This document shows positions 1-64,000 of a stretch of 64,000 nucleotides of DNA, in pieces (positions within the stretch are counted from its first letter, which is position 1; the number at the start of each line of letters is the position of its first letter). Source of the stretch: Chloroflexi bacterium HGW-Chloroflexi-2 (GTDB lineage Bacteria; Chloroflexota; Anaerolineae; Anaerolineales; Anaerolineaceae); the NCBI GenBank assembly GCA_002840735.1, contig PHBY01000007.1, positions 1 to 64,000 on the forward strand, read 5' to 3'. A program made the position numbers and the translations under genes. Under the pieces are notes generated by a model, which was not told the origin of the DNA, ran no database searches, and saw only the letters and a list, made by a program, of their open reading frames with translations.

Positions 1-15
1 AGCCTCCTTCCCACC

Positions 16-98
16 GGTGCGATGCACTTAAAGATCAGAAATCTCCACCATCCTGCAAAATTAATCTGAAAAAAAATCCTCCAAAAGTGCGTTGCACC
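16..98 (+). repeat. 83-bp inverted-repeat element, family A, copy 1
   Basis: This element begins GGTGCGATGCACTT and ends with a near-complementary arm (AAGTGCGTTGCACC). Each arm also contains a small internal palindrome of the GTGCnnnGCAC type. Related copies lie at 1090-1172, 1279-1361 and, inverted, at 17098-17180. A lone divergent end (GGTGCATTGCAC) is at 160-171. It resembles a MITE or a REP doublet, and no transposase for this family is visible in the window. Confidence 0.75.
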
Positions 99-256
99 TC
101 TCGGGAAAAAACCCCGATCTGATTTTTATGATTACATGAAGGACTATGATGAGGATTTTGGTGCATTGCACTCTTTCGTCGGTGGCAGCTGAAAAAAAGT
201 CCGAACCGAGATTTACAGGATTATTCTTTCTCACCATGCCCGGTGACGAATCACTC

Positions 257-326
257 GTAGGGGAGAAGCATCGGATATTAGACCCGGCCACCACCCAAAA
301 CGCTCATTATCCGATGCTTCGCCCTA
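257..326. repeat. Inverted-repeat element with GTAG head
   Basis: The left arm (257-277) starts GTAGGGG and runs into GAAGCATCGGATA. The right arm (308-326) is its reverse complement, reading TAGGGCGAAGCATCGGATA on the other strand, with about 30 bases between them. The GTAG head and doublet arrangement resemble REP/REPIN elements. It differs in sequence from the array at 12034-15824 and may belong to another RAYT family. Confidence 0.55.
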
Positions 327-373
327 ATAAAATTCTGCTAAACTTAATTGTCATCATATTTTATAAATACATG

Positions 374-403
374 TTGCATATGACATGTATAATATGTTAT
401 AAT
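374..403 (+). promoter_or_regulatory. Putative sigma70 promoter of higBA
   Basis: TTGCAT (374-379) is followed after 18 bases by TATAAT (398-403). A second TATAAT overlaps at 388-393. The surrounding CATGTTGCATATGACATG is partly palindromic and could be an autoregulatory operator for HigA, as is usual in higBA operons. The -10 is only about 13 bases from the start codon, so the leader would be very short if this -10 is used. Confidence 0.4.
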
Positions 404-415
404 ACAGAGGTCGAT

Positions 416-697
416 GTGATTAAATCATTTCCCGACAAGGAAACAGAAAAAATTTATCGAGGATCCAAATCATTGAAACTGGATCAATCTATTCAACGTC
501 TGGCGTATCGAAAGCTAAAAATGATAAATAATGCATTTGACTTAAAAGATCTCTCAGCTCCCCCTTCCAACAACCTGGAAAAACTCAAAGGAAAAATGGA
601 AGGGTACTACAGCATACGCATTAATGATCAATATCGGATCTGTTTTCGATGGGAAAACCAGGATGTTTATGATGTTGAAATTGTGGATTACCACTAG
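416..697 (+). CDS. higB: HigB-family toxin (RelE/HigB mRNA interferase)
   Basis: The predicted product is a 93-residue HigB/RelE-superfamily toxin, expected to cleave mRNA at the ribosome and to be neutralised by the HigA encoded 8 bp downstream. The protein begins VIKSFPDKETEKIY and ends with the signature RICFRWENQDVYDVEIVDYH, which matches the canonical HigB layout and length. I chose the GTG at 416 because GAGG at 407-410 provides a ribosome-binding site and because family members start at this position. The longer open frame reaching back to 146 would add unrelated residues and run through repeat DNA. Toxin-first gene order is normal for higBA. Such modules are frequently mobile, which fits the repeat-rich flanks. 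Confidence 0.9.
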   Translation: MIKSFPDKETEKIYRGSKSLKLDQSIQRLAYRKLKMINNAFDLKDLSAPPSNNLEKLKGKMEGYYSIRINDQYRICFRWENQDVYDVEIVDYH

Positions 698-705
698 GAG
701 ATAAT

Positions 706-1008
706 ATGGAAACACGTGATTTTGGACCATTACACCCCGGTGAAGTTCTTTTGGAGGAATTTCTAACCCCGCTTAACATCAGCCAGCACCAGCTTGCCAT
801 CGCTATGCGTGTGGCTCAACAAAAAATAAATGATATTGTGCGTGGAAAACGCAGTATCACCCCTGACACTGCATTGCGGTTAGCAGCCGCTCTTGGTACC
901 ACCGCTGAATTCTGGTTGGGATTACAGCAGGAATACGATCTGGATTGTGCAAGAGGTCTGTTTGGTGACAGTATTCAAATGGAAGTCAGCAAGCTACTGC
1001 CTAGATGA
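706..1008 (+). CDS. higA: HigA-family antitoxin (XRE-type HTH)
   Basis: This is a 100-residue antitoxin and DNA-binding autorepressor partner of HigB. The N-terminus (GPLHPGEVLLEEFL) and the helix-turn-helix (ISQHQLAIAMRVAQQKINDIVRGKRSIT, roughly residues 24-51), followed by TPDTALRLAAALGTTAEFWLGLQQEYDL, are characteristic of VapI/HigA antitoxins. It is 8 bp downstream of higB in the same operon, with GGAG just upstream of the ATG. It probably represses the promoter upstream of higB. No truncation is visible. Confidence 0.92.
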   Translation: METRDFGPLHPGEVLLEEFLTPLNISQHQLAIAMRVAQQKINDIVRGKRSITPDTALRLAAALGTTAEFWLGLQQEYDLDCARGLFGDSIQMEVSKLLPR

Positions 1009-1089
1009 AGACTCGTAGGGTGGGGTCCCTGACCCACCATCATGCCCTTCGGGTACCATCCTCCCTTTCGGGTATCATCGTTTCCCTCC

Positions 1090-1172
1090 GGTGCGATGCA
1101 CTTAAGGATTAGAAATCTCCACCATCCTGCAAAACCAATCCGATAAATAATCCCCCAAAAGTGCTTTACATC
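1090..1172 (+). repeat. Family A element, copy 2 (decayed right end)
   Basis: It has the same interior as copies 1 and 3 and an intact left arm (GGTGCGATGCACTT). The right arm has decayed to GTGCTTTACATC, so the terminal symmetry is lost. Confidence 0.7.
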
Positions 1173-1224
1173 TAGTGATAAAAAAATTCGAACCATGATT
1201 TTTGTGATTACATGATGGACTATG

Positions 1225-1282
1225 ATTTCACCCAGCCACCCTTCCCACCGGTGATTTCACCCAGCCACCCTTCCCACCGGTG
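1225..1282 (+). repeat. 29-bp perfect tandem duplication
   Basis: The 29-bp unit beginning ATTTCACCCAGCCACCC and ending CCACCGGTG is present twice without change (1225-1253, 1254-1282). The second unit runs into family A copy 3. The same CTTCCCACCGGTG flank precedes copy 1 at the window start, so the flank probably travels with the element. Confidence 0.85.
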
Positions 1283-1361
1283 CGATGCACTTAAGGATTA
1301 GAAATCTCCACCATCCTGCAAAACCAATCCGATAAATAATCCCCCAGAAGTGCGTTGCACC
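1279..1361 (+). repeat. Family A element, copy 3 (intact, 83 bp)
   Basis: This is the best-preserved copy. The left arm GGTGCGATGCACTT pairs with the right arm AAGTGCGTTGCACC. It is exactly the same length as copies 1 and 4. Confidence 0.8.
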
Positions 1362-1621
1362 TTGTATATAATACAGGTACAGCTTGGAAATCCTAGATAA
1401 TTGAAGTAATCCGGTTAATCTTGGACAGCAGCTGGAGCATGAGGTTTTTTGCCACCTTGAAGCACAAACCTCCGCTGTCCCTCCACAAATGGACAAAGCA
1501 TTTAAAATTCCAATTACCAAATAATGATCAAAATTCCAAACTTTCATTCATTCAAAAAAATTTGTTAATTTCCAGACCATTTGAAATACCCCTCCCCATC
1601 CGGGCATCATCCCCCTCGTAC

Positions 1622-1721
1622 GGGTAAAGCATTTGATTCCCTGGCAAACGGACAATTTAAAAAAAACAAAAGTTTCCTAAATCAAGTCAACTAAAAAGAC
1701 AAATAATCAAATGCTTTACCC
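1622..1721. repeat. Solitary REPIN (REP doublet) of the RAYT family at 15858
   Basis: GGGTAAAGCATTTGA (1622-1636) and its reverse complement TCAAATGCTTTACCC (1707-1721) bracket about 70 bp of AT-rich DNA. The spacing and ends match the REPINs of the array at 12034-15824, but the internal sequence is unrelated. It is preceded by GTAC, comparable with the GTAA head of the other copies. This shows that the family also disperses as single elements. Confidence 0.8.
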
Positions 1722-1806
1722 TTACCACACCGGCTATCATTCCATAAGTTATGATCAGATTTTTTTGATTTCATGACGAACTATGATCTCATTATTCGTT
1801 TATATT

Positions 1807-1839
1807 ATGACCTGTTGTCACATCATGACCTATGGTCAT
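1807..1839. repeat. Short ATGACC/GGTCAT palindrome pair
   Basis: ATGACCTGTTGTCAC (1807-1821) and ATGACCTATGGTCAT (1825-1839) are near-palindromes 18 bp apart. They are related to the long array at 18591-18850 and are followed, as there, by CGTTGACGGC. Confidence 0.6.
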
Positions 1840-1995
1840 TCGTTCCCATATTCGTTGACGGCCCTCCCCCCTTCCCATCCGATGTATAATTCTTAATAGG
1901 AATTTTCGTCTTTCACCCTTTACCAGTGGGAAATTCTCTAATTTATTCCTTCATCAACCAGCTTCGCAAATTCACTCACATCAGGAGCAACACCA

Positions 1996-3450
1996 TTGTT
2001 CGAACAAACATTTAAAAACATCGATGACCAATTGTGGAAGGATGCCGGCTGCAGCAGTGAACTCGATTACGTCGAGCAGACTTCCTGGATTCTCTTCCTT
2101 AAATACCTCGATGACCTCGAGAAGGAAAAAAAGCTCTCGGCCGAGTTGATGGGTAAGTCCTACCAGCCCATCATTGCTCCCGAGTATCAATGGGAAGCCT
2201 GGGCAGCGCCACGCAATGGCAACGGCAAGATCGACCACAACAATGCCCTGACCGGACCCGATCTGATTGACTTTGTGGAGCATCAGCTTTTCCCTTACCT
2301 GAAGCGCTTCACGACCACTGCCGATAATGCCAACACCATCGAATACAAGATCGGTCAAATCTTCAGCGAACTGCGCAATAAAGTGCAGAGTGGCTTCAAC
2401 CTGCGCGGGGTCATTGACCTGGTGGATGAGTTGCGCTTCCAGTCCCAGACCGAGAAACACGAGATGTCGCATCTCTATGAGGAAAAGATCAAGAAGATGG
2501 GCAATGCCGGGCGCAATGGCGGTGAGTACTACACCCCGCGTCCGCTGATCAAGACCATCGTCAAGGTGGTTGCGCCGCAAATCGGCGAGACGGTCTATGA
2601 TGGCGCGGTCGGGTCGGCCGGCTTTCTGGTGGAAGCCTTCGAATACCTCAAAAACAGCCAGGCGCTCTCCACCAGCGATAACGAGACCCTGCAAACGCGT
2701 ACTTTCTACGGTAAGGAGAAGAAATCACTGGCGTACATCATCGGCATCATGAACATGATCCTGCACGGCATCGAAGCTCCCAATATCCAGCATGTCAACA
2801 CCCTGGCGGAGAACGTCTCCGACCTGCAGGACAAGGATCGCTACGATGTGGTGCTGGCCAATCCGCCTTTTGGCGGCAAGGAACGCGGCGAGGTGCAGAA
2901 CAACTTCCCGATCAAGACCGGCGAAACCGCTTTCCTCTTCTTGCAGCACTTCATCAAAATCCTCAAACCAGGGGGAAGGGCTGGTGTGGTCATTAAGAAC
3001 ACTTTCCTTTCGAATACCGACAATGCTGCCATCAGCCTGCGCAAGGAATTGCTCTCCAGCTGCAACCTGCACACGGTACTGGATTTACCCGGTGGCGTCT
3101 TCACCGGAGCAGGTGTCAAAACCGTGGTGCTGTTCTTTGAAAAAGGTGCTCCAACCGAGAACATCTGGTACTACCAGTTGAACCTGGATCGTAATCTGGG
3201 CAAGACCAACCCTCTGAATGAGAATGATCTGGCGGAGTTTGTTAGATTATTTTCAAGCAAAGAAGATTCACAAAATTCATGGTTGGTTAATATTAAAAAA
3301 ATTAACAAGGATTCTTACGATTTATCGGTAAAAAACCCGAATCAGATTGAAGAAAATAATCATCAAGATCCGATGGAAATCCTTAAAGAAATCCAATCTC
3401 TCGACCAGAAAACTAATGAAATTCTCAAAACAATCAGTAAATTACTATGA
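1996..3450 (+). CDS. hsdM: Type I restriction-modification N6-adenine methyltransferase subunit
   Basis: HsdM methylates adenine in the sequence specified by HsdS and forms the M2S core that HsdR joins for restriction. The 484-residue protein has an HsdM N-terminal helical domain (about 1-140), a SAM-binding motif I region (YDGAVGSAGFL, 201-211) and the catalytic NPPF (289-292). The first start in frame is TTG at 1996, with AGGAG at 1983-1987 as ribosome-binding site. The 3' end overlaps hsdS by 4 bp (ATGA), indicating translational coupling. Base composition changes sharply near 3240 (about residue 415). Upstream is GC-rich like hsdR, whereas the last 70 codons and hsdS are AT-rich, which suggests recombination inside the gene. 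Confidence 0.95.
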   Translation: MFEQTFKNIDDQLWKDAGCSSELDYVEQTSWILFLKYLDDLEKEKKLSAELMGKSYQPIIAPEYQWEAWAAPRNGNGKIDHNNALTGPDLIDFVEHQLFPYLKRFTTTADNANTIEYKIGQIFSELRNKVQSGFNLRGVIDLVDELRFQSQTEKHEMSHLYEEKIKKMGNAGRNGGEYYTPRPLIKTIVKVVAPQIGETVYDGAVGSAGFLVEAFEYLKNSQALSTSDNETLQTRTFYGKEKKSLAYIIGIMNMILHGIEAPNIQHVNTLAENVSDLQDKDRYDVVLANPPFGGKERGEVQNNFPIKTGETAFLFLQHFIKILKPGGRAGVVIKNTFLSNTDNAAISLRKELLSSCNLHTVLDLPGGVFTGAGVKTVVLFFEKGAPTENIWYYQLNLDRNLGKTNPLNENDLAEFVRLFSSKEDSQNSWLVNIKKINKDSYDLSVKNPNQIEENNHQDPMEILKEIQSLDQKTNEILKTISKLL

Positions 3451-4598
3451 AAAAAACTTGGGAACACAAAAAACTCGGTGAAGTCATAACACTAGAATAT
3501 GGCAAACCTTTATTACCTGATCAAAGAAAATCAGATGGTAAATACCCTGTATATGGAGCTAATGGTATTAAAGATCGCACAGATGGATACTTTTATGATA
3601 AGCCATCCATCATAATTGGAAGGAAAGGTTCTGCTGGAGAAATTAATTTAACAGAGGAAAAATTTTGGCCTTTAGATGTAACTTATTATGTAGTTTATGA
3701 TCAAAAAAAATATGATCGTAAATTTCTTTTCTACTTATTACGTAACCTCCAATTACAAAAATTAGCCAAAGGGGTTAAACCTGGAATTAATCGAAATGAT
3801 GTTTACGCCATTAAAGTTGATATCCCCCCTCTCCCCGAACAACAACGCATCGTCGACATCCTCGATCAATCCTTCGCTGCCATTGATCAGGCGATTGAAA
3901 ATACTAAAAAAAACATAATTCATTTATTCGATCTCACTAAGTCATATTTGACTTCGATCTTGGAAAACAAACAAGACGGAAATTGGATACAGAAAAAAAT
4001 AAAATCTATAACAACAAAAATTGGTAGTGGGGCTACTCCACTCGGAGGAAAGAATTCTTACCAAAAAAAAGGAATTTCACTTATTCGATCGCTTAATGTA
4101 TATGATGATGGATTTCAATATAAAAATTTAGCTTTTATTGATGAAAAACAAGCACAAAAATTATCCTCTGTAGAAATTGAAAAGAGGGACATATTATTAA
4201 ATATAACAGGAGCATCAATATTAAGATGTTGTGTAGTTCCTGAAGATGTTTTGCCAGCAAGAGTTAATCAACATGTGCTTATCCTACGCCCAGTAGAAAA
4301 CATAATATTACCTGAATTTTTACATTTATTGATTATCTCTGCTGATTACAAATCTAGTTTATTACAAATTGCTAAAGCTGGAGGTTCTACGAGAGAAGCA
4401 CTAACTAAAGAAGGTGTTTCAAACTTTAAAATTTCTTTTCCTAAAGAAATTTCAGAACAAGAAAAATTAGTGAATTTATATAATTCCTTTGTTGCTCAAT
4501 CAGATATATTGAGAAATAATTATTACCAAAAAATCGAAAAACTTCAGGAACTCAAACAATCCATCCTCCACAAAGCCTTCAGCGGTGATTTACCATGA
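3447..4598 (+). CDS. hsdS: Type I restriction-modification specificity subunit
   Basis: HsdS recognises the bipartite DNA target and positions HsdM and HsdR. The 383-residue protein shows two target-recognition half-repeats. The first is WEHKKLGEVITLEYGKPL through INRNDVYAIKVDIPPLPEQQ, followed by the central conserved coiled region (QRIVDILDQSFAAIDQAIENT). The second runs to the distal conserved segment ending LKQSILHKAFSGDLP. The two recognition domains are strongly AT-rich, while the central and terminal conserved segments are GC-rich like hsdR. This mosaic is expected if recognition domains were exchanged by recombination within conserved blocks. It overlaps hsdM by 4 bp and lies 45 bp before fic. 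Confidence 0.93.
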   Translation: MKKTWEHKKLGEVITLEYGKPLLPDQRKSDGKYPVYGANGIKDRTDGYFYDKPSIIIGRKGSAGEINLTEEKFWPLDVTYYVVYDQKKYDRKFLFYLLRNLQLQKLAKGVKPGINRNDVYAIKVDIPPLPEQQRIVDILDQSFAAIDQAIENTKKNIIHLFDLTKSYLTSILENKQDGNWIQKKIKSITTKIGSGATPLGGKNSYQKKGISLIRSLNVYDDGFQYKNLAFIDEKQAQKLSSVEIEKRDILLNITGASILRCCVVPEDVLPARVNQHVLILRPVENIILPEFLHLLIISADYKSSLLQIAKAGGSTREALTKEGVSNFKISFPKEISEQEKLVNLYNSFVAQSDILRNNYYQKIEKLQELKQSILHKAFSGDLP

Positions 4599-4643
4599 TC
4601 ATATATTGTAAAAATCTAAAAAAACTGATATATTAGGAGTAAT

Positions 4644-5714
4644 ATGTCATTTGATCCAACATATCCCCACGAATTAGCTCCCTTACCGCCGGCTGGAATT
4701 TCCAATTCGGACTTTTATGAATTGCTTCTGCCGGCAAGAGTAGCTTTGGCAGAACTAAAGGGGGCTTGTAGTGAAATGCCAAACCCGATGTTATTAATGG
4801 CACCCATTATGGTGCGTGAGTCAGTGGCCAGTTCTAATATTGAGAATATCAATACCACACTGGCTAATGTCTTACAGGGGCAACTCTTTCCGGAAGTTGA
4901 ACAACGACCGCCAGACAAGGAAGTATTAAGATATCGGGCTGCTATGAGTTGGGGGTTCGAAATATTGGATCAAATTCCAATTTCAACAAGAATGATCACC
5001 GGGATTCAATCAATTCTTATTCCTGAAGGCAATGGAAAATTTCGCCGGGAACAAAACCAGATTGCCAACCTGACCACGCTAAAACCCTTATACACACCTC
5101 CTCCTGCTCAGGATGTCAATAAATTAATCAATAATTGGGAAATTTTTGTAAATAACACTGATAATACGCTTGACCCATTAATTCGGGCAAGCATCGCTCA
5201 TTATCAGTTTGAGGCGATTCATCCATTCCGAGATGGAAATGGCAGAACAGGTAGAATTTTGATGATTTTGCAATTGATCCAATCCGGCCTGCTTGATTAT
5301 CCGGTTTTATATATCAGTAGTTTTATTAATGAGCATCGCAGTTTGTATTATGAATCGTTATTAAATGTAACCATTAAAAATGACTGGAAAGGTTACATAA
5401 ATTATTTGTTAAATGGATTTTTTACCCAGGCAAAAGCAACCAGAACTACATTGACACAAATCAATCATTTGTATAAGTTAATCAGAGACCAGGTAAAAAG
5501 AGAAAATAGCAAAATTTTTAGTCTTGAATTAATTGAAACCTTATTTTCCACGCCAATCCTAACACCTACGGTTCTGGCTGAAAAGATGGATATTCACTAT
5601 ACAACAGCCAGCAAACACTTAAAGTCGATGGAAGAAATGGGGATTCTGCGGGCAACATGGGTTGGAAAACACCATTTGTACGCAAATACACAATTATTGG
5701 AGTTATTGCAATAA
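4644..5714 (+). CDS. Fic-domain protein with N-terminal inhibitory motif and C-terminal winged helix
   Basis: Fic enzymes usually transfer AMP from ATP to hydroxyl side chains of target proteins. The 356-residue protein has a complete catalytic motif HPFRDGNGR (193-201). It also has the autoinhibitory motif S-x-x-x-E-N (SSNIEN, S63 to N68), placing it in the class with an N-terminal intramolecular inhibitor. The C-terminus (PTVLAEKMDIHYTTASKHL) looks like a winged-helix DNA-binding domain. AGGAG upstream supports the ATG at 4644. It sits between hsdS and hsdR on the same strand, 10 bp before hsdR, so it is probably co-transcribed with the restriction system. Its AT-rich composition matches hsdS rather than hsdR. 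Its target is unknown. Confidence 0.92.
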   Translation: MSFDPTYPHELAPLPPAGISNSDFYELLLPARVALAELKGACSEMPNPMLLMAPIMVRESVASSNIENINTTLANVLQGQLFPEVEQRPPDKEVLRYRAAMSWGFEILDQIPISTRMITGIQSILIPEGNGKFRREQNQIANLTTLKPLYTPPPAQDVNKLINNWEIFVNNTDNTLDPLIRASIAHYQFEAIHPFRDGNGRTGRILMILQLIQSGLLDYPVLYISSFINEHRSLYYESLLNVTIKNDWKGYINYLLNGFFTQAKATRTTLTQINHLYKLIRDQVKRENSKIFSLELIETLFSTPILTPTVLAEKMDIHYTTASKHLKSMEEMGILRATWVGKHHLYANTQLLELLQ

Positions 5715-5724
5715 GGGGGCACCC

Positions 5725-8046
5725 ATGAACGAAGCCGATACCAGAGCCGAACGAATCGAACCGCAGTTGCGTGCTGCGGGTTGGGGCATTGTGCCAGGCA
5801 GCCGTATCACCCGTGAATACCAGATCAACGCCGGGCGTATCATGGTCGGGCGTGGTCGCGAGAAACCACTGGTCGCCGATTATATCCTTGAGTACAACCG
5901 GCGCAAACTGGCGGTTATCGAAGCCAAAGCGGACGAGGTCTCGGTCGGGGAAGGCGTCGCCCAGGCCAAGAATTACGCCCAGAAGCTGCAGCTCACTTAC
6001 ACCTACGCCGCCAACGGCAAATCCATCTACCAGATCAACATGCAGACGGGTGCGGAAGGCGATGTGCTCAAATTCCCCTCCCCGCAGGAACTCTGGGATC
6101 TGACTTTCAGCCAGCAAAACGACTGGCTCGAGAAATTCAATCAGGTGCCCTATGAAGATGTGGGCGGCTCGAAAGAATTGCGCTACTATCAGGAGATCGC
6201 GGTCAACAAAGCCATGGCAGCCATCGCCGCGGACAAACAGCGCATCCTGCTGACGCTGGCAACCGGCACCGGCAAGACCTTCATCGCCTTCCAGATCGCC
6301 TGGAAGCTTTATCACACCCGCTGGAACCTGAAACGCGATGGCAAACGCCTGCCGCGCATCCTCTTCCTGGCGGATCGCAACATCCTGGCCGATCAGGCCT
6401 TCAACGCCTTCTCCGCCTTCCCCGAAGATGCCCTGGTGCGCATCCGTCCCAACCAGATCACCCGACTGGGACGCGTCCCCACCAACGGCAGCATCTTTTT
6501 CACCATCTTCCAGACTTTCATGAGCGGCGAGGAAGGCACCTACAACTTTGGCGAATATCCCGCAGATTTCTTTGACTTCATCGTGATTGATGAGTGTCAT
6601 CGCGGGGGTGCCAACGATGAATCCACCTGGCGGGAAATCATGCAGCATTTTTCCCCGGCTGTGCAGCTGGGATTGACCGCCACGCCGCGCCGCAGCGACA
6701 ACATCGACACCTACCGCTACTTCGGCGAGCCGGTGTATGTCTATTCGCTCAAAGATGGCATCAACGATGGCTTTCTGACGCCCTTCAAGGTCAAACGCAT
6801 TCAGACCACCCTGGATGACTACATCTACACTTCCGATGACCAGGTGCTGGAAGGTGAGATCGAATCCGGCCGCTTGTACAAAGAAGCCGATTTCAACCGC
6901 ATCATCGAGATCAAAGCCCGCGAGAAAAAACGGGTCGAGATCTTCCTGCAGGACATCAACCAGCGCGAGAAAAGCCTGGTCTTCTGCGCCTCGCAGGATC
7001 ATGCCCTGGCGGTGCGCGATCTGGTCAACCAGCTCAACAGCATCCGTAACCCGCATTACTGCGTGCGCGTGACCGCCAACGAAGGCGAGCTGGGTGAACA
7101 ATACCTGCGCGAATTTCAGGACAACGAGAAAACCATCCCCACCATCCTGACCACCTCGCACAAGCTTTCCACCGGTGTGGATGCCCGCAATGTACGCAAC
7201 ATCATCCTCATGCGTCCGATCCACTCCATGATCGAGTTCAAACAGATCATCGGGCGTGGCACGCGTCTGTATGAGGACAAACAATTCTTCACCATCTACG
7301 ACTTTGTGGGTGCCTACCACCACTTCAACGATCCGGAGTGGGATGGGGATCCCCTGCCGCCCGATGGCGACCCGAAAAAGCCCAGAGGTGGGATTAATGA
7401 GAAAGGCGCGGAATATGATGCCGGGGATGAGGATGAGCGCGAACTCCAACGGAAAAAGAGTATTGTGCGCGTAAGACTGGCAGACGGGAAAGAGCGCCAG
7501 ATCCAGCACATGCAGCAGACCTCGTTCTGGGATGCGGATGGCAAACCGATCTCGGTGGAAGAATTTCTGTATAAACTGTTTGGCGAGCTGCCAGCCTTCT
7601 TCCGCGATGAAGAAGAACTTCGCCGCATCTGGTCCAACCCGAATACGCGCCAGGCCTTTCTCGAGCGTCTGGCCAATGCCGGCTATGGCAAAGCCACCCT
7701 GGCCACCCTGCAAAACCTGATCGACGCCGAAAACAGCGACCTGTTCGACGTGCTCAAATACGTCGCCAATGCTGATCCGCCCATCCCGCGCGAAGTACGC
7801 GTCGCCCATTCCCAACCACGAATCTTCAAAACCCTCAACCCGCACGAAAAAAAATTCATCGAATTCGTGCTCTCACAATACATCAGCGACGGCGTGGAGG
7901 AACTCTCCGTCGAGAAACTGCCGGAGTTGTTGAAGCTCAAATACTTCACCCTGCCGGACGCCATCCGGATGCTGGGCAGTGTCGAAGGGATCAGGGAGTT
8001 GTTTATTGGGTTCCAGAAGGAGTTGTATGTGGGAAGGGGAGGGTGA
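5725..8046 (+). CDS. hsdR: Type I restriction endonuclease subunit (EcoEI-like)
   Basis: HsdR is the ATP-dependent translocase and nuclease of the type I complex. The 773-residue protein contains an N-terminal PD-(D/E)xK nuclease region (ADYILEYNRRKLAVIEAKAD, with E66 and K68). Its superfamily 2 helicase motor has Walker A ATGTGKT (179-185), DECH (289-292) and the GLTATPRR motif. A C-terminal EcoEI-type domain follows. I chose the ATG at 5725 because AAGGGGG precedes it. The open frame extends upstream but would overlap fic. The gene is GC-rich and matches the 5' part of hsdM. With hsdM and hsdS intact, the system looks functional. Confidence 0.95.
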   Translation: MNEADTRAERIEPQLRAAGWGIVPGSRITREYQINAGRIMVGRGREKPLVADYILEYNRRKLAVIEAKADEVSVGEGVAQAKNYAQKLQLTYTYAANGKSIYQINMQTGAEGDVLKFPSPQELWDLTFSQQNDWLEKFNQVPYEDVGGSKELRYYQEIAVNKAMAAIAADKQRILLTLATGTGKTFIAFQIAWKLYHTRWNLKRDGKRLPRILFLADRNILADQAFNAFSAFPEDALVRIRPNQITRLGRVPTNGSIFFTIFQTFMSGEEGTYNFGEYPADFFDFIVIDECHRGGANDESTWREIMQHFSPAVQLGLTATPRRSDNIDTYRYFGEPVYVYSLKDGINDGFLTPFKVKRIQTTLDDYIYTSDDQVLEGEIESGRLYKEADFNRIIEIKAREKKRVEIFLQDINQREKSLVFCASQDHALAVRDLVNQLNSIRNPHYCVRVTANEGELGEQYLREFQDNEKTIPTILTTSHKLSTGVDARNVRNIILMRPIHSMIEFKQIIGRGTRLYEDKQFFTIYDFVGAYHHFNDPEWDGDPLPPDGDPKKPRGGINEKGAEYDAGDEDERELQRKKSIVRVRLADGKERQIQHMQQTSFWDADGKPISVEEFLYKLFGELPAFFRDEEELRRIWSNPNTRQAFLERLANAGYGKATLATLQNLIDAENSDLFDVLKYVANADPPIPREVRVAHSQPRIFKTLNPHEKKFIEFVLSQYISDGVEELSVEKLPELLKLKYFTLPDAIRMLGSVEGIRELFIGFQKELYVGRGG

Positions 8047-8099
8047 GAAATTACGACTAATTAACTGAAAATTAATTTTAAAAATTTTTTTATCGATTT

Positions 8100-8714
8100 T
8101 TAAATCAACCCTAATTCTGTAAATATTCGCAATCTGTCTAAGCAACTAGGACACTCCCAACAATGATGATCCGAATATCTGTTACAACAAAAAGTTTTTT
8201 CTGGCTCAAACCCAAGAAGTAAAGCATCTTTTACGACCTTATTTTTTGTTTCAGCTATGAAAGGTGTTAATATTTGTATAGCTGGATACTCAATTTTTAA
8301 CAATGCTTGAGCACGTTTAATATATTTTATAGAACAATCAGGTAAAGACTCAGCAGAATCTTTAATTAACCCAATTAATATATTTGAAGCATTAACTTTT
8401 TTTGCGTAAATTGCGGCTAAAATTAATAAGAAAAGATTTCGGCTTGGAAAATATTGATCGCTTAATAATTTTTCATCACTATCAACTAAACTACCTGATC
8501 CAATTGTAGCTAGTTTCGAAACATCAAAAGGTTCAATTTCCGGAAAATCAAATTTTTTTAAAAAATATTTGGTTGAACTCCATTCTCCTGGGAAAGGAAT
8601 TTGGCCATAATTTATATATAGAGGATAAATTTGAAAATTTCTTTTCTTTGCCCAATATAATAATGAGGTTGAATCCAATCCTCCTGATAATAAAATGACG
8701 CATCTATCGCTCAT
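8100..8714 (-). CDS. QueC-like 7-deazaguanine enzyme (Cap9-like)
   Basis: QueC converts 7-carboxy-7-deazaguanine to preQ0 using ATP. QueC paralogues in type IV CBASS (Cap9) have, as I recall, been reported to conjugate a deazaguanine to a partner protein N-terminus. The 204-residue protein has the PP-loop SGGLDSTS (10-17), the segment YFPSRNLFLL (88-97, equivalent to FVDGRNLLFL of QueC), PDC at 125-127, and zinc-type cysteines C176, C185, C188 and C191. Differences from housekeeping QueC include NYGQIP where NYNQRH is usual, and a somewhat shorter length. No queD, queE or queF neighbour is present. It is the last gene of a four-gene AT-rich operon, 8 bp after the kinase-NDT gene. Its position points to a defence or modification role rather than queuosine synthesis; this is inference. 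Confidence 0.85.
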   Translation of the reverse strand: MSDRCVILLSGGLDSTSLLYWAKKRNFQIYPLYINYGQIPFPGEWSSTKYFLKKFDFPEIEPFDVSKLATIGSGSLVDSDEKLLSDQYFPSRNLFLLILAAIYAKKVNASNILIGLIKDSAESLPDCSIKYIKRAQALLKIEYPAIQILTPFIAETKNKVVKDALLLGFEPEKTFCCNRYSDHHCWECPSCLDRLRIFTELGLI

Positions 8715-8722
8715 TATTTTTT

Positions 8723-10057
8723 TTATTTCTTTTTCATTAATAAATCTGAACTAAATTCAAATATTCCATTAAGAAGGTGACTGATATCTGGATAAATTGT
8801 CTTGACTGAATTAATTATCATATTTGAAATAGGGGTCTGATTATCAGTTAATAAAGCAAAAGTAGGAATATTTTTGCAGAAACCATAACCCATTTCCCAA
8901 AAAACGCCCCCTCTACCACAACAATCTAGTAATGCTATTATAAGATCTGAACTTAAGATTGCATTAATATCATTTTCAAAAAAATCTATTTGTTCTTGAA
9001 TTGATGAATTTTCAGTTAAAATTCCTACATCTCGATAAGGGTTAAAAACAGTAAATCCCCTTGATTCTAAAATGTATGTAATTTCATCGACCCAAGTTCG
9101 TGTTGGTTGCGATAGGAAATGGCCTGCTAAATAAATTTTTATATTTCTCAAATCTTGGGGGTGTGCAACAATAGGAGTTCTTATATTCTTCTCTCTAATT
9201 AAAATATCGTTATTTATTTCAGAATTATGGGGAAAACTAATCCGTTCAGAGAAAATTGAAGAGGTTAGAGCAGCCTTTTCTCCACACTCTTCTATTGGAT
9301 ATCTATTTAGAAAATAATAAATGAAAGAACCATTATACACATCTCCTGCGCCGATGGTACATTTATAATTAGCGAGAAAAGCTGGGATTCTTATATATGA
9401 ATTATTTTTAGAGTAAATAGTGGAGCCACCAAGCCCATATTTTATTATAATTAAATTTACTCCATAGTTAAAAAAATAATTTACTACATCGCCATCATTT
9501 GTAAATTTAGTTATCTCCAATAATTCTTCTCTACTACCAAACAAGATATCAACAAAATTTAAAAATTCGCTAATAAACTCAATATTTTGTATATCATGTT
9601 GTAGATCGAAACACACTAAACCTTTGTTTTCTTTAACAATCTTGGCAATTTCGATCATTTTATTAATCTCTTTAATTGGATAAAATAATACTGCCTTGGA
9701 TCTTAAGAAATAATTTGGAAATATTAGTCTATTTTGACTTACATTTGGTCCTGTTTGTAATATTTGTGGGAGAATTTCATTAACATTTACCAATTCGTAC
9801 TCATCACAATAATTTTTATTTGGTGACACTCCACTAAAATCAATACCGATGGTCTCAAGCTCATCATAAAATTCATTTTTTTTGTCACCACTAGTTCCAA
9901 TAATGCCAGTCTTCAATCCGAAGGAATTAGCAATTAACGATGAATAAAATACTCCACCTGGTCTTTTTATTACATTACCGTTACTAAACCTTAATATGTC
10001 ATTAACTATTTCACCAACAACAATCAGGTCGAAATTATAATCTGGCATTTTTTTCAT
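8723..10057 (-). CDS. PfkB-family kinase fused to nucleoside 2-deoxyribosyltransferase-like domain
   Basis: The N-terminal part (about 5-285) is a ribokinase/PfkB fold. It has the opening FDLIVVGEIVND, the substrate-side glycines RPGGVFYSS (32-40) and the ATP-site anion hole TIGAGDVYNGS (234-244, D239 as likely base). The C-terminal part (about 306-410) resembles nucleoside 2-deoxyribosyltransferases: IKIYLAGHF, then D378-CCGRGGVFWEMG, with E388 in the place of the catalytic Glu. Such domains cleave or exchange N-glycosidic bonds of nucleosides, and relatives act on other nucleotides. The two activities in one 444-residue chain suggest processing of one nucleoside-like substrate. It overlaps the preceding OGG-like gene by 23 bp. 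The start could be ATG 10057 or 10048. The true substrate is unknown. Confidence 0.82.
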   Translation of the reverse strand: MKKMPDYNFDLIVVGEIVNDILRFSNGNVIKRPGGVFYSSLIANSFGLKTGIIGTSGDKKNEFYDELETIGIDFSGVSPNKNYCDEYELVNVNEILPQILQTGPNVSQNRLIFPNYFLRSKAVLFYPIKEINKMIEIAKIVKENKGLVCFDLQHDIQNIEFISEFLNFVDILFGSREELLEITKFTNDGDVVNYFFNYGVNLIIIKYGLGGSTIYSKNNSYIRIPAFLANYKCTIGAGDVYNGSFIYYFLNRYPIEECGEKAALTSSIFSERISFPHNSEINNDILIREKNIRTPIVAHPQDLRNIKIYLAGHFLSQPTRTWVDEITYILESRGFTVFNPYRDVGILTENSSIQEQIDFFENDINAILSSDLIIALLDCCGRGGVFWEMGYGFCKNIPTFALLTDNQTPISNMIINSVKTIYPDISHLLNGIFEFSSDLLMKKK

Positions 10058-10760
10058 TACCTTTTCGTGCCCACATCCAGATGATTAAGTCCATTAATTC
10101 AGGCTTTGCATTAATTAGATCGCATGCTTTGCAGAAATAATCTTCTATTTCTAAATAATTTGTTTGAACTTGTAAATTTTCAGGAATAATTCCAAAATCT
10201 AAAAGTGTTCTATAAATATGAATATCCAAAATCGCTAAATTACTACCAAGACCAATATTTCGTAGAAACCAACTTGAAGATTTATAACCGAATCCTGGAC
10301 AACTTAAAAGGAAATTGCGGTTCTCCTGGGAGCTATTCTCCATTGAAAATACATTTTCTAATTTAAAATCACATACATCTTTTAACCATTTTCCTGCTTT
10401 AGTAAGAATTAATCCTTTTGAATTTGGGAACCTATACGCTCTAAAATTTCCATTTTTGCCTCGTGGCGAGAATTGTCTTCTATTTAATTCATTTTGGAAT
10501 AATTGAAAAATGGAATCTTCACTTTTAGCAAATATTTGTTTTTCAAAAAGACCTTTGTTTTTTAATATCAAGAAAGCAGATTCATTAAGTTCGTAAGTTA
10601 TTCCATATCCACCAAGCAGACAAAAAAAGAATTCATCTAACCATTGATTTACATCGATTGCCTCATTTTTGACTATATCTTTGTAGTTATTCCATAGAAT
10701 ACTTAATGCACCAATTCCAGATGGCTTTAAATCATAATAATTCTTATCAATATTAAACAT
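10035..10760 (-). CDS. OGG-like HhH-GPD DNA glycosylase/AP lyase
   Basis: The 241-residue protein has a C-terminal helix-hairpin-helix/GPD region: LLSCPGFGYKSSSWFLRN followed by LAILDIHIYRTL. Lys160 and Asp179 occupy the positions of the catalytic Lys and Asp of 8-oxoguanine DNA glycosylases, so base excision with strand nicking looks possible. The first 140 residues are not recognised and differ from the OGG N-terminal domain. OGG-like proteins are among the ancillary proteins of type IV CBASS operons, where they occur with QueC-like proteins. Here it is the second gene of an operon with a QueC-like enzyme, 9 bp after the small Gly-rich gene. Whether it acts on DNA, on a nucleoside or as an effector cannot be told from sequence. 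Confidence 0.82.
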   Translation of the reverse strand: MFNIDKNYYDLKPSGIGALSILWNNYKDIVKNEAIDVNQWLDEFFFCLLGGYGITYELNESAFLILKNKGLFEKQIFAKSEDSIFQLFQNELNRRQFSPRGKNGNFRAYRFPNSKGLILTKAGKWLKDVCDFKLENVFSMENSSQENRNFLLSCPGFGYKSSSWFLRNIGLGSNLAILDIHIYRTLLDFGIIPENLQVQTNYLEIEDYFCKACDLINAKPELMDLIIWMWARKGNEKNARL

Positions 10761-10769
10761 ATCGGTCTG

Positions 10770-11117
10770 TTATGGTAATCCTATGACCATAACTTCAATC
10801 ATTGGTTTATTAATATCCTTAGATATCTCAATAATAGTTGCAGTATATTTCCAACCCATATTAATGCAATCAATTATATTATTAAAATGAGGAGGTAAAT
10901 AACCAATATTCCTTCCTTTATGCGAGAAAAGAATTGATGTGCCATTTTCTGAAATTGATACTTGGATTAATTCCCCTTTATCAATATTCATCGCATAATC
11001 CAAATTTCCTGTTTGAAAAATGTCTACTAATTTAGTCTCAAATTTTCTTGGACATCCTGCTCCGGCAGTTGAACCTATACCACTTCCAACAGGAAATGAA
11101 CCTTTAGAACCACCCAT
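10770..11117 (-). CDS. Small protein with Gly-rich N-terminus (MGGSKGS), first gene of QueC-like operon
   Basis: I do not recognise this 115-residue protein. Its first 22 residues are rich in Gly and Ser and start Met-Gly-Gly-Ser. Removal of the initiator Met would expose an N-terminal Gly. After CPRKF a compact domain follows (about 30-115). The stretch GRNIGYLPPHFNNIIDCINMG-W-KYTATI weakly resembles HIRAN-type beta-barrels, which is only an impression. A strong ribosome-binding site (GGAGGGA) and a good promoter lie upstream, so it would be the most highly expressed gene of the operon. Given a QueC-like enzyme three genes downstream, it is a plausible conjugation substrate; this is inference. 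Alternatives are a small regulatory or nucleic-acid-binding subunit. Confidence 0.8.
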   Translation of the reverse strand: MGGSKGSFPVGSGIGSTAGAGCPRKFETKLVDIFQTGNLDYAMNIDKGELIQVSISENGTSILFSHKGRNIGYLPPHFNNIIDCINMGWKYTATIIEISKDINKPMIEVMVIGLP

Positions 11118-11187
11118 TTATCCCTCCATTATTAAAATTAATTATTTCATTTATCATAATTACAGAGAAATTAATTTTACAAAACTG

Positions 11188-11217
11188 ATTATATAAAAAT
11201 ATATACAACATTGTCAA
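11188..11217 (-). promoter_or_regulatory. Strong sigma70-type promoter of the QueC-like operon
   Basis: Read on the minus strand, a perfect TTGACA (11217-11212) is separated by 18 bp from a perfect TATAAT (11193-11188). It would give a leader of about 60 nt before the ATG at 11117, which has GGAGG at 11127-11123. No operator-like palindrome is obvious, so expression may be constitutive. Confidence 0.75.
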
Positions 11218-11285
11218 ACTTGATTTAAAAGAAAATTTTCAAATTATGTGTAGGTGTGCAAAATATTATTTTAACCAGTAACTAG

Positions 11286-11304
11286 GGTGGGTTCGAAACC
11301 CACC
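11286..11304. repeat. Hairpin resembling a tRNA T-arm
   Basis: GGTGGGTTCGAAACCCACC is an almost perfect inverted repeat whose core reads like a T-arm (GTGGG-TTCGAAA-CCCAC). No acceptor, anticodon or D arm accompanies it. A similar hairpin (GGTGGGGTCCCTGACCCACC) is at 1019-1038, so it is more likely a small dispersed repeat than a tRNA remnant. Confidence 0.4.
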
Positions 11305-11329
11305 ATTTACTAATTCCAGGCGGAACTTC

Positions 11330-12033
11330 TTGATTACTAAAACCGAAATCTTTATTTTTGTTAACCACTGTAAAACCAATTTCAACCTGTCCACCACCCG
11401 CAATCCGAAGAGTACGGCATCCACAACCTGCCCCTGTGTATCATCGATGCGGTTTTCTCGATTGGCGTCCGCTACACCTTCACTGAGAATGCAGTCAAAC
11501 GCTTCTGCGAGCATTTCGGCATCACCCGGCTGCGTGAAAAAGAACTGGCTCCACAATCCGAACAACTTTCCGTATCCTCATTTATCCAAATTCATCAAGG
11601 CTTCACCTTTCAGGAAATGGCGGAAAAGATCTACCAGAACAAATAACGCACCTCCACCCGCAACGGCATCCTGAAGGCTGAAGCTGCTTACTTGTTTGCT
11701 GGTGTTGTATAGAAATTTGGTATCGAGTACCTGCAGGATGTCCATAAAATTTTGGGGAATGAGAAATTTGAAGCGGAGATCGCCAGGATCCCCGGGCAGT
11801 CCAGCGGATTATCCACCCGCTATTTCTACATGCTGGCTGGCGATGAGAACTTCATCAAGCCCGATCGTATGATCCGCAGGTTCATCCAGGCGGCCATCGG
11901 CCGGGAGTTGAGCATCGAGGATTGCCAGGAGCTGCTGCTCGCCGCGCACGCTGAGCTGGTGAGAGACTATCCTCTGCTGACTCCACGCAGTCTGGATCAT
12001 GAGATCTGGCTTTATCAGAGACAAGCACCGTAA
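11330..12033 (+). pseudogene. Decayed HhH-GPD-like gene, block A
   Basis: The remains encode a protein of about 220 residues. They start ITKTEIFIFVNHCK, then after a frameshift near 11400 read EYGIHNLPLCIIDAVFSIGVRYTF, and finish LDHEIWLYQRQAP. Two in-frame stops interrupt it: AAATAA near 11643 and GTATAG near 11708. Block B has CAA and GTGCAAAGA at the corresponding places. The segment IPGQSSGLSTRYFYMLAG followed by FIKPDRMIRRF looks like a helix-hairpin-helix/GPD domain, so the ancestor probably bound DNA or was glycosylase-like. Its last 35 codons are the source of the cassettes repeated in the array that follows. The stop codon TAA is part of the head of the first REPIN. Confidence 0.75.
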
Positions 12034-13391
12034 GGGTAAAGCATTTAACCCGCTTGCCTGCACACGATTTCCAAATGCTAAAATTATTCTGATCACACAA
12101 TTGATTCCTCACAAAAAGTCAAATGCTTTACCCATACACCAAGCCTACCCTCCACCAGGAACCGAGGAAGTATGATGTCAGGCACTGCTGCTCGCCGCAC
12201 ACACCGAGCTGGTCAGAGACTACCCTCTGCTGACACCGCGCAGTCTGGATCATGAGATCTGGCTGTGGCAGAGACAGGCCCCGTAAGGGTAAAGCATTTA
12301 ACCCGCTTGCCTGCACACGATTTCCAAATGCTAAAATTATTCTGATCACACAATTAATTTCTCACAAAAAGTCAAATGCTTTACCCATACACCAAGCCTC
12401 CCCTCCACCAGGAACTGAGGAAGCATGATGTCAGGTACTGCTCCTCGCCGCACACACCGAGCTGGTGAGAGACTACCCCCAGCTCACCCCCCGCAGCCTG
12501 GATCATCAGATCTGGCTGTATCAGCGGGTCGCGTAAGGGTAAAGCATTTGACCCGCTTGCCTGCAAAGGTTTTCCAATACGAAAATAATTCTGATCACAC
12601 AATTGATTCCTCACAAAAAGTCAAATGCTTTACCCATACACCAAGCCTACCCTCCACCAGGGACCGAGGAAGTACGATGTCAGGCACTGCTGCTCGCCGC
12701 ACACACCGAACTGGTGAGAAACTACCCCCTCCTGACACCGCGCAGTCTGGACCATCAGATCTGGGTGTGGCAGAGACAGCCCCCGTAAGGGTAAAGCATT
12801 TGACCCGCTTGCCTGCAATCGATTTCCAATGCTAAAATTATTCTGATCACACGATTAATTCCTCACAAAAAGTCAAATGCTTTACCCATACACCAAGCCT
12901 ACCCTCCACCTGGAACTGAGGAAGCATGATGTCAGGCACTGCTGACCGCCGCACAAACCGAGCTGGTCAGAGACTACCCTCTGCTGACGCCCCGCAGTCT
13001 GGATCAACAGATCTGGGTGTATCAGAGACAGCCCCCGTAAGGGTAAAGCATTTAACCCGCTTGCCTGCAAACGATTTCCATTGCTAAAATTATTCTGATC
13101 ACACAATTGATTCCTCACGAAAAGTCAAATGCTTTACCCATACACCAAGCCTACCCTCCACCACGAACTGAGGAAGTATGATGTCAGGCACTTCTGCTCA
13201 CCGCACACACCGAACTGGTCAGAGACTACCCCCAGCTCACCCCCCGCAGTCTGGATCAACAGATCTGGCTGTGGCAGAGACAGGCCCCGAAAGGGTAAAG
13301 CATTTGACCCGCTTGCCTGCAAACGATTTCCAATGCAACAATTAAGCTGACATCTCGAATTTTTCTGCTAGCGAAATCAAATGCTTTACCC
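12034..13391 (+). repeat. REPIN-cassette tandem array A (six REPINs, five cassettes)
   Basis: REPINs of 99-100 bp lie at 12034-12133, 12287-12386, 12537-12635, 12789-12887, 13041-13139 and 13293-13391, spaced 250-253 bp apart. Each starts GGGTAAAGCATTT(G/A)ACCC, an imperfect palindrome, and ends with the inverted partner TCAAATGCTTTACCC. Between them are five 150-153-bp cassettes that repeat the 3' end of the HhH-like gene, encoding variants of CQALLLAAHTELVRDYPLLT-PRSLD followed by a C-terminal IW...QRQ segment. Four cassettes end in TAA, supplied by the next REP head; in the last the stop has changed to AAA. Most cassettes carry TGA just before CQ, so they are not independent genes. Confidence 0.9.
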
Positions 13392-13423
13392 ATACCCAGA
13401 CCACACCCCCACCAGAGCACAAC

Positions 13424-13498
13424 ATGCCATACAATCCCGCCATCCACAATCGCCACTCTATCCAGCTGCCTGAATATGACTACGTAGTTGAGAGTTGA
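13424..13498 (+). pseudogene. RAYT stub (5' remnant of a REP-associated transposase)
   Basis: After the last REPIN of array A, an ATG opens MPYNPAIHNRHSIQLPEYDY. This matches the first 20 residues of the intact transposase at 15858 (MSYNPAIHNRHSIRLPWYDY), but the frame then diverges and stops at 13498. The upstream leader (CCCATACCCAGAC...CACC...GAGCACA) also matches. Everything downstream of codon 20 is lost. It is therefore the truncated counterpart of the block B transposase. Confidence 0.85.
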
Positions 13499-13634
13499 GT
13501 CGAAAGGGGGAATTTTGGTGAATATCGAATGCATTACCTATACAGGTTTGAGAACAAAAAGGAGTGTGGTGGATCAGCAATATAATGCCTTTGGGTATAC
13601 GGTGGTCTATCTTCGGCAAGGATATAACGGTCTT

Positions 13635-14129
13635 TCAACCCGAATAAAGTGTGTGGATAGCTTTGCGTGCCTGATTGACAACACGGTCAGAAATCCAAAG
13701 TGATGAATTTATTAGAGCATTTAACGCATCCATTGCCTCGTTTTCACTTTCGATGTGCCCAACTGCTGCTGCCCAAAGCAGTAAACCAATTGAACCATGA
13801 ATCTCCAATCCCACAGACTCACCAAATTGTCTGGCGATCGCATCATCAGTCAACAACCAATCTGCTTCCATCTGCATGGTTAGTGCAATGGCAGCTGCTT
13901 CACCTTCATCAATCTGTTTCCTCCACTCAAGCACTGTTTTCTGATATTGTTCGTCCAGTTCTTTGATGGTAACCCATTCAGGCAATTTGATATCGGAGGT
14001 ATTCCGTTTGAATTCTTCTGCCACAACAAACGGAATAATTATTTCTCCTGCCATTTGCAATAGATGGATAATATTTGCTTCACCAAGATGTAGTAAAGGG
14101 CCAGTATCGCATACGACGATGCGTATCAT
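13635..14129 (-). CDS. PIN-domain toxin (VapC-like, DUF3368-type)
   Basis: The 164-residue protein starts MIRIVVCDTGPLLHLGEANIIHLL, with the first PIN acidic residue at D8. It continues with the further acidic motif residues in IDEGEAAAIAL and ADWLLTDDAIARQF, typical of PIN-domain RNases of the DUF3368 group. It probably cleaves RNA and is held in check by the AbrB-type protein encoded immediately upstream, which it overlaps by 4 bp (ATGA). The pair lies between the two copies of the REPIN block. Confidence 0.87.
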   Translation of the reverse strand: MIRIVVCDTGPLLHLGEANIIHLLQMAGEIIIPFVVAEEFKRNTSDIKLPEWVTIKELDEQYQKTVLEWRKQIDEGEAAAIALTMQMEADWLLTDDAIARQFGESVGLEIHGSIGLLLWAAAVGHIESENEAMDALNALINSSLWISDRVVNQARKAIHTLYSG

Positions 14130-14347
14130 GCTTTTTTATCTTTCTGTTTTAGTGCCCAGTCTATATCTTCAAGCTGGAATTTTTCAGCCAAAGAACGATC
14201 CAGTGCCAGTTTTGGAACCAAGCGGATGGTACCGTCCGTATCAACGATGGCTTCAAGTAAATCACCCTCAGCTATTTTCGCTTTACGACGGGTTGGAGCA
14301 GGTAAGGTTATTTGTCCGTTGCTTCGGACCTGTAAATATTCAGGCAT
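14126..14347 (-). CDS. AbrB/SpoVT-family antitoxin
   Basis: The 73-residue protein begins MPEYLQVRSNGQITLPAPTR, the swapped-hairpin AbrB fold seen in VapB/MazE-type antitoxins, and ends with a charged tail that could wrap the toxin. I chose the ATG at 14347 because AGAGG precedes it and because family members start here. The longer frame from 14428 adds an unrelated stretch. It is the first gene of the pair and probably autoregulates its promoter. Confidence 0.87.
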   Translation of the reverse strand: MPEYLQVRSNGQITLPAPTRRKAKIAEGDLLEAIVDTDGTIRLVPKLALDRSLAEKFQLEDIDWALKQKDKKA

Positions 14348-14480
14348 GAGTACCTCTTTTTCTAATATTCTGATATTCTGAATAATTGATTTCTCATAAA
14401 TTATAAATTTTTGGAACCTCTTTGTCAAGAATCATAGGGGGATTCAAAAATCACAATTTCATACTTCCAGGTGCAAGATC

Positions 14481-14969
14481 ATGATTACTAAAACAGAAAT
14501 CCAAACCTTTGTAATCTTTTGCAAATCCAAACTAAAACTCACCGCTCTCGTCCAGAGAAAAGTTTGGTTACCACAATCTACCTTGTGCATCATTGACGCG
14601 GTATTCTCGATCGGCGTTCCCTACACCTCCACCGAGAATACCGTTAACCACTTCTGCGAGCAATTCAGTGACAACCCGGCTGCGTGAAAAAGAACTGGCT
14701 CCTCAATCCGCACAACTTTCCGTGTCCACATTTATCCAATTTCATCAATACTTCACCTTTCAAGAGATGGCGGAAAAGATTTACCAGAACAAACAACGCA
14801 CCTCCACCCGCAACGGCATCTTGAAAGCGGAAGCCGCTTACTTGTTTGCCGGTGTGGTGCAAAGATACGGTGTCGAGTACCTGCAGGATGTCAATAAAAT
14901 TTTGGGGAATGAGAATTTTGAAGCTGATATCGCCAGAATCCCGGGGCAGGGAAGCGGAGACTCAGGTAA
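14481..14969 (+). pseudogene. Decayed HhH-GPD-like gene, block B (interrupted by a REPIN)
   Basis: This is the second copy of the gene at 11330, with an ATG start (MITKTEIQTFVIFCKSKLKL). A one-base frameshift near 14680 separates the 5' part (LCIIDAVFSIGVPYTSTENT) from the rest (TRLREKELAPQSAQLSVSTF onward). The reading is intact across the positions where block A has stops (NKQRTSTRNG, GVVQRYGVEYL). It ends at IPGQGSGDSG, where REPIN sequence begins, so the KPDRMI half of the HhH domain and the original C-terminus are missing. Three C-terminal cassettes follow downstream. Confidence 0.75.
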
Positions 14970-15824
14970 GGGTAAAGTATTTGACCTGCTTGCCTGCAAT
15001 CGATTTCCATTGCTAAAATTATTCTGATCACACAATTGATTCCTCACAATAAGTCAAATGCTTTACCCATACACCAAGCCTACCCCCCACCAGGAACCGA
15101 GGAAGTATGATGTCAGGCACTGCTGCTCGCCGCGCACGCCGAGCTGGTGAGAGACTATCCTCTGCTCATCCCCCGCAGTCTGGATCAACAGATCTGGCTG
15201 TGGCAGAGACAGCCCCCGTAAGGGTAAAGCATTTGACCCGCTTGCCTGCAAACGATTTCCAATGCTAAAATAATTCTGACTTCTGAAATATTTCTGCATA
15301 CAAAGTCAAATGCTTTACCCATACCCAGACACCACCCTCCACCAGGAACCGAGGAAGTATGATGTCAGGCACTCCTGCTCCCCGCGCACGCCGAGCTGGT
15401 GAGAGACTACCCCCTCCTGACACCGCGCAGTCTGGACCATCAGATCTGGGTGTATCAGAGACAGCCCCCGTAAGGGTAAAGCATTTGACCCGCTTTCCTG
15501 CAATCGATTTCCATTGCTAAAATTATTCTGATCACACAATTGATTCCTCACAAAAAGTCAAATGCTTTACCCATACACCAAGCCTACCCTCCACCAGGAA
15601 CTGAGGAAGCATGATGTCAGGCACTCCTGCTCGCCGCACACGCCGAGCTGGTCAGAGACTACTCCCAGCTCACCCCCCGCAGTCTGGATCAACAGATCTG
15701 GCTGTGGCAGAGACAGTCCCCGTAAGGGTAAAGCATTTGACCCGCTTGCCTGCAATCGATTTCCAATGCTAAAATAATTCTGACCACACAATTGATTCCT
15801 CACAAAAAGTCAAATGCTTTACCC
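14970..15824 (+). repeat. REPIN-cassette tandem array B (four REPINs, three cassettes)
   Basis: REPINs at 14970-15068, 15222-15320, 15474-15572 and 15726-15824 are all 99 bp and exactly 252 bp apart. The cassettes between them (15069-15221, 15321-15473, 15573-15725) encode CQALLLAAHAELVRDYPLLI and close variants ending IWLWQRQ(P/S)P plus a TAA contributed by the following REP. Differences between cassettes are mostly single substitutions that keep the frame. The last REPIN ends 33 bp before the transposase start codon. Confidence 0.9.
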
Positions 15825-15857
15825 ATACCCAGACACCACCCCCCACCGGAGCACAGC

Positions 15858-16409
15858 ATGTCATACAACCCAGCCATCCACAACCGCCATTCCATCCGCC
15901 TGCCATGGTACGACTACAGCCAGGCTGGTGCATACTCTCTGACCATCCTCACACACAAAAAACAACACCTGTTTGGTGAAGTTGTTGGTGGTGTGGTGGA
16001 ACTGTCACCGGCTGGGGAGATTGTTCAGAAGGAATGGCTAAGAATCCCCAGACACTTCACGAATGTCGTCCTGGATGCGTTCGTGATCATGCCCAACCAT
16101 GTGCATGGGATCGTGGTGATCATAGAGGGAGGGGTCCATACGGGGTCTACTACCTCCCAGTCTCACGCCCAGTCCGAGTCACTCACCACACCCACACGAC
16201 TGGGGAGCCAACCCGGCTCTCTCCCGGCGATCGTCCAGAACTTCAAGTCAATCAGCTCTCGAAAGATCAACAACCTGCTCAAGTCTCCCGGGTCGACCAT
16301 CTGGCATCGCAACTATTACGAGCATATCATCCGGGACGAGGCAGACTTCGAACGAGTTGTCACGTACATCCAGCAGAATCCATTAAAGTGGGAAGATCCC
16401 CACAGGTAA
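15858..16409 (+). CDS. REP-associated tyrosine transposase (RAYT, Y1-HUH family)
   Basis: RAYTs are IS200/IS605-like single-strand nucleases that recognise REP hairpins and are thought to disperse them. The 183-residue protein has the HUH motif in FVIMPNHVHGIVVI (His81, His83), the helix NYYEHIIRDEADFERVVTYI carrying the candidate catalytic Tyr (154 or 155), and the family ending IQQNPLKW. I chose the ATG at 15858; the open frame upstream is REPIN sequence. The gene is bracketed by REPINs at 15726-15824 and 16410-16512, and its TAA stop lies in the GTAAGGG head of the downstream REP. This is the usual RAYT arrangement. An intact frame suggests it may be active. Confidence 0.92.
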   Translation: MSYNPAIHNRHSIRLPWYDYSQAGAYSLTILTHKKQHLFGEVVGGVVELSPAGEIVQKEWLRIPRHFTNVVLDAFVIMPNHVHGIVVIIEGGVHTGSTTSQSHAQSESLTTPTRLGSQPGSLPAIVQNFKSISSRKINNLLKSPGSTIWHRNYYEHIIRDEADFERVVTYIQQNPLKWEDPHR

Positions 16410-16512
16410 GGGTATAGCATTTGATTAACGTAGAACAAAAAATATTTCTATAAATTCAAGATATTCGATTCATCATAATAAGTCCTCAATTTTGGGATCG
16501 AATGCTTTACCC
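16410..16512. repeat. REPIN downstream of the RAYT
   Basis: GGGTATAGCATTTGA (16410) and TCGAATGCTTTACCC (ending 16512) form a 103-bp doublet. Its interior differs from the array REPINs and resembles the solitary copy at 1622 only in being AT-rich. The left REP overlaps the end of the transposase gene. Confidence 0.8.
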
Positions 16513-16538
16513 TTATACAGCCTGGCAGTGAGTCCGGA

Positions 16539-16552
16539 TCAAATGCTTTACC
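16539..16552 (-). repeat. Solitary REP half
   Basis: TCAAATGCTTTACC stands alone without an inverted partner nearby. It is the right half of the REPIN family, left after loss of the partner or inserted as a singlet. Confidence 0.6.
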
Positions 16553-16635
16553 TCACAGTCTTGTCGCGATGTCTCTCCATTGCTTCCTTTGCATACTCTG
16601 CGTCCTTCGGGTTTCCTCTTGACTTAATAGAACAG

Positions 16636-17028
16636 TTATTCTATAATATACCAATACAAAACTTTGAACCTTAACAATTGCATATAATAATCCAGACCGC
16701 AACCCTTCATCTGCTCCAGGGGACATTTTTTATTTCGTAGAAGTTTGCATGCTTTTGGCGATCTGAAGGAGTTCCCATACTTTTTGCGAACCCCGTAGAA
16801 GTTCGTGTGTTTTTCAGATTCACCTTTGCACCTGAGGATCTCAAGAACAAAATTGAATTGTTTCGAATTGTTTTCATGAAACAAATCCCCAAATAATCCA
16901 ACATCTATAAATTGGCGAATCCTTATTCTGTAAATCCTGTCATCAAACCAGAATAACCAATAATCTTCATCTGCAAGTGGCCAGGTCAACAAAAAAACTA
17001 AAAATCCTTCCGCAGGACTCCGTAGCAT
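16636..17028 (-). CDS. Doubtful hypothetical ORF
   Basis: An open frame of 130 codons includes YGVRKKYGNSFRSPKACK and LRNKKCPLEQMKGCGLDYYM. I recognise no family, no ribosome-binding site is evident, and it lies in repeat-rich DNA. The composition (Cys, Lys, Arg and aromatic rich) is compatible with a small genuine protein or with chance. The stretch from 16553 to 17097 otherwise shows nothing recognisable. Confidence 0.2.
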   Translation of the reverse strand: MLRSPAEGFLVFLLTWPLADEDYWLFWFDDRIYRIRIRQFIDVGLFGDLFHENNSKQFNFVLEILRCKGESEKHTNFYGVRKKYGNSFRSPKACKLLRNKKCPLEQMKGCGLDYYMQLLRFKVLYWYIIE

Positions 17029-17097
17029 GCCCCTTGGGTAAATGCTTTTTGAGGAGGAAATCCCAGTTCAGACATTTTTTTCCAGCCACCAGCGAAA

Positions 17098-17180
17098 GGT
17101 GCAATGCACTTCTGCCGGACTTCTTATCGGATTTATTTTGCAAAATGGTGTAGAGTTCTGATCCCTAAGTGCAATGCACC
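17098..17180 (-). repeat. Family A element, copy 4 (inverted, diverged)
   Basis: Read on the minus strand it begins GGTGCATTGCACTTAGGGAT and ends AAGTGCATTGCACC. It is 83 bp long, like copies 1 and 3, and by eye matches them at about three quarters of positions. It is the only copy on the far side of the defence genes. Confidence 0.75.
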
Positions 17181-17190
17181 ATATGAAATT

Positions 17191-17260
17191 AGCCATGAGC
17201 CATTAGCCATCAGCCATGAGCCATCAGCCATGAGCCATGAGCCATGAGCCATCAGCCATC
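17191..17260. repeat. Heptamer tandem repeat (AGCCATN x10)
   Basis: Ten consecutive 7-bp units AGCCATG/C/T run from 17191 to 17260. The array reaches into the 3' end of the P450 gene and provides its final codons and TGA stop. Length changes in the array could alter the protein C-terminus. Confidence 0.85.
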
Positions 17261-18490
17261 AGCTACCCACAACTCCCTCAACCCCCGAATCACAAACCCC
17301 TCCGTAAACTGTGGCTCCCCCACCAGCTGCAACTCCGGCATCCTTTCCAACAAAATCCGGAAGACCGTCTGCAGTTCCAACCTCGCCAGCGGTGCCCCCA
17401 CACAATAATGCGTGCCCAGACCAAACGTCAGCAGCGGATTATCCTTGCGGGTCAGGTCCAGCTCATCCGGGTTCGTGAAACTGGCTTCATCGCGATTGCC
17501 GGAGATGTACATCAATGCCACCTCCTGCCCACGCTTCAGCTCATACCCGTTGAACTCCATATCCTCCAGCGCATAACGCTCAAACATCGGCAAGGGCGTA
17601 TCATAGCGCAGCAGCTCATTTACACCTGTCTTCAGCAGCGCATCCGCTTCCCCGGCAGCCACCGCTGCCTTCAACTGTGCCAGCGCTGCCTTATCACGCA
17701 GCAAAGCCAGCAATCCCAGCGAGGAACCGTTCACCGTGGCTTCGTGCCCGGCGTTCAGTAAGAAAATACTGGTCGCCGCCAGTTCAGTATCCGACAGACG
17801 GCTTCCATCCACCTCCGCCGTCGAAAGCAGGCTGATCAGGTCGTCCTGGGGTTGCGCGCGCCGTTCTGCTGCCAGTTCCAGCACCGTCTCCATAAAGGCA
17901 TCCGCTGCCTGGTTGGCGTTCTCCATGTCTTCGTCCGTGTAGTTCATCTCATACATACGCACAATCGCCGCTGACCAGGGTCGCAGGTTGGGACGGATCG
18001 GCTCAGGGATGCCCAGCAAATCGGCGATCATCGCCACCGGCAAAGGCTCTGCGATCTCGCTCACGAAGTTAAAGGGTGCATGCTGTGAGACCGCGTCGAT
18101 CAGCGCATGTGTGGTAGCCTCCAGTTTTTCCCGCAGACTCTCCACCTGGCGCGGTGTGAACACCTTTGAGACCAACCCGCGCAACCGTGCATGCGCCGCC
18201 CCTTCCATGTCCATAAAGACGTTATCCTGAAAGCGTCGGAAAGGTGCCAATCTGGGATCCGGTGGCGGCCAGCCCAATTCCTCGCGGCTGTAGCGGTGCA
18301 GCATCCCCCGTCCAAAGCGTTTATCGCGCAATAAATCGCTGATATCTGCATGCAGGTTGAAAAAGATGCGGTCATATCCCGGATCATAGAAAACGGGTAG
18401 CTCGCCGCGTAATTCTGCCAATTCCGGATACGGATTGGCAATAAAATCAGGCTCATTCAAATCTATGGAATGTACTGGTATTTCTTTCAT
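17252..18490 (-). CDS. Cytochrome P450
   Basis: This is a soluble bacterial class P450 monooxygenase of 412 residues, expected to hydroxylate a small organic substrate with electrons from a ferredoxin. The heme-binding loop FGLGTHYCVGAPLARLE places the thiolate at Cys363. The K-helix ExxR is E292-LL-R295. The I-helix reads AGHEAT (247-252), so the acid is kept but the following residue is Ala rather than Thr, with Thr next in line, a variant also found in natural P450s. No redox partner gene is adjacent. The gene is much richer in G+C than the neighbouring repeat DNA. Its stop codon lies in a heptamer tandem array. Substrate unknown. Confidence 0.93.
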   Translation of the reverse strand: MKEIPVHSIDLNEPDFIANPYPELAELRGELPVFYDPGYDRIFFNLHADISDLLRDKRFGRGMLHRYSREELGWPPPDPRLAPFRRFQDNVFMDMEGAAHARLRGLVSKVFTPRQVESLREKLEATTHALIDAVSQHAPFNFVSEIAEPLPVAMIADLLGIPEPIRPNLRPWSAAIVRMYEMNYTDEDMENANQAADAFMETVLELAAERRAQPQDDLISLLSTAEVDGSRLSDTELAATSIFLLNAGHEATVNGSSLGLLALLRDKAALAQLKAAVAAGEADALLKTGVNELLRYDTPLPMFERYALEDMEFNGYELKRGQEVALMYISGNRDEASFTNPDELDLTRKDNPLLTFGLGTHYCVGAPLARLELQTVFRILLERMPELQLVGEPQFTEGFVIRGLRELWVADG

Positions 18491-18590
18491 ATTTCCCTCA
18501 TGTGATCAATTGGTTTTTTCTTTCGTAAGATATTAGCCTCAAAAAAAAGTGATTGAAAATAATAAACAGATGTCAAATTATTACAAATCG

Positions 18591-18850
18591 CGACCTTTGG
18601 TCATATCATGACCTTTGGTCATATCATGACCTTTGGTCATATCATGACCTTTGGTGATTCTCTTATTCGTTTATTCGATTATTCGTTAATTCATTTTATA
18701 TTCGTTGACGGCTATCCATTGGTCATTCTCTTATTCGTTTATATCATGACCCTTGGTCATATCATGACCCTTGGTCATATCATGACCCTCGGTCATATCA
18801 TGACCCTCGGTCATATCATGACCCTCGGTCATATCATGACCCTCGGTCAT
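18591..18850. repeat. 18-bp palindromic tandem repeats (ATGACCnnnGGTCAT)
   Basis: Two clusters occur, with units about 18 bp apart. The first (18591-18653) has the spacer TTT (ATGACCTTTGGTCAT). The second (18744-18850) changes from CTT to CTC (ATGACCCTCGGTCAT). Every unit is a 6-bp inverted repeat around three bases. Between and after the clusters are TTATTCG-rich phrases and three copies of CGTTGACGG (about 18706, 18862, 18889). The related short pair at 1807-1839 is followed by the same phrase. The remaining sequence to 19041 shows no gene. Confidence 0.85.
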
Positions 18851-19041
18851 TCGTTTTCATCGTTGACGGCCATATCACCCTGTGGGTTCGTTGACGGTAA
18901 TTCCTGCTATCACCTACATCCATATTCTACTTAAATTTTCTCAAATTGGTTCGTGATGTATCAGGTCAGCGTCTCCTTCCCTGGGTTGACAATTCTGATA
19001 GCAGCGTGTCTAGCCGATTAAAATAAGCTACAATCAAAACG

Positions 19042-19863
19042 ATGTTCAAACGCTTGCTGACTTTTCTGATCCTGCCGCTTTCTCTGATCGCCTGCACCTT
19101 CCTCGCCACGCCTGTCCTGACTCAAACCAATGCAGATGCGACCAGGACTGCCCGGTATTTCTCTGCTACCCCCTCCTTCACCAGCACACCAACCATCACG
19201 GATACCCCCACCATCACTCTCTCCCCAACAATCACAGCCACGATGACCTTCACCAGCACCCAGACCATCACGGACACTGCCACCATTACCCTTACCCCCA
19301 CGGTCACACTCACACCAACCTTCGATTTCCCGGACGTGAAGGTGCACACTCAGGCGCACTGCCGCTACGGACCTTCCTCTGCCTATCTACACGCAGCAGA
19401 TTTATACCCCGGAGACACCGGTACCGTGCGGGGTCGCTTCCCCTACTCCAAATGGCTGCATGTCAAGTTCGATAAGCTCAACTACTGGTGCTGGGTTTCG
19501 AATTCGGTCATCGATGTGGTGGGTGACCTTGAAACCGTGCGCTACATCATCCCCGACCTGCAATCTGTCGGTTCCAACATGTACGGTCCCCCACACAATG
19601 TGCGTGCCAGGCGCGATGGCGATCAGGTCACCATCTCCTGGGATCAGGTCAATATGACAGAAGATGACGACCGCGGTTACTTCATCGAAGCCTGGGTCTG
19701 CCAGAATGGTGCCTATTTGTGGTGGACAGTTTCCTTCCCGAACCAATACACCACCAGCTACACCGTCACCGATCAACCCGGTTGTGGCAACCCCTCTTCC
19801 GGCGAGCTATACACCGTCGAAAAGCACGGCTACTCGCTGCCGGTGAAGATCCCCTGGCCGTAG
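19042..19863 (+). CDS. Secreted lipoprotein with Thr/Pro linker and SH3-like domain
   Basis: The 273-residue protein has a lipoprotein signal (LPLSLIAC, Cys18). A Thr/Pro/Ser-rich linker follows (about 44-93), made of STPTITDTPTITLSPT-type repeats. Next is a domain (about 96-170) with HCRYGPSSAYLHAADLYPGD typical of bacterial SH3-like cell-surface domains. The C-terminal part (about 185-273) has a fibronectin-III-like stretch PPHNVRARRDGDQVTISWDQ. It is probably anchored to the outside of the cytoplasmic membrane and binds wall or other polymers. It is convergent with the methyltransferase gene, with only 3 bp between the stop codons. The linker resembles that of the surface protein at 60370. 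Function unknown. Confidence 0.82.
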   Translation: MFKRLLTFLILPLSLIACTFLATPVLTQTNADATRTARYFSATPSFTSTPTITDTPTITLSPTITATMTFTSTQTITDTATITLTPTVTLTPTFDFPDVKVHTQAHCRYGPSSAYLHAADLYPGDTGTVRGRFPYSKWLHVKFDKLNYWCWVSNSVIDVVGDLETVRYIIPDLQSVGSNMYGPPHNVRARRDGDQVTISWDQVNMTEDDDRGYFIEAWVCQNGAYLWWTVSFPNQYTTSYTVTDQPGCGNPSSGELYTVEKHGYSLPVKIPWP

Positions 19864-19866
19864 AAA

Positions 19867-21120
19867 TCACTCAATCCGCGCGAACAGGCATTTCAGATAC
19901 GCCCCTTCCGGAAAATTAACCGGATGATCCAGCGGATGACCGGTACGCTCAATCTCGTGGATTTTTCTTCCCATACGCTGCACCGCTGCATAAATGGCAT
20001 CATAAAAATCAGCGGATGAAACCCGGCTCGAACAGGATGCCTGTACCAATACCCCACCTGGGTTCAACACCCCCAACCCCAACCGTGTCAAATTCTGATA
20101 GGTAGCAATCGCCCGATCAATCTGACTCTGATTCTGCGCAAACATCGGAGGATCCAGAATCACGAGGTCAAATTTACCCTGGTTACTGGCTTCCTTTTGA
20201 AGATACGCGAACGCATCTGCCACCACGGTCTCATGCTGGCAGGCTTTTATCCCGGGTGTATCCAGATTATAGGCAAAGTTACGCCTTGCCGACTCTAACG
20301 CCAGTGGGTTCAGATCCACACTCGTCACCGCTTTCGCCTTCCCACGAGCGCCATACAGAGAGAATCCACCGTTGTAGGAAAAGACATTCAGCACGCTTTT
20401 TCCCGCAGCCAAACGCTCGACCCGTGCCCGGTTTTCGCGCTGATCCAGGTAAAAGCCGGTCTTGTGCCCACGAATTGGGTCTGCTTCAAAGGTCAGTCCA
20501 TTTTCCCGAAACAACACCCGCTCCGCTACTGGCTCACCATCCAATACAGCGCCATCCCTGATCCCATAAGCTTCTTCAACTTTCTCAGCAATATTCCTGC
20601 TCAAGCGGATCACCAGTGAACGATAGCTGAACATATTATGCAAACACTCCGCAATCCAGCCCAGATAGCGCACCCAGGCAGCGCTGTAAATCTTGATCAC
20701 AAAAACAGCCGCATAGCGATCGATCACCAACCCGGGCAAGCCATCATTTTCCCCGAACACCAGGCGATATCCGTCGGTATGCTGAGCATATAGCACATCT
20801 CTCAGTGTATAAGCGGCTTGAATTTTCGCAGAAAACCAATCCTGATCAATCTCAGCCGGTTTGGAGAATTGCAGGATACGAATTCGAATGACGGAATCGG
20901 GATCCCATAAGCCCAGCGCCAGAAACTTCCTCTGCGAGTCAAAGATCACCGCTAGATCCCCCGCTTCCCCCGCATGGCTCTGGTAGGTAATCGACTGATC
21001 AAAAATCCACGGGTGATGTTTGCGTATCATCGTCTCTGCATTCTCGGTAACACGCACGGCAATATTCCGTTTGGGTTGGGATGAATCGTTTATGGGAAAA
21101 GTTGGTTTCATATCCTCCAT
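19867..21120 (-). CDS. rlmI: RlmI-like class I SAM-dependent rRNA (cytosine-C5) methyltransferase
   Basis: The protein resembles RlmI, which methylates C1962 of 23S rRNA. It has an N-terminal PUA-type domain (about 18-95), the linker signature KTGFYLDQRENR, the SAM motif VLNVFSYNGGFSLYG, and the motif IV equivalent FDLVILDPPMFAQ. The late cysteine motif VQASCSSRVS supplies the likely catalytic Cys. It is 417 residues from the first ATG; the ATG three codons in (21111) is equally possible. The AIM24-like gene is divergent. Exact target assignment is by family similarity. Confidence 0.87.
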   Translation of the reverse strand: MEDMKPTFPINDSSQPKRNIAVRVTENAETMIRKHHPWIFDQSITYQSHAGEAGDLAVIFDSQRKFLALGLWDPDSVIRIRILQFSKPAEIDQDWFSAKIQAAYTLRDVLYAQHTDGYRLVFGENDGLPGLVIDRYAAVFVIKIYSAAWVRYLGWIAECLHNMFSYRSLVIRLSRNIAEKVEEAYGIRDGAVLDGEPVAERVLFRENGLTFEADPIRGHKTGFYLDQRENRARVERLAAGKSVLNVFSYNGGFSLYGARGKAKAVTSVDLNPLALESARRNFAYNLDTPGIKACQHETVVADAFAYLQKEASNQGKFDLVILDPPMFAQNQSQIDRAIATYQNLTRLGLGVLNPGGVLVQASCSSRVSSADFYDAIYAAVQRMGRKIHEIERTGHPLDHPVNFPEGAYLKCLFARIE

Positions 21121-21225
21121 TATTGGTGAGAACTGCTAAAATATCAAATGATCCTGTTCGAAAGATTTTTTATTCCACTTTAATTTGACTTATAATAATC
21201 CATATCCAAATCTCAGGAGGAATGT

Positions 21226-21909
21226 ATGCGTTACGCAATATCAGGTACAGTTTTACAGAGTCTCGAAGTCCAGCTCGATCCTGGCGAATCCATGTTCACA
21301 GAATCAGGCGGTATGGCATGGATGAGCGACGGAATAGACATGGAAACCAACACCAAAGGCGGTCTCATGTCCGGTCTCGGGCGTGCCCTCTCCGGCGAAT
21401 CCTTGTTCATGACGACCTATACCAGTCGGGTTCCCAACGGGATGATCACCTTCACACCCGAAGCACCTGGAAAAGTTCTCCCCATTCAACTTGCCCCCAA
21501 CCAGGTTCTAATCGCTCAAAAAGATGCCTTCATGTGTGCCCAGAGCTCAGTCAAACTTGAGATGCACTTTCGTAAAAAATTAGGTGCTGGCTTATTCGGC
21601 GGTGAAGGCTTTATCCTACAGAAACTCACCGGTCCAGGTATGGCTTTCCTGGAAATCCCCGGAGAAGTCAAAGAATACAATCTTGCTCCCGGCCAGGTGA
21701 TGAAGATTGATCCAGGTCACATTGCTGCCTTCGATCCGACAGTGAGTTATGATATTACCATGGTGAAGGGACTAAAGAACATTGTCTTCTCTGGTGAAGG
21801 CTTTTTCCTGGCTCTTGTTACTGGACCTGGGAGATTATGGTTGCAAACCATGCCTATTGCCAATCTTGCTGAAAAAATCAAAAAATATATACCTACCAAA
21901 AGCAGTTAA
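21226..21909 (+). CDS. AIM24/TIGR00266-family protein
   Basis: The 227-residue protein belongs to the conserved AIM24-like beta-helix family (TIGR00266), whose biochemical role is not established in bacteria. Characteristic stretches are LDPGESMFTESGGMAWM near the N-terminus, GLMSGLGRALSGESLFMTTY, and GEGFILQKLTGPGMAFLEIPG and FSGEGFFLALVTGPGRLWLQT in the two similar halves. A strong ribosome-binding site (AGGAGGAA) precedes the ATG. It is monocistronic and ends in a clear terminator. Confidence 0.88.
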   Translation: MRYAISGTVLQSLEVQLDPGESMFTESGGMAWMSDGIDMETNTKGGLMSGLGRALSGESLFMTTYTSRVPNGMITFTPEAPGKVLPIQLAPNQVLIAQKDAFMCAQSSVKLEMHFRKKLGAGLFGGEGFILQKLTGPGMAFLEIPGEVKEYNLAPGQVMKIDPGHIAAFDPTVSYDITMVKGLKNIVFSGEGFFLALVTGPGRLWLQTMPIANLAEKIKKYIPTKSS

Positions 21910-21935
21910 TTTTCCAGCATTGAATCAAATCATTC

Positions 21936-21970
21936 GAAAAAGCTCTATAAAACCTTATGGAGCTTTTTCT
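21936..21970 (+). terminator. Rho-independent terminator after the AIM24-like gene
   Basis: A 10-bp perfect stem GAAAAAGCTC/GAGCTTTTTC encloses a 14-base loop and ends in a T-rich arm, 27 bp after the stop codon. Confidence 0.85.
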
Positions 21971-22053
21971 TCATTCGGTTAATACAGAATTTTTTTGGAA
22001 ATCTGGTAATTTTCATGTAAAATCAAAAATAAAATTCTGATCAAAGGATATCT

Positions 22054-22695
22054 ATGTCAAAACATCTTGTACTGGTTGCTGGAAATATTGGATCGGGAAA
22101 AACCTCACTGACAGAACGGATCGGGTCGCGATTACGCTGGCGCACTGCCTATGAATCGGTCTCTGATAATCCCTATTTGCCTGATTTTTACGCAGATATG
22201 GCAAAATGGTCATTTCACCTGCAGGTCTTCTTCCTCGGCCACCGCGCCGAACAGCATCTGGAGATGGCAAGTGATCCACGTTCTGCGATCATTGACCGTA
22301 GTATTTACGAAGATGCCTTCATTTTTGCGCGAGCCCTGCACGATATGGGCAATATATCAGAGCGTGACTATCGCACCTACCGCAAGATATTCGACCTGAT
22401 CATCCGAAACTTACCAGCGCCGGCGTTACTGGTTTATTTGAATGCCCCGGTTCCCGTGTTGATGGAACGCATCCGCGCTCGTGGCCGTAATATCGAAACT
22501 GGCATCAGTGAGGATTATCTCAAACGCCTCGAAAACTATTATGAAGAGTGGGTTCAATCCTTTGATTTTTGCCCGGTATTAACCATCCGTACAGATGACC
22601 TTGACTTTGTACACAAATCCCGTCACCTGGAGTTGGTGGTCAACCGCATTCAGGATAAATTGACCGGGAAAGAAGAAATGGTGTTTACAGATTGA
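22054..22695 (+). CDS. Deoxynucleoside kinase family protein
   Basis: This is a 213-residue deoxyadenosine/deoxyguanosine-kinase-type enzyme that phosphorylates deoxynucleosides for salvage. It has the P-loop GNIGSGKTS (10-18), the substrate segment ESVSDNPYLPDFYAD, the DRS motif in IIDRSIYEDAFIFA, and the LID arginines ERIRARGRNIE. It opens a three-gene run with a glycerophosphodiesterase and an acetyltransferase, with overlapping starts and stops. Base specificity cannot be told from these motifs. Confidence 0.88.
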   Translation: MSKHLVLVAGNIGSGKTSLTERIGSRLRWRTAYESVSDNPYLPDFYADMAKWSFHLQVFFLGHRAEQHLEMASDPRSAIIDRSIYEDAFIFARALHDMGNISERDYRTYRKIFDLIIRNLPAPALLVYLNAPVPVLMERIRARGRNIETGISEDYLKRLENYYEEWVQSFDFCPVLTIRTDDLDFVHKSRHLELVVNRIQDKLTGKEEMVFTD

Positions 22696-23453
22696 AACAA
22701 AATATGCAAGTAACAAATCTTACAATTCCAGGTCGAAAGAAACCTTATGTCATGGCTCACCGCGGCAATAATGTCCTTTGCCCAGAAAATACCATAGCAG
22801 CTTTTATTCAATCCTTTCAGGATGGCGCTGACATACTAGAAACAGATCTCCAGCTCAGCAAAGACGAGCAGTTCATCTGCATCCATGATGGCAGCATTGA
22901 CCGTACTACCGACGGCACCGGACTGGTCTCTGACTACACCGCCGAGGAACTGAAGAACTTTTCCGCTTTCTATGGCAGAGATAATTTCAAGTCAGAAAGA
23001 ATCCCGTTTCTGACAGAGCTGGCCGCCATTCTACCCCCCGACGTTGCCCTGGCACTGGAACTCAAATCCGATCGCTTTCTGGAAGACGAGACCTGCCAGC
23101 GATTGATTGATATCCTGACCACATCCGGAATTCGGGATCGCACTTTTGTGATCTCCTTCTCTAAAGAGCGCGTTTTATGCCTGCACCGTCTCGCTCCGGA
23201 CATCCCGGCTGGGCTGATCACCATGTCCGGCTACACCCCCGATCCTGAGATGCAGATCATCGGTCCCTTCTGGCCATTGGTCTTTCTTAACCCGTTCTAT
23301 ATCAGGCAGGTGCGTAAGAACAAACAAATCGTCTGCCCCCTCGATCCAACCCCGGATAAGCGCTTGAGGATTTATGAAAAAATGAAGGTGGATGCTGTGA
23401 TTACAAACAATCCACAAAATACCTGTAAATTGATCCGAAAATATGATCAATAG
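22692..23453 (+). CDS. Glycerophosphodiester phosphodiesterase
   Basis: The GDPD-family enzyme hydrolyses glycerophosphodiesters to glycerol 3-phosphate and an alcohol. Catalytic and metal residues are visible: HR at 23-24 (VMAHRGNN), E50 and D52 (ILETDLQ), and H65 (CIHDGSIDRTTDGTG). It has 253 residues if the TTG at 22692, which overlaps the preceding TGA, is used; an ATG at 22704 is the alternative. It lacks a signal peptide, so it is cytoplasmic. It overlaps the next gene by 11 bp. Confidence 0.9.
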   Translation: MKQNMQVTNLTIPGRKKPYVMAHRGNNVLCPENTIAAFIQSFQDGADILETDLQLSKDEQFICIHDGSIDRTTDGTGLVSDYTAEELKNFSAFYGRDNFKSERIPFLTELAAILPPDVALALELKSDRFLEDETCQRLIDILTTSGIRDRTFVISFSKERVLCLHRLAPDIPAGLITMSGYTPDPEMQIIGPFWPLVFLNPFYIRQVRKNKQIVCPLDPTPDKRLRIYEKMKVDAVITNNPQNTCKLIRKYDQ

Positions 23454-24312
23454 ACAGGATGAGGTGATAAGAAATTTTGATAATCTGGTGGATCTGGAAT
23501 TTGCTGCCAGATTAACCAAACAGGAGGGCTGGCATAGCGAAACCTTGTTGGAACTCCAATCCTTTTTTGAACATGACCCAGAGGGATGCTTTCTTTATGA
23601 GGTTAATGGAAAGCCGGTGGGGATGTGCATTGCCACAGCCTATCAACAATCGGGGTTCATTGGAGAATTGATCGTCGCAAAACAATATCGGGGTCTGGGC
23701 ATCGCTCACAAATTGATGCAGGCAGCCATTCAATATTTGCAACAAAAGCAATTTCACGCCATTTTCCTGGATGGTGTCCAAAAAGCAATCCCCCTATACG
23801 AAGAGCTGGGCTTCCGATCAATCAGCCGATCATTACGCTTTTTCGGTCAAATCCCGGCAGAAGAATTCCCCGATATCCTACCCATGAACGCAGAAGACTT
23901 ACAGGAAGTAATTAATCTAGATCGACTCACTTTCAGTGATAATCGCAGCTTCTTCTTAAGCAAAAGATGGCAGAATTATCCTGATCTGGCTTTCGTACGG
24001 AAACAAAATCAGCAGATTGCTGGCTACCTGTTCGGGCGGATTGGCTTGGGGGGGTGGGTTACGGTAGGTCCCTGGGTGAACCTGATTGATCAATCCGCGG
24101 ATTTAACTTTATTGTCCCACTTTCAGGCAAAGATTGGCAATCAACCCTTCAGCATTGGGATATTGGAAAACAGAAAATCAATCATTCCACAAATCGTGAT
24201 GGCTGGCTTGCAACCACGAACTGATCCCCCCACCCGTATGATGTTAGGAATTGGAAACAATCTGGGTGATAATGATCATTGTTTTGCCATCGGTTCACCG
24301 GCTAAGGGATAA
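23443..24312 (+). CDS. GNAT-family N-acetyltransferase (two-domain)
   Basis: The 289-residue protein has an N-terminal GNAT domain with the acetyl-CoA loop ELIVAKQYRGLGIAHKLMQ (about 74-92) and the later GNAT strand IPLYEELGFRSI. The C-terminal half (about 135-280) is the second, GNAT-related domain seen in two-domain members of this superfamily (RSLRFFGQIP onward). The acceptor substrate is unknown. It is the last gene of the run and converges on the GH42 gene 27 bp away. Confidence 0.85.
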   Translation: MINRQDEVIRNFDNLVDLEFAARLTKQEGWHSETLLELQSFFEHDPEGCFLYEVNGKPVGMCIATAYQQSGFIGELIVAKQYRGLGIAHKLMQAAIQYLQQKQFHAIFLDGVQKAIPLYEELGFRSISRSLRFFGQIPAEEFPDILPMNAEDLQEVINLDRLTFSDNRSFFLSKRWQNYPDLAFVRKQNQQIAGYLFGRIGLGGWVTVGPWVNLIDQSADLTLLSHFQAKIGNQPFSIGILENRKSIIPQIVMAGLQPRTDPPTRMMLGIGNNLGDNDHCFAIGSPAKG

Positions 24313-24339
24313 TCCTGACATAGAACCATCAACCAGTAA

Positions 24340-26343
24340 CTAACTCCAATCCCGCAGAAAGAATCTGATATCACGTGGCACAAGAGTAACCATCTGATCA
24401 TCCAAAACGAATGTTTTCTCATTCCTGGTGAAGTTAAAAGCTATGCGATGATGTCCACGTTGAATCACAACCACTCCATCCGGTAGATCCAGAATACTTT
24501 CATAATTCAAGGATTTCATAAAGAACTTTAAGATGGATTTTAATTGTTCATGGTTTGGATAGAAACCTAAATAATATACTTTTCCTGCGCCAAAATCATG
24601 ATCTGTAATGGCAGCACGGCCGGACATTGGCCCACCTAAATAGCGCGAGAGTATATTCACGATTTCGTTATCGTCCGGTTGGATCGATTCAGTCCAGATG
24701 CCTACATCGCCATACAATCCAGGTATTTCCGAACGGATGGCAAATTGCACATCACTGGGTAATGATTGCCAATCGCTGATCGTCCCGCCCACCAAGGATC
24801 TCAGTAATCCAGGTAAAGGCTCGTTAACCATCACATTCGATTCATTTTTACTACCAGATCGGGGACCTAACAACAATGATCCTCCTCTGGCAACATAAGC
24901 TTCCAATCGAGCGATGATATCCGGATCACCAATAAACATCAAAGGAGCAATTACCAGGTGATATTGGCTTAAATCAGCATCATAAGGAACCAGATCAGCA
25001 CTGATGCCCAGTTCAACCAGGGCGCGATAGTAAGAAAATGTCGTGCGTAAATAATCATAGTCTTTTCGATGCGGTTGGATTTTGATTGCCCATAAATCAT
25101 CAAAACGAGTCAGAATTGCCACCGGCGAACTGAGTGGTTCATCCCGCAATTGTTGCATGACAGGAGCTTCTGGCAGTAAATTCGCAATCTCTTTATAACC
25201 CATATCCAACGAACCATCGTGTTTTAACAATCCCGATTGATAATACTCCTGTGCAAATCGGGTCGCTCGCCAGCGAAAATACACGACAGTTTCTGCACCG
25301 TTCGCAACCGCATGCCAGGTCCATAAACGAACGGTTCCAGGGCGAATACCGGGATTAATTTCCCCCCAATTGGTCTGCCCTACCTGTTGTTGCATTACCC
25401 AGAACGGTTTAGATTTGGCACCACGTACCCAGGCGTGAAAGAAACTAGTGATATACGGGTCTCCTACATCATATGAAAATTCTGGTAGAGAATCCCATGG
25501 TGCATATAAACGACTGGTAAACTTCTCTGCCTGTCCGGTTGGAGATGAATTCCATGATAAAAAGTCAAGATCCTTTCCTAACATATGTGTATCCACCTCA
25601 AACGAACCAAAATCCGGATTATGAGTGATAAATTGGTTTTCAGTATTCTCCCGTAGTATATCAACCTGAATTTTCTGATACTTAACAAATGAATCAGACG
25701 CAAAACGGTGATAATCCAGAACCTGTGAAGGATTAGCCTTAGCCACAGTGAGATTCGGAGGATAAATCTCAGTCCAATGGGTATAAACCTGACTCCAGAA
25801 AATTGTTCCCCAGGCGTTATTCAGATTATTCAAGGTCTGGTAACGATTTACCAACCATTCTCGGAATTGGCTAACACATCGGTCACAATAACATTGCACA
25901 GAATGGTGGGCACCAAATTCATTATCCACTTGCCAACCAATCACAGCAGGGTGTTTTCCATAGCGATATGCTAATTGTGTAACGATCTTTCTGGTGTAAT
26001 CATGAAAGGCTAAATTGTTAGGGCAATAATGCCGACGAGAACCAAAATTCTTACTGATACCATTTTCTGCCACCGGTAAAATATCGGGATGTTCATAGAT
26101 CATCCAGGATGGTGGCGCAGAAGTCGGTGTACTTAGTACCACCTGTATCTCTTCATTATGCAGAATATCCAGAATCCGATCCAGCCAATCCCACTCATAC
26201 ATCCCTTGTGAGGGTTCCATTTTATACCAGGCAAATTCACCAATTCTGACAACGCGTAAACCCAGTTCACACATCGCCCTGGCATCAATCTGCCAGATTT
26301 CTTCGGCATTTTGTTCGGGATAATAACAAACACCTAATTTCAT
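24340..26343 (-). CDS. GH42-family protein with altered nucleophile
   Basis: This is a 667-residue glycoside hydrolase family 42 (beta-galactosidase) homologue. The N-terminal TIM barrel starts KLGVCYYPEQ. The acid/base Glu is E142 (DNEFGAHH). The four zinc-site cysteines are kept (C107, C151, C153, C156). The trimerisation/Rossmann-like domain and a short C-terminal beta domain follow. At the expected nucleophile, family members read FWVMEQQPG (Thermus-type enzyme, from memory), but here the sequence is FWVMQQQVG with Gln318 (codon CAA at 25392-25390). The rest of the active-site neighbourhood (RLWTWHAVANGAETVVYFRW) is conserved. It may be a non-hydrolysing binding protein or use another Glu. 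No sugar transporter is adjacent. Confidence 0.9.
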   Translation of the reverse strand: MKLGVCYYPEQNAEEIWQIDARAMCELGLRVVRIGEFAWYKMEPSQGMYEWDWLDRILDILHNEEIQVVLSTPTSAPPSWMIYEHPDILPVAENGISKNFGSRRHYCPNNLAFHDYTRKIVTQLAYRYGKHPAVIGWQVDNEFGAHHSVQCYCDRCVSQFREWLVNRYQTLNNLNNAWGTIFWSQVYTHWTEIYPPNLTVAKANPSQVLDYHRFASDSFVKYQKIQVDILRENTENQFITHNPDFGSFEVDTHMLGKDLDFLSWNSSPTGQAEKFTSRLYAPWDSLPEFSYDVGDPYITSFFHAWVRGAKSKPFWVMQQQVGQTNWGEINPGIRPGTVRLWTWHAVANGAETVVYFRWRATRFAQEYYQSGLLKHDGSLDMGYKEIANLLPEAPVMQQLRDEPLSSPVAILTRFDDLWAIKIQPHRKDYDYLRTTFSYYRALVELGISADLVPYDADLSQYHLVIAPLMFIGDPDIIARLEAYVARGGSLLLGPRSGSKNESNVMVNEPLPGLLRSLVGGTISDWQSLPSDVQFAIRSEIPGLYGDVGIWTESIQPDDNEIVNILSRYLGGPMSGRAAITDHDFGAGKVYYLGFYPNHEQLKSILKFFMKSLNYESILDLPDGVVVIQRGHHRIAFNFTRNEKTFVLDDQMVTLVPRDIRFFLRDWS

Positions 26344-26617
26344 ATCATAACGCCTTTATAAAGTTGATATTTATTCTTGTTCGAAGTAATGGAAAAACTA
26401 AAACAATGAAAAAGCAAAAAGGTGATTTTCAATGAGTTTGAAAAAGCCTGAATACTTTCAACGAGTTATCGTTGATATAATCTCTTTGAAACACCTTTGA
26501 TTTCATTATATATCAATAAAAAATTGGTTTTCTTTCCAGACACTTAACAAAAAAATCTTCGATTGAAATCCCATTTTTTATCTGATTCTAATTAACCAGA
26601 TTTATCCAGCATATTAT

Positions 26618-26643
26618 GCAACCTTTTCCCACTTGTTTGCGTA
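26618..26643 (+). promoter_or_regulatory. Putative ECF sigma-dependent autoregulatory promoter
   Basis: GCAACC (26618-26623) is followed after 16 bases by CGTA (26640-26643), close to the typical ECF promoter (xGAACC, about 16 bp, CGTx). It lies about 30 bp before the start of the ECF sigma gene, the usual place for autoregulation. The rest of the 324-bp gap after the GH42 gene (26344-26617) shows only AT-rich sequence. Confidence 0.5.
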
Positions 26644-26673
26644 TATTATGATGAAGCAAAAAATGGAGTGTTT

Positions 26674-27270
26674 GTGAATAACATCGAGCCCGATATTCTG
26701 AGACTTTCAATGAAAGGCGATGAGACTGCTTTCAACCAGATCGTTGAGAGTTTTCAAAAGCCAGTTTTTAACTTATGTTACAGAATGTTAGGCAACGCAG
26801 AAGCAGCGGAAGATGCAGCACAGGAAACATTTTGGAGGGCTTTCCAATCGATCAAAAAATACAACCCTGATCGATCGTTTGCCACATGGTTGCTCTCCAT
26901 CGCAGCACACTATTGTATCGACCAGCATCGCAAACGTAAGCTACCAGTCTTAGATATAGATGATTTTTTAGCTGAAACAGCCCCTGATCACAATACACCC
27001 AATCCAGAAGCAGTGACGATACAAAAAGAACAACAATCACAAATTCAGGAATTATTGAATGAACTGCCAGAACTCGATCGTGCTTCCATCGTCTTAAGAT
27101 ACTGGCATGAATGCTCCGAAGAAGAAATCAGTCAGGTACTCGATATTTCAATCAACGCAGTGAAAAGTAGATTACACCGAGCCAGAAAGAAATTAGCCGT
27201 AGCCTGGCAAACACAAAACCAGACTTCCGCCCAAGTAGAAAGGATGAAAAATGGATCACCAGCCTTTTGA
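26674..27270 (+). CDS. RNA polymerase ECF sigma factor
   Basis: The product is about 198 residues. Region 2 (AFNQIVESFQKPVFNLCYRMLGNAEAAEDAAQETFWRAF, given as separate motifs FNLCYRMLGN and DAAQETFWRA) and region 4 (LLNELPELDRASIVLRYWHE, then ISQVLDISINAVKSRLHRAR) are complete. I prefer the GTG at 26674, which has GGAG at 26665-26668 five bases upstream. The GTG at 26668 would overlap that site. It overlaps the anti-sigma gene by 20 bp and heads an operon with a bactofilin-like and a toastrack-like envelope protein, suggesting an envelope-stress regulon. Confidence 0.92.
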   Translation: MNNIEPDILRLSMKGDETAFNQIVESFQKPVFNLCYRMLGNAEAAEDAAQETFWRAFQSIKKYNPDRSFATWLLSIAAHYCIDQHRKRKLPVLDIDDFLAETAPDHNTPNPEAVTIQKEQQSQIQELLNELPELDRASIVLRYWHECSEEEISQVLDISINAVKSRLHRARKKLAVAWQTQNQTSAQVERMKNGSPAF

Positions 27271-27787
27271 AGAATGGATATTTGAACAAAAAGAAAGAAC
27301 GAAAGAGGAAAGCAATAAATTGAACCAGCATTTACTTGACTGCGATCAATGCACTGATCTGCAATCAGCCTGGGGGCAGGTTGAGACGTTATTGTTCCAG
27401 TCTCCCATGGTAGCGCCTGCACCCGGATTTACACAACGCTTTGCTACCAGAATGGAATTAAATAAAGAAGTATTACATAAAAAACAAGCCATCAAAACAC
27501 TGATTGGTGTTGGATTAATTTTAGTCATTATTACGCTTATTTTAGGAGCGATATTTTTTCTATCATATACGACTGGGGAGCTCATCGTTGGAGCTGTATC
27601 AACATTTACAGGCTTTGTCCAGGCTTTTATCAATTTACGGGCTATGGTATATCAATTCTTCAATAGTCTCCCTCCCATCGCCATCATATTTGGATGGATC
27701 ATTCTGATCGTATGGGGAATCATCCTTACTCCGCTCTGGGGGTTTACAGTCTGGAAAGTATCAAAACAAGGAGTTTTAATAAAATGA
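27251..27787 (+). CDS. Membrane anti-sigma factor with zinc-finger-like motif
   Basis: The 178-residue protein starts with a short anti-sigma domain holding LNQHLLDCDQCTDLQ, a ZAS-like His-Cys-Cys arrangement. Two transmembrane segments follow (about 84-108, LIGVGLILVIITLILGAI, and about 143-165, AIIFGWIILIVWGIILTPL). It presumably holds the upstream ECF sigma at the membrane until a signal releases it. It overlaps the sigma gene by 20 bp and the next gene by 4 bp (ATGA). Confidence 0.85.
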   Translation: MDHQPFEEWIFEQKERTKEESNKLNQHLLDCDQCTDLQSAWGQVETLLFQSPMVAPAPGFTQRFATRMELNKEVLHKKQAIKTLIGVGLILVIITLILGAIFFLSYTTGELIVGAVSTFTGFVQAFINLRAMVYQFFNSLPPIAIIFGWIILIVWGIILTPLWGFTVWKVSKQGVLIK

Positions 27788-28869
27788 AAAATTCAAAAAG
27801 ATTATTCTCAATTTTTATATTGTTGTTGCTGGTCCTCATTCAGGTGAGCAGTGTTTCAGCAAACACATTAATCGATCCACCGCCAACCATTAATGAAGAT
27901 AAGGTTGTTCTGGGACAATCTTTTACTTTGAAAGAAAATCAGACCCTCAATGGTGATCTGGCTGTAATTGGTGGAACCGCAGCATTAAAAACCGGCTCAC
28001 GGGTCAATGGTAACATTGCCATCATCGGTGGTGTCCTGGAAATCGATGGTACTGTGACAGGAGATATTCAAGCCATTGGCGGAACTGTTACACTCAACGA
28101 GAACGCTGTGATCGAAGGCTCTTTTTATAATTTTGGCTCAAACCTGCACCAGATGGAAGGAGCCCGAATAGAAGGATCCCAGATCTCCAATCTGCCATTT
28201 GATTTCAATTTTGGAAAAATAGATATTCGAGATACGACCAATATTCCTCTGGAAGCAGCCAGAAGAACTACCAGCTTTATCACGAAATTCTTATGGGCAA
28301 TTCTGCAAATCATCGCTATGGGCGGTTTAGCAATGCTTGTCCTACTAATCGCTCCTAAATCAACCGAACGGATTTCTACAGCCATAGGTAATCAACCTTT
28401 CACCCATTGGGGTATCGGATTGCTAACTGCCTTTGCCTTTCCTGCTGTTATCCTGGTTTGTTTAATAACAATTATCTTCATTCCATTGGGTTTGATTGGC
28501 ATCATGGCATTGATGGTTGCTCTCACCTATGGCTGGATTGCATTAGGATATGAAATTGGTAAACGACTTTTCGGCTCAAAATCCAATTTATCTCCAGCAT
28601 TAATCGCTGGATTGGGAACCATTATTCTTTCAGTGGTGGGAAGAGTTGTTTGGGCAATTCCCTGTATCGGATGGTTGCTGGCAAGCACATTAAGTATGTT
28701 TGGATTAGGTGCAATCATTCTAACCAGAATAGGTACCCGCGATTATCCTGAGGTTATTCCCCAACCTGTTCATCGTACCTCGGATGCCCCGGTAATTCAT
28801 GAAGTTATTCCTACATTCTCTGAAACCCAGAGCGATAAAGACAAATTTGAAGATGAAGAAAAAAATTAA
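27784..28869 (+). CDS. Membrane protein with bactofilin-like beta-helix (polymer-forming) domain
   Basis: The 361-residue product has a signal peptide (about 1-26). An extracytoplasmic segment follows with repeating turns LNGDLAVIGGTAALKTGS, VNGNIAIIGGVLEIDGT and VTGDIQAIGGTVTLNENA, characteristic of bactofilin/polymer-forming beta-helices. Several transmembrane helices span about 165-300 (ILQIIAMGGLAMLVLLIA and following), and the tail is acidic and cytoplasmic. I chose the ATG at 27784, overlapping the anti-sigma stop. The upstream frame is the end of that gene. It is probably part of the ECF response, altering or sensing the envelope. Confidence 0.8.
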   Translation: MKNSKRLFSIFILLLLVLIQVSSVSANTLIDPPPTINEDKVVLGQSFTLKENQTLNGDLAVIGGTAALKTGSRVNGNIAIIGGVLEIDGTVTGDIQAIGGTVTLNENAVIEGSFYNFGSNLHQMEGARIEGSQISNLPFDFNFGKIDIRDTTNIPLEAARRTTSFITKFLWAILQIIAMGGLAMLVLLIAPKSTERISTAIGNQPFTHWGIGLLTAFAFPAVILVCLITIIFIPLGLIGIMALMVALTYGWIALGYEIGKRLFGSKSNLSPALIAGLGTIILSVVGRVVWAIPCIGWLLASTLSMFGLGAIILTRIGTRDYPEVIPQPVHRTSDAPVIHEVIPTFSETQSDKDKFEDEEKN

Positions 28870-28887
28870 ACTAATTTGAGGTTCGAA

Positions 28888-29739
28888 ATGAAATTTAAAA
28901 TAATGATGGTAATTTTTATCCTTTTGTTTACTTCATTGGCTTGTTCTTTCAATGTAAACTTACCCAAAGTCGCAACTTCTGATGAAACCATTTACAAGAT
29001 TAATGAAGCCATTCCGCAGGACCAGGAAAGTTCTGAACTGGAAATAGGAATGGGCGCTGGCAGATTGAACATAACAGGGGGCTCTGATAAATGGGTAAGC
29101 GGTGATATCCGATACAATGTTTCCATCTGGAATCCCGAAATTCACAAAACGAATGTTGGTATCCGCATTATCCAGGAAACCAATAAACAATTTGGAATCC
29201 CCGATGAAAAGGTGATCAATGATTGGAATGTTCAATTGGGTGATCATCCGACCAATCTGGAAATCAATGCTGGTGCTTATCAGGGAAATTTGGATCTGAG
29301 TGGAATACCGCTCACTAAATTACGGATTAGCGATGGCGCCAGCGAGGGTAAAATTCGCTTCGACACTTTGAATCCAGTTGAAATGACTTCATTCCATTAC
29401 TCTACAGGTGCCTCACAGGTCGAAATTATCGGATTAGCCAATGCTAACACAGACAGTATGGTTTTTGAAGCTGGTCCCGGATCTTACACACTCGATTTTT
29501 CTGGTGATTTGCAGAGAGATATCGATATTGAAATCAACTTTGGTTTGGGTGATGTAAAAATCATCATTCCCAAAGGTGTTTCAGCCTACGTCATGGTTGA
29601 TGGTGGCTTGAACAATGTTGAACTGAAAGGCACCTGGAATGTATCCGGCAATGAATACAATTTGTATGGAACCGGACCTCAATTGTCTTTTGATGTGAAG
29701 ATGGGAATCGGGAACTTACAATTAATCAGCCAACCATAA
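28888..29739 (+). CDS. Lipoprotein with toastrack-like (DUF2154/LiaF C-terminal type) domain
   Basis: The 283-residue lipoprotein has a signal with LLFTSLACS (Cys19), then beta-rich repeats such as LEIGMGAGRLNITGGSDKW, LEINAGAYQGNLDLSGIPL and IEINFGLGDVKIIIPKGV. These fit the right-handed toastrack fold of envelope-stress proteins such as LiaF. I chose the ATG at 28888 with GAGG at 28878-28881. It is the last gene of the ECF operon and is followed by a strong terminator. It may be a sensor or effector of the stress response. Confidence 0.8.
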   Translation: MKFKIMMVIFILLFTSLACSFNVNLPKVATSDETIYKINEAIPQDQESSELEIGMGAGRLNITGGSDKWVSGDIRYNVSIWNPEIHKTNVGIRIIQETNKQFGIPDEKVINDWNVQLGDHPTNLEINAGAYQGNLDLSGIPLTKLRISDGASEGKIRFDTLNPVEMTSFHYSTGASQVEIIGLANANTDSMVFEAGPGSYTLDFSGDLQRDIDIEINFGLGDVKIIIPKGVSAYVMVDGGLNNVELKGTWNVSGNEYNLYGTGPQLSFDVKMGIGNLQLISQP

Positions 29740-29755
29740 CTTTTCATTATTTGAA

Positions 29756-29794
29756 AAAGCATCCTGAACCACAATTATCAGGATGCTTTTTTTT
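29756..29794 (+). terminator. Rho-independent terminator of the ECF operon
   Basis: A 12-bp stem AAAGCATCCTGA/TCAGGATGCTTT with a 10-base loop is followed by a run of Ts. The region from here to 29943 shows no gene. Confidence 0.92.
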
Positions 29795-29943
29795 ATTTCT
29801 TTATTCTTTCCAGAAAATATTATTCATTCATGATCACAAAATCAAACCCTGTGAATTCAGAAAAATTAAAAATAACGCCAATCATCAATGTGGATTTTTC
29901 CTTTCTATCATTATCGCTACAGTTTGGAAGTTTAATTACTGTA

Positions 29944-30591
29944 TTAACCCTGTTGATTCACTGGGTTTATGTCCCCATTTTTATCCGGTGAAACATCAAT
30001 ATAATATTTCTTTTCCTGAATTCTCTGATAAACAACCGGCAAAACATAATAACGGAAAGGTCTACCCTGACGAATACGTCTGCGAATCTGGTGAGAAGCA
30101 ATTTCGAGCAATGGTGCTTCAATAAAAAATACTTTTGCAATTATGCCAGGTACCTGAGTTTCCAGTAAACTCATATCGATCTGATCTCCTGGACGACGCA
30201 TAACTCCCAACCCATCCACTTCAGCGAGTAAATCAGCTGCACGATGCCAGTTCGGGTAATCATGCAATGAATCACCCCCAATCAGATAATATACTTCTGC
30301 GCCGGGATATTCTTGTTTTATGAGTTTAACTGTGTCAAGCGTGTAGTGTGGTCCAGGGCGATCTAGGTCAACACGGCACATTTCAAAGGTGGGATCATTC
30401 ATTAATGACAATTCAACCAAATCAAAACGAATCTCAATCGGTGTCAAATGCTGATCCCGTTTGTGGGGAGGATCGGGTGTCAGTACCCATAATAAGCGAT
30501 CCAATTTCATCTGGGAAGTCGCTTCAGCAGCTAAAATGAGATGACCTAAATGGGGAGGATCAAAGGTTCCACCAAAAATCCCTATGCGCAT
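29944..30591 (-). CDS. nadD: Nicotinate-nucleotide adenylyltransferase
   Basis: NadD adenylylates nicotinate mononucleotide in NAD synthesis. The nucleotidyltransferase motif GIFGGTFDPPHLGHL is at the N-terminus, YYLIGGDSLHDYPNWHRA in the middle, and IASHQIRRRIRQGRPFRYYV near the end (the ISSTxIR-type motif). I prefer the ATG at 30591 (MRIGIFG), 2 bp after obg, with AGGA upstream. The frame could begin five codons earlier and overlap obg. It forms an operon with obg, a common arrangement. Confidence 0.93.
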   Translation of the reverse strand: MRIGIFGGTFDPPHLGHLILAAEATSQMKLDRLLWVLTPDPPHKRDQHLTPIEIRFDLVELSLMNDPTFEMCRVDLDRPGPHYTLDTVKLIKQEYPGAEVYYLIGGDSLHDYPNWHRAADLLAEVDGLGVMRRPGDQIDMSLLETQVPGIIAKVFFIEAPLLEIASHQIRRRIRQGRPFRYYVLPVVYQRIQEKKYYIDVSPDKNGDINPVNQQG

Positions 30592-30593
30592 TC

Positions 30594-31853
30594 CTAATCC
30601 TGCCATTCCAGTTCATAATCATCAATGTACACGCTTTGACCTTCTTCAATACCCATATCCCGTAGGGCTTCCTCAACCCCTAATGTTTCCAGCAATTTTT
30701 GGAAGCGACGCAGAGAGCCTTCATGTTCCCAGTAAGTCATCTTCGCTGCCCGTTCTATTGCCTTACCAATTACCCGGAAGCCACCTTCCTCCATTTCGAT
30801 GTGGAAGTCATTCGGATCATCTTCCGGACGATATACAGGCATTTCCTCAGTAACTTCAGGTTCAGGGGCTTTTTGTACCAATTCAAGAACTTTCCACAAA
30901 ACAGGTTGTAAATCCTGGTGAATTAAAGCAGATATTGCCATTGGCTGATAACCTTTTAATTCAAGGGCTTTTTTTACCTTTGGCCATTTTTCCTGGACTT
31001 CAGGGACATCCATTTTATTAAATATCACCAGTTGAGATTTTTGTTTTAGTACCGGGTCGAATAAAGCCATTTCAGAATTGATTTGCGAGAAATCAGCTAT
31101 TGGATCCTCTGAAAGACCATCCAACATATGAATCAATACTCGAGTGCGCTGTATATGCCTTAAAAAGGCATCACCCAATCCAGCTCCGAGGTGTGCTCCT
31201 TCAATTAATCCGGGAATATCTGCAAGGACCAGTGAGTTTTCCATATCCAGGTTCACAACACCCAGGTTTGGCTCCAGTGTTGTAAATGGATAATCAGCAA
31301 TTTTCGGTGTGGCATTCGTGACGGCCGCCAGGAAACTGGATTTTCCAGCATTGGGAACTCCAACAATGCCAACATCTGCAATCAATTTCAATTCCAGGCG
31401 TAAGTTCTTTTCCTCTCCCGGTTCACCTTTTTCACCAACACGCGGTACCTGGTGTCTGGCGCTGACGAAGTGAACATTTCCTTTTCCGCCGCGTCCCCCT
31501 TTGCAAATTAATAATTCCTGGTCACGTTCAACCAAATCACCTAATAATTCGCCTGTGTCACCGTCGTATACCAGTGTTCCAGGGGGAACATCAATATACA
31601 AGGTGTTGGCAGAGCGACCAGTCATTTTTTGTTTAGCACCATTTCCCCCAGGCGAAGCCAAAAACTTCTGATTGAATTGGAAAGAATGAAGTGTATTCAT
31701 CGTGTGTTTAACCCGTAACACAACATCTCCACCACGACCTCCATCTCCACCATCAGGCCCACCTCTCGGAACATATTTTTCACGGCGAAAATGCACGGCA
31801 CCATCGCCACCTTTTCCGGAGGCTACAGATATTTTAGCTTCGTCAATAAACAT
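30594..31853 (-). CDS. obg: Obg-family GTPase (ObgE/CgtA)
   Basis: Obg is a ribosome-associated essential GTPase. The 419-residue protein has the glycine-rich Obg fold (1-158, GPDGGDGGRGGDV), the G domain with GVPNAGKS (165-172), DIPGLIEGAHLG (G3 and switch II) and NKMD. A C-terminal OCT domain follows (about 345-415, FRVIGKAIERAAKMTYWEHE). AAGGA precedes the ATG. It is upstream of nadD in the same transcript and follows the cDPGS gene across a hairpin. Confidence 0.96.
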   Translation of the reverse strand: MFIDEAKISVASGKGGDGAVHFRREKYVPRGGPDGGDGGRGGDVVLRVKHTMNTLHSFQFNQKFLASPGGNGAKQKMTGRSANTLYIDVPPGTLVYDGDTGELLGDLVERDQELLICKGGRGGKGNVHFVSARHQVPRVGEKGEPGEEKNLRLELKLIADVGIVGVPNAGKSSFLAAVTNATPKIADYPFTTLEPNLGVVNLDMENSLVLADIPGLIEGAHLGAGLGDAFLRHIQRTRVLIHMLDGLSEDPIADFSQINSEMALFDPVLKQKSQLVIFNKMDVPEVQEKWPKVKKALELKGYQPMAISALIHQDLQPVLWKVLELVQKAPEPEVTEEMPVYRPEDDPNDFHIEMEEGGFRVIGKAIERAAKMTYWEHEGSLRRFQKLLETLGVEEALRDMGIEEGQSVYIDDYELEWQD

Positions 31854-31869
31854 TAGGTCCTTTCAAATT

Positions 31870-31896
31870 CAGGGATCGGAGAAAATCCGATCCCTG
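31870..31896 (+). terminator. Perfect hairpin with T-tract on the strand opposite to obg
   Basis: CAGGGATCGGA and TCCGATCCCTG form an 11-bp perfect stem around a 5-base loop, followed on the plus strand by TTTTTTATTTTTT. The flanking genes are on the minus strand, where no T-tract follows the stem. It would stop plus-strand (antisense) transcription leaving obg, and on the sense side could act as a processing or stabilising hairpin between cDPGS and obg. Confidence 0.65.
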
Positions 31897-31909
31897 TTTT
31901 TTATTTTTT

Positions 31910-33226
31910 CTATTTTCCAAATTTTGCTTTGAGAATGGCTTCCAAAGTTGGTTGACCAATCTCCTGCAATTCATAACGAACACGTTGTAATGGTTTGTTG
32001 ACCTTAATAACACGATTAAGATCAATAGGTGTTCCGGATACAACCAGATCAACATCAGAATTGTTGATTGTATCTTCCAGATCTTGCATTTGTTCCGCAC
32101 CATATCCCATAGCCGGAAGAATAGTCCCCGTTTCTGGATATTTATTGTATGTATCGACAATCGTACGCACTGCAAATGGACGTGGATCCACAATTTCTTT
32201 AGCGCCGAATCTTCTGGCGGCCACATATGCAGCACCGTATTTCATGCCACCATGGGTCAGTGTTGGGCCATCTTCCACAACCAGTACACGTTTCCCACGG
32301 ATTGCTTCCGGATCTTCCACAAATAAGGGTGAAGCACCTTCAATAACCAACGCATTGGGATTCAGGCGATGGATATTTTCTCGCACTTTGATTACATTTT
32401 CAGGATCAGCAGTGTCCACCTTGTTGATGACAAACACATCTGCATGGATGGTATTGGTTTCACCAGGGTAATAACTGGTTTCATGACCAGGACGATGAGG
32501 ATCAACCACAACAATGGCCAGGTCTTCTTTGTAGAACGAGAAATCGTTGTTTCCCCCATCCCATAAAACGATGTCAACTTCTTCTTCTGCCTGGCGCAAA
32601 ATGGCTTCATAATCAACACCGGCATACACAATGACACCGTTATCAAGATGCGGTTCGTATTCCTCACGTTCTTCTATGGTGCATTCGTGTTTATCCAGGT
32701 CACTATAATCAGCAAACCGTTGTACTTTTTGTTTGGCAAGATCACCATAAGGCATTGGATGTCGAATGGCTGCTACCCGATAACCCATATCGCGCAAAAT
32801 AAGCGAGACACGACGGGTTGTCTGACTCTTCCCTGAGCCGGTTCTCACTGCAGTCACAGAAACAACTGGTTTTGAAGATTTTAATTGGGTGTTATTCATT
32901 CCCATAATTCTAAAATCAGCGCCTGCTTCATTTACCAGGGCAGCTTTATGCATCACATATTCATGCTCAACATCGCTATAGGCAAAAACAACCTGGTCAA
33001 CATTAAGTTTTTTAATTAATTCTCGCAACTCTGATTCTGGATAGATCGGTATTCCTTCCGGATACAATGATCCTGCCAGTACCGCAGGATATCGACGTCC
33101 TTCGATATTAGGGATTTGGGTTGCAGTGAATGCCACAACCAGATAATCATTATTATCTCTGAAGTACACATTAAAGTTGTGAAAGTCGCGCCCAGCTGCG
33201 CCCATAATAAGGGTTCGAATGGTCAT
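31910..33226 (-). CDS. cpgS: Cyclic 2,3-diphosphoglycerate synthetase family protein
   Basis: cDPGS forms cyclic 2,3-diphosphoglycerate from 2,3-bisphosphoglycerate with ATP and was first known from methanogens. The 438-residue protein has the opening MTIRTLIMGAAGRDFHNFN, a P-loop VRTGSGKSQTTR (GSGKS at 130-134), DGGNNDFSFYKEDLAIVVVD and NKVD, the layout of this family. It lies upstream of obg and 46 bp after argS on the same strand, with gap and pgk nearby, which fits a role in triose-phosphate metabolism or compatible-solute formation. Whether the bacterial protein makes cyclic diphosphoglycerate is inferred from family membership. Confidence 0.85.
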   Translation of the reverse strand: MTIRTLIMGAAGRDFHNFNVYFRDNNDYLVVAFTATQIPNIEGRRYPAVLAGSLYPEGIPIYPESELRELIKKLNVDQVVFAYSDVEHEYVMHKAALVNEAGADFRIMGMNNTQLKSSKPVVSVTAVRTGSGKSQTTRRVSLILRDMGYRVAAIRHPMPYGDLAKQKVQRFADYSDLDKHECTIEEREEYEPHLDNGVIVYAGVDYEAILRQAEEEVDIVLWDGGNNDFSFYKEDLAIVVVDPHRPGHETSYYPGETNTIHADVFVINKVDTADPENVIKVRENIHRLNPNALVIEGASPLFVEDPEAIRGKRVLVVEDGPTLTHGGMKYGAAYVAARRFGAKEIVDPRPFAVRTIVDTYNKYPETGTILPAMGYGAEQMQDLEDTINNSDVDLVVSGTPIDLNRVIKVNKPLQRVRYELQEIGQPTLEAILKAKFGK

Positions 33227-33272
33227 TTGTTTTTATTTCTCCTTTTTGATTTGAATTTTTTTAACCATCGGT

Positions 33273-35045
33273 TCACATCGCTTCTGGGGCTGTGATGCCC
33301 AGCAAAGTCAGATTATTTTTCAAAACCTGACGGGTTGCCATAACTAGATTAAGCCGTGTGCTTCTGATTGGTTCTCCTTCAGAGAGAACCGGGCAATGGG
33401 TATAGAAGTTATTAAACGTTTTCGCCATTTCATAAGCAAAATTGGCAATTTGTATTGTCCGATACTCACTGGCTGCCCGCTCAACTTCTCTGGAAAATCT
33501 TGAGATCAGATCGATAAGCTGGATCTCCTGAGGTGATAATTCATAAGAAATTTCAGGTGGGTTAATGTCAATGTTACCAGCTTTCTTAAGAATACTACCA
33601 CAACGCACATACGCATATTGAATATAGGGCGCTGCCTGTCCATTGAAATCAAGCGCTGACTCCCAATGAAAAGTAACAACTTTGGTATTTTCTCTTGCCT
33701 GCATGGGGTACTTAATGGCTCCAATACCAACAGCTCTGGCTGTTGCCCATTTTTGATCTTCGCCCAGGTCAGGGTTTTTCTCCTGAACAACTTCATATGC
33801 CCGTTTCGTGGCTTCACTGATTAAATCTTCCAACAAAACGACTGTGCCTTCCCTAGAAGCCATCACCACATTACCTGGAAGACTGACCAATTCATATGGC
33901 ACATGTTCACATTGTTTTGCCCAGTTGTATCCTGCAATCTCCATGGTTTTGAAAACCTGGGTAAAGTGCAATGATTGGCGTACATCTACAATGTATAAAG
34001 ATTTCTTTAAATCAGGATAATCGTTAAATTTTTGTTTAACTAACGCCAGATCCTCGGTAGCGTATAAAGCAGTTCCATCGGACCTGAGCACCACCAGCAC
34101 GCGATATTGTTCCTTTTTTAGCCCTAATACGTCGTCAATCTTGACAATTACTGCTCCATCAGGCCGTTCATCTGTGGCGATATTTTTATCAATCAGTTCC
34201 TGAACAATTTCCTTGCCTGGTTTTTCCATCTGACTATTGAAGTAATAAACATCAAAATGGATATTTAAAGTGTCATAAATCTGATAAAAACCCTGCAAAG
34301 ACCATTCTCGAGTGTCTTCCCATAATTTAACAATCTCAGGATCACGTTGATCCCAGCGTTTGTACAGCGCTCTTATTTCTGCTTCCAGGTCTGGATTGGC
34401 TTCTAATTTTCCATTTGCTTCCGCATAGATTTTTCCCATCCATTGCGTGATATTTTTATCCGGTAATTCACCAGCATGAAATTTTTGATAACACCACAAC
34501 CACTTAATGACATGCAGCCCCATATCACCTGGATAATTTGCCCTAACCACGTCATACCCTGCAAAATCCATAATCCTGGCTAATGTATCACCTAATATCG
34601 CAGAACGCAGATGCCCCACATGAAATGCTTTGTGAGTGTTGGGCTGAGAAAATTCGACCATTATTTTCTCATTTTTTCTGTCTGGTCGGCCGAAATCAGC
34701 CTTTTTTTCTAAAACCTCAACCAGGACTCTCCGAGCATATTCTGCTTGAGAAAAATAAAGATTAAGATAACCGTTGACAGGTTCAACTTTCTCAAACCCG
34801 GATGGGATACCAATAAATTCTGCTAATTGGATTGCTAACTCGTTTGCTCTTGCTGGAACATTGAGTTTAAGTTGTTTTTGACGCGCTTCTGCTGCAGCTA
34901 ATGAAAATAATGAGGTGGATATCCCCCAATGCCCACTGAATGGAATCCAATTCCACTGAATCGAAATATCTGGCAGTTCATGCTGGCCGGTAAAATTCTT
35001 TATCATTTCTTCTACATTTTGCTGTTCAAGATCAAACATTTTCAC
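33273..35045 (-). CDS. argS: Arginine-tRNA ligase
   Basis: This is a class I synthetase charging tRNA-Arg. The 590-residue frame carries an Arg N-terminal additional domain (about 1-100), the HIGH-equivalent FHVGHLRS (141-148), the segment DMGLHVIKWLWCYQKF, the KMSKS-equivalent VVMASREGTVVLLEDL, and a DALR anticodon-binding domain (about 470-590). The start may be GTG 35045 or, more likely, ATG 35039, because the GTG falls inside the AGGTGA that could serve as ribosome-binding site. No anomalies. Confidence 0.95.
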   Translation of the reverse strand: MKMFDLEQQNVEEMIKNFTGQHELPDISIQWNWIPFSGHWGISTSLFSLAAAEARQKQLKLNVPARANELAIQLAEFIGIPSGFEKVEPVNGYLNLYFSQAEYARRVLVEVLEKKADFGRPDRKNEKIMVEFSQPNTHKAFHVGHLRSAILGDTLARIMDFAGYDVVRANYPGDMGLHVIKWLWCYQKFHAGELPDKNITQWMGKIYAEANGKLEANPDLEAEIRALYKRWDQRDPEIVKLWEDTREWSLQGFYQIYDTLNIHFDVYYFNSQMEKPGKEIVQELIDKNIATDERPDGAVIVKIDDVLGLKKEQYRVLVVLRSDGTALYATEDLALVKQKFNDYPDLKKSLYIVDVRQSLHFTQVFKTMEIAGYNWAKQCEHVPYELVSLPGNVVMASREGTVVLLEDLISEATKRAYEVVQEKNPDLGEDQKWATARAVGIGAIKYPMQARENTKVVTFHWESALDFNGQAAPYIQYAYVRCGSILKKAGNIDINPPEISYELSPQEIQLIDLISRFSREVERAASEYRTIQIANFAYEMAKTFNNFYTHCPVLSEGEPIRSTRLNLVMATRQVLKNNLTLLGITAPEAM

Positions 35046-35159
35046 CTGTATCTAAAAAGCCTCAAAAATTATAACATTAAGCCCGGATAGTTATTTTATT
35101 TTTATCCATTTGGATGGAAGGGCAGATAAATAATTTGTGACAAACATGCTTAAACCAAA

Positions 35160-35184
35160 AGCGGGAGGTTTTTCATCTCCCACT
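35160..35184 (-). terminator. Terminator downstream of rpsT
   Basis: On the minus strand GTGGGAG pairs with CTCCCGC around a 9-base loop and is followed by TTTTGG. The stem is 7 bp with one wobble pair and the T-tract is short, so efficiency may be moderate. Confidence 0.6.
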
Positions 35185-35207
35185 TACGGTGCTTAATGTT
35201 AACAAAC

Positions 35208-35486
35208 TTACTTTTCTTCAGATTGTAAGTTCGCAAGTCGTTTCATCAAACGACTTTTGCGGCGTGCAGCATTGTTTTTATGAATGACACCTTTTTGTGC
35301 AGCTACGTCCAAAGCTTTTACAGCTTCGACAACACTGGCCATCACAACTTCTTTTGACTCCTCTTTCTCGATTACATTTCGAGCTTTAGAAACAAAAGTT
35401 CGGGCACGTCCTCGATAAACACGGTTGAGTACACGACGTTTTTCATTTTGCTTGTTGCGTTTGATCGCAGATTTTATATTAGCCAA
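35208..35486 (-). CDS. rpsT: 30S ribosomal protein S20
   Basis: This 92-residue, Lys/Arg-rich protein binds 16S rRNA during 30S assembly. It opens MANIKSAIKRNKQNEKRRVL and has the family stretch KGVIHKNNAARRKSRLMKRL near the end. AGGAAA precedes the ATG. It is apparently monocistronic between argS and pgk. Length is normal for the family. Confidence 0.97.
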   Translation of the reverse strand: MANIKSAIKRNKQNEKRRVLNRVYRGRARTFVSKARNVIEKEESKEVVMASVVEAVKALDVAAQKGVIHKNNAARRKSRLMKRLANLQSEEK

Positions 35487-35612
35487 CTTATTTCCTCCAA
35501 TTCACCTGATAAGAAGATTGCTCTTCCTGAGAAGGGAACTGTTTGTCCAAAAAAATTTCCTTACGAAGGGCAGCCCGCGAATTATACCAGAATTTTAAAA
35601 TTTGGTGGGGAA

Positions 35613-36788
35613 TTACTTATCCTGTAATGCAGCCAAACCAGGTAATATTTTCCCCTCGAGCATCTCCAATGAAGCGCCACCACCTGTCGAAATGTGGGTA
35701 ACCTTGTCCGATAAACCGGATTGATTAATAGCAGACACGGAGTCCCCACCACCGATGATGGATACAGCTCCTGATGCAGCAACCGCTTCTGCAACACCAA
35801 ATGTTCCTTTGGCAAATTTTGGCATCTCGAATACACCCATTGGACCGTTCCAGACCACAGTTCCAGCTCCGGAAATCACTTTAGCATAATCTTCTACTGA
35901 GGCTGGTCCAATATCCAGCACACGCCACCCAGCTGGGACATTTTCCACAACTGTTACTTTGCAGTCTGCATCATTATCAAAAGCATTTCCCAAAACCAGA
36001 TCAATTGGGAGATGTAATTTATCTCCACCTTTCGCTAACAACTCTTTAGCGATTTGAACAGCTTCTTCTTCCACCAGTGAGTCACCCATTTCAAAACCTT
36101 GCGCTTTCAAAAAAGTATTCGCCATACCACCACCGATCAAAACAGCATCCGCTTTTTGCAATAAATTATCGATCACACCGATTTTGTCACTGATTTTAGC
36201 TCCACCCAGAATGGCAACAAATGGTCTGGCGGGATCAGCAATAGCCTGGCCCAAATATCGGATCTCTTTTTCCATCAGGAACCCGGCAACTGCTGGTAGA
36301 TATTGGGCTACGCCTTCCGTTGAAGCATGCGCACGATGGGCTGATCCAAATGCATCATTGACATAAATATCTGCTAATTTTGCAAATTTCATTGCCATTT
36401 CTGGATCATTTTTTTTCTCTGCTTTGTAAAAGCGGGTATTTTCCAAAACCAGAACTTCACCAGGTTGTAATTTTGCAGAAGCCGCTTCTGCTAATTCTCC
36501 GACGCAATCCTCAACAAAAAACACTTTATTTGGAATTAATGTTGCCAAATGCTTCGCAACCGGGGCTAAAGAAAATTGTTGATCTGGTTCATCTTTAGGG
36601 CGACCAAGATGCGAAAACAAAATCACAGCTGCCCCCTGCTCTAATAAGTAATTGATCGTAGGTAAAGCAGCAGTCATGCGGGTATCGTCTTTTATTTTTC
36701 CCTCTTTGATCGGGACATTAAAATCAACCCGCACCAATACTTTTTTCCCTTTAACTTCGATATCGGTAATATTTTTTTTGTTAAACAT
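35613..36788 (-). CDS. pgk: Phosphoglycerate kinase
   Basis: This is the glycolytic enzyme transferring phosphate from 1,3-bisphosphoglycerate to ADP. The 391-residue product begins [20 protein letters not shown], includes the signature [15 protein letters not shown], the substrate segment [10 protein letters not shown], and the nucleotide site [14 protein letters not shown] near the C-terminus. I chose the ATG at 36788, which has AGGATGAG upstream. The longer frame adds ten non-conserved residues. It follows gap on the same strand with a hairpin between them. Confidence 0.97.
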
Positions 36789-36836
36789 AATCTCATCCTG
36801 TTCTTGTAATAAAATCATTTGGAGTTGATATAAAAT

Positions 36837-36880
36837 GATGCGTATTCTACCGCTGATATTTCGCGATAAAAATACGCATC
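36837..36880 (-). terminator. Intercistronic hairpin between gap and pgk
   Basis: GATGCGTATT (36837-36846) and AATACGCATC (36871-36880) form a 10-bp perfect stem around 24 bases. On the minus strand it is followed by ATTTTATA. It could be a partial terminator or a processing site that sets the gap to pgk transcript ratio. Confidence 0.6.
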
Positions 36881-36902
36881 ACCATTTTTCCTTTATGAAT
36901 GA

Positions 36903-37949
<1,047 letters not shown>

Positions 37950-37994
37950 CTATTAATTGTTCGGACAAATTTTACCACTGATTTGTAAAAAAGT

Positions 37995-39344
37995 TCACAA
38001 ATCTGAACTCATCTCGCGGTTAATTGGTCCGGTTCTTTCATTATATAAATCTAAAATTGCAGATGCAAGTTTTGAGGAATCATGTCGCCAAGGTGCCTCC
38101 GTATCACTCAGATTCGCGCTATATATTGGGTATTCTTTGTCGAGCTCATCTTCAATACAAACATATTCGATATCCTCTGGTAATCTTCCATTGCAATTGT
38201 CGTTACAGATCACTACATCAAAGATTCCATTTCCTATTATTTTCTCAATTGCCTTAATATGATCACCACATGTATAACCTTCTGTCTCGCCAGGTTGTGT
38301 GGCAACATTACAAATCAGAAATCTTAATCCTCGGCTGGCGCGAATAGCTTCTGAAATGTCTGGAACAAGCAAATTGGGAATAATGCTGGTGTACAAAGAA
38401 CCAGGACCCACGATGATGATGTCTGCATTGAGGATCGCTTGAATGGTTGGTGGAAACGCTAGTGGATTATTGGGTTCAAGCCAAACTCTTTTAATTTTTC
38501 CACCTTTTCTGGGAATTTCACTTTCTCCTCGAATTTTAACTTCTTTGTTGGAATCCTGAACCTGGACCTGTGCAACCAGACGCACATCATGCAAAGTTGA
38601 TGGAAACACCTTCCCCTGAACAGCCAGAACACGTCCTGACTCTGCTACTGCTTCTTCGAAACTTCCAGTCAATTCTGTTAATGCTGTAATCAGAAGATTT
38701 CCTAAAGAATGACCATTTACTCCTATTTCTTCACCAAATCGGTATTGAAAAAGTTGGGTTGTTAATTCTTCGTCATTGGATAATGCAGCCAGACAATTGC
38801 GTATATCACCAGGAGGAAGGATTCCTATCCGTCTCCGCAATTCTCCTGACGAACCGCCATCATCAGCCACGGTAACTATTGCAGTAAGGTTGGCAGTGTG
38901 TCTCTTTAATCCACGTAATAATGAAGATAATCCTGTACCACCTCCTATTACGACAATCTTTTTCCCTTTGTCCAGTTTTTGAAACTGGCTGACGGTATCA
39001 ACCAAATGTTTTCCTGGGCGTAAGAATGGTTTTAAAAGAGTTCTATTAATGCCCCAAACACCGATACCGATCATTAATACTCCCACAAGACCGAAAATTA
39101 GTGCTCTAATGGGACGTGATAAGAATCTCAAAGATAGAAATGCAACCACAGGTAGATACCAGGTATCCGGAGTATTGCGATACATATCCAGAACAACTAC
39201 AGCAAATCCCAGACCAATCAACATGGAACCCAGAATAATAAGTAATCCCCACCTTTTTACACCAATTCCAGGAGTAAACCAGCGAAAGAACCGAATCAAT
39301 TGAAATTTAAACCGTTTCTTGAATGGTAGTTTCTTTGAATTCAT
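37995..39344 (-). CDS. yvcK: YvcK/CofD-like protein with N-terminal membrane segments
   Basis: YvcK-type proteins bind UDP-N-acetylglucosamine and link central carbon metabolism with cell-wall synthesis and shape in Bacillus. The CofD-like domain starts at KKIVVIGGGTGLSSLLRGLK and includes VADDGGSSGELRRR, PPGDIRNCLAAL and GNGHSLGN-like NGHSLGNLLI. The first about 115 residues add basic residues and two or three transmembrane helices (GLLIILGSMLIGLGFAVVVL, then LIFGLVGVLMIGIGVWGI), which the Bacillus protein lacks. I prefer the ATG at 39344 (MNSKKLPFKK); the open frame reaches 39380. It may head the gap-pgk run. Confidence 0.88.
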   Translation of the reverse strand: MNSKKLPFKKRFKFQLIRFFRWFTPGIGVKRWGLLIILGSMLIGLGFAVVVLDMYRNTPDTWYLPVVAFLSLRFLSRPIRALIFGLVGVLMIGIGVWGINRTLLKPFLRPGKHLVDTVSQFQKLDKGKKIVVIGGGTGLSSLLRGLKRHTANLTAIVTVADDGGSSGELRRRIGILPPGDIRNCLAALSNDEELTTQLFQYRFGEEIGVNGHSLGNLLITALTELTGSFEEAVAESGRVLAVQGKVFPSTLHDVRLVAQVQVQDSNKEVKIRGESEIPRKGGKIKRVWLEPNNPLAFPPTIQAILNADIIIVGPGSLYTSIIPNLLVPDISEAIRASRGLRFLICNVATQPGETEGYTCGDHIKAIEKIIGNGIFDVVICNDNCNGRLPEDIEYVCIEDELDKEYPIYSANLSDTEAPWRHDSSKLASAILDLYNERTGPINREMSSDL

Positions 39345-39552
39345 TGAAATTATCATAATTCGGTTTATAACAAGAGTCAATAAATAAATTGTTAAGCTTC
39401 AAACTTGAAAACAGGGTAACTTAAAGGATATTATTTTGATATCGAAATATTGGCTATGAATTACAATCTGAGAATTCAAATTATCTTCATCCATTTTTTG
39501 TGACAAAATAACAATTATTTATCCTACTATGCCTATGCTATAATTCTGCGTG

Positions 39553-40500
39553 ATGGAAATATATATTGTTTCAGATATTGGCGGTACACAAATTCGGGTT
39601 GCATCATATGATGTAGAATCCTTAAACCGAATTAATCTTAAAAAAATACCTACCCAGGCAAAAGGTCAATTACCAGTAGATCGATTAATAAAATTAATCC
39701 AGGAATTAAAAGAAGGTCATACGATAAAAGCGATAGCTGTGGCTGCACCAGGATTTCTGGATCCCGATTTGGGAATTGTCTACGAAGCGCCTAATATTCC
39801 TGGTTGGGAAAATTATCCTTTACGGGAAATTTTGGAAGAAGTGTTTAATATTCCTATTTTTTTAGGAAATGACGCCAATCTGGCAGCCCTTGGTGAATGG
39901 AAATTTGGGGCAGGCATTGGACATAGTAATCTTTTATATCTTACAATTTCCACCGGTATTGGAAGTGGTGCAATTCTAAACAATAATTTACTGCTAGGCC
40001 ACAAAGGTCTGGCAGGTGAATTTGGACATGTGACAGTATTACCTGACGGTCCCATGTGTGGATGTGGAAAACAAGGACATATTGAAGCCATCGCATCTGG
40101 CACTGGCATATTAAATTATGTAAATGAACAGATTTCCGCTGGTAGAACAACAATTTTGAGTAACCTTGAGAAAATTACTGGTAAAGATGTCAATCAGGCA
40201 GCACTTAATGGAGATGCCTTAGCAATTGAAGCCTATAATCGGGCAGGTTATTACTTAGGCATTGCGCTGGCTAATTTTCTACACATGCTCAATCCGTCCA
40301 TTGTTATTTTTGGTGGTGGGGTCTCTTTCTCCGGAGAACTTCTTTTCGCGCCGATGCGTAAATCTCTGGAAGAAAGATTAATTTCACCTGCTTATCTGGA
40401 TGGATTAACAATCACGACAGCCCAATTAGGAGATGATGTTGGTCTCAAGGGAGCTCTGGCTTTAGTAGTAACAAAAATGTCTTCAAATCTCCTTCTGTAA
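39553..40500 (+). CDS. ROK-family sugar kinase (glucokinase-like)
   Basis: This is a cytoplasmic sugar kinase of about 315 residues. It has the phosphate motif SDIGGTQIRVA, the catalytic region LGNDANLAALGEW, and the ROK motif near GEFGHVTV. The zinc motif reads CGCGKQGHIE, with His where the third Cys of C-x-C-G-x-x-G-C is usual. GTG 39550 immediately precedes the ATG. It is divergent from yvcK across a 170-bp spacer and precedes an aminotransferase by 95 bp. Glucose or N-acetylmannosamine-type substrates are possible. Confidence 0.88.
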   Translation: MEIYIVSDIGGTQIRVASYDVESLNRINLKKIPTQAKGQLPVDRLIKLIQELKEGHTIKAIAVAAPGFLDPDLGIVYEAPNIPGWENYPLREILEEVFNIPIFLGNDANLAALGEWKFGAGIGHSNLLYLTISTGIGSGAILNNNLLLGHKGLAGEFGHVTVLPDGPMCGCGKQGHIEAIASGTGILNYVNEQISAGRTTILSNLEKITGKDVNQAALNGDALAIEAYNRAGYYLGIALANFLHMLNPSIVIFGGGVSFSGELLFAPMRKSLEERLISPAYLDGLTITTAQLGDDVGLKGALALVVTKMSSNLLL

Positions 40501-40595
40501 ACTTAAATTCAATCTTAACACTGAATACATGAATAAGACTCTACTTGATGTAAAAACCAAGCGCTTTAAAAATAATTAAATATGGAGGAAAATTA

Positions 40596-41912
40596 ATGAA
40601 ACACCTGAAGGTGCCAGGACCAAAAGCCAAAGCATTTATCGAACGTGATCTCAAAGTAGTATCACCATCATATCCTCGTGGATATCCTTTTGTAATGGAT
40701 CATGGAAAAGGTACAGAAGTCTGGGATGTTGATGGAAATCGTTTTCTTGATTTTGCTGCTGGTATTGCTGTTGCTTCTACCGGGCATAGCCATCCTGATG
40801 TTGTAAAAGCTATTCAAGAACAAGCCGAAAAATTTATTCATATTTCTTCAGATTTCTATCATGAGAAGTGGATTGAGCTTTCTGAAAAATTGGCTGAGAT
40901 TTCCCCATTCCAGGAAGATACACGCGTCTTTCTTACCAATTCTGGTACTGAAAGCGTTGAAGGAGCCATAAAGTTGGCAAGATATCACACCAACCGCTCC
41001 AATTTTATTGGTTTTTTAGGTGGCTTTCACGGCAGAACAATAGGAGCTATCACATTTACTGCCAGCAAACCGAATTACAAACGTCGTTTTTTCCCTTTGA
41101 TGAATGGTGTAACTCATGTTCCATTTCCTGATCCGTACCGCCCCATTTTAAATTTAGAACCTGGACAGGATTATGGTGAAAGAATCATTGAATACATCGA
41201 AGAACAGGTATTTGAAAAGATTTTACCTGCCGATGAAGTAGCCGGAATTCTGGTTGAACCAATCCAGGGAGAAGGAGGCTATATTGTTCCCCCTGCTGGA
41301 TTCTTTCCAGCTTTGCGGAAACTTTGTGATAAGCATGGCATTCTCTTGATCGCGGATGAAGTTCAGGCAGGTATGGGACGCACGGGGAAGTGGTGGTCAA
41401 TAGAAAACTTTGGCGTTGAACCTGATATTATCACCTCGGCAAAAGGAATTGCATCCGGCATGCCGTTAGGTGCATTAATTACCAAGAAATCAGTCATGAA
41501 CTGGCCTAAGGGTTCTCATGGAAATACGTACGGTGGAAACCCAATTGCCTGTGCTGCATCATTGGCCACCATCAATGCCATTCAAAATGGATACATGGAA
41601 AATGCCCGGGTCACAGGCACTTACACGCTGGAAAAGCTCAAGGAAATGCAAATCAGACATTCTTCCATAGGTGAGGTGCGTGGGATTGGTTTCATGATTG
41701 GGATCGAATTTGTAAAAGACCAGCAAAGTAAGAAATCAGATGCTGACATCCGCGATCGAGTCGTCAATCTCGCATATGAATATGGACTACTTACTTTAGG
41801 ATGCGGGAAAAGCGTTATCAGAGTCTCACCACCCCTCTGCACAAACAAAGAACAGATTGGTGAAGGTCTTGAAATTCTGGATTATGTCATTTCACTGGCT
41901 GAAAACGGTTAA
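40596..41912 (+). CDS. Class III PLP-dependent aminotransferase (ornithine/4-aminobutyrate type)
   Basis: The 438-residue enzyme carries the class III layout: GIAVASTGHSHPDVV, NSGTESVEGAIKLAR (117-129), FLGGFHGRTIGA, and LLIADEVQAGMGRTGKWW with D254. The PLP Lys is K283 (TSAKGIASGMPLG). It is most like acetylornithine/4-aminobutyrate aminotransferase-family proteins from archaea and Chloroflexota. The exact amino donor is undetermined. GGAGGAAA precedes the ATG. It is followed 9 bp later by a histidine kinase gene, possibly co-transcribed. Confidence 0.9.
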   Translation: MKHLKVPGPKAKAFIERDLKVVSPSYPRGYPFVMDHGKGTEVWDVDGNRFLDFAAGIAVASTGHSHPDVVKAIQEQAEKFIHISSDFYHEKWIELSEKLAEISPFQEDTRVFLTNSGTESVEGAIKLARYHTNRSNFIGFLGGFHGRTIGAITFTASKPNYKRRFFPLMNGVTHVPFPDPYRPILNLEPGQDYGERIIEYIEEQVFEKILPADEVAGILVEPIQGEGGYIVPPAGFFPALRKLCDKHGILLIADEVQAGMGRTGKWWSIENFGVEPDIITSAKGIASGMPLGALITKKSVMNWPKGSHGNTYGGNPIACAASLATINAIQNGYMENARVTGTYTLEKLKEMQIRHSSIGEVRGIGFMIGIEFVKDQQSKKSDADIRDRVVNLAYEYGLLTLGCGKSVIRVSPPLCTNKEQIGEGLEILDYVISLAENG

Positions 41913-41921
41913 AATTGACCT

Positions 41922-43511
41922 ATGTTACCTGATTTTCGAGTTCGGCAAAGAGATTATTTATTAGATATCGCCCGGGCTTTAGCCGAAGAGCTAAATCTCG
42001 ACAAACTTCTTGAGAAGATACTGAATGTGTCTATCGAGATGTTAGCTGGCCAGGCAGGTTTTATTGCCTTAAAATCCGAAACTCGAGGATGGCACGTCCG
42101 TGTCTGGCATGGATTACCCACGCCACTGGTGAAGTATATCGAGCCATATCTGACGCAAATTACTGAAGTTGGAGATGAGCCAGGTCATTTAGAGCTGACA
42201 CAAATCAATCAGATTATCAACGAATTAGCGCGTTCTGGAAGTTTTGGTTTGTTAAATGGTGTCGGAATTCCATTGGTTGCTCGTGGACAGGCAATAGGTG
42301 TCATTTATATCTTCAGAAGTTACTCAGGTTCATTTTCAACGAATGATCGCACAATTCTGGGAAGTTTTGCAAATCAGGCAGCCGTAGCAGTTCAGAATGC
42401 CCAGCTTTACAATCAGGTCAACCAGGAACGACAACGTATGTCAGCGCTGCTCGATACCATAGCAGATGGAATTATGATATTGTCATCTACGCTGCATATT
42501 GAGCGCTACAATCCAGCATTTCAACGTATGTTACAACTTCCGGTTGGAGAAATTCAAAACATGGAACACAATCAACTGGTTCAATGGATGCAACCTCCAA
42601 TTGGTATTACATTAGAAGAAGCAGTTGCTGGAGGTTGGCCGTTAACAACCCATGCGCACCTTTATGTCGAAGGTGATTTAAAAATTGGTAATTCAAAATT
42701 GAAATTACCAGTCGGAATCACATATGCCCCATTAGTTTCACCTGATAATATTCTGTTAAATATCATCGCGACCATAAGAGATATTACTCGCTTTCGTCAG
42801 GCGGAAGAATTAAAAAGCACATTTATCTCCATTATCAGTCATGAATTAAAAACCCCAGTCACCCTGATCAAGGGGTATGTGAGCACCTTACGACGTGAAG
42901 ATGCCCGTTGGGACACATCAATTGTGCAGGAGAGTTTATCAATTATCGAAGAAGAAGCCGACCGATTGGGATCTTTAATTGAGGACATGCTGGATGCATC
43001 TCGATTGCAAGCTGGTGGTTTATCCATTAAACGATCAGACGTTTTCCTGCCGGAAATCATTAATCGTATGGCAAAACGTCTTCAAACACAATCCTCATTG
43101 CATAAAATCGTAATTGATATGCCAAAGGAGTTTCCTGTCATTCTGGCGGATGAATCCCGTTTGGAGCATGTTATTTCCAATTTAATTTCCAATGCCATAA
43201 AATATTCACCAAAAGGAGAAATCCGAATTTCTGGTCAGATTCGCCCAGATATCGTAATTGTCTGTGTCAGCGATCAGGGACCTGGAATTGCAGTTGAAGA
43301 TATACCACACGTGTTTGACAGATTTTATCGGGCACCGGATATGGCTCGTAACACTCGTGGAGCCGGTTTGGGTTTATTTTTAACCCGTTCAATTGTAGAA
43401 GCTCATGGGGGACAGATCTGGGTTAATCCAGAATCTGGTAAGGGTGCCCGTATCTGCTTCTCCCTTCCGCGTACAACCAATCAACTACCTCAGAAATTGT
43501 CAGTGGTATAA
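41922..43511 (+). CDS. Sensor histidine kinase (GAF-PAS-HisKA-HATPase)
   Basis: This is a soluble, 529-residue histidine kinase. A GAF domain lies at about 10-165, a PAS domain at about 170-292, the dimerisation/phosphoacceptor helix FISIISHELKTPVTLIKGY has His307, and the HATPase domain has the N-box SNLISNAIKYSP and G-boxes DQGPGIAVED and GAGLGLFL. No transmembrane helix is seen, so it probably senses a cytoplasmic signal. No response regulator gene is adjacent, making it an orphan kinase here. Confidence 0.93.
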   Translation: MLPDFRVRQRDYLLDIARALAEELNLDKLLEKILNVSIEMLAGQAGFIALKSETRGWHVRVWHGLPTPLVKYIEPYLTQITEVGDEPGHLELTQINQIINELARSGSFGLLNGVGIPLVARGQAIGVIYIFRSYSGSFSTNDRTILGSFANQAAVAVQNAQLYNQVNQERQRMSALLDTIADGIMILSSTLHIERYNPAFQRMLQLPVGEIQNMEHNQLVQWMQPPIGITLEEAVAGGWPLTTHAHLYVEGDLKIGNSKLKLPVGITYAPLVSPDNILLNIIATIRDITRFRQAEELKSTFISIISHELKTPVTLIKGYVSTLRREDARWDTSIVQESLSIIEEEADRLGSLIEDMLDASRLQAGGLSIKRSDVFLPEIINRMAKRLQTQSSLHKIVIDMPKEFPVILADESRLEHVISNLISNAIKYSPKGEIRISGQIRPDIVIVCVSDQGPGIAVEDIPHVFDRFYRAPDMARNTRGAGLGLFLTRSIVEAHGGQIWVNPESGKGARICFSLPRTTNQLPQKLSVV

Positions 43512-43546
43512 TCTTCCCCATATTAAATTTTACAGAGAGGCCCTTT

Positions 43547-44902
43547 ATGCCAAAAACACAAATTAGTTGTCCTCGCTGTCGTACGCCCATGACAGCTGAA
43601 ATTCAGCAATTATTCGATTTGAATACCGATCCAGATGCAAAGCAGAAAATACTGAGCGGTGCTGCCAATACGATTCAATGCCAGGCATGCGGCTATCAAG
43701 GTTTGTACCCTACCCCAATTGTTTACCATGACCCTGAAAAAGAAATGTTGTTGACCTACTTCCCATCAGAATTAGGTGTTTCCATCAATGAACAGGAAAA
43801 AATGGTCGGACCATTAATTAAACGAGTGGTAAATGATTTGCCTATGGAAAAAAGGAAAGCGTATTTATTTCAAGCGCAAAGCATGCTTACTTATCAGACC
43901 ATGATGGAAAAAATTCTGGAAGCGGATGGCGTGACGAAAGATATGCTCGATGCACAACAGAAAAAATTGCAGCTGATCCAGAGATTACTATCCACAGCAA
44001 GCGTAGATTCGAGGAAAGAGATTATCAAGCAGGAAGAAGCGCTGATTGACGAGACCTTTTTTGGCTTATTGAACCGCCTGGTTGAAGCAACGGTAGCCCA
44101 GGGAGATAAACAATCTGCTCAGCAACTAGCTCTTTTCCAGCAAGAATTACTGCAGGAAACAAAAGTTGGCCAGGAAATTCAGGAAAAAATGAAATCTTCC
44201 CAAAAAGCCATGGAAGATTTACAGGAAGCTGCAAAAGCAGGACTGACTAGAGAAAAACTTTTGGATCTGTTAATCGAAGCACCAGACGAAATTTATATCA
44301 ACACGCTGATTGGCATGGTACGAACTGGTCTGGATTATGAATTCTTCCAGATCCTGTCACAAAAAATAGATGCCACATCTGATCCTGAACAAAAAACAAA
44401 ATTATCTTCACTAAGAGATTTTCTGGTTGAAGTAACCCGTCAAATCGATGCACAAATTCAAGAAGAAAAACAGCATGCCAGAGAAACGCTTAATAAGATT
44501 TTAGCTGAAGTAAACATTGAAGTTGGATTGGAAAAATATGGCAACGAATTGAACGACTTTTTTGTGGAGGCAGTCCAGGAAGGTTTACAGGAAGCTCGCA
44601 AAGCAGCCGATCTGGAAAAAATATCCAAATTGGGTCAACTTAACAGCATGATCGAAGAAGCCAGTAAACCACCAGCTGAAATTCAGTTTGTTGAAACATT
44701 GCTTCAAGCACCTGATACTGAATCAATTAAAACTTTATTAAATGAAAAACCCGAAGTAATCAATGATGAGTTCTTACAACTACTGGCTAATCTGATCAAC
44801 CAGACAGAGCAGCAAGGAAATCAACAGGCGTTGGTAACCAAGCTTAAAGAAATTCAGAAAGTTGTCACAAAAGCGCTGATGGCGAAGAATTTGAAAGGCT
44901 AA
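43547..44902 (+). CDS. CpXC-domain protein with long helical tail
   Basis: The first about 70 residues carry a CpXC zinc-binding domain: SCPRCRTP at the N-terminus and later CQACGYQGL, with YHDPEKEMLLTYFPSE following. The remaining 380 residues are almost entirely charged helix (for example KKLQLIQRLLSTASVDSRKE), probably coiled coil or helical repeats. No enzyme motif is visible. The family occurs widely in Chloroflexota and Firmicutes with unknown function. It follows the histidine kinase by 35 bp and ends in a terminator. Confidence 0.85.
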   Translation: MPKTQISCPRCRTPMTAEIQQLFDLNTDPDAKQKILSGAANTIQCQACGYQGLYPTPIVYHDPEKEMLLTYFPSELGVSINEQEKMVGPLIKRVVNDLPMEKRKAYLFQAQSMLTYQTMMEKILEADGVTKDMLDAQQKKLQLIQRLLSTASVDSRKEIIKQEEALIDETFFGLLNRLVEATVAQGDKQSAQQLALFQQELLQETKVGQEIQEKMKSSQKAMEDLQEAAKAGLTREKLLDLLIEAPDEIYINTLIGMVRTGLDYEFFQILSQKIDATSDPEQKTKLSSLRDFLVEVTRQIDAQIQEEKQHARETLNKILAEVNIEVGLEKYGNELNDFFVEAVQEGLQEARKAADLEKISKLGQLNSMIEEASKPPAEIQFVETLLQAPDTESIKTLLNEKPEVINDEFLQLLANLINQTEQQGNQQALVTKLKEIQKVVTKALMAKNLKG

Positions 44903-44916
44903 GTAAAGAATGATGA

Positions 44917-44949
44917 GAGGCTGATCGTCAAAAATCGGTCTCTTTTTTT
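44917..44949 (+). terminator. Rho-independent terminator after the CpXC gene
   Basis: GAGGCTGAT pairs with ATCGGTCTC (two wobble pairs) and is followed by seven Ts. It lies just before the 3' end of the convergent dinG-like gene. Confidence 0.75.
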
Positions 44950-44951
44950 AT

Positions 44952-47753
44952 TTATAAATTTAACCAACGAGCTGCCATTTTAGGGAGGTCTGATACCGAA
45001 CCGGTTACTATTTTACAGGTTGGTAAAGACTCTATAAAATAGCGGCCATATTTTTTACTCTGAAGTCTGCGGTCCAGTACTACAACAATGCCACGGTCAA
45101 ATTGAGTTCGGATAAGTCGTCCAAAACCCTGACGGAAGGTTAAAATCGCCTCAGGAATGGAATATTCATTAAACGGATCGTCAAAGGTTTCAGATCGTGC
45201 AGCCACGATTGGATCAGACGGAACTGCAAATGGCAATTTAATGATCACCAATACAGAGAGCGCGCTCCCAGGAATATCGACCCCTTCCCAAAAAGCGCGT
45301 GTACCCAGTAAAACTGCTCGGTCTGTTTCGCGGAAGCTTTCTAATAAAGTGTTTGCTGAAGCGCCTTCTCCCTGTTCATAGACCTGAATATCAGCATCCG
45401 CCAATCTAGGTCCAATTGCCTGAGATGTTTTCTTTAATTGTGCATACGAAGTGAATAAAGCTAATAAACGCCCGCCCGTCGCTTTACTCAACTGAACAAG
45501 TGTCTGTTCTATCATTCTTTGATAAGCTGATGCCTGGGCTGGTTCGGGAATATCATTCGGCATATATAACATGGCTGAATTCTCATAGTCGAAAGGCGAA
45601 CCAACAATCAATTCATCGGCTTCATCAGCATTCAATCGATTTCGCAAATAATCAAATTCCCCATGGGTCGTTAATGTCGCTGAGGTCAATATGATGGAAG
45701 CCTTTTCATGCCAGAGATATTTTTCCATCAAACTACCAATATGGAGTGGGGCAATTTGTAAAACCAAGCGGGCTGAATCCGGTTGTTGTTCAATCCAATA
45801 AATATAATCCGGTTCTGGTTTTAATATCATGGCGTATAAAAATTGTTCAGCTTCTGCCATGCGTTGATGATTAAAGCTCAGGCTCCCGATCGCTTCTTCA
45901 AGATCTTCGGTTTGGATTTCAATCGAATCGCTTAAATCCTTTAGAAACTCTTTTACTAATTTAACCAATAAAGTTAATGTTTCATTCGCCTGGTCATATT
46001 GAATTTCCACTTCTGACCAGGAAGGGACCGTTCGAGTCGCCGGAAGCACCCTTACTTGTTGTGCATATTGACCTATTGGTTGGAAATCCCTTTCAGATTC
46101 CAAAAATGCTTGTAAAGCATCGAAAAATGCATTCCAATCATGCTCCAATCTAAATGCGAGATCGGTAACCCGCTGACAAACAGAAAATGCGCTGGCAAAT
46201 TCAGAAGGTTTGAGCACATTTTTCAATGAGGTAACCAGCCGTCCCAAAACACCACTGGAGACACTTCCCAATTCCCGCAACATTCTTTGCATATCATTTT
46301 GAGTAATCCGGTAACTGAGGGTATTGGTGCTGGCACCTTCGAGGTGATGTCCTTCATCAATAATCAAATATTCATAAGGAGGCAAAACACGGCTTCCTGT
46401 GACGACATCGGACAGCAATAATGCGTGATTGACCACCAAGATATGGGCAGTTTGCGCAGCTTGCCGCACCTGGTAAAAAGGACACATTCCGCCAGCTTTT
46501 GCCATGCAGGTTTCAGCATTACAATTTTCATCATCAGCACTGAGTCTTTGCCATATCTCTCGTTCCATCGGGCTATTGAGATTCAAACGTGTTCGATCTC
46601 CATCGCCACCATAATGCAACCAGACTAGGATTTTCGAGATTACCCGCATTTCCTCTTTGCTTTCCGGTCCACGAAAACGAAATGATTCTAGCCGTCTTGG
46701 ACAAAGATAGTTCGCACGTCCTTTTATCACGACCGATCTTAAAGGGATATCCAGAGCAGAACAAAGATCAGGAATATCTTTATTGATCAATTGATCCTGG
46801 AGGGCAATCGTGTTGGTTGAAATAACAACCCGATGATTATTCGTCAAAGACCAGAATGCGGCAGGTATCAGATAAGCAAATGATTTTCCAGTGCCGGTTC
46901 CCGCTTCAACCATTAGGTGATTTTGATTGCTGAACGCGGAAGCAACACTCCGCAACATATCTACTTGTTGCGTGCGATATTCAAAATTCTTAAAATATTT
47001 TGAAAATTCCCCACTGGGCTCAAGAATTGAACTTAATTCGTCTTCATCCAGCGGTTTAATATCGGGATTCGGTTTTAATGGCTGGGCTAGAATATCATTA
47101 TCTAAAAATAAACCATTAAACAAATTCTGGTTTCGGGTATATTTTGGCTGGATAGGTTGTTTCTTAATTCTTGTTTTAAGTATTTCCTGAAAGAACCAGA
47201 ATCCATCCCAATCAACTGGTTCTCCCATGCGAACAATTTCAGCCAGGAGATCAACGGGTAATTCTATTGCCAGGTCATACAGTTCCAAAAAGAGCTGATG
47301 GGTCATTTTTGCATCATTCAGTGCCCGGTGTGCGCCAAGATTTGGGATATTCAACTGCTGACAAAGACCAGAAAGGTTATATCTAGACGCTAATGGCATG
47401 ACGACTGATGCTAATTCATATGTATCAACTGCCTGAACGTAACGTAAAATATTAGCCTGGAAAAGAAAACCCAGATCGAATTGAACATTATGTCCCACAA
47501 CCGGACAATCCCCCACAAAATCGACCAGTTCCTGCAAAATGGCTGTCAAAGGTGGCGCTTTTTGCACCATCTGGTTATTAATACCGGTTAACTGGGTTAT
47601 TTCTGGGGGAATGATTCGATTTGGATTGATTAATGTTGAAAATTCTGCTTCGATTCTGGATGCAGAAAAACGTACCGCGCCAATTTCAATAATGGCATCT
47701 TTGCGTGAATCTAATCCTGTTGTTTCGAGATCAAGGGCTACCAGAGAAGGCAT
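44952..47753 (-). CDS. dinG: DinG-family helicase with N-terminal DnaQ-like exonuclease
   Basis: The 933-residue fusion has a DEDD 3'-5' exonuclease domain (D8 and E10 in LDLETTG, D93 in FDLGF, H142 and D147 in HRALNDAKM). It is followed by an XPD-like superfamily 2 helicase with Walker A AGTGTGKS (284-291) and DEGH (466-469). Four cysteines at 351, 411, 416 and 424 fit the iron-sulfur cluster of XPD/DinG helicases, which many Firmicutes DinG proteins lack. It probably unwinds damaged or structured DNA and trims ends. It is divergent from the HAD-HD gene. Confidence 0.92.
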   Translation of the reverse strand: MPSLVALDLETTGLDSRKDAIIEIGAVRFSASRIEAEFSTLINPNRIIPPEITQLTGINNQMVQKAPPLTAILQELVDFVGDCPVVGHNVQFDLGFLFQANILRYVQAVDTYELASVVMPLASRYNLSGLCQQLNIPNLGAHRALNDAKMTHQLFLELYDLAIELPVDLLAEIVRMGEPVDWDGFWFFQEILKTRIKKQPIQPKYTRNQNLFNGLFLDNDILAQPLKPNPDIKPLDEDELSSILEPSGEFSKYFKNFEYRTQQVDMLRSVASAFSNQNHLMVEAGTGTGKSFAYLIPAAFWSLTNNHRVVISTNTIALQDQLINKDIPDLCSALDIPLRSVVIKGRANYLCPRRLESFRFRGPESKEEMRVISKILVWLHYGGDGDRTRLNLNSPMEREIWQRLSADDENCNAETCMAKAGGMCPFYQVRQAAQTAHILVVNHALLLSDVVTGSRVLPPYEYLIIDEGHHLEGASTNTLSYRITQNDMQRMLRELGSVSSGVLGRLVTSLKNVLKPSEFASAFSVCQRVTDLAFRLEHDWNAFFDALQAFLESERDFQPIGQYAQQVRVLPATRTVPSWSEVEIQYDQANETLTLLVKLVKEFLKDLSDSIEIQTEDLEEAIGSLSFNHQRMAEAEQFLYAMILKPEPDYIYWIEQQPDSARLVLQIAPLHIGSLMEKYLWHEKASIILTSATLTTHGEFDYLRNRLNADEADELIVGSPFDYENSAMLYMPNDIPEPAQASAYQRMIEQTLVQLSKATGGRLLALFTSYAQLKKTSQAIGPRLADADIQVYEQGEGASANTLLESFRETDRAVLLGTRAFWEGVDIPGSALSVLVIIKLPFAVPSDPIVAARSETFDDPFNEYSIPEAILTFRQGFGRLIRTQFDRGIVVVLDRRLQSKKYGRYFIESLPTCKIVTGSVSDLPKMAARWLNL

Positions 47754-47877
47754 TCAGGCATTATACCATTTTAAATATTTTTGAACAAATATTCTAAACT
47801 TAATTTTGATAACTTCATGATTTTTCTATCATGAGCAATATCTACTATAATCGTGAATATAGATCGCGGAGAATTAG

Positions 47878-48960
47878 ATGAGTGAGAGACAGATAACCAC
47901 ATTGGTTTTTGATTGGGGAAATACCATCATGGTAGATGATGGACAATTTTCTGGGAAAATGAAGGATTGGCCATCTGTTCAGGCAATACAGGGAGCATAT
48001 GGTACTTTGAAATTGCTTTCTACTGAATACCTGCTGGTGCTTGCCAGCAATGCAGAAGATTCTTCAACACTTGATATTTCCAGAGCTCTAGACCTTATTG
48101 ATCTGGATTATTTTTTTCATCAAATTTTTACTTGCAACGAATTATCAGCAAAAAAACCAGATCCACTTTTTTACCAGACTTTGGTAGAAAAGATTAACTG
48201 TCCGGTTGAAAAAATTGTCATGATTGGAGATGATTACATAAAAGATATTGTGGGAGCCAAACTCGCTGGCTGGAAAGCCATCTGGTTTAATCCTTCAGGA
48301 TTATCCTCAAATGGTCATCTTCCTCTTCAAGATATGGAAATAAGAAACCTCGAGGAAATTCCGGGCGTGTTGTCACATCCTTTTCTACCCGATGTTCAAA
48401 CCTGTATAGGCTGGTATATGGAACTCGGCGCAACCCATACATTGTTATCGCATGTTCAGAATGTGGCTGCAATCGCTTACCAAATCGGTCTCTGGCTGGA
48501 ACAAACTGGGATGGTTATCAGCCCCTTATTAGCACATAGAGGTGGTCTCACGCACGATCTATCAAAATTGCAGGAACAAAGCGAAAAAAACCACGCAGTC
48601 CTGGCGGCTGAATTCCTCGAATCGAAAAAACAATTAAAGTTGGCTGAAATAGCCCGACGTCATTTGATTGGTGATCTGATCTCGGACGAGACAAGACCAC
48701 AAACCTGGGAAGAAAAAATTGTCAATTACGCCGATAAGCTGTCCGAAGGTAATACAATTGTGTCGATTGATGAAAGATTGGAAGCTTTACAACAAAGATA
48801 CCCCGATTTCGCTTCAAAAATCAAAAAGAACACACCCTTCGTAAAAGCACTTGAAGGTGAAATAATCACTGCGCTGGGAACAACACCAGGCAAGTTAATA
48901 GCAGATTTAAAAAAAGAGCTTTTCAATAAAAATTCTCATTCCCCGAAAGGAATGTTGTAG
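47878..48960 (+). CDS. HAD-superfamily hydrolase fused to an HD domain
   Basis: The N-terminal half (about 1-165) is a HAD phosphatase: LVFDWGNTIMVDDG has the nucleophile Asp14, with Gly at the usual second Asp. VLASNAED, KKPDPLFYQTLV and the acidic motif MIGDDYIKDIVGAK follow. The C-terminal half (about 178-340) carries an HD phosphohydrolase: LLSHVQNVAAIAYQIG, then GLTHDLSKLQEQSEKNHAVL, resembling the YqeK-type HD fold. GGAG precedes the ATG. The 360-residue fusion suggests stepwise dephosphorylation of a nucleotide-like compound. The 3' end overlaps the convergent serine hydrolase gene by 25 bp. Confidence 0.83.
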   Translation: MSERQITTLVFDWGNTIMVDDGQFSGKMKDWPSVQAIQGAYGTLKLLSTEYLLVLASNAEDSSTLDISRALDLIDLDYFFHQIFTCNELSAKKPDPLFYQTLVEKINCPVEKIVMIGDDYIKDIVGAKLAGWKAIWFNPSGLSSNGHLPLQDMEIRNLEEIPGVLSHPFLPDVQTCIGWYMELGATHTLLSHVQNVAAIAYQIGLWLEQTGMVISPLLAHRGGLTHDLSKLQEQSEKNHAVLAAEFLESKKQLKLAEIARRHLIGDLISDETRPQTWEEKIVNYADKLSEGNTIVSIDERLEALQQRYPDFASKIKKNTPFVKALEGEIITALGTTPGKLIADLKKELFNKNSHSPKGML

Positions 48961-50429
48961 TAATTATAAATAGCTGAAGATATTTGAGCCATTACATAGT
49001 TTGCATTATCAAAAATCAACTGCACCGGGTGGTGCATAAAAATAACCAAAACATAATTTCCACCGGTTGTATAAACGATACCAGCATCACTGATCGCATG
49101 GATAAGGCCGTCTGACTCTGTGATCCAACCATGTTTGTGTGCAACCTGAGTTGCTTCCGGAACACCTGCTTGAATCAGCACACCGATTCTGTTTCTCAAG
49201 AGGTAGTCAATCATGCTTCTACATTCATCCTGAGTAATTTGGTTGCCAAAGACAGCTTTCAAGGCTCCCCCATCCTGATTAGCACATTGATAAATATCTC
49301 CCAGCAACATACCCATCTCAGATGAGGTGGTTTGGTTGTAAATGTCGGGATTGGTGTCGATATCATTGCGGCTATTCGCTGGAGTGCTAATGCGACGCAA
49401 CAAAGGTGCTCCAGGATAAAAATAACCCGCTAAAAATGTATTTTCAAAACCCAATAATTCTAAATCTTCAGTAACAAGTAAGGGTCCCAGGTTTCCACCC
49501 AGGGCACTTTCCATCAACCTGTCAGCCGGATCATTTTCTGATCTTTCAATCATTAATTCCATTTGATTAAGGATCTCTGTTGAAATTGGATCTCTTCCCC
49601 GATTGAAAACAGAAACCATAATGGGGATTTTCATCGTACTGGCAGCTGTGAAAGCTATACCCGGTCGAATGGATAATCCTTGTTGATATGCGAAGTTGAT
49701 TTCCTGATAGTTTTTCAGATCGAGTAAATAAACTTCTGTCAAACCATCGAATCCTGTGCTATCCAGAACCTGTTTCAGTAAAACCTCGAGGTTCAGGTAT
49801 GAAGGCCTGGATGGATCGATTTGGGTATATGTCAAATTTACAATTCGCCGGGTAGGTGATTTCAAAGCATCTTCGATCAATATGGCTGCTCGTTCAACAT
49901 CCAATTTTGTTCCAGGATTACCGGGTTTGAATTGAGTACTGCCAGGTATTGGAATAGCATCCGTCGCTGGTTGATCATACCGAATGGCGACCTCATCACG
50001 TAAATAGGATTTCAATCTTTCATCAGAAAGGGAGTATCGCAATGGAATTGGAGCTGGATTGGGAAATCTTCCCCATAAAAAATCCCAATATCCAATCCAA
50101 AATGGTTGTGTGATCCGTTGCTGATCAGCTGCGGTTAACATACTTTCAAGATCCAACTCAAAACCGATAGCAGATGGTCTGATATGAATAATGGCTTCGT
50201 TATATCGAATTTCCACGGCCAGACTGAATGCCTTTATGAGTCGATCAGCTGCGGTCTGACGATCCAAGCCACCAACGGGTACTCCAGCAATCACAGAACC
50301 AATCGGTAAACTGGCACGAATTCTACTGTAACTGATTAATTGAGCAACAACAATTAAAACCGTTATAACGATTAAAAAAATGGATATTACTCGAGTGATG
50401 ACAATACCGATATTTCGCATAATTATCAA
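48936..50429 (-). CDS. Membrane-anchored beta-lactamase-fold serine hydrolase with PG-binding-like N-domain
   Basis: The protein has an N-terminal membrane anchor (about 8-33), a VanW/YoaR-like peptidoglycan-binding type domain (about 45-190, VGGLDRQTAADRLIKAF), and a class A beta-lactamase-like domain. The last has S264-TMK, S297-EN for SDN, and KHGW for the KTG triad. Class A beta-lactamases also need a Glu near position 166. The equivalent loop (TTSSEMGMLLGD) has a Glu, but its alignment is uncertain. A wall-modifying peptidase role is as likely as resistance. The start could be ATG 50429 or 50420. Confidence 0.83.
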   Translation of the reverse strand: MIIMRNIGIVITRVISIFLIVITVLIVVAQLISYSRIRASLPIGSVIAGVPVGGLDRQTAADRLIKAFSLAVEIRYNEAIIHIRPSAIGFELDLESMLTAADQQRITQPFWIGYWDFLWGRFPNPAPIPLRYSLSDERLKSYLRDEVAIRYDQPATDAIPIPGSTQFKPGNPGTKLDVERAAILIEDALKSPTRRIVNLTYTQIDPSRPSYLNLEVLLKQVLDSTGFDGLTEVYLLDLKNYQEINFAYQQGLSIRPGIAFTAASTMKIPIMVSVFNRGRDPISTEILNQMELMIERSENDPADRLMESALGGNLGPLLVTEDLELLGFENTFLAGYFYPGAPLLRRISTPANSRNDIDTNPDIYNQTTSSEMGMLLGDIYQCANQDGGALKAVFGNQITQDECRSMIDYLLRNRIGVLIQAGVPEATQVAHKHGWITESDGLIHAISDAGIVYTTGGNYVLVIFMHHPVQLIFDNANYVMAQISSAIYNYYNIPFGE

Positions 50430-50486
50430 CCGATTCTACCAGATTCTAACCGGTAATTTTAATCACTTAGGATATACTTAAAAATT

Positions 50487-52202
50487 ATGGTGGATCATTC
50501 TCGGGAAATTTTAGACATTCTGAGCAACATTCATTTTTTTGATATGTTGAATGAAGAACAATTGCTTACCATCAGTGAACAATTGGATACTGTTTTTTTT
50601 AAACAAAATGAAATCATATTTGAGGAAGGAACTGAAGCAGATGGATTCTATATCGTCCTCAGTGGTCGTATCTCCATACAACAGGAAACAGATCATGATC
50701 CGATAGAAATTTCCATTTGTCAGAAAGGTGATTATTTTGGCGAGGAAGGCCTGGATTTCGATAAATATCGAGAAGTGACTGCAAAGGCTCTTACGAATGT
50801 AATTGCGATCCATATTAACCAGGAACAGGTTGATGACTTAATGGAAAATTATCCGGAAATCATTGAGCCAATCCACTTGACAAGAAAAAGCTATCGATTA
50901 TTTCTGAAGCATCCATTTAATTGGCGTGGTCCCCGGGAAGCGGTGCATTTTGTTGCCAGAAAAAATAGTTTCTTCCTCTGGTTAGGCCTGGTTCCTCCCA
51001 TATTTCTTGGGGTTACTTCTACTTTGTTATTTTTATATTCTTATTTTGTCGTTTCAACACATAACACCTGGATGTCGATTTTTTTCTGTTCAATCACGAT
51101 ACTTTTTTGGGGTTGGTTTCTATGGAAGTTGATTGATTGGTCAAATGATTTTTCCATAATAACGAACCGCAGGGTAGTCTCTTTAGAAAAAGTCGCCTTA
51201 TTATATGAAAGCCGGCAGGAGGCACCACTGGACGCCATACTCTCCGTTGAAACCAGGACTTCCCAATGGGGTCGCTGGATCGGGTATGGGGATGTGGTCA
51301 TTCGCACCTACACGGGGGTAATCAACTTAAAAAAAATGTCCAAACCTGATCTAATCGTCAGATTGATAAATGATGAACGGGGAAAAGCTTCTCACCAGAA
51401 CAACAAACTTCAGAGAATTTCAAAAGAGGATACACTTCGTAGCAGAATTGGATATGATCGTCGTGAGTCGAGTGATTATGAAGAGGTAATCGATGAGGAT
51501 GAAGTAGATCATTCGGAAGTCCCCCTTAAGGTTAAGTCCAGTGGCTTGATGGAATTTTTGTCAACATTTTTTGGATTGAGAATGGAAAAAAATGGCGTAA
51601 TCATTTATCGAACTCATTGGTTTATCCTGCTCAAGAAAGTGCTTTGGCCAGGTCTGGCATTAGTCTTACTGTTATTCGTATTTATATATTCAATACTTGA
51701 ATTTTATCCTTCTATTAATTTTGACATCATTCTATTGGTTCAATTCGGAATCGGTTTAGGTCTATTGGGTTGGTGGCTGTATCAATACTGGGACTGGCGT
51801 AATGATCGCTATATCGTTACTGATGATCAATTAATTGATTTATACAAAAAACCTTTAGGCCAGGAACAAAGAAGATCTGCACCGATTAAAAACATTCAAA
51901 CAGTTGAGTTTGAGCGGTTAGGATTGGTCAGTCTTATTCTGAATTTTGGTACAGTATTTATTCGCGTGGGAGACTCTACTTTAACATTCGATTACGTTTA
52001 TAACCCATCCGAAGCCCAACAGGATATTTTTGAGCGTTATCAACAATTTAATCAAAAACAGAAAGTAAGAGAAAAAGAAGCCTTACGCGACGAAGTGGCA
52101 GAGTGGATTGAGATTTATCATGAGGTTGTACAAAAAAAATCCAAATCGGACGAAACTACTCCAGATGAAGAAAATTCAGGGTACAATAAAGGAGAATTTT
52201 AG
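50487..52202 (+). CDS. Membrane protein with cyclic-nucleotide-binding domain and two PH-like regions
   Basis: The N-terminal about 130 residues form a cNMP-binding domain (FKQNEIIFEEGTEADGFYIV, LSGRISI, KGDYFGEEGL). Two similar modules follow. Each has a pair of transmembrane helices (about 165-215 and 385-430) and then a bacterial PH-like domain (about 220-290, IITNRRVVSLEKVALLYESR, and about 445-520, IVTDDQLIDLYKKPLGQEQR). A charged linker with DYEEVIDEDEVDHSE separates them. It probably senses a cyclic nucleotide and acts at the membrane. No effector enzyme is seen. It is 571 residues, and def follows 37 bp later. Confidence 0.85.
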   Translation: MVDHSREILDILSNIHFFDMLNEEQLLTISEQLDTVFFKQNEIIFEEGTEADGFYIVLSGRISIQQETDHDPIEISICQKGDYFGEEGLDFDKYREVTAKALTNVIAIHINQEQVDDLMENYPEIIEPIHLTRKSYRLFLKHPFNWRGPREAVHFVARKNSFFLWLGLVPPIFLGVTSTLLFLYSYFVVSTHNTWMSIFFCSITILFWGWFLWKLIDWSNDFSIITNRRVVSLEKVALLYESRQEAPLDAILSVETRTSQWGRWIGYGDVVIRTYTGVINLKKMSKPDLIVRLINDERGKASHQNNKLQRISKEDTLRSRIGYDRRESSDYEEVIDEDEVDHSEVPLKVKSSGLMEFLSTFFGLRMEKNGVIIYRTHWFILLKKVLWPGLALVLLLFVFIYSILEFYPSINFDIILLVQFGIGLGLLGWWLYQYWDWRNDRYIVTDDQLIDLYKKPLGQEQRRSAPIKNIQTVEFERLGLVSLILNFGTVFIRVGDSTLTFDYVYNPSEAQQDIFERYQQFNQKQKVREKEALRDEVAEWIEIYHEVVQKKSKSDETTPDEENSGYNKGEF

Positions 52203-52239
52203 AATAAAGGCGGGTTATCCGTTTGTAACAAGGTGAAAA

Positions 52240-52743
52240 ATGGCGTTAAGAGAAGTTGTAACAATACCTGATGAAGTACTCAGAAGAAAAGCTCACAAAG
52301 TAACAAACTTTGATAAAGATTTATCAACGCTGATTGATGATATGTTCGAAACGATGCGTCAAGCTCCCGGAGTTGGACTTGCTGCTCCGCAAATTGATAT
52401 CTCTCAAAGAGTGATTGTTGTTGAGTATGCTGAGGAAGAGGAAGAAAAACCGAAATCATATGCGGTCATCAATCCAGAGATTATAAAAACTTCTACTGAA
52501 ACCGAACTGGGCATTGAAGGATGTCTATCCATTCCCAATCTGGTCGGTGAAGTAGAGCGATTTTCTACTGTTGTTGTTAAAGGGTTTAATAAACAAGGCA
52601 AACCAGTAAAAATCAAATCCTCTGGGTGGTTGGCGAGAATTTTCCAACATGAAATTGACCACCTGGAAGGAATTCTCTTCACAGACAGAGCCACACGCAT
52701 CTGGCAACCTCCGCAGGAGGAAACAGCGGAATTACCTGAATAG
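52240..52743 (+). CDS. def: Peptide deformylase
   Basis: This enzyme removes formyl from N-terminal Met of nascent proteins. All three motifs are present in the 167-residue product: GVGLAAPQ (44-51), EGCLS with metal ligand Cys95, and HEIDH (137-141). It lies 21 bp before recF on the same strand. Confidence 0.96.
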   Translation: MALREVVTIPDEVLRRKAHKVTNFDKDLSTLIDDMFETMRQAPGVGLAAPQIDISQRVIVVEYAEEEEEKPKSYAVINPEIIKTSTETELGIEGCLSIPNLVGEVERFSTVVVKGFNKQGKPVKIKSSGWLARIFQHEIDHLEGILFTDRATRIWQPPQEETAELPE

Positions 52744-52764
52744 GGTTACGCTTCACTCCAGTAC

Positions 52765-53940
52765 ATGTATCTTACCCACCTATCGTTAACCAATTTTCGC
52801 TCCTTTAGCCGCCTGGACATGGATATGCCCCGGCGGATTCTTTTGCTGGAAGGAGATAACGCCCAGGGAAAAACCAGCCTTTTGGAAGCAGTCTATTTCT
52901 TTTCAACATTTACTTCCATTCAATCCAGTAATGATCGACAGGTGATCAGTTTCTTAGCACTTGAAGAGACACTGCCTGTCTGCAGAATGGTTGCAGATTT
53001 TTCTCGCAGTGGAAACAACCATCAAATTGAAGTCCGATTAATCCTGGAACAAAATGGGTCACAAAATGGACTGCGATTCCGTAAAGAAATACTGGTAGAT
53101 GGCATAAAACGCTCAGCCCATCAAGCAGTCGGATTGTTCAATGCTGTTATCTTCCTGCCGTACATGACACGCATCATCGAAGGAGGACCAGAAGAGAGAA
53201 GGAGATATCTCAATCTGGCGTTGGCTCAGGTGGTTCCTGGATATGCAAAAGCTCTCAGTGAATACATGCAAACTCTCAATCAGAGAAATGCATTATTGAA
53301 ACAAATCGCTGAACGCAACACGGATATTTCCCAATTGAATTATTGGGATGATCTGTTGGCAGAGAAAGGGTCATTTATCCACTTTTCCCGTTCAAAAGCA
53401 ATTTCCGAAATTGAATTGTTAGCCAATCAAATTCACCGCACATTAACCAATGACCAGGAAATCTTGCAATTTTCATATCAACCTGCATTATTTGAAGAAA
53501 ATAGTTCTGCAAAATTAATTGAAACATTTCAGAATACTGCTCAAATCAAAGATTATTTCCTGGAAACCTTGAAGAAAAAACAGCGCGAAGAAATCTTGCG
53601 AGGTGTCACAACCATCGGCCCACATCGGGATGAACTACGATTTCTAGTCAATCAAATTGATTTGGGAAATTATGGTTCACGTGGCCAAATCCGGACTACG
53701 ATGCTGGCGTTAAAACTGGGTGAATTAGAATTTATGAAGAATCGCACCGATGAAAAACCAGTGCTTCTATTGGATGAAACCCTGGCTGAATTGGATCATA
53801 AACGCAGGGAACAATTGTTACAGGCGATTTCGGAAGGTGACCAGACCATTCTTACGACGACGGACCAAAAATTATTCTCTCCTGATTTCACCAAACATTC
53901 CACGATCTGGCATATCCAACAGGGAGTGATCAGAACCTGA
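52765..53940 (+). CDS. recF: DNA replication/repair protein RecF
   Basis: RecF is an SMC-like ATPase that loads RecA at single-strand gaps with RecO and RecR. The 391-residue protein opens MYLTHLSLTNFRSF, has Walker A GDNAQGKTSLLE, the family stretch GPEERRRYLNLALAQ, the signature-like GSRGQIRTTMLALKLGE, and Walker B PVLLLDETLAELDHKR. Placement next to def rather than dnaA/dnaN is unusual for many bacteria. No defect is visible. Confidence 0.95.
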   Translation: MYLTHLSLTNFRSFSRLDMDMPRRILLLEGDNAQGKTSLLEAVYFFSTFTSIQSSNDRQVISFLALEETLPVCRMVADFSRSGNNHQIEVRLILEQNGSQNGLRFRKEILVDGIKRSAHQAVGLFNAVIFLPYMTRIIEGGPEERRRYLNLALAQVVPGYAKALSEYMQTLNQRNALLKQIAERNTDISQLNYWDDLLAEKGSFIHFSRSKAISEIELLANQIHRTLTNDQEILQFSYQPALFEENSSAKLIETFQNTAQIKDYFLETLKKKQREEILRGVTTIGPHRDELRFLVNQIDLGNYGSRGQIRTTMLALKLGELEFMKNRTDEKPVLLLDETLAELDHKRREQLLQAISEGDQTILTTTDQKLFSPDFTKHSTIWHIQQGVIRT

Positions 53941-53948
53941 TTTCGGAT

Positions 53949-54662
53949 TTAGATTAAAGGCTGCTTGGCAGGAATCCCGGGACGTCTGGGATATAATTTC
54001 GGTGTCCTGGCATTTTTATCGATGATGACAAGGTAGCGTTCTTCCACCACCCCGGGTATCGTCACCGGTAATAATTGCCGCAAAGTCCCCCCTAAAATAT
54101 GAATCGCTTTTGTAGCTTTATGGGATTCCGCAGGTCCGCTCTCCCCTTTTTGAGCAATAACACCACCTCCCAATCTAGCCAATGGCAGTAAAAACTCAAC
54201 CAGCACCGGTAAGTTTGCAACGGCTCTTGCCACTGCCCATTCAAATTTTTCACGATATTTTGGGTTTTGACCCAGAACCTCAGCCCGATCCTGAATAATA
54301 TTTACATGCTCAAGATTGAGAATGTCAACAATATGTTGACAGAATTTTGTTTTTTTCCCAACAGATTCGACCAAGGTTAATTGCATGGTAGGAAAAATGA
54401 TTTTCAGGGGAATCCCAGGAAAACCAGCTCCGGAACCCACATCGATTAAACTCTTGGGTCGATTATCCCCCCAGGCGAGCATGCAGGTTAATGAATCCAG
54501 AAAGTGCTTATTGCGGATCTGTTCAATATCACGTATAGCAGTCAGGTTAAATTTTTCGTTCCAGGTCATTAATTCCTGTTCATAAAGGTGAAAAGAATCC
54601 ACCTGCGTACCACTTAAACGAACATTCAAAAGTTGTTGGGCATCCTGAACAAATCGATCCAT
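53949..54662 (-). CDS. rsmG: 16S rRNA (guanine527-N7)-methyltransferase RsmG
   Basis: RsmG methylates G527 of 16S rRNA with SAM. The family motifs WNEKFNLTAIRD, DSLTCML, SLIDVGSGAGFPGIPLKI and WAVARAVANLPVL are all seen. I prefer the ATG at 54662 (MDRFVQDAQQLL); the frame reaches 54671. It follows the PHP gene on the same strand with almost no gap and converges on recF 8 bp away. Confidence 0.95.
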   Translation of the reverse strand: MDRFVQDAQQLLNVRLSGTQVDSFHLYEQELMTWNEKFNLTAIRDIEQIRNKHFLDSLTCMLAWGDNRPKSLIDVGSGAGFPGIPLKIIFPTMQLTLVESVGKKTKFCQHIVDILNLEHVNIIQDRAEVLGQNPKYREKFEWAVARAVANLPVLVEFLLPLARLGGGVIAQKGESGPAESHKATKAIHILGGTLRQLLPVTIPGVVEERYLVIIDKNARTPKLYPRRPGIPAKQPLI

Positions 54663-54670
54663 GGAAATCA

Positions 54671-55342
54671 TTATATCGAGAACTTATCTTTACCAAACAA
54701 TTTTTTAGCAATTTTTGCTGAAGTGGAGCTGATTCTTATCAAAGGAGAAGAAGATTTCTTTAAGTATTCTGGTTCCAGAAAAGATTGTTTCATTGACTCA
54801 GAATCTGTAAATGGAGGTACCAATTGAGTTGCCCGTCCAACTTCCACTAACGTATGCGCATCCGATCCAATGGTTCCCTTCAAATTATTCGCCCGCGCAT
54901 ATTCTTTCGCCTCTTCATTGATGGTTGATATGAATGAGCGCGCATTAAAAATTTCAATGGCGTCTACCAAAGGTGTAATTTCTATTAAATCTACCAATTC
55001 CCACCCATGTCGTAGACGATCAAAAGGATGAGAAACGCTGATGAAAGCATTCTGATCACGTAAATGCTTGATCGCTTCCAGAGGTTTCAGTCCCTTTGGT
55101 ATTTCTTCTTTCACAAAAAAAGCTAACAACTCCCCTCTGGTGGTTAAAATCTCTTCCCCAACAATGATCAACTCAGGATCAAGGGTTTTCGCATACAAAG
55201 CGCCCGCGATCGTATTGTGATCTGTGATCACCAATCTGTCCAAACCTCGTTTTCTGGCAATCTTGATTAGATCTTTTACTTTCACGAGACTGTCAGGGGA
55301 GGCAGCAGTATGGCAATGAAGTTCAATTTTCCACTTTTGCAT
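54671..55342 (-). CDS. PHP-domain phosphoesterase
   Basis: The 223-residue protein is a stand-alone PHP metal-dependent phosphoesterase, like the TrpH/YciV family. Metal ligands are visible in ELHCHTAASPDS, VITDHNTIAGA, GEEIL, ISVSHPFDR and GTIGSDAHT. Relatives hydrolyse short oligonucleotides or 3',5'-bisphosphonucleotides. The role here is unspecified. Its start overlaps the end of the YbhN-like gene by 20 bp, so the two are probably co-translated. Confidence 0.88.
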   Translation of the reverse strand: MQKWKIELHCHTAASPDSLVKVKDLIKIARKRGLDRLVITDHNTIAGALYAKTLDPELIIVGEEILTTRGELLAFFVKEEIPKGLKPLEAIKHLRDQNAFISVSHPFDRLRHGWELVDLIEITPLVDAIEIFNARSFISTINEEAKEYARANNLKGTIGSDAHTLVEVGRATQLVPPFTDSESMKQSFLEPEYLKKSSSPLIRISSTSAKIAKKLFGKDKFSI

Positions 55343-56318
55343 ATTGTTTTTCCTTAAATCCCAGTAACTCCAGGGAGAATATCCAGGTTAATAATCCCAG
55401 TGTAATTCCAAACCACAAGGTCGCCAGCCGAATGATCAAGGTTGCAAATGTAGCATTGGTGGAGTTCATTCCCACCAGTAAGGTAAGCATGCCTGCTATA
55501 GATACTTCTGCAGCGCCTAACCCACCTGGTAAAGTGGATACAGCCGCAATAACTGTCGAGAACGCAAGTATAAAAATTGCATTAGCAAAGGTTTCCTGGT
55601 TGGCAGGTAAACCCAAAACAGTCAATAAATAATAAAAGCCAATGCCCTCAAAAAGCCAGGAAATCGTTCCTAAACTAACTGCCAGAATGGTCGCTCCTGG
55701 ACGAAAGACAATAAAACTACCTTCATAGAATTCAAATAAATGAGGTGAAAACTTTTTTATGATCGGAATTTTTTTTGTCAGGTTTAGAAACCAATATGCT
55801 ATCGGTTTGATTTGAGAAATTATGATCAATCCGACCAAGAAAACCAGGACCAATAGAAATGCATATGAATATTGTGGATACGCAATAACGCCAAAAGTGG
55901 AAAGCAACAGAACTGCCAATCCATCACTGATACGTTCAGCAACAATAACGGAAACACCACGGGAAACAGGTATCCCCGTCATATCTTTCAACCAGACACC
56001 TTTTAACACTTCTCCAGCTTTGCCAGGTGTCATTGCCAGCGGAAAACCAGCAACAAATAACCTCAAGCTCTGCAAAATTGGAAAATCACCCACTCCAATT
56101 TGTTTAAGATAAAAATGCCACTTAACAAACCTCAGAATGTAATTAATCAGGGTGAAGCCCATCATGATCGGCAATACCTGCCAGGGAAATTCTCTGGCAA
56201 GATACAAGATTTGCTGAATATCACCCACAAAAGTTAGAACAATTAACACCAGGAATCCTAACAATAACCAGGGCAACATTTTCTTTAAGATTGTGTGTGA
56301 GGAAAATGAATTCTCCAT
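55323..56318 (-). CDS. YbhN/UPF0104-family membrane protein (lysylphosphatidylglycerol synthase TM-like)
   Basis: The polytopic protein of about 331 residues has seven or more predicted helices, beginning KKMLPWLLLGFLVLIVLTFV. Family motifs are ILRFVKWHFYLKQIG, GFPLAMTPGKAGEVLKGVWL and STLPGGLGAAEVSIAGML. Relatives are flippase-like domains that move lipid substrates. I prefer the ATG at 56318 because the longer open frame runs through the deoB terminator at 56380-56405. No attached synthetase domain is present. Confidence 0.87.
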   Translation of the reverse strand: MENSFSSHTILKKMLPWLLLGFLVLIVLTFVGDIQQILYLAREFPWQVLPIMMGFTLINYILRFVKWHFYLKQIGVGDFPILQSLRLFVAGFPLAMTPGKAGEVLKGVWLKDMTGIPVSRGVSVIVAERISDGLAVLLLSTFGVIAYPQYSYAFLLVLVFLVGLIIISQIKPIAYWFLNLTKKIPIIKKFSPHLFEFYEGSFIVFRPGATILAVSLGTISWLFEGIGFYYLLTVLGLPANQETFANAIFILAFSTVIAAVSTLPGGLGAAEVSIAGMLTLLVGMNSTNATFATLIIRLATLWFGITLGLLTWIFSLELLGFKEKQYAKVEN

Positions 56319-56379
56319 TGGTTGAATTATACTTTGATTATGTACGAGACGAATGAAGTAATCAATCCAAGCGGATATG

Positions 56380-56405
56380 AAAAAGGCGCTATTCAGCGCC
56401 ATTTT
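56380..56405 (-). terminator. Terminator downstream of deoB
   Basis: GGCGCT and AGCGCC pair around ATTC. On the minus strand the stem is followed by TTTTTC, and on the plus strand by ATTTTTT, so it may work in both directions. It lies directly after the deoB stop. Confidence 0.85.
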
Positions 56406-57584
56406 TTACAGAATTTTATCCAAAAAACTTGTACCAATTTGTGGAGGTTCGAGTGAAAATATTTCTGCAATGGTCGCGCCAACATCTGCATAGGACCTTC
56501 GAATTCCGAGGTTCACATTTGATTTGATTTTATTTCCAAACACGAGTAATGGACTGAATTCTCGTGAATGATCCGTACTTTCTGTGGTGGGATCCACCCC
56601 ATGGTCAGAAACAATCATCACGACATCATCTGTCTTTAAATGCCCCAAAATTTTTGGGATAAAACCATCAAACGCTTCCAACGCATCTGCATATCCCCGG
56701 GCGTCATTACGATGACCATAAATCTGGTCAAACTCGATCAAATTAGCAAACAATAAGCCTTTGAAATCCGTTTTCATGAAATCAATCGTTGCAAGAATCG
56801 AATCATGATTGTTTGTCGTATGGTTGGTAACACTGATCCCCCGATTACCAAATAAATCATCTATTTTTCCAGTTGCATACACTTCAAATCCAGCTGACAG
56901 TAACTTATCCATCATCGTATCACTCTCTGGATAGCGTGGATAATCATGCCGCCGGCTGGTACGCTGAAATTCACCTGTCCGTTCTCCAATGAATGGTCGC
57001 GCGATAACGCGACCAACTCCAAATTCACCAACCAACATCTTTCTGGAAATCTTACATAATTCATACAGTTTTTCGATGGGGATGATATCTTCATGTGCAG
57101 CAATCTGGAACACAGAATCACCTGAGGTGTAAACGATTGGCTTACCGGTACGCATGTGTTCCTCACCAAATTCCTGGATTATCGCTGTTCCTGATGCCGG
57201 TTTGTTCGCCAATACATCCAATCCTGTCAATTCTTTAAATTTCTGAATAACTGCCGGTGGAAATCCTTCCGGGAAAACTGGAAAAGGTTCCTTCAGATAT
57301 ATGCCCATTAATTCCCAGTGTCCTGTCACAGAATCTTTTCCAGACGAACATGGTGTCAATTTTCCAAATGCACCTCTGGCAGGATCAACAGCTGCAACCC
57401 CTTTCATCGGCGTTATTCTGCCAAATCCAAAAGCTTCAAGGTTTGGCAAATTCAAACCTCCAACAACCTTGGCTGTGTTGGACAAGGAGTTACTCCCTAC
57501 GTCGCCATATTGATCCGCATCAGGTGCTGCACCGGCACCGACACCATCCAGAACAAAGATGATCACTTTTTGAAGATTCATCAT
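56406..57584 (-). CDS. deoB: Phosphopentomutase
   Basis: DeoB interconverts ribose (or deoxyribose) 1- and 5-phosphate in nucleoside catabolism. The 392-residue product begins MMNLQKVIIFVLDGVGAGAA. It contains GKDSVTGHWELMG, YTSGDSVFQIAAHE and metal-site motifs VSDHGVDPTTESTDHSRE. I chose the ATG at 57584, preceded by AAGGAG with 5-base spacing; the longer frame is not supported. It is divergent from the ABC transporter operon. Confidence 0.95.
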   Translation of the reverse strand: MMNLQKVIIFVLDGVGAGAAPDADQYGDVGSNSLSNTAKVVGGLNLPNLEAFGFGRITPMKGVAAVDPARGAFGKLTPCSSGKDSVTGHWELMGIYLKEPFPVFPEGFPPAVIQKFKELTGLDVLANKPASGTAIIQEFGEEHMRTGKPIVYTSGDSVFQIAAHEDIIPIEKLYELCKISRKMLVGEFGVGRVIARPFIGERTGEFQRTSRRHDYPRYPESDTMMDKLLSAGFEVYATGKIDDLFGNRGISVTNHTTNNHDSILATIDFMKTDFKGLLFANLIEFDQIYGHRNDARGYADALEAFDGFIPKILGHLKTDDVVMIVSDHGVDPTTESTDHSREFSPLLVFGNKIKSNVNLGIRRSYADVGATIAEIFSLEPPQIGTSFLDKIL

Positions 57585-57775
57585 TTCGACTCCTTTATCT
57601 GCCATATTTTAAATTGTAACACCCAACCATACAGGCAGATTGTATATAATAAAACGTTAATTTATATTGAAATAATCATTAATAAATGACAAATTGTTCC
57701 TGATTAGATGCTATAATCTATCGTGTAATTTCAGTCCCTTAGATCACACAATAGAAAATTTTTTGGAGGAGAAAA

Positions 57776-58651
57776 ATGAAAAAAATCATTTTTGTATTGA
57801 TGTCAATATTGATGGTAACAAGTTTGGTTTTAAGTGCTTGTTCCCAATCAAAGACAACCGAACCAGCCGTGGATGAACAGGGTTATCCAATGGATCAGGC
57901 TCCTTTCGATCAGGCAGATCAGGGCTATCCTGCTGGCGAAATGCCCCCAGCCGAACAGGTGGATGCAGGCTACCCAGCCCCTATATCAGTTTTCGTTGGT
58001 ACAGATGCAACTTTTCCACCTTTTGAAATGGTTGATGAAACAACAAAAGAATACATAGGCTTTGATATGGATCTAATCAGGGCAATTGCAATTGAAGCTG
58101 GTTTAGATATTGTTATAGAATCTAAACCATTTGATATAGTATTATCAGATTTAGAATTATGCAAAATCGATATGGCAATTGCTGCTATTACAATAACTGA
58201 GGAAAGAAAGACAAAATTCTTATTCAGCGAACCATATGTAGATGCCGGACAAATCATCACAGTTAAGGCTGGCAATACTTCTATCACCGGAAAAGCCGAT
58301 TTGAATGGAAAAATCATTGGAGCACAACTTGGTACTACTGGCGAAATAGAAGCAAAGGCTATTGAAGGGGTTGAATATAAACCATATGACACTTACGACC
58401 TTGCATTCTTAGATTTGATAAATGGACAAATTGACGCAGTAATCGCTGATAATCCTACTGCGCTTGGTTTCATTGAGATGAATCCTGGAAAATTGATGAC
58501 AGTGGGGGAAGTATTTACCAGTGAATTTTATGGTATTGCCATCTGCAAAGATAGGCAAGATTTGCTAGATAAAATAAATCCTGCTTTAAATGCAGTAATT
58601 GAGTCAGGTTATGTTGAAGAACTAGCAGCTAAATATCTTGCAGGACAATAA
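57776..58651 (+). CDS. Polar amino-acid ABC transporter substrate-binding lipoprotein
   Basis: The 291-residue lipoprotein (Cys22 in VLSACSQ) has a linker of about 45 residues with three GYP motifs (36-38, 50-52, 65-67). A periplasmic-binding-protein fold of family 3 follows (FVGTDATFPPFEMVDE, IGFDMDLIRAIA, IAAITITEERKTKFLFSEPY, GAQLGTTGE). It delivers an amino acid such as glutamine or arginine to the permease encoded next. A -10-like TATAAT lies at 57712-57717. GGAGG precedes the ATG. Confidence 0.93.
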   Translation: MKKIIFVLMSILMVTSLVLSACSQSKTTEPAVDEQGYPMDQAPFDQADQGYPAGEMPPAEQVDAGYPAPISVFVGTDATFPPFEMVDETTKEYIGFDMDLIRAIAIEAGLDIVIESKPFDIVLSDLELCKIDMAIAAITITEERKTKFLFSEPYVDAGQIITVKAGNTSITGKADLNGKIIGAQLGTTGEIEAKAIEGVEYKPYDTYDLAFLDLINGQIDAVIADNPTALGFIEMNPGKLMTVGEVFTSEFYGIAICKDRQDLLDKINPALNAVIESGYVEELAAKYLAGQ

Positions 58652-58664
58652 TTCATAACTCAAA

Positions 58665-58694
58665 AAAGCCTGGGATTAAATCCCAGGCTTTTTA
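58665..58694 (+). terminator. Hairpin between binding-protein and permease genes
   Basis: AAAGCCTGGGAT and ATCCCAGGCTTT form a 12-bp stem with a tiny loop, followed by TT. It ends 14 bp before the permease start. It probably causes partial termination or protects the upstream message, so the binding protein exceeds the membrane parts. Confidence 0.85.
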
Positions 58695-58708
58695 ATACGG
58701 AGAGATAG

Positions 58709-59524
58709 ATGGTAAGTTCAATAAACGAAAATAATTCTAAGAATGGAGAAAAGAAAGTCCATAGTTTCTATTTCGACCGCTGGTGGTTACTGTTATTTGG
58801 GGTAATTGCAATTATTGTTTTATTAGTAATTTTCAAACCTGACCCATTCAGGAGAATTATTATCTTTGTTTATGATGGAATTGGGGTAACCATTTTTACA
58901 ACAGTTGTGTCATTTGTCTTAGTTCTTATTTTTGGCTTAGTTGCAGGTCTAGGTAGAATTTCAAAGAATATTATTCTTAATGGTATGGCAACAATCTATG
59001 TTGAATTAGTGAGAGGTATACCATTGCTCGTACAATTAATGTTCTGGTATTTTGCTTTTCCCTCAGTTATTCAAGAGGTTGGAAATGCTTTTGGGATTTC
59101 TAGTTTCGCTACTTATAGAGCAAATCCATTCTTGATGGCTATACTTGGCCTAACTTTTTGTTATTCAGCTTACATGAGTGAAGTGTATCGAGCAGGTATT
59201 CAAAGTATTTCAAAAGGGCAGATGGAAGCTGCACGAAGTTTAGGAATGAATTATTTCCAATCCATGCGCTTTGTTATCCTTCCTCAGGCAATTCGGGTGA
59301 TTCTTCCCCCTGTGGGAAACGAATTTATTACCCTTTTAAAAGATTCATCATTAATAAGTGTTGTCGCGGTAGCGGATATCACCCGGCGTGGACGTGAATT
59401 TATGGCTGCTAACTTCATCCCCATACAAACCTGGGTAATGGTTGCGTTACTTTATCTGGTTTTGACCCTCTTTTCAGCCAGGATTGTGAACTGGATTGAA
59501 CGAAAAACGAAGTTGGAGCGCTAA
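58709..59524 (+). CDS. Polar amino-acid ABC transporter permease
   Basis: The 271-residue membrane protein belongs to the HisM/GlnP-type permease family. It has an opening transmembrane helix (about 26-46), the sequence [39 protein letters not shown], and the coupling EAA loop [22 protein letters not shown]. It ends 2 bp before the ATPase gene. It forms the membrane channel of the transporter whose binding protein is encoded upstream. Confidence 0.93.
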
Positions 59525-59526
59525 AG

Positions 59527-60258
59527 ATGGAACCCATTATTCATATTGATCAAATACACAAATATTTTGGACATGTTCATGCCTTGCGTGGCGTCAGCCT
59601 GGATATCTACAAAGGAGAAGTCGTTGTTGTAATTGGTCCATCCGGGTCAGGTAAATCAACCCTTTTACGTTGCATCAATCGATTGGAAGAATTTGATCAA
59701 GGTCAAATCGTTGTGGATGGAATTACACTCGATTCGGCTGAGAATATCAACGCTGTGCGGACAGAAGTGGGTATGGTTTTTCAACAGTTCAACCTCTTTC
59801 CACACCTCAGTGTTTTGGAAAATGTGACCCTGGCGCAAACCGTCGTAAGGAAACGCAATCCTACCGAAGCAAAAAAAACTGGCATGCAATTATTGGAAAA
59901 AGTTGGTATTCCGGAAAAAGCACATGTCTATCCACTGCAGTTGTCCGGTGGACAACAACAGCGTGTCGCCATTGCACGTGCCTTAGCCATGAATCCAAAA
60001 ATTATGTTATTTGACGAACCAACCAGCGCTCTTGATCCTGAAATGATTCAAGAGGTGCTGGATGTCATGTTGGCATTGGCAAGAGAAGGAATGACAATGG
60101 TAGTTGTTTCTCATGAAATGGGTTTTGCAAGAGCTGCTGCCAACCGTGCAATCCTGATGGATGAAGGCCAAATTATTGAAGAAGCGCCACCGAATGTATT
60201 GTTCACAAATCCAACCAATGAACGCACCAAGCTATTCCTCAGCAAAGTGTTGTTATAA
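59527..60258 (+). CDS. Polar amino-acid ABC transporter ATP-binding protein
   Basis: This is a 243-residue GlnQ/HisP-type ATPase with Walker [10 protein letters not shown] (37-45), the Q-loop at Q86-Q87, signature [14 protein letters not shown] (139-152), and Walker [13 protein letters not shown] (D163, E164). His195 follows in VVSHEMGF. It energises import by the preceding permease. It is the last gene of the three-gene operon. Confidence 0.95.
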
Positions 60259-60369
60259 AGAGCAGTTTTGTACGTCCTTGATTGTCTGTCAAAAAAAATC
60301 TCTGATCCCTGTTCTTCTTTAGAATTGGATACTGTATAATCGTTTTATCAGAATTTTTTTAGAGGTTGT

Positions 60370-63117
60370 ATGGAAAAACGCTTTATACATTGGTTTGTTT
60401 GGATCGTTGCATTGCTAGGATTGGCAATATCTGTCGCCAGTGTTCCCGCTTCTCCATTGCAATCTTCAAGCATTTCTATGATCAGCCCCAGTAGTTGTCC
60501 GAGCGGAGGTTGTGCGGCCGGCCAGAGATTGAATTTTCGGACGAGTTTCGATTTACTTACTTATATTCCTTCCGCAACTACCAACATTCAAGTTTGTTTA
60601 TTCACCCCGTCCAATTGGGCAGTTTCAGATGTGGATTTTGATTTAATTGGCAAATTAACAGGAGCAACCTACACAACCGACACATCGCAATGTGGTCCAT
60701 TACCAACAAATTATGTTTTAAGTAAAGGGATTTCCACATCTTTGACAACAAACTACTTTGGGGATGCGTTGGATTTTTATTTCAGGATTGGAAAAACAGC
60801 CAGTTTTAGTGGGTCGACGTTAATCAGGGTTTTTGAGAAAAATGAGTCTGGATGGTCTCAAACAGAACAATCATTCAATTTTTTATCAATTTCTCCTGTT
60901 AATAATTCGGTTTTCGTAGCCAAAGATGCGTCAAATTGTGAATCGAATAATCCGTGTTATATAAATTCAAAAGATGATCTGGCAACAGGTATCGGTACGG
61001 GATTAAAAGATGCAGTTGATGTGGTTGATAGTGGTTCAACCATCAATATCCTTGGAAATTATCCAATTAAAGGTAATTCAGTAACAATAGATAAAGCCAT
61101 TACATTACAGGGAAATAATAATGCTTCGCTTACCAATGAATCATTCACCTGCTCCCAACCCATTTTACTGTTGAAAAATGCGATCACCATACAGAATTTA
61201 TCCATAAATGATGGTTTCTGCAGTCTTCAGAACCGTGATTTACTGGTCATTGATAGCTTACAGAAAATTTATATTTTTTCAAATAATCTCACCAATGGGA
61301 AAGATGCTATTCGAATTAGTAATAATCAAGAGAATTTATCAGTTCGGTTTAACAATATTAAAAATAATAGCGGATATGCAATGATTAAACCGAATCCATC
61401 TGGAACCGGACAAATTATTGCCACCGCTAACAATATTTTCAATAACCGGTCGGGAGCACAGGTAAGTTGTAGTGTCAAAGAACTTGGACTGGTCGATCAC
61501 AACTTCTGGGGAATTGGAATTTTACCTAGTGTGGCTGCGCCAGACTGCACCTCTCAATCCGGAAAACGATTGGGAAGCGCAATCATCGATAACCTGGCAG
61601 ATCCTGGAGTGCAGGCGCAACTTATAACCGTAACATCTACGAAGAAATCTTATTTTGAAAATAGCATTGCCGTTCAACGTCCAACCACAACACCAGATAA
61701 TCCAGATTTTGACATATATATCGTGAATCACGGTAATAATGCAGCAAATACGCCATTTCTAAATTCAGGTTCAACTTCCACTTTAGTTCCTTGCAATAAT
61801 TACTACGACGTATTTTTGGCGCAGGGATTAACTAATATTCTCCAATTGGATTTATTCTTTAAATACAACCTCAATGCTGCCTGTATTGCTAATGTAGAAT
61901 CCAGTACTTATTGTGACCAGAGTAATCCCGCATTGTATCCGTTATGGTGGTATGACCCGGATCAGTTGATCACAACTGGTTGGAATACAACCGGACAAGC
62001 GCCGAATGGTCCATCCGCAGCAGGAGTGAGTGGACAGGTAACAACCTGCCATCTGACAAATAAAGAGATCTCTGTTCAAATTGATTCCTCTGGTCGTCCT
62101 GGAATTTCCAATGATTTGAATTACACGCCTTTCGTCGTGGGATTGGTTGGTCAACCTGCTGCAGCAGTATTATCCAGTTTTACTGCCACGCCGGGTAATA
62201 TGCAGGTGACCATAAATTGGTCTACCGCCAGCGAATTAAATACCAGCGGTTTTTATGTGCAAAGGAGGCAAACAGGACCTTTAGCATTTACTCGTGTAAG
62301 TCCATTCATTGTGCACACGGGTACTGATTCCACAGGTGCAAATTATTCTTTTGTGGATAACAATGTAACCAACCTGACCAGTTATGACTACAGGCTGGAG
62401 ATTATCGGGACCAATTTGCTCTCTGTGTATTCCAATATTATCAGTGCCACACCAATACCCCCTACCCTGACACCAACGATTACTTTAACTCCTACTACGA
62501 CTTTAACCCCAACGATCACACTTACACCAACGACCACCATTTCGACAACACCAACAATCACATTTACACCTACCGTGACTGTAACGAGAACTGTAACGCT
62601 TACGCCTACACGCACCAGGTTCCAGACTGCCACCAGAACTCGCACACCGTTTCTCATCCCTTATCGCAGCCCAACCAGAACACGAGTGGTTGTCAGCACA
62701 AATCCCATCGGATACCCAGCTCCAACCAGTGCTAACCTCACTCCTGATAGCGGATATCCTGTACCGACCGGTGGCGCTACCCAACCCAGCGATGGTTACC
62801 CCATACCTGGAGAAAGCACTCAAGTGGATGGAGGATACCCAGAATCAGGAACTGAAAGTAGTCAAACAACTGGAACTCCAGAAACTGGAAGTATTAATCG
62901 GACTCCAAAACCTGGTTCGACAATCATTTCGAAACCAACCTTATCGACCAATCCATCAGATGGGGAGAAATCAACAAATTGGGTATATCCATTATTAGGT
63001 AGTATGATTGGACTTTCTTTGGTATTATTGGTCGGTTATTTTCTTTGGAAAAATGGGTACATGGCATTGCCATTCCTATCAAAACAAGGACAAAACGAGG
63101 ATCATTCACTGGAATAG
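60370..63117 (+). CDS. Large cell-surface protein with beta-helix region, Thr/Pro linker and C-terminal membrane anchor
   Basis: The 915-residue protein has a signal peptide (about 1-28). A Cys-containing N-domain and a region around 200-400 follow, whose short repeating turns (AITIQNLSINDGFCSL, IRISNNQENLSVRFNNI) suggest a right-handed beta-helix like NosD or pectate lyases. A fibronectin-III-like domain lies at about 600-690 (NWSTASELNTSGFYVQRR). After that come a Thr/Pro repeat linker (about 697-745), four GYP motifs (781, 795, 809, 822), and a transmembrane anchor (about 871-893). It is probably displayed outside the cell. The ligand is unknown. GYP motifs also occur in the ABC binding protein at 57776. 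Confidence 0.85.
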   Translation: MEKRFIHWFVWIVALLGLAISVASVPASPLQSSSISMISPSSCPSGGCAAGQRLNFRTSFDLLTYIPSATTNIQVCLFTPSNWAVSDVDFDLIGKLTGATYTTDTSQCGPLPTNYVLSKGISTSLTTNYFGDALDFYFRIGKTASFSGSTLIRVFEKNESGWSQTEQSFNFLSISPVNNSVFVAKDASNCESNNPCYINSKDDLATGIGTGLKDAVDVVDSGSTINILGNYPIKGNSVTIDKAITLQGNNNASLTNESFTCSQPILLLKNAITIQNLSINDGFCSLQNRDLLVIDSLQKIYIFSNNLTNGKDAIRISNNQENLSVRFNNIKNNSGYAMIKPNPSGTGQIIATANNIFNNRSGAQVSCSVKELGLVDHNFWGIGILPSVAAPDCTSQSGKRLGSAIIDNLADPGVQAQLITVTSTKKSYFENSIAVQRPTTTPDNPDFDIYIVNHGNNAANTPFLNSGSTSTLVPCNNYYDVFLAQGLTNILQLDLFFKYNLNAACIANVESSTYCDQSNPALYPLWWYDPDQLITTGWNTTGQAPNGPSAAGVSGQVTTCHLTNKEISVQIDSSGRPGISNDLNYTPFVVGLVGQPAAAVLSSFTATPGNMQVTINWSTASELNTSGFYVQRRQTGPLAFTRVSPFIVHTGTDSTGANYSFVDNNVTNLTSYDYRLEIIGTNLLSVYSNIISATPIPPTLTPTITLTPTTTLTPTITLTPTTTISTTPTITFTPTVTVTRTVTLTPTRTRFQTATRTRTPFLIPYRSPTRTRVVVSTNPIGYPAPTSANLTPDSGYPVPTGGATQPSDGYPIPGESTQVDGGYPESGTESSQTTGTPETGSINRTPKPGSTIISKPTLSTNPSDGEKSTNWVYPLLGSMIGLSLVLLVGYFLWKNGYMALPFLSKQGQNEDHSLE

Positions 63118-63132
63118 GGTTGAGTGGTTTTT

Positions 63133-63161
63133 TTGACTTTTCATTTTGAATGTGCTATTCT
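63133..63161 (+). promoter_or_regulatory. Putative sigma70 promoter of the MBL-fold gene
   Basis: TTGACT (63133-63138) and TATTCT (63156-63161) are separated by 17 bp, with the start codon 47 bp further on. No operator is apparent. Confidence 0.6.
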
Positions 63162-63208
63162 TTTTAATTGTTAATTAATGTAAATAATTTTAAATTGGAG
63201 ATTAATAG

Positions 63209-64000
63209 ATGCAGCGAGAACGCGTATCTGAAAATGTATATTGGTTTCAAAGTGAAATTTACGCTCAAGTGACTGCCGGTGTTATCACTGGACCTAAGTG
63301 GGCTGTAGTTATTGATACATTACCAGTGCCTGAAGAAACGATTGCAATGAAAAATTACATTGAGGATCATCTTGAAGTACCGGTGCAATACATCATTAAC
63401 ACACATTTTCATGCTGATCATACCTGGGGAAATTGCTTTTTTCCCGGAGCGACAATAATCAGCCACGAAATGTGTAGAAAACTTCAATTAGAACAAGGCC
63501 AGAAGTCATTGGATCAGGCAATTCAGCAAAATCCAATTTTTAAATCCGTAAAATTAGTCTACCCACACCTTACTTTTAATAGTGGTAATATGTCTTTACG
63601 GGTAGGGAAAAAGAATTTAATTTTATTTCCTACACCTGGACATAGTGAGGACGGAATCTCTGTATTGATCGAAGAAGATCGAGTTCTTTTTGCAGCTGAC
63701 GCATTTTTACCAATCCCATATTTTGTCAAAGGGGACATCGATAAATTAATGGATTCTTTAAAATCCTTAACGAATCTTGGATTAGAGAATATTATCCAGG
63801 GTCATGGCGATATCATTCTACGTGGTGAAATTGAAGAAACAATCCAACAAAATATTAATTATCTAAAGACGCTCAAAAAGAAAGTAAAAGATGCTTTACA
63901 GCAAAAATATCCATTAAGAGCTGCCGCCTCTATCAATATTGAAAGTTGTGGTAAAAGTCGTGTCTTACTGGCGGGTTTAGGAAATTCTCTACATCAAAAC
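63209..64000 (+). CDS. Metallo-beta-lactamase-fold hydrolase (3' end outside the window)
   Basis: The reading frame is open from the ATG at 63209 (TTGGAG upstream) to the window edge, 264 codons with no stop. The MBL metal motif is HFHADH (66-71). Further ligands are in PTPGHSEDGIS, LFAADAF and IIQGHGD, as in glyoxalase II-like and broad-specificity hydrolases. The N-terminus (VSENVYWFQSEIYAQVTAGV) has no signal peptide, so a cytoplasmic enzyme is likely. Substrate unknown. Confidence 0.9.
   Translation, partial: MQRERVSENVYWFQSEIYAQVTAGVITGPKWAVVIDTLPVPEETIAMKNYIEDHLEVPVQYIINTHFHADHTWGNCFFPGATIISHEMCRKLQLEQGQKSLDQAIQQNPIFKSVKLVYPHLTFNSGNMSLRVGKKNLILFPTPGHSEDGISVLIEEDRVLFAADAFLPIPYFVKGDIDKLMDSLKSLTNLGLENIIQGHGDIILRGEIEETIQQNINYLKTLKKKVKDALQQKYPLRAAASINIESCGKSRVLLAGLGNSLHQN

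Follow-up and report, generated by a model that had tools for sequence, protein, structure and literature searches.

A small protein encoded at the head of a four-gene operon of Chloroflexi bacterium HGW-Chloroflexi-2 is probably the acceptor of a QueC-family protein ligase, with 7-carboxy-7-deazaguanine (CDG) as the most likely base, and would act in defence together with a fusion of a PfkB-type kinase and a nucleoside 2-deoxyribosyltransferase (PfkB-NDT) and an Ogg-type DNA glycosylase. The operon lies in the first 64,000 nucleotides of contig PHBY01000007.1, the whole stretch of DNA that was analysed, hereafter the window. The argument for this reading rests on the conserved start of the small protein, on the residues kept by the QueC-like enzyme and on similar N-termini of unrelated proteins encoded beside other QueC genes.

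The four genes form a tight minus-strand run (11117-8100), in which two junctions are gaps of 9 and 8 bp and the third is a 23-bp overlap, headed by the gene of the small protein, as the earlier note had stated (Table 1). The Ogg-type protein aligns with archaeal N-glycosylase/DNA lyases across its GYK and LDIH stretches, and we take the Lys of the former and the Asp of the latter to be the catalytic residues; the PADLOC OGG model did not match it. In the PfkB-NDT fusion, G236, G238, D239 and E388 are invariant among 15 aligned proteins, and the Asp of the PfkB GxGD motif and the NDT Glu are among these residues.

The G+C content of the run (~30%) is below that of its immediate flanks, a restriction gene at 54–57% and, on the other side, a repeat stretch at ~50%, which suggests that the operon arrived recently. 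A Fic gene further away from the run is also low in G+C (35–38%). Beside the run, PADLOC matched a SoFic-like Fic protein (1e-102) and a type I restriction enzyme (9.4e-133); both are encoded at 4644-8046 on the plus strand, as a defence-gene cluster convergent with the operon. The window further contains a 252-bp tandem repeat in two arrays (11932-13344, 5.6 copies; 14966-15847, 3.5 copies), a pair of PIN-type and AbrB-type genes on the minus strand (13635-14428) that reads by eye as a toxin-antitoxin module, and a plus-strand gene (15792-16409) that by eye is REP-associated transposase-like.

Table 1 The QueC-like operon in the window and its features.
Feature	Position	Strand	Basis or place
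Small protein, 115 aa: Gly/Ser tail and predicted HIRAN-type domain; proposed QueC acceptor	10770..11117	-	First gene of the run
N-terminal tail, residues 1-22, MGGSKGSFPVGSGIGSTAGAGC	11052..11117	-	Translation; pLDDT; homologue starts
Predicted HIRAN-type domain, residues 22-115	10773..11054	-	pLDDT blocks >90; structural alignment
Shine-Dalgarno-like GGAGGG	11122..11127	-	Four bases before ATG
Ogg/HhH-type DNA glycosylase-lyase, 241 aa	10035..10760	-	PF22175, 1.7e-20, over cut-off
PfkB-type kinase fused to nucleoside 2-deoxyribosyltransferase (NDT), 444 aa	8723..10057	-	PF00294, 1.3e-16; PF05014, 1.6e-11
QueC-like ATP-dependent ligase, 204 aa; proposed writer of the N-terminal modification	8100..8714	-	PF06508, 1.9e-38

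The N-terminus of the small protein is secure, since an in-frame TAA (11120-11118) directly precedes its ATG and the GGAGGG stretch stands just upstream. With the start fixed in this way, translation of 11117-11052 agrees with the MGGSKGS start and the 22-residue tail described earlier, and the AlphaFold2 model (61 sequences) bears out the description of a flexible tail followed by a compact domain: the mean pLDDT is 58 for residues 1–10 and 47 for residues 11–20, and exceeds 90 in every later block. For the part beyond the tail, a HIRAN-type fold is predicted. VIA-align of the domain model gave Z scores of 13.7 to 3k2y, 10.0 to the HIRAN domain of HLTF and 8.9 to Rad5, at low identity to the matched solved HIRAN-type structures (8–11%), and the model also matched viral proteins named HIRAN. 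Unlike the HIRAN domains of HLTF and Rad5, to which it is 8–9% identical, the domain in the window stands alone behind a tail and not on a helicase. In HLTF, the HIRAN domain binds DNA ends, in agreement with PDB titles. None of 75 members of the small-protein family matched the Pfam HIRAN profile at E up to 0.1, no Pfam family was matched by more than two of the 75 at the same threshold, and the small-protein profile found just two matches among PDB sequences, both at E 0.17. Two cysteines, C22 and C84 (first codon bases at 11054 and 10868), are invariant in the 75 aligned members.

Searches with PfkB-NDT (the protein or its alignments), in which loci with a PfkB-NDT match above 290 bits were kept, yielded 111 loci including the window, some of them near copies and two (L009 and L077) the same record. 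A homologue of the small protein lies beside PfkB-NDT in 110 of them: directly upstream in 109, as assigned by script, and in the window, where the order differs in that the Ogg gene sits between the two. A QueC-like gene is next to PfkB-NDT in 107 loci; among the four loci without a scripted QueC, L092 and L093 stop at or near a contig edge, and L111 and L126 carry QueC in an overlapping long frame that the script left unpaired. An Ogg or related HhH gene is found nearby in 93 loci (81 Ogg, 12 HhH). The sole locus without the small protein, L136, has PfkB and QueC reading frames that look shortened and is probably a decayed copy. The hosts include Pseudomonadota, Bacteroidota, Balneolota, Spirochaetota and Campylobacterota, as well as a cyanobacterial plasmid and haloarchaeal plasmids. 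Loci matched only through a generic PfkB or NDT domain (L032-L038 and L042-L060, the latter only ~2.2–3.4 kb each) gave no small-protein or QueC match and were rejected.

Closer to the window, 396 genomes of its class contained no nearer relative of its lineage than itself (E up to 1e-25), and viral contigs searched with the window QueC gave no closer relative. Against 301 genomes of the phylum, the small protein matched itself and, weakly (E 0.0027), part of a longer protein (L002:1147-1977), in which a middle part resembling the small-protein domain by eye follows a repeat-like, different N-terminal part. The DNA of the Proteus operon was unmatched in complete E. coli genomes, and five matches in phage records were confined to the kinase part.

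Fourteen loci (L025, L070, L091, L097, L100, L104, L109, L112, L113, L116-L119 and L126) carry two small-protein/PfkB-NDT pairs and one QueC. All seven second PfkB-NDT copies that were aligned have degraded NDT motifs, and the sequences suggest that the two copies may form an active/inactive pair. In two haloarchaeal small proteins (L006:3931-4566 and L007:3391-4479), both starting with MGGG, the C-terminal domain appears by eye to be duplicated, and the one at L007 has a very long acidic tail. One gene family follows next after QueC in 49 of the 111 loci (e.g. L015:6312-6989) and is nitroreductase-like: the three members scanned all match the nitroreductase profile, although one match falls short of the cut-off. 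At single loci, the genes annotated nearby encode TIR proteins, an anti-phage dGTPase, an Mrr-type endonuclease or a multiubiquitin/ThiF pair, and it is from such single-locus neighbours that we infer a role of the operon in defence.

To compare N-termini, we assigned start codons by a motif-blind rule (Shine-Dalgarno score, then ATG, then length). Under this rule, 93 of 109 distinct small proteins begin with M[GSTA][GS]. At the same loci, the rule gave such a start for 3 of 109 PfkB-NDT, 2 of 94 QueC, 1 of 70 Ogg and 0 of 13 other HhH proteins, and for 28 of 508 control neighbouring ORFs of at least 150 aa. For the stricter pattern M[GS][GS][GST], the counts were 78 of 109 small proteins versus 3 of 508 control ORFs; as in all of these motif counts, the small proteins are related by descent and are not independent events. 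The blind rule left 16 small proteins without the motif; in 15 of these it is present at another start codon, whereas L075 has no start codon that gives it.

The Gly/Ser content is 0.65–0.89 at residues 2–7, 0.30 and 0.26 at residues 8 and 9, and 0.39 inside the tail. With motif-guided starts, all 28 small proteins of the 14 two-pair loci can be read as beginning M[SG][GS], including some whose tails are otherwise not Gly-rich (MGGYAPDQIKK, MSGMNPLKPKP). The drop in Gly/Ser after residue 7, together with the Gly-poor tails that keep the motif, thus indicates that the extreme N-terminus itself, and not only a linker, appears to be under selection.

The second residue varies among the homologues. 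Their alignment had been proposed earlier as a check on whether Gly2 is invariant; among the 93 loci with a readable pair (motif-guided starts), Ser is the commonest second residue (67), ahead of Gly (22), Thr (3) and Ala (1), and the third residue is Gly in 78 cases and Ser in 15. The commoner Ser2 rules out Gly2 as an invariant acceptor. Homologues that lack the N-terminal Gly, which the earlier note had named as a refutation, are thus the majority, although all four residues found at position 2 (Gly, Ser, Thr and Ala) are small ones ahead of which Met is normally removed. Its removal ahead of small residues is likewise stated in passages of PMC13279940. Gly2 occurs with Asp-Cys QueC lineages in 14 of 14 cases (window included) and with Asp-Gly lineages in 8 of 79, an association that is confounded by descent.

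The last gene of the run, which the earlier note had called QueC-like, is confirmed as such by its Pfam match (Table 1) and by its best structural matches. The window model aligned with Cap9 (from the Cap9-CdnD-NDG complex) with Z 21.6 and an rmsd of 1.9 Å over 177 aligned residues, B. subtilis QueC was tied with it (Z 21.3) and QatC came next (Z 15.9). In a tree of 39 QueC proteins, whose support is weak (86/75 and below), the window enzyme sits on a long branch nearest to types B and C, then Cap9, and apart from type A. In a set of 95 distinct QueC-like proteins, the Asp that corresponds to Cap9 D117 is present throughout, the YxQ...E motif, the Arg of the RN motif and the zinc cysteines show at most one exception each, and the Asn of RN is Thr in 15. 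At the place of Cap9 Y115, 75 of the enzymes have His, 15 Glu, two Tyr and two Phe; the window enzyme alone has Leu there, and it retains SGGLDS, YGQ...E, RN, the Asp and four Cys. In Cap9, Y115 stacks on the base and D117 reads its Watson-Crick edge, as described in part of PMC13279940.

Comparable N-termini are encoded beside QueC genes of other genetic contexts. On a Pseudanabaena plasmid, QueC is accompanied by a type IV CBASS cyclase (SMODS, 9e-11) that begins MGGSGGGFFSNSD, its MGGSGGGFFS being close to the MGGSKGSF of the window. The same plasmid encodes a protein that shares 26% identity, across roughly half of its own length, with the TGT-like part of a rhizobial protein; an OGG was not recognised among the part of the neighbours scanned at this locus. 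A plasmid variant in rhizobia (L148:2637-7048, L149:5995-10359, L150:5995-10395 and L151:5995-10389), found in Rhizobium etli, two Agrobacterium strains and Neorhizobium, comprises genes for a PfkB protein, a TIR-TGT fusion, an Ogg, a QueC and a second TIR protein, and has the appearance of another QueC-tag defence system. Both rhizobial PfkB proteins aligned have degraded NDT motifs, and the TGT match of the one TIR-TGT fusion scanned lies just under the Pfam cut-off. The second TIR protein starts MGGGSSGSWS, MGGGGGGDGNWN or MGGGGGGNWN. QatB begins MGTS, and a G2D change in it abolishes defence, according to passages of PMC13279940. Like N-termini on proteins of the CD-NTase, QatB, TIR and HIRAN types therefore suggest that the tag follows QueC across folds. 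The earlier note had put the small protein in the place of the CD-NTase as N-terminal acceptor: the recurrence of the motif beside QueC and the retention of most Cap9/QueC catalytic residues speak for that placement, and the conjugation itself is what we infer.

We propose the following course of events. Removal of Met would leave the free N-terminal amine of the disordered tail (that of Gly2 in the window) to enter the QueC-like active site, where a carboxylated purine-like base, most likely CDG, would be activated with ATP and amide-linked to the N-terminus, in the way in which Cap9 modifies the CD-NTase. So tagged, the HIRAN-type domain would then probably act in defence with PfkB-NDT and the Ogg-type glycosylase. 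PfkB-NDT, standing in place of the TGT-like Cap10, would read or process the base; it is the best candidate for such a role by its place in the operon and because the glycosidic nitrogen of bases is the site at which NDT enzymes act. That some N-terminal conjugation occurs is, in our estimate, quite likely; on the base being a 7-deazaguanine our judgement is evenly divided. A more elaborate and decidedly doubtful version would have QueC put a deazaguanine on a DNA-end-binding HIRAN protein, NDT add 2-deoxyribose and PfkB phosphorylate it, giving a protein-linked deoxynucleotide that Ogg could later cut; in hosts without a CDG pathway, the base would come from phages that make 7-deazaguanine, and the tag would report infection.

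The source of the base was addressed through the CDG pathway genes of the hosts. In the window genome (99.87% complete), the QueD family is absent, as is a canonical QueC, the one further PF06508 match covering 61 of 210 positions with 23 bits (cut-off 22). One QueE profile gave two partial, weak matches there (25 and 20 bits), and two TGT-family proteins are present. Among 50 other hosts (50 of 80 loci), some of whose genomes are drafts or MAGs, 8 have no QueD match, 13 no canonical QueC over the cut-off and 4 neither. These four hosts also have no match to the QueE profile, which matched in all five comparison hosts, although this single profile misses some QueE types and exceeded its cut-off in one of 14 control genomes. 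A canonical QueC over the cut-off is present in four hosts that have no QueD match, so a missing QueD match need not mean a missing pathway. Given the window and the four of 50 hosts without QueD or canonical QueC, the 7-deazaguanine donor is uncertain. From this gene content, host-made CDG looks unlikely as the donor in every host; either a base other than CDG is used, or CDG is supplied from outside to the hosts that lack the pathway genes. Phages carrying folE, queD and queE are known (PMC10002423, in part). The deazaguanine named in the earlier note is the weaker part of its reading: the gene content of the host genome and the Leu in place of the stacking Tyr speak against it.

These observations bear on a rival account, in which QueC does modify the N-terminus, but the base or carboxylate that it attaches is not host CDG; PfkB-NDT might, for instance, make or salvage it. 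The window genome, with neither QueD nor canonical QueC and with only weak QueE matches, and the four hosts without all three genes agree with it, as does the replacement of the Cap9 stacking Tyr by His, Glu or Leu in 91 of 95 enzymes; QatC, which has Thr/Thr at the base-reading places, has in addition been suggested to bind another substrate (in part of PMC13279940). We nevertheless consider it rather unlikely, as all 95 enzymes retain the Asp for reading a guanine-type Watson-Crick edge, a QueD-family protein is present in 42 of the 50 other hosts, the four QueD-less hosts mentioned above have a canonical QueC, and CDG might come from outside or from phage.

A different and improbable possibility is that the operon is a purine or 7-deazapurine salvage pathway, with the small protein as a DNA-binding regulator or scaffold whose tail only docks. 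The PfkB-NDT-linked QueC enzymes are Cluster 4 of a survey that, in the parts of its text concerned with them, assigns them, and with them most loci of the kind described here, to purine salvage (PMC13329287), and the invariance of the PfkB GxGD Asp and the NDT Glu in the 15 aligned proteins is consistent with that assignment. Salvage does not explain, however, why conservation within a variable tail is highest at the extreme N-terminus, nor why like N-termini occur on TIR and CD-NTase proteins beside QueC; moreover, the partner keeps its tag where NDT motifs are degraded, as in the two rhizobial PfkB proteins and seven second copies that were aligned. The remaining reading, of the Gly/Ser tail as a neutral low-complexity linker with an incidental MG start, could draw on the Gly/Ser share inside the tail and on starts shared by descent among related sequences. 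It is very improbable, and a simple Gly-rich linker was rejected on the control ORF counts and the Gly/Ser profile: the motif is far commoner among small proteins than among neighbouring ORFs, the Gly/Ser content falls sharply after residue 7, and Gly-poor tails keep their first two residues.

Seen as an N-terminally tagged acceptor with its ligase, the operon resembles type IV CBASS in having a QueC-like ligase, a partner with a flexible MGGS-type N-terminus and a nucleobase enzyme in the same operon. Most catalytic residues of the ligase are Cap9-like, but Leu stands at the Y115 place and its structural matches to Cap9 and B. subtilis QueC are tied. If Cap11 of type IV CBASS is an OGG, an OGG-type gene is also common to the two. 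The window operon differs in that none of its four proteins matches a nucleotidyltransferase family and there is no CD-NTase, that the partner is a protein of predicted HIRAN fold with Ser as residue 2 in most relatives, and that the PfkB-NDT fusion replaces the TGT-like Cap10. A TGT family match was not obtained for any of the four operon proteins in a search of low sensitivity, in which the Pfam model also missed a Cap10-like protein.

With qatABCD, the operon shares a QueC-family enzyme and a partner of unrelated fold with a disordered tail and Gly after Met, a Gly that is essential in QatB (PMC13279940, in part). The window enzyme differs from QatC in its length, which leaves no room for the N- and C-terminal extensions of QatC, and in having Leu/Asp at the base-pocket places where QatC has Thr/Thr; its partner is HIRAN-like and not helical. 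KAP ATPase and TatD had no match among the four operon proteins. A QueC with an N-terminally tagged partner is known from type IV CBASS (in part of PMC11996544), and for qatABCD such a partner is a proposal (in part of PMC13279940).

The window operon has the PfkB-NDT neighbour of Cluster 4, as this cluster is described in part of PMC13329287, and type A loci carry by eye the CH(x)5CxxCxGCxK signature of the cluster. The window QueC, on its long branch outside the type A clade, lacks this signature and has CCNRYSDHHCWECPSCLDR instead. The main text of the survey does not contain the word 'glycosylase', and the small acceptor protein is unnamed in the parts that deal with the cluster. Neither 'QueC' nor 'PfkB' is a term used in the main text of the DefensePredictor paper. 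The open set of PubMed Central gave no paper that brings HIRAN and QueC together, and a largely open-access literature, bioRxiv aside, yielded no description of the small acceptor, of its Ogg link or of the TIR variant.

If the small protein is indeed tagged by its QueC-like partner, N-terminal nucleobase tagging would extend beyond CBASS and Qat. One QueC-type writer would then serve varied tagged proteins (CD-NTase, QatB, HIRAN and TIR types) and varied base enzymes (TGT and NDT), and the systems would be spread over Pseudomonadota, Bacteroidota, other phyla and haloarchaea. A QueC cluster that ranks among the ten largest and is now placed under purine salvage would be re-assigned. The hosts without a detected CDG pathway, finally, make the question of which base a QueC-type enzyme uses, a question shared with QatC, directly approachable.
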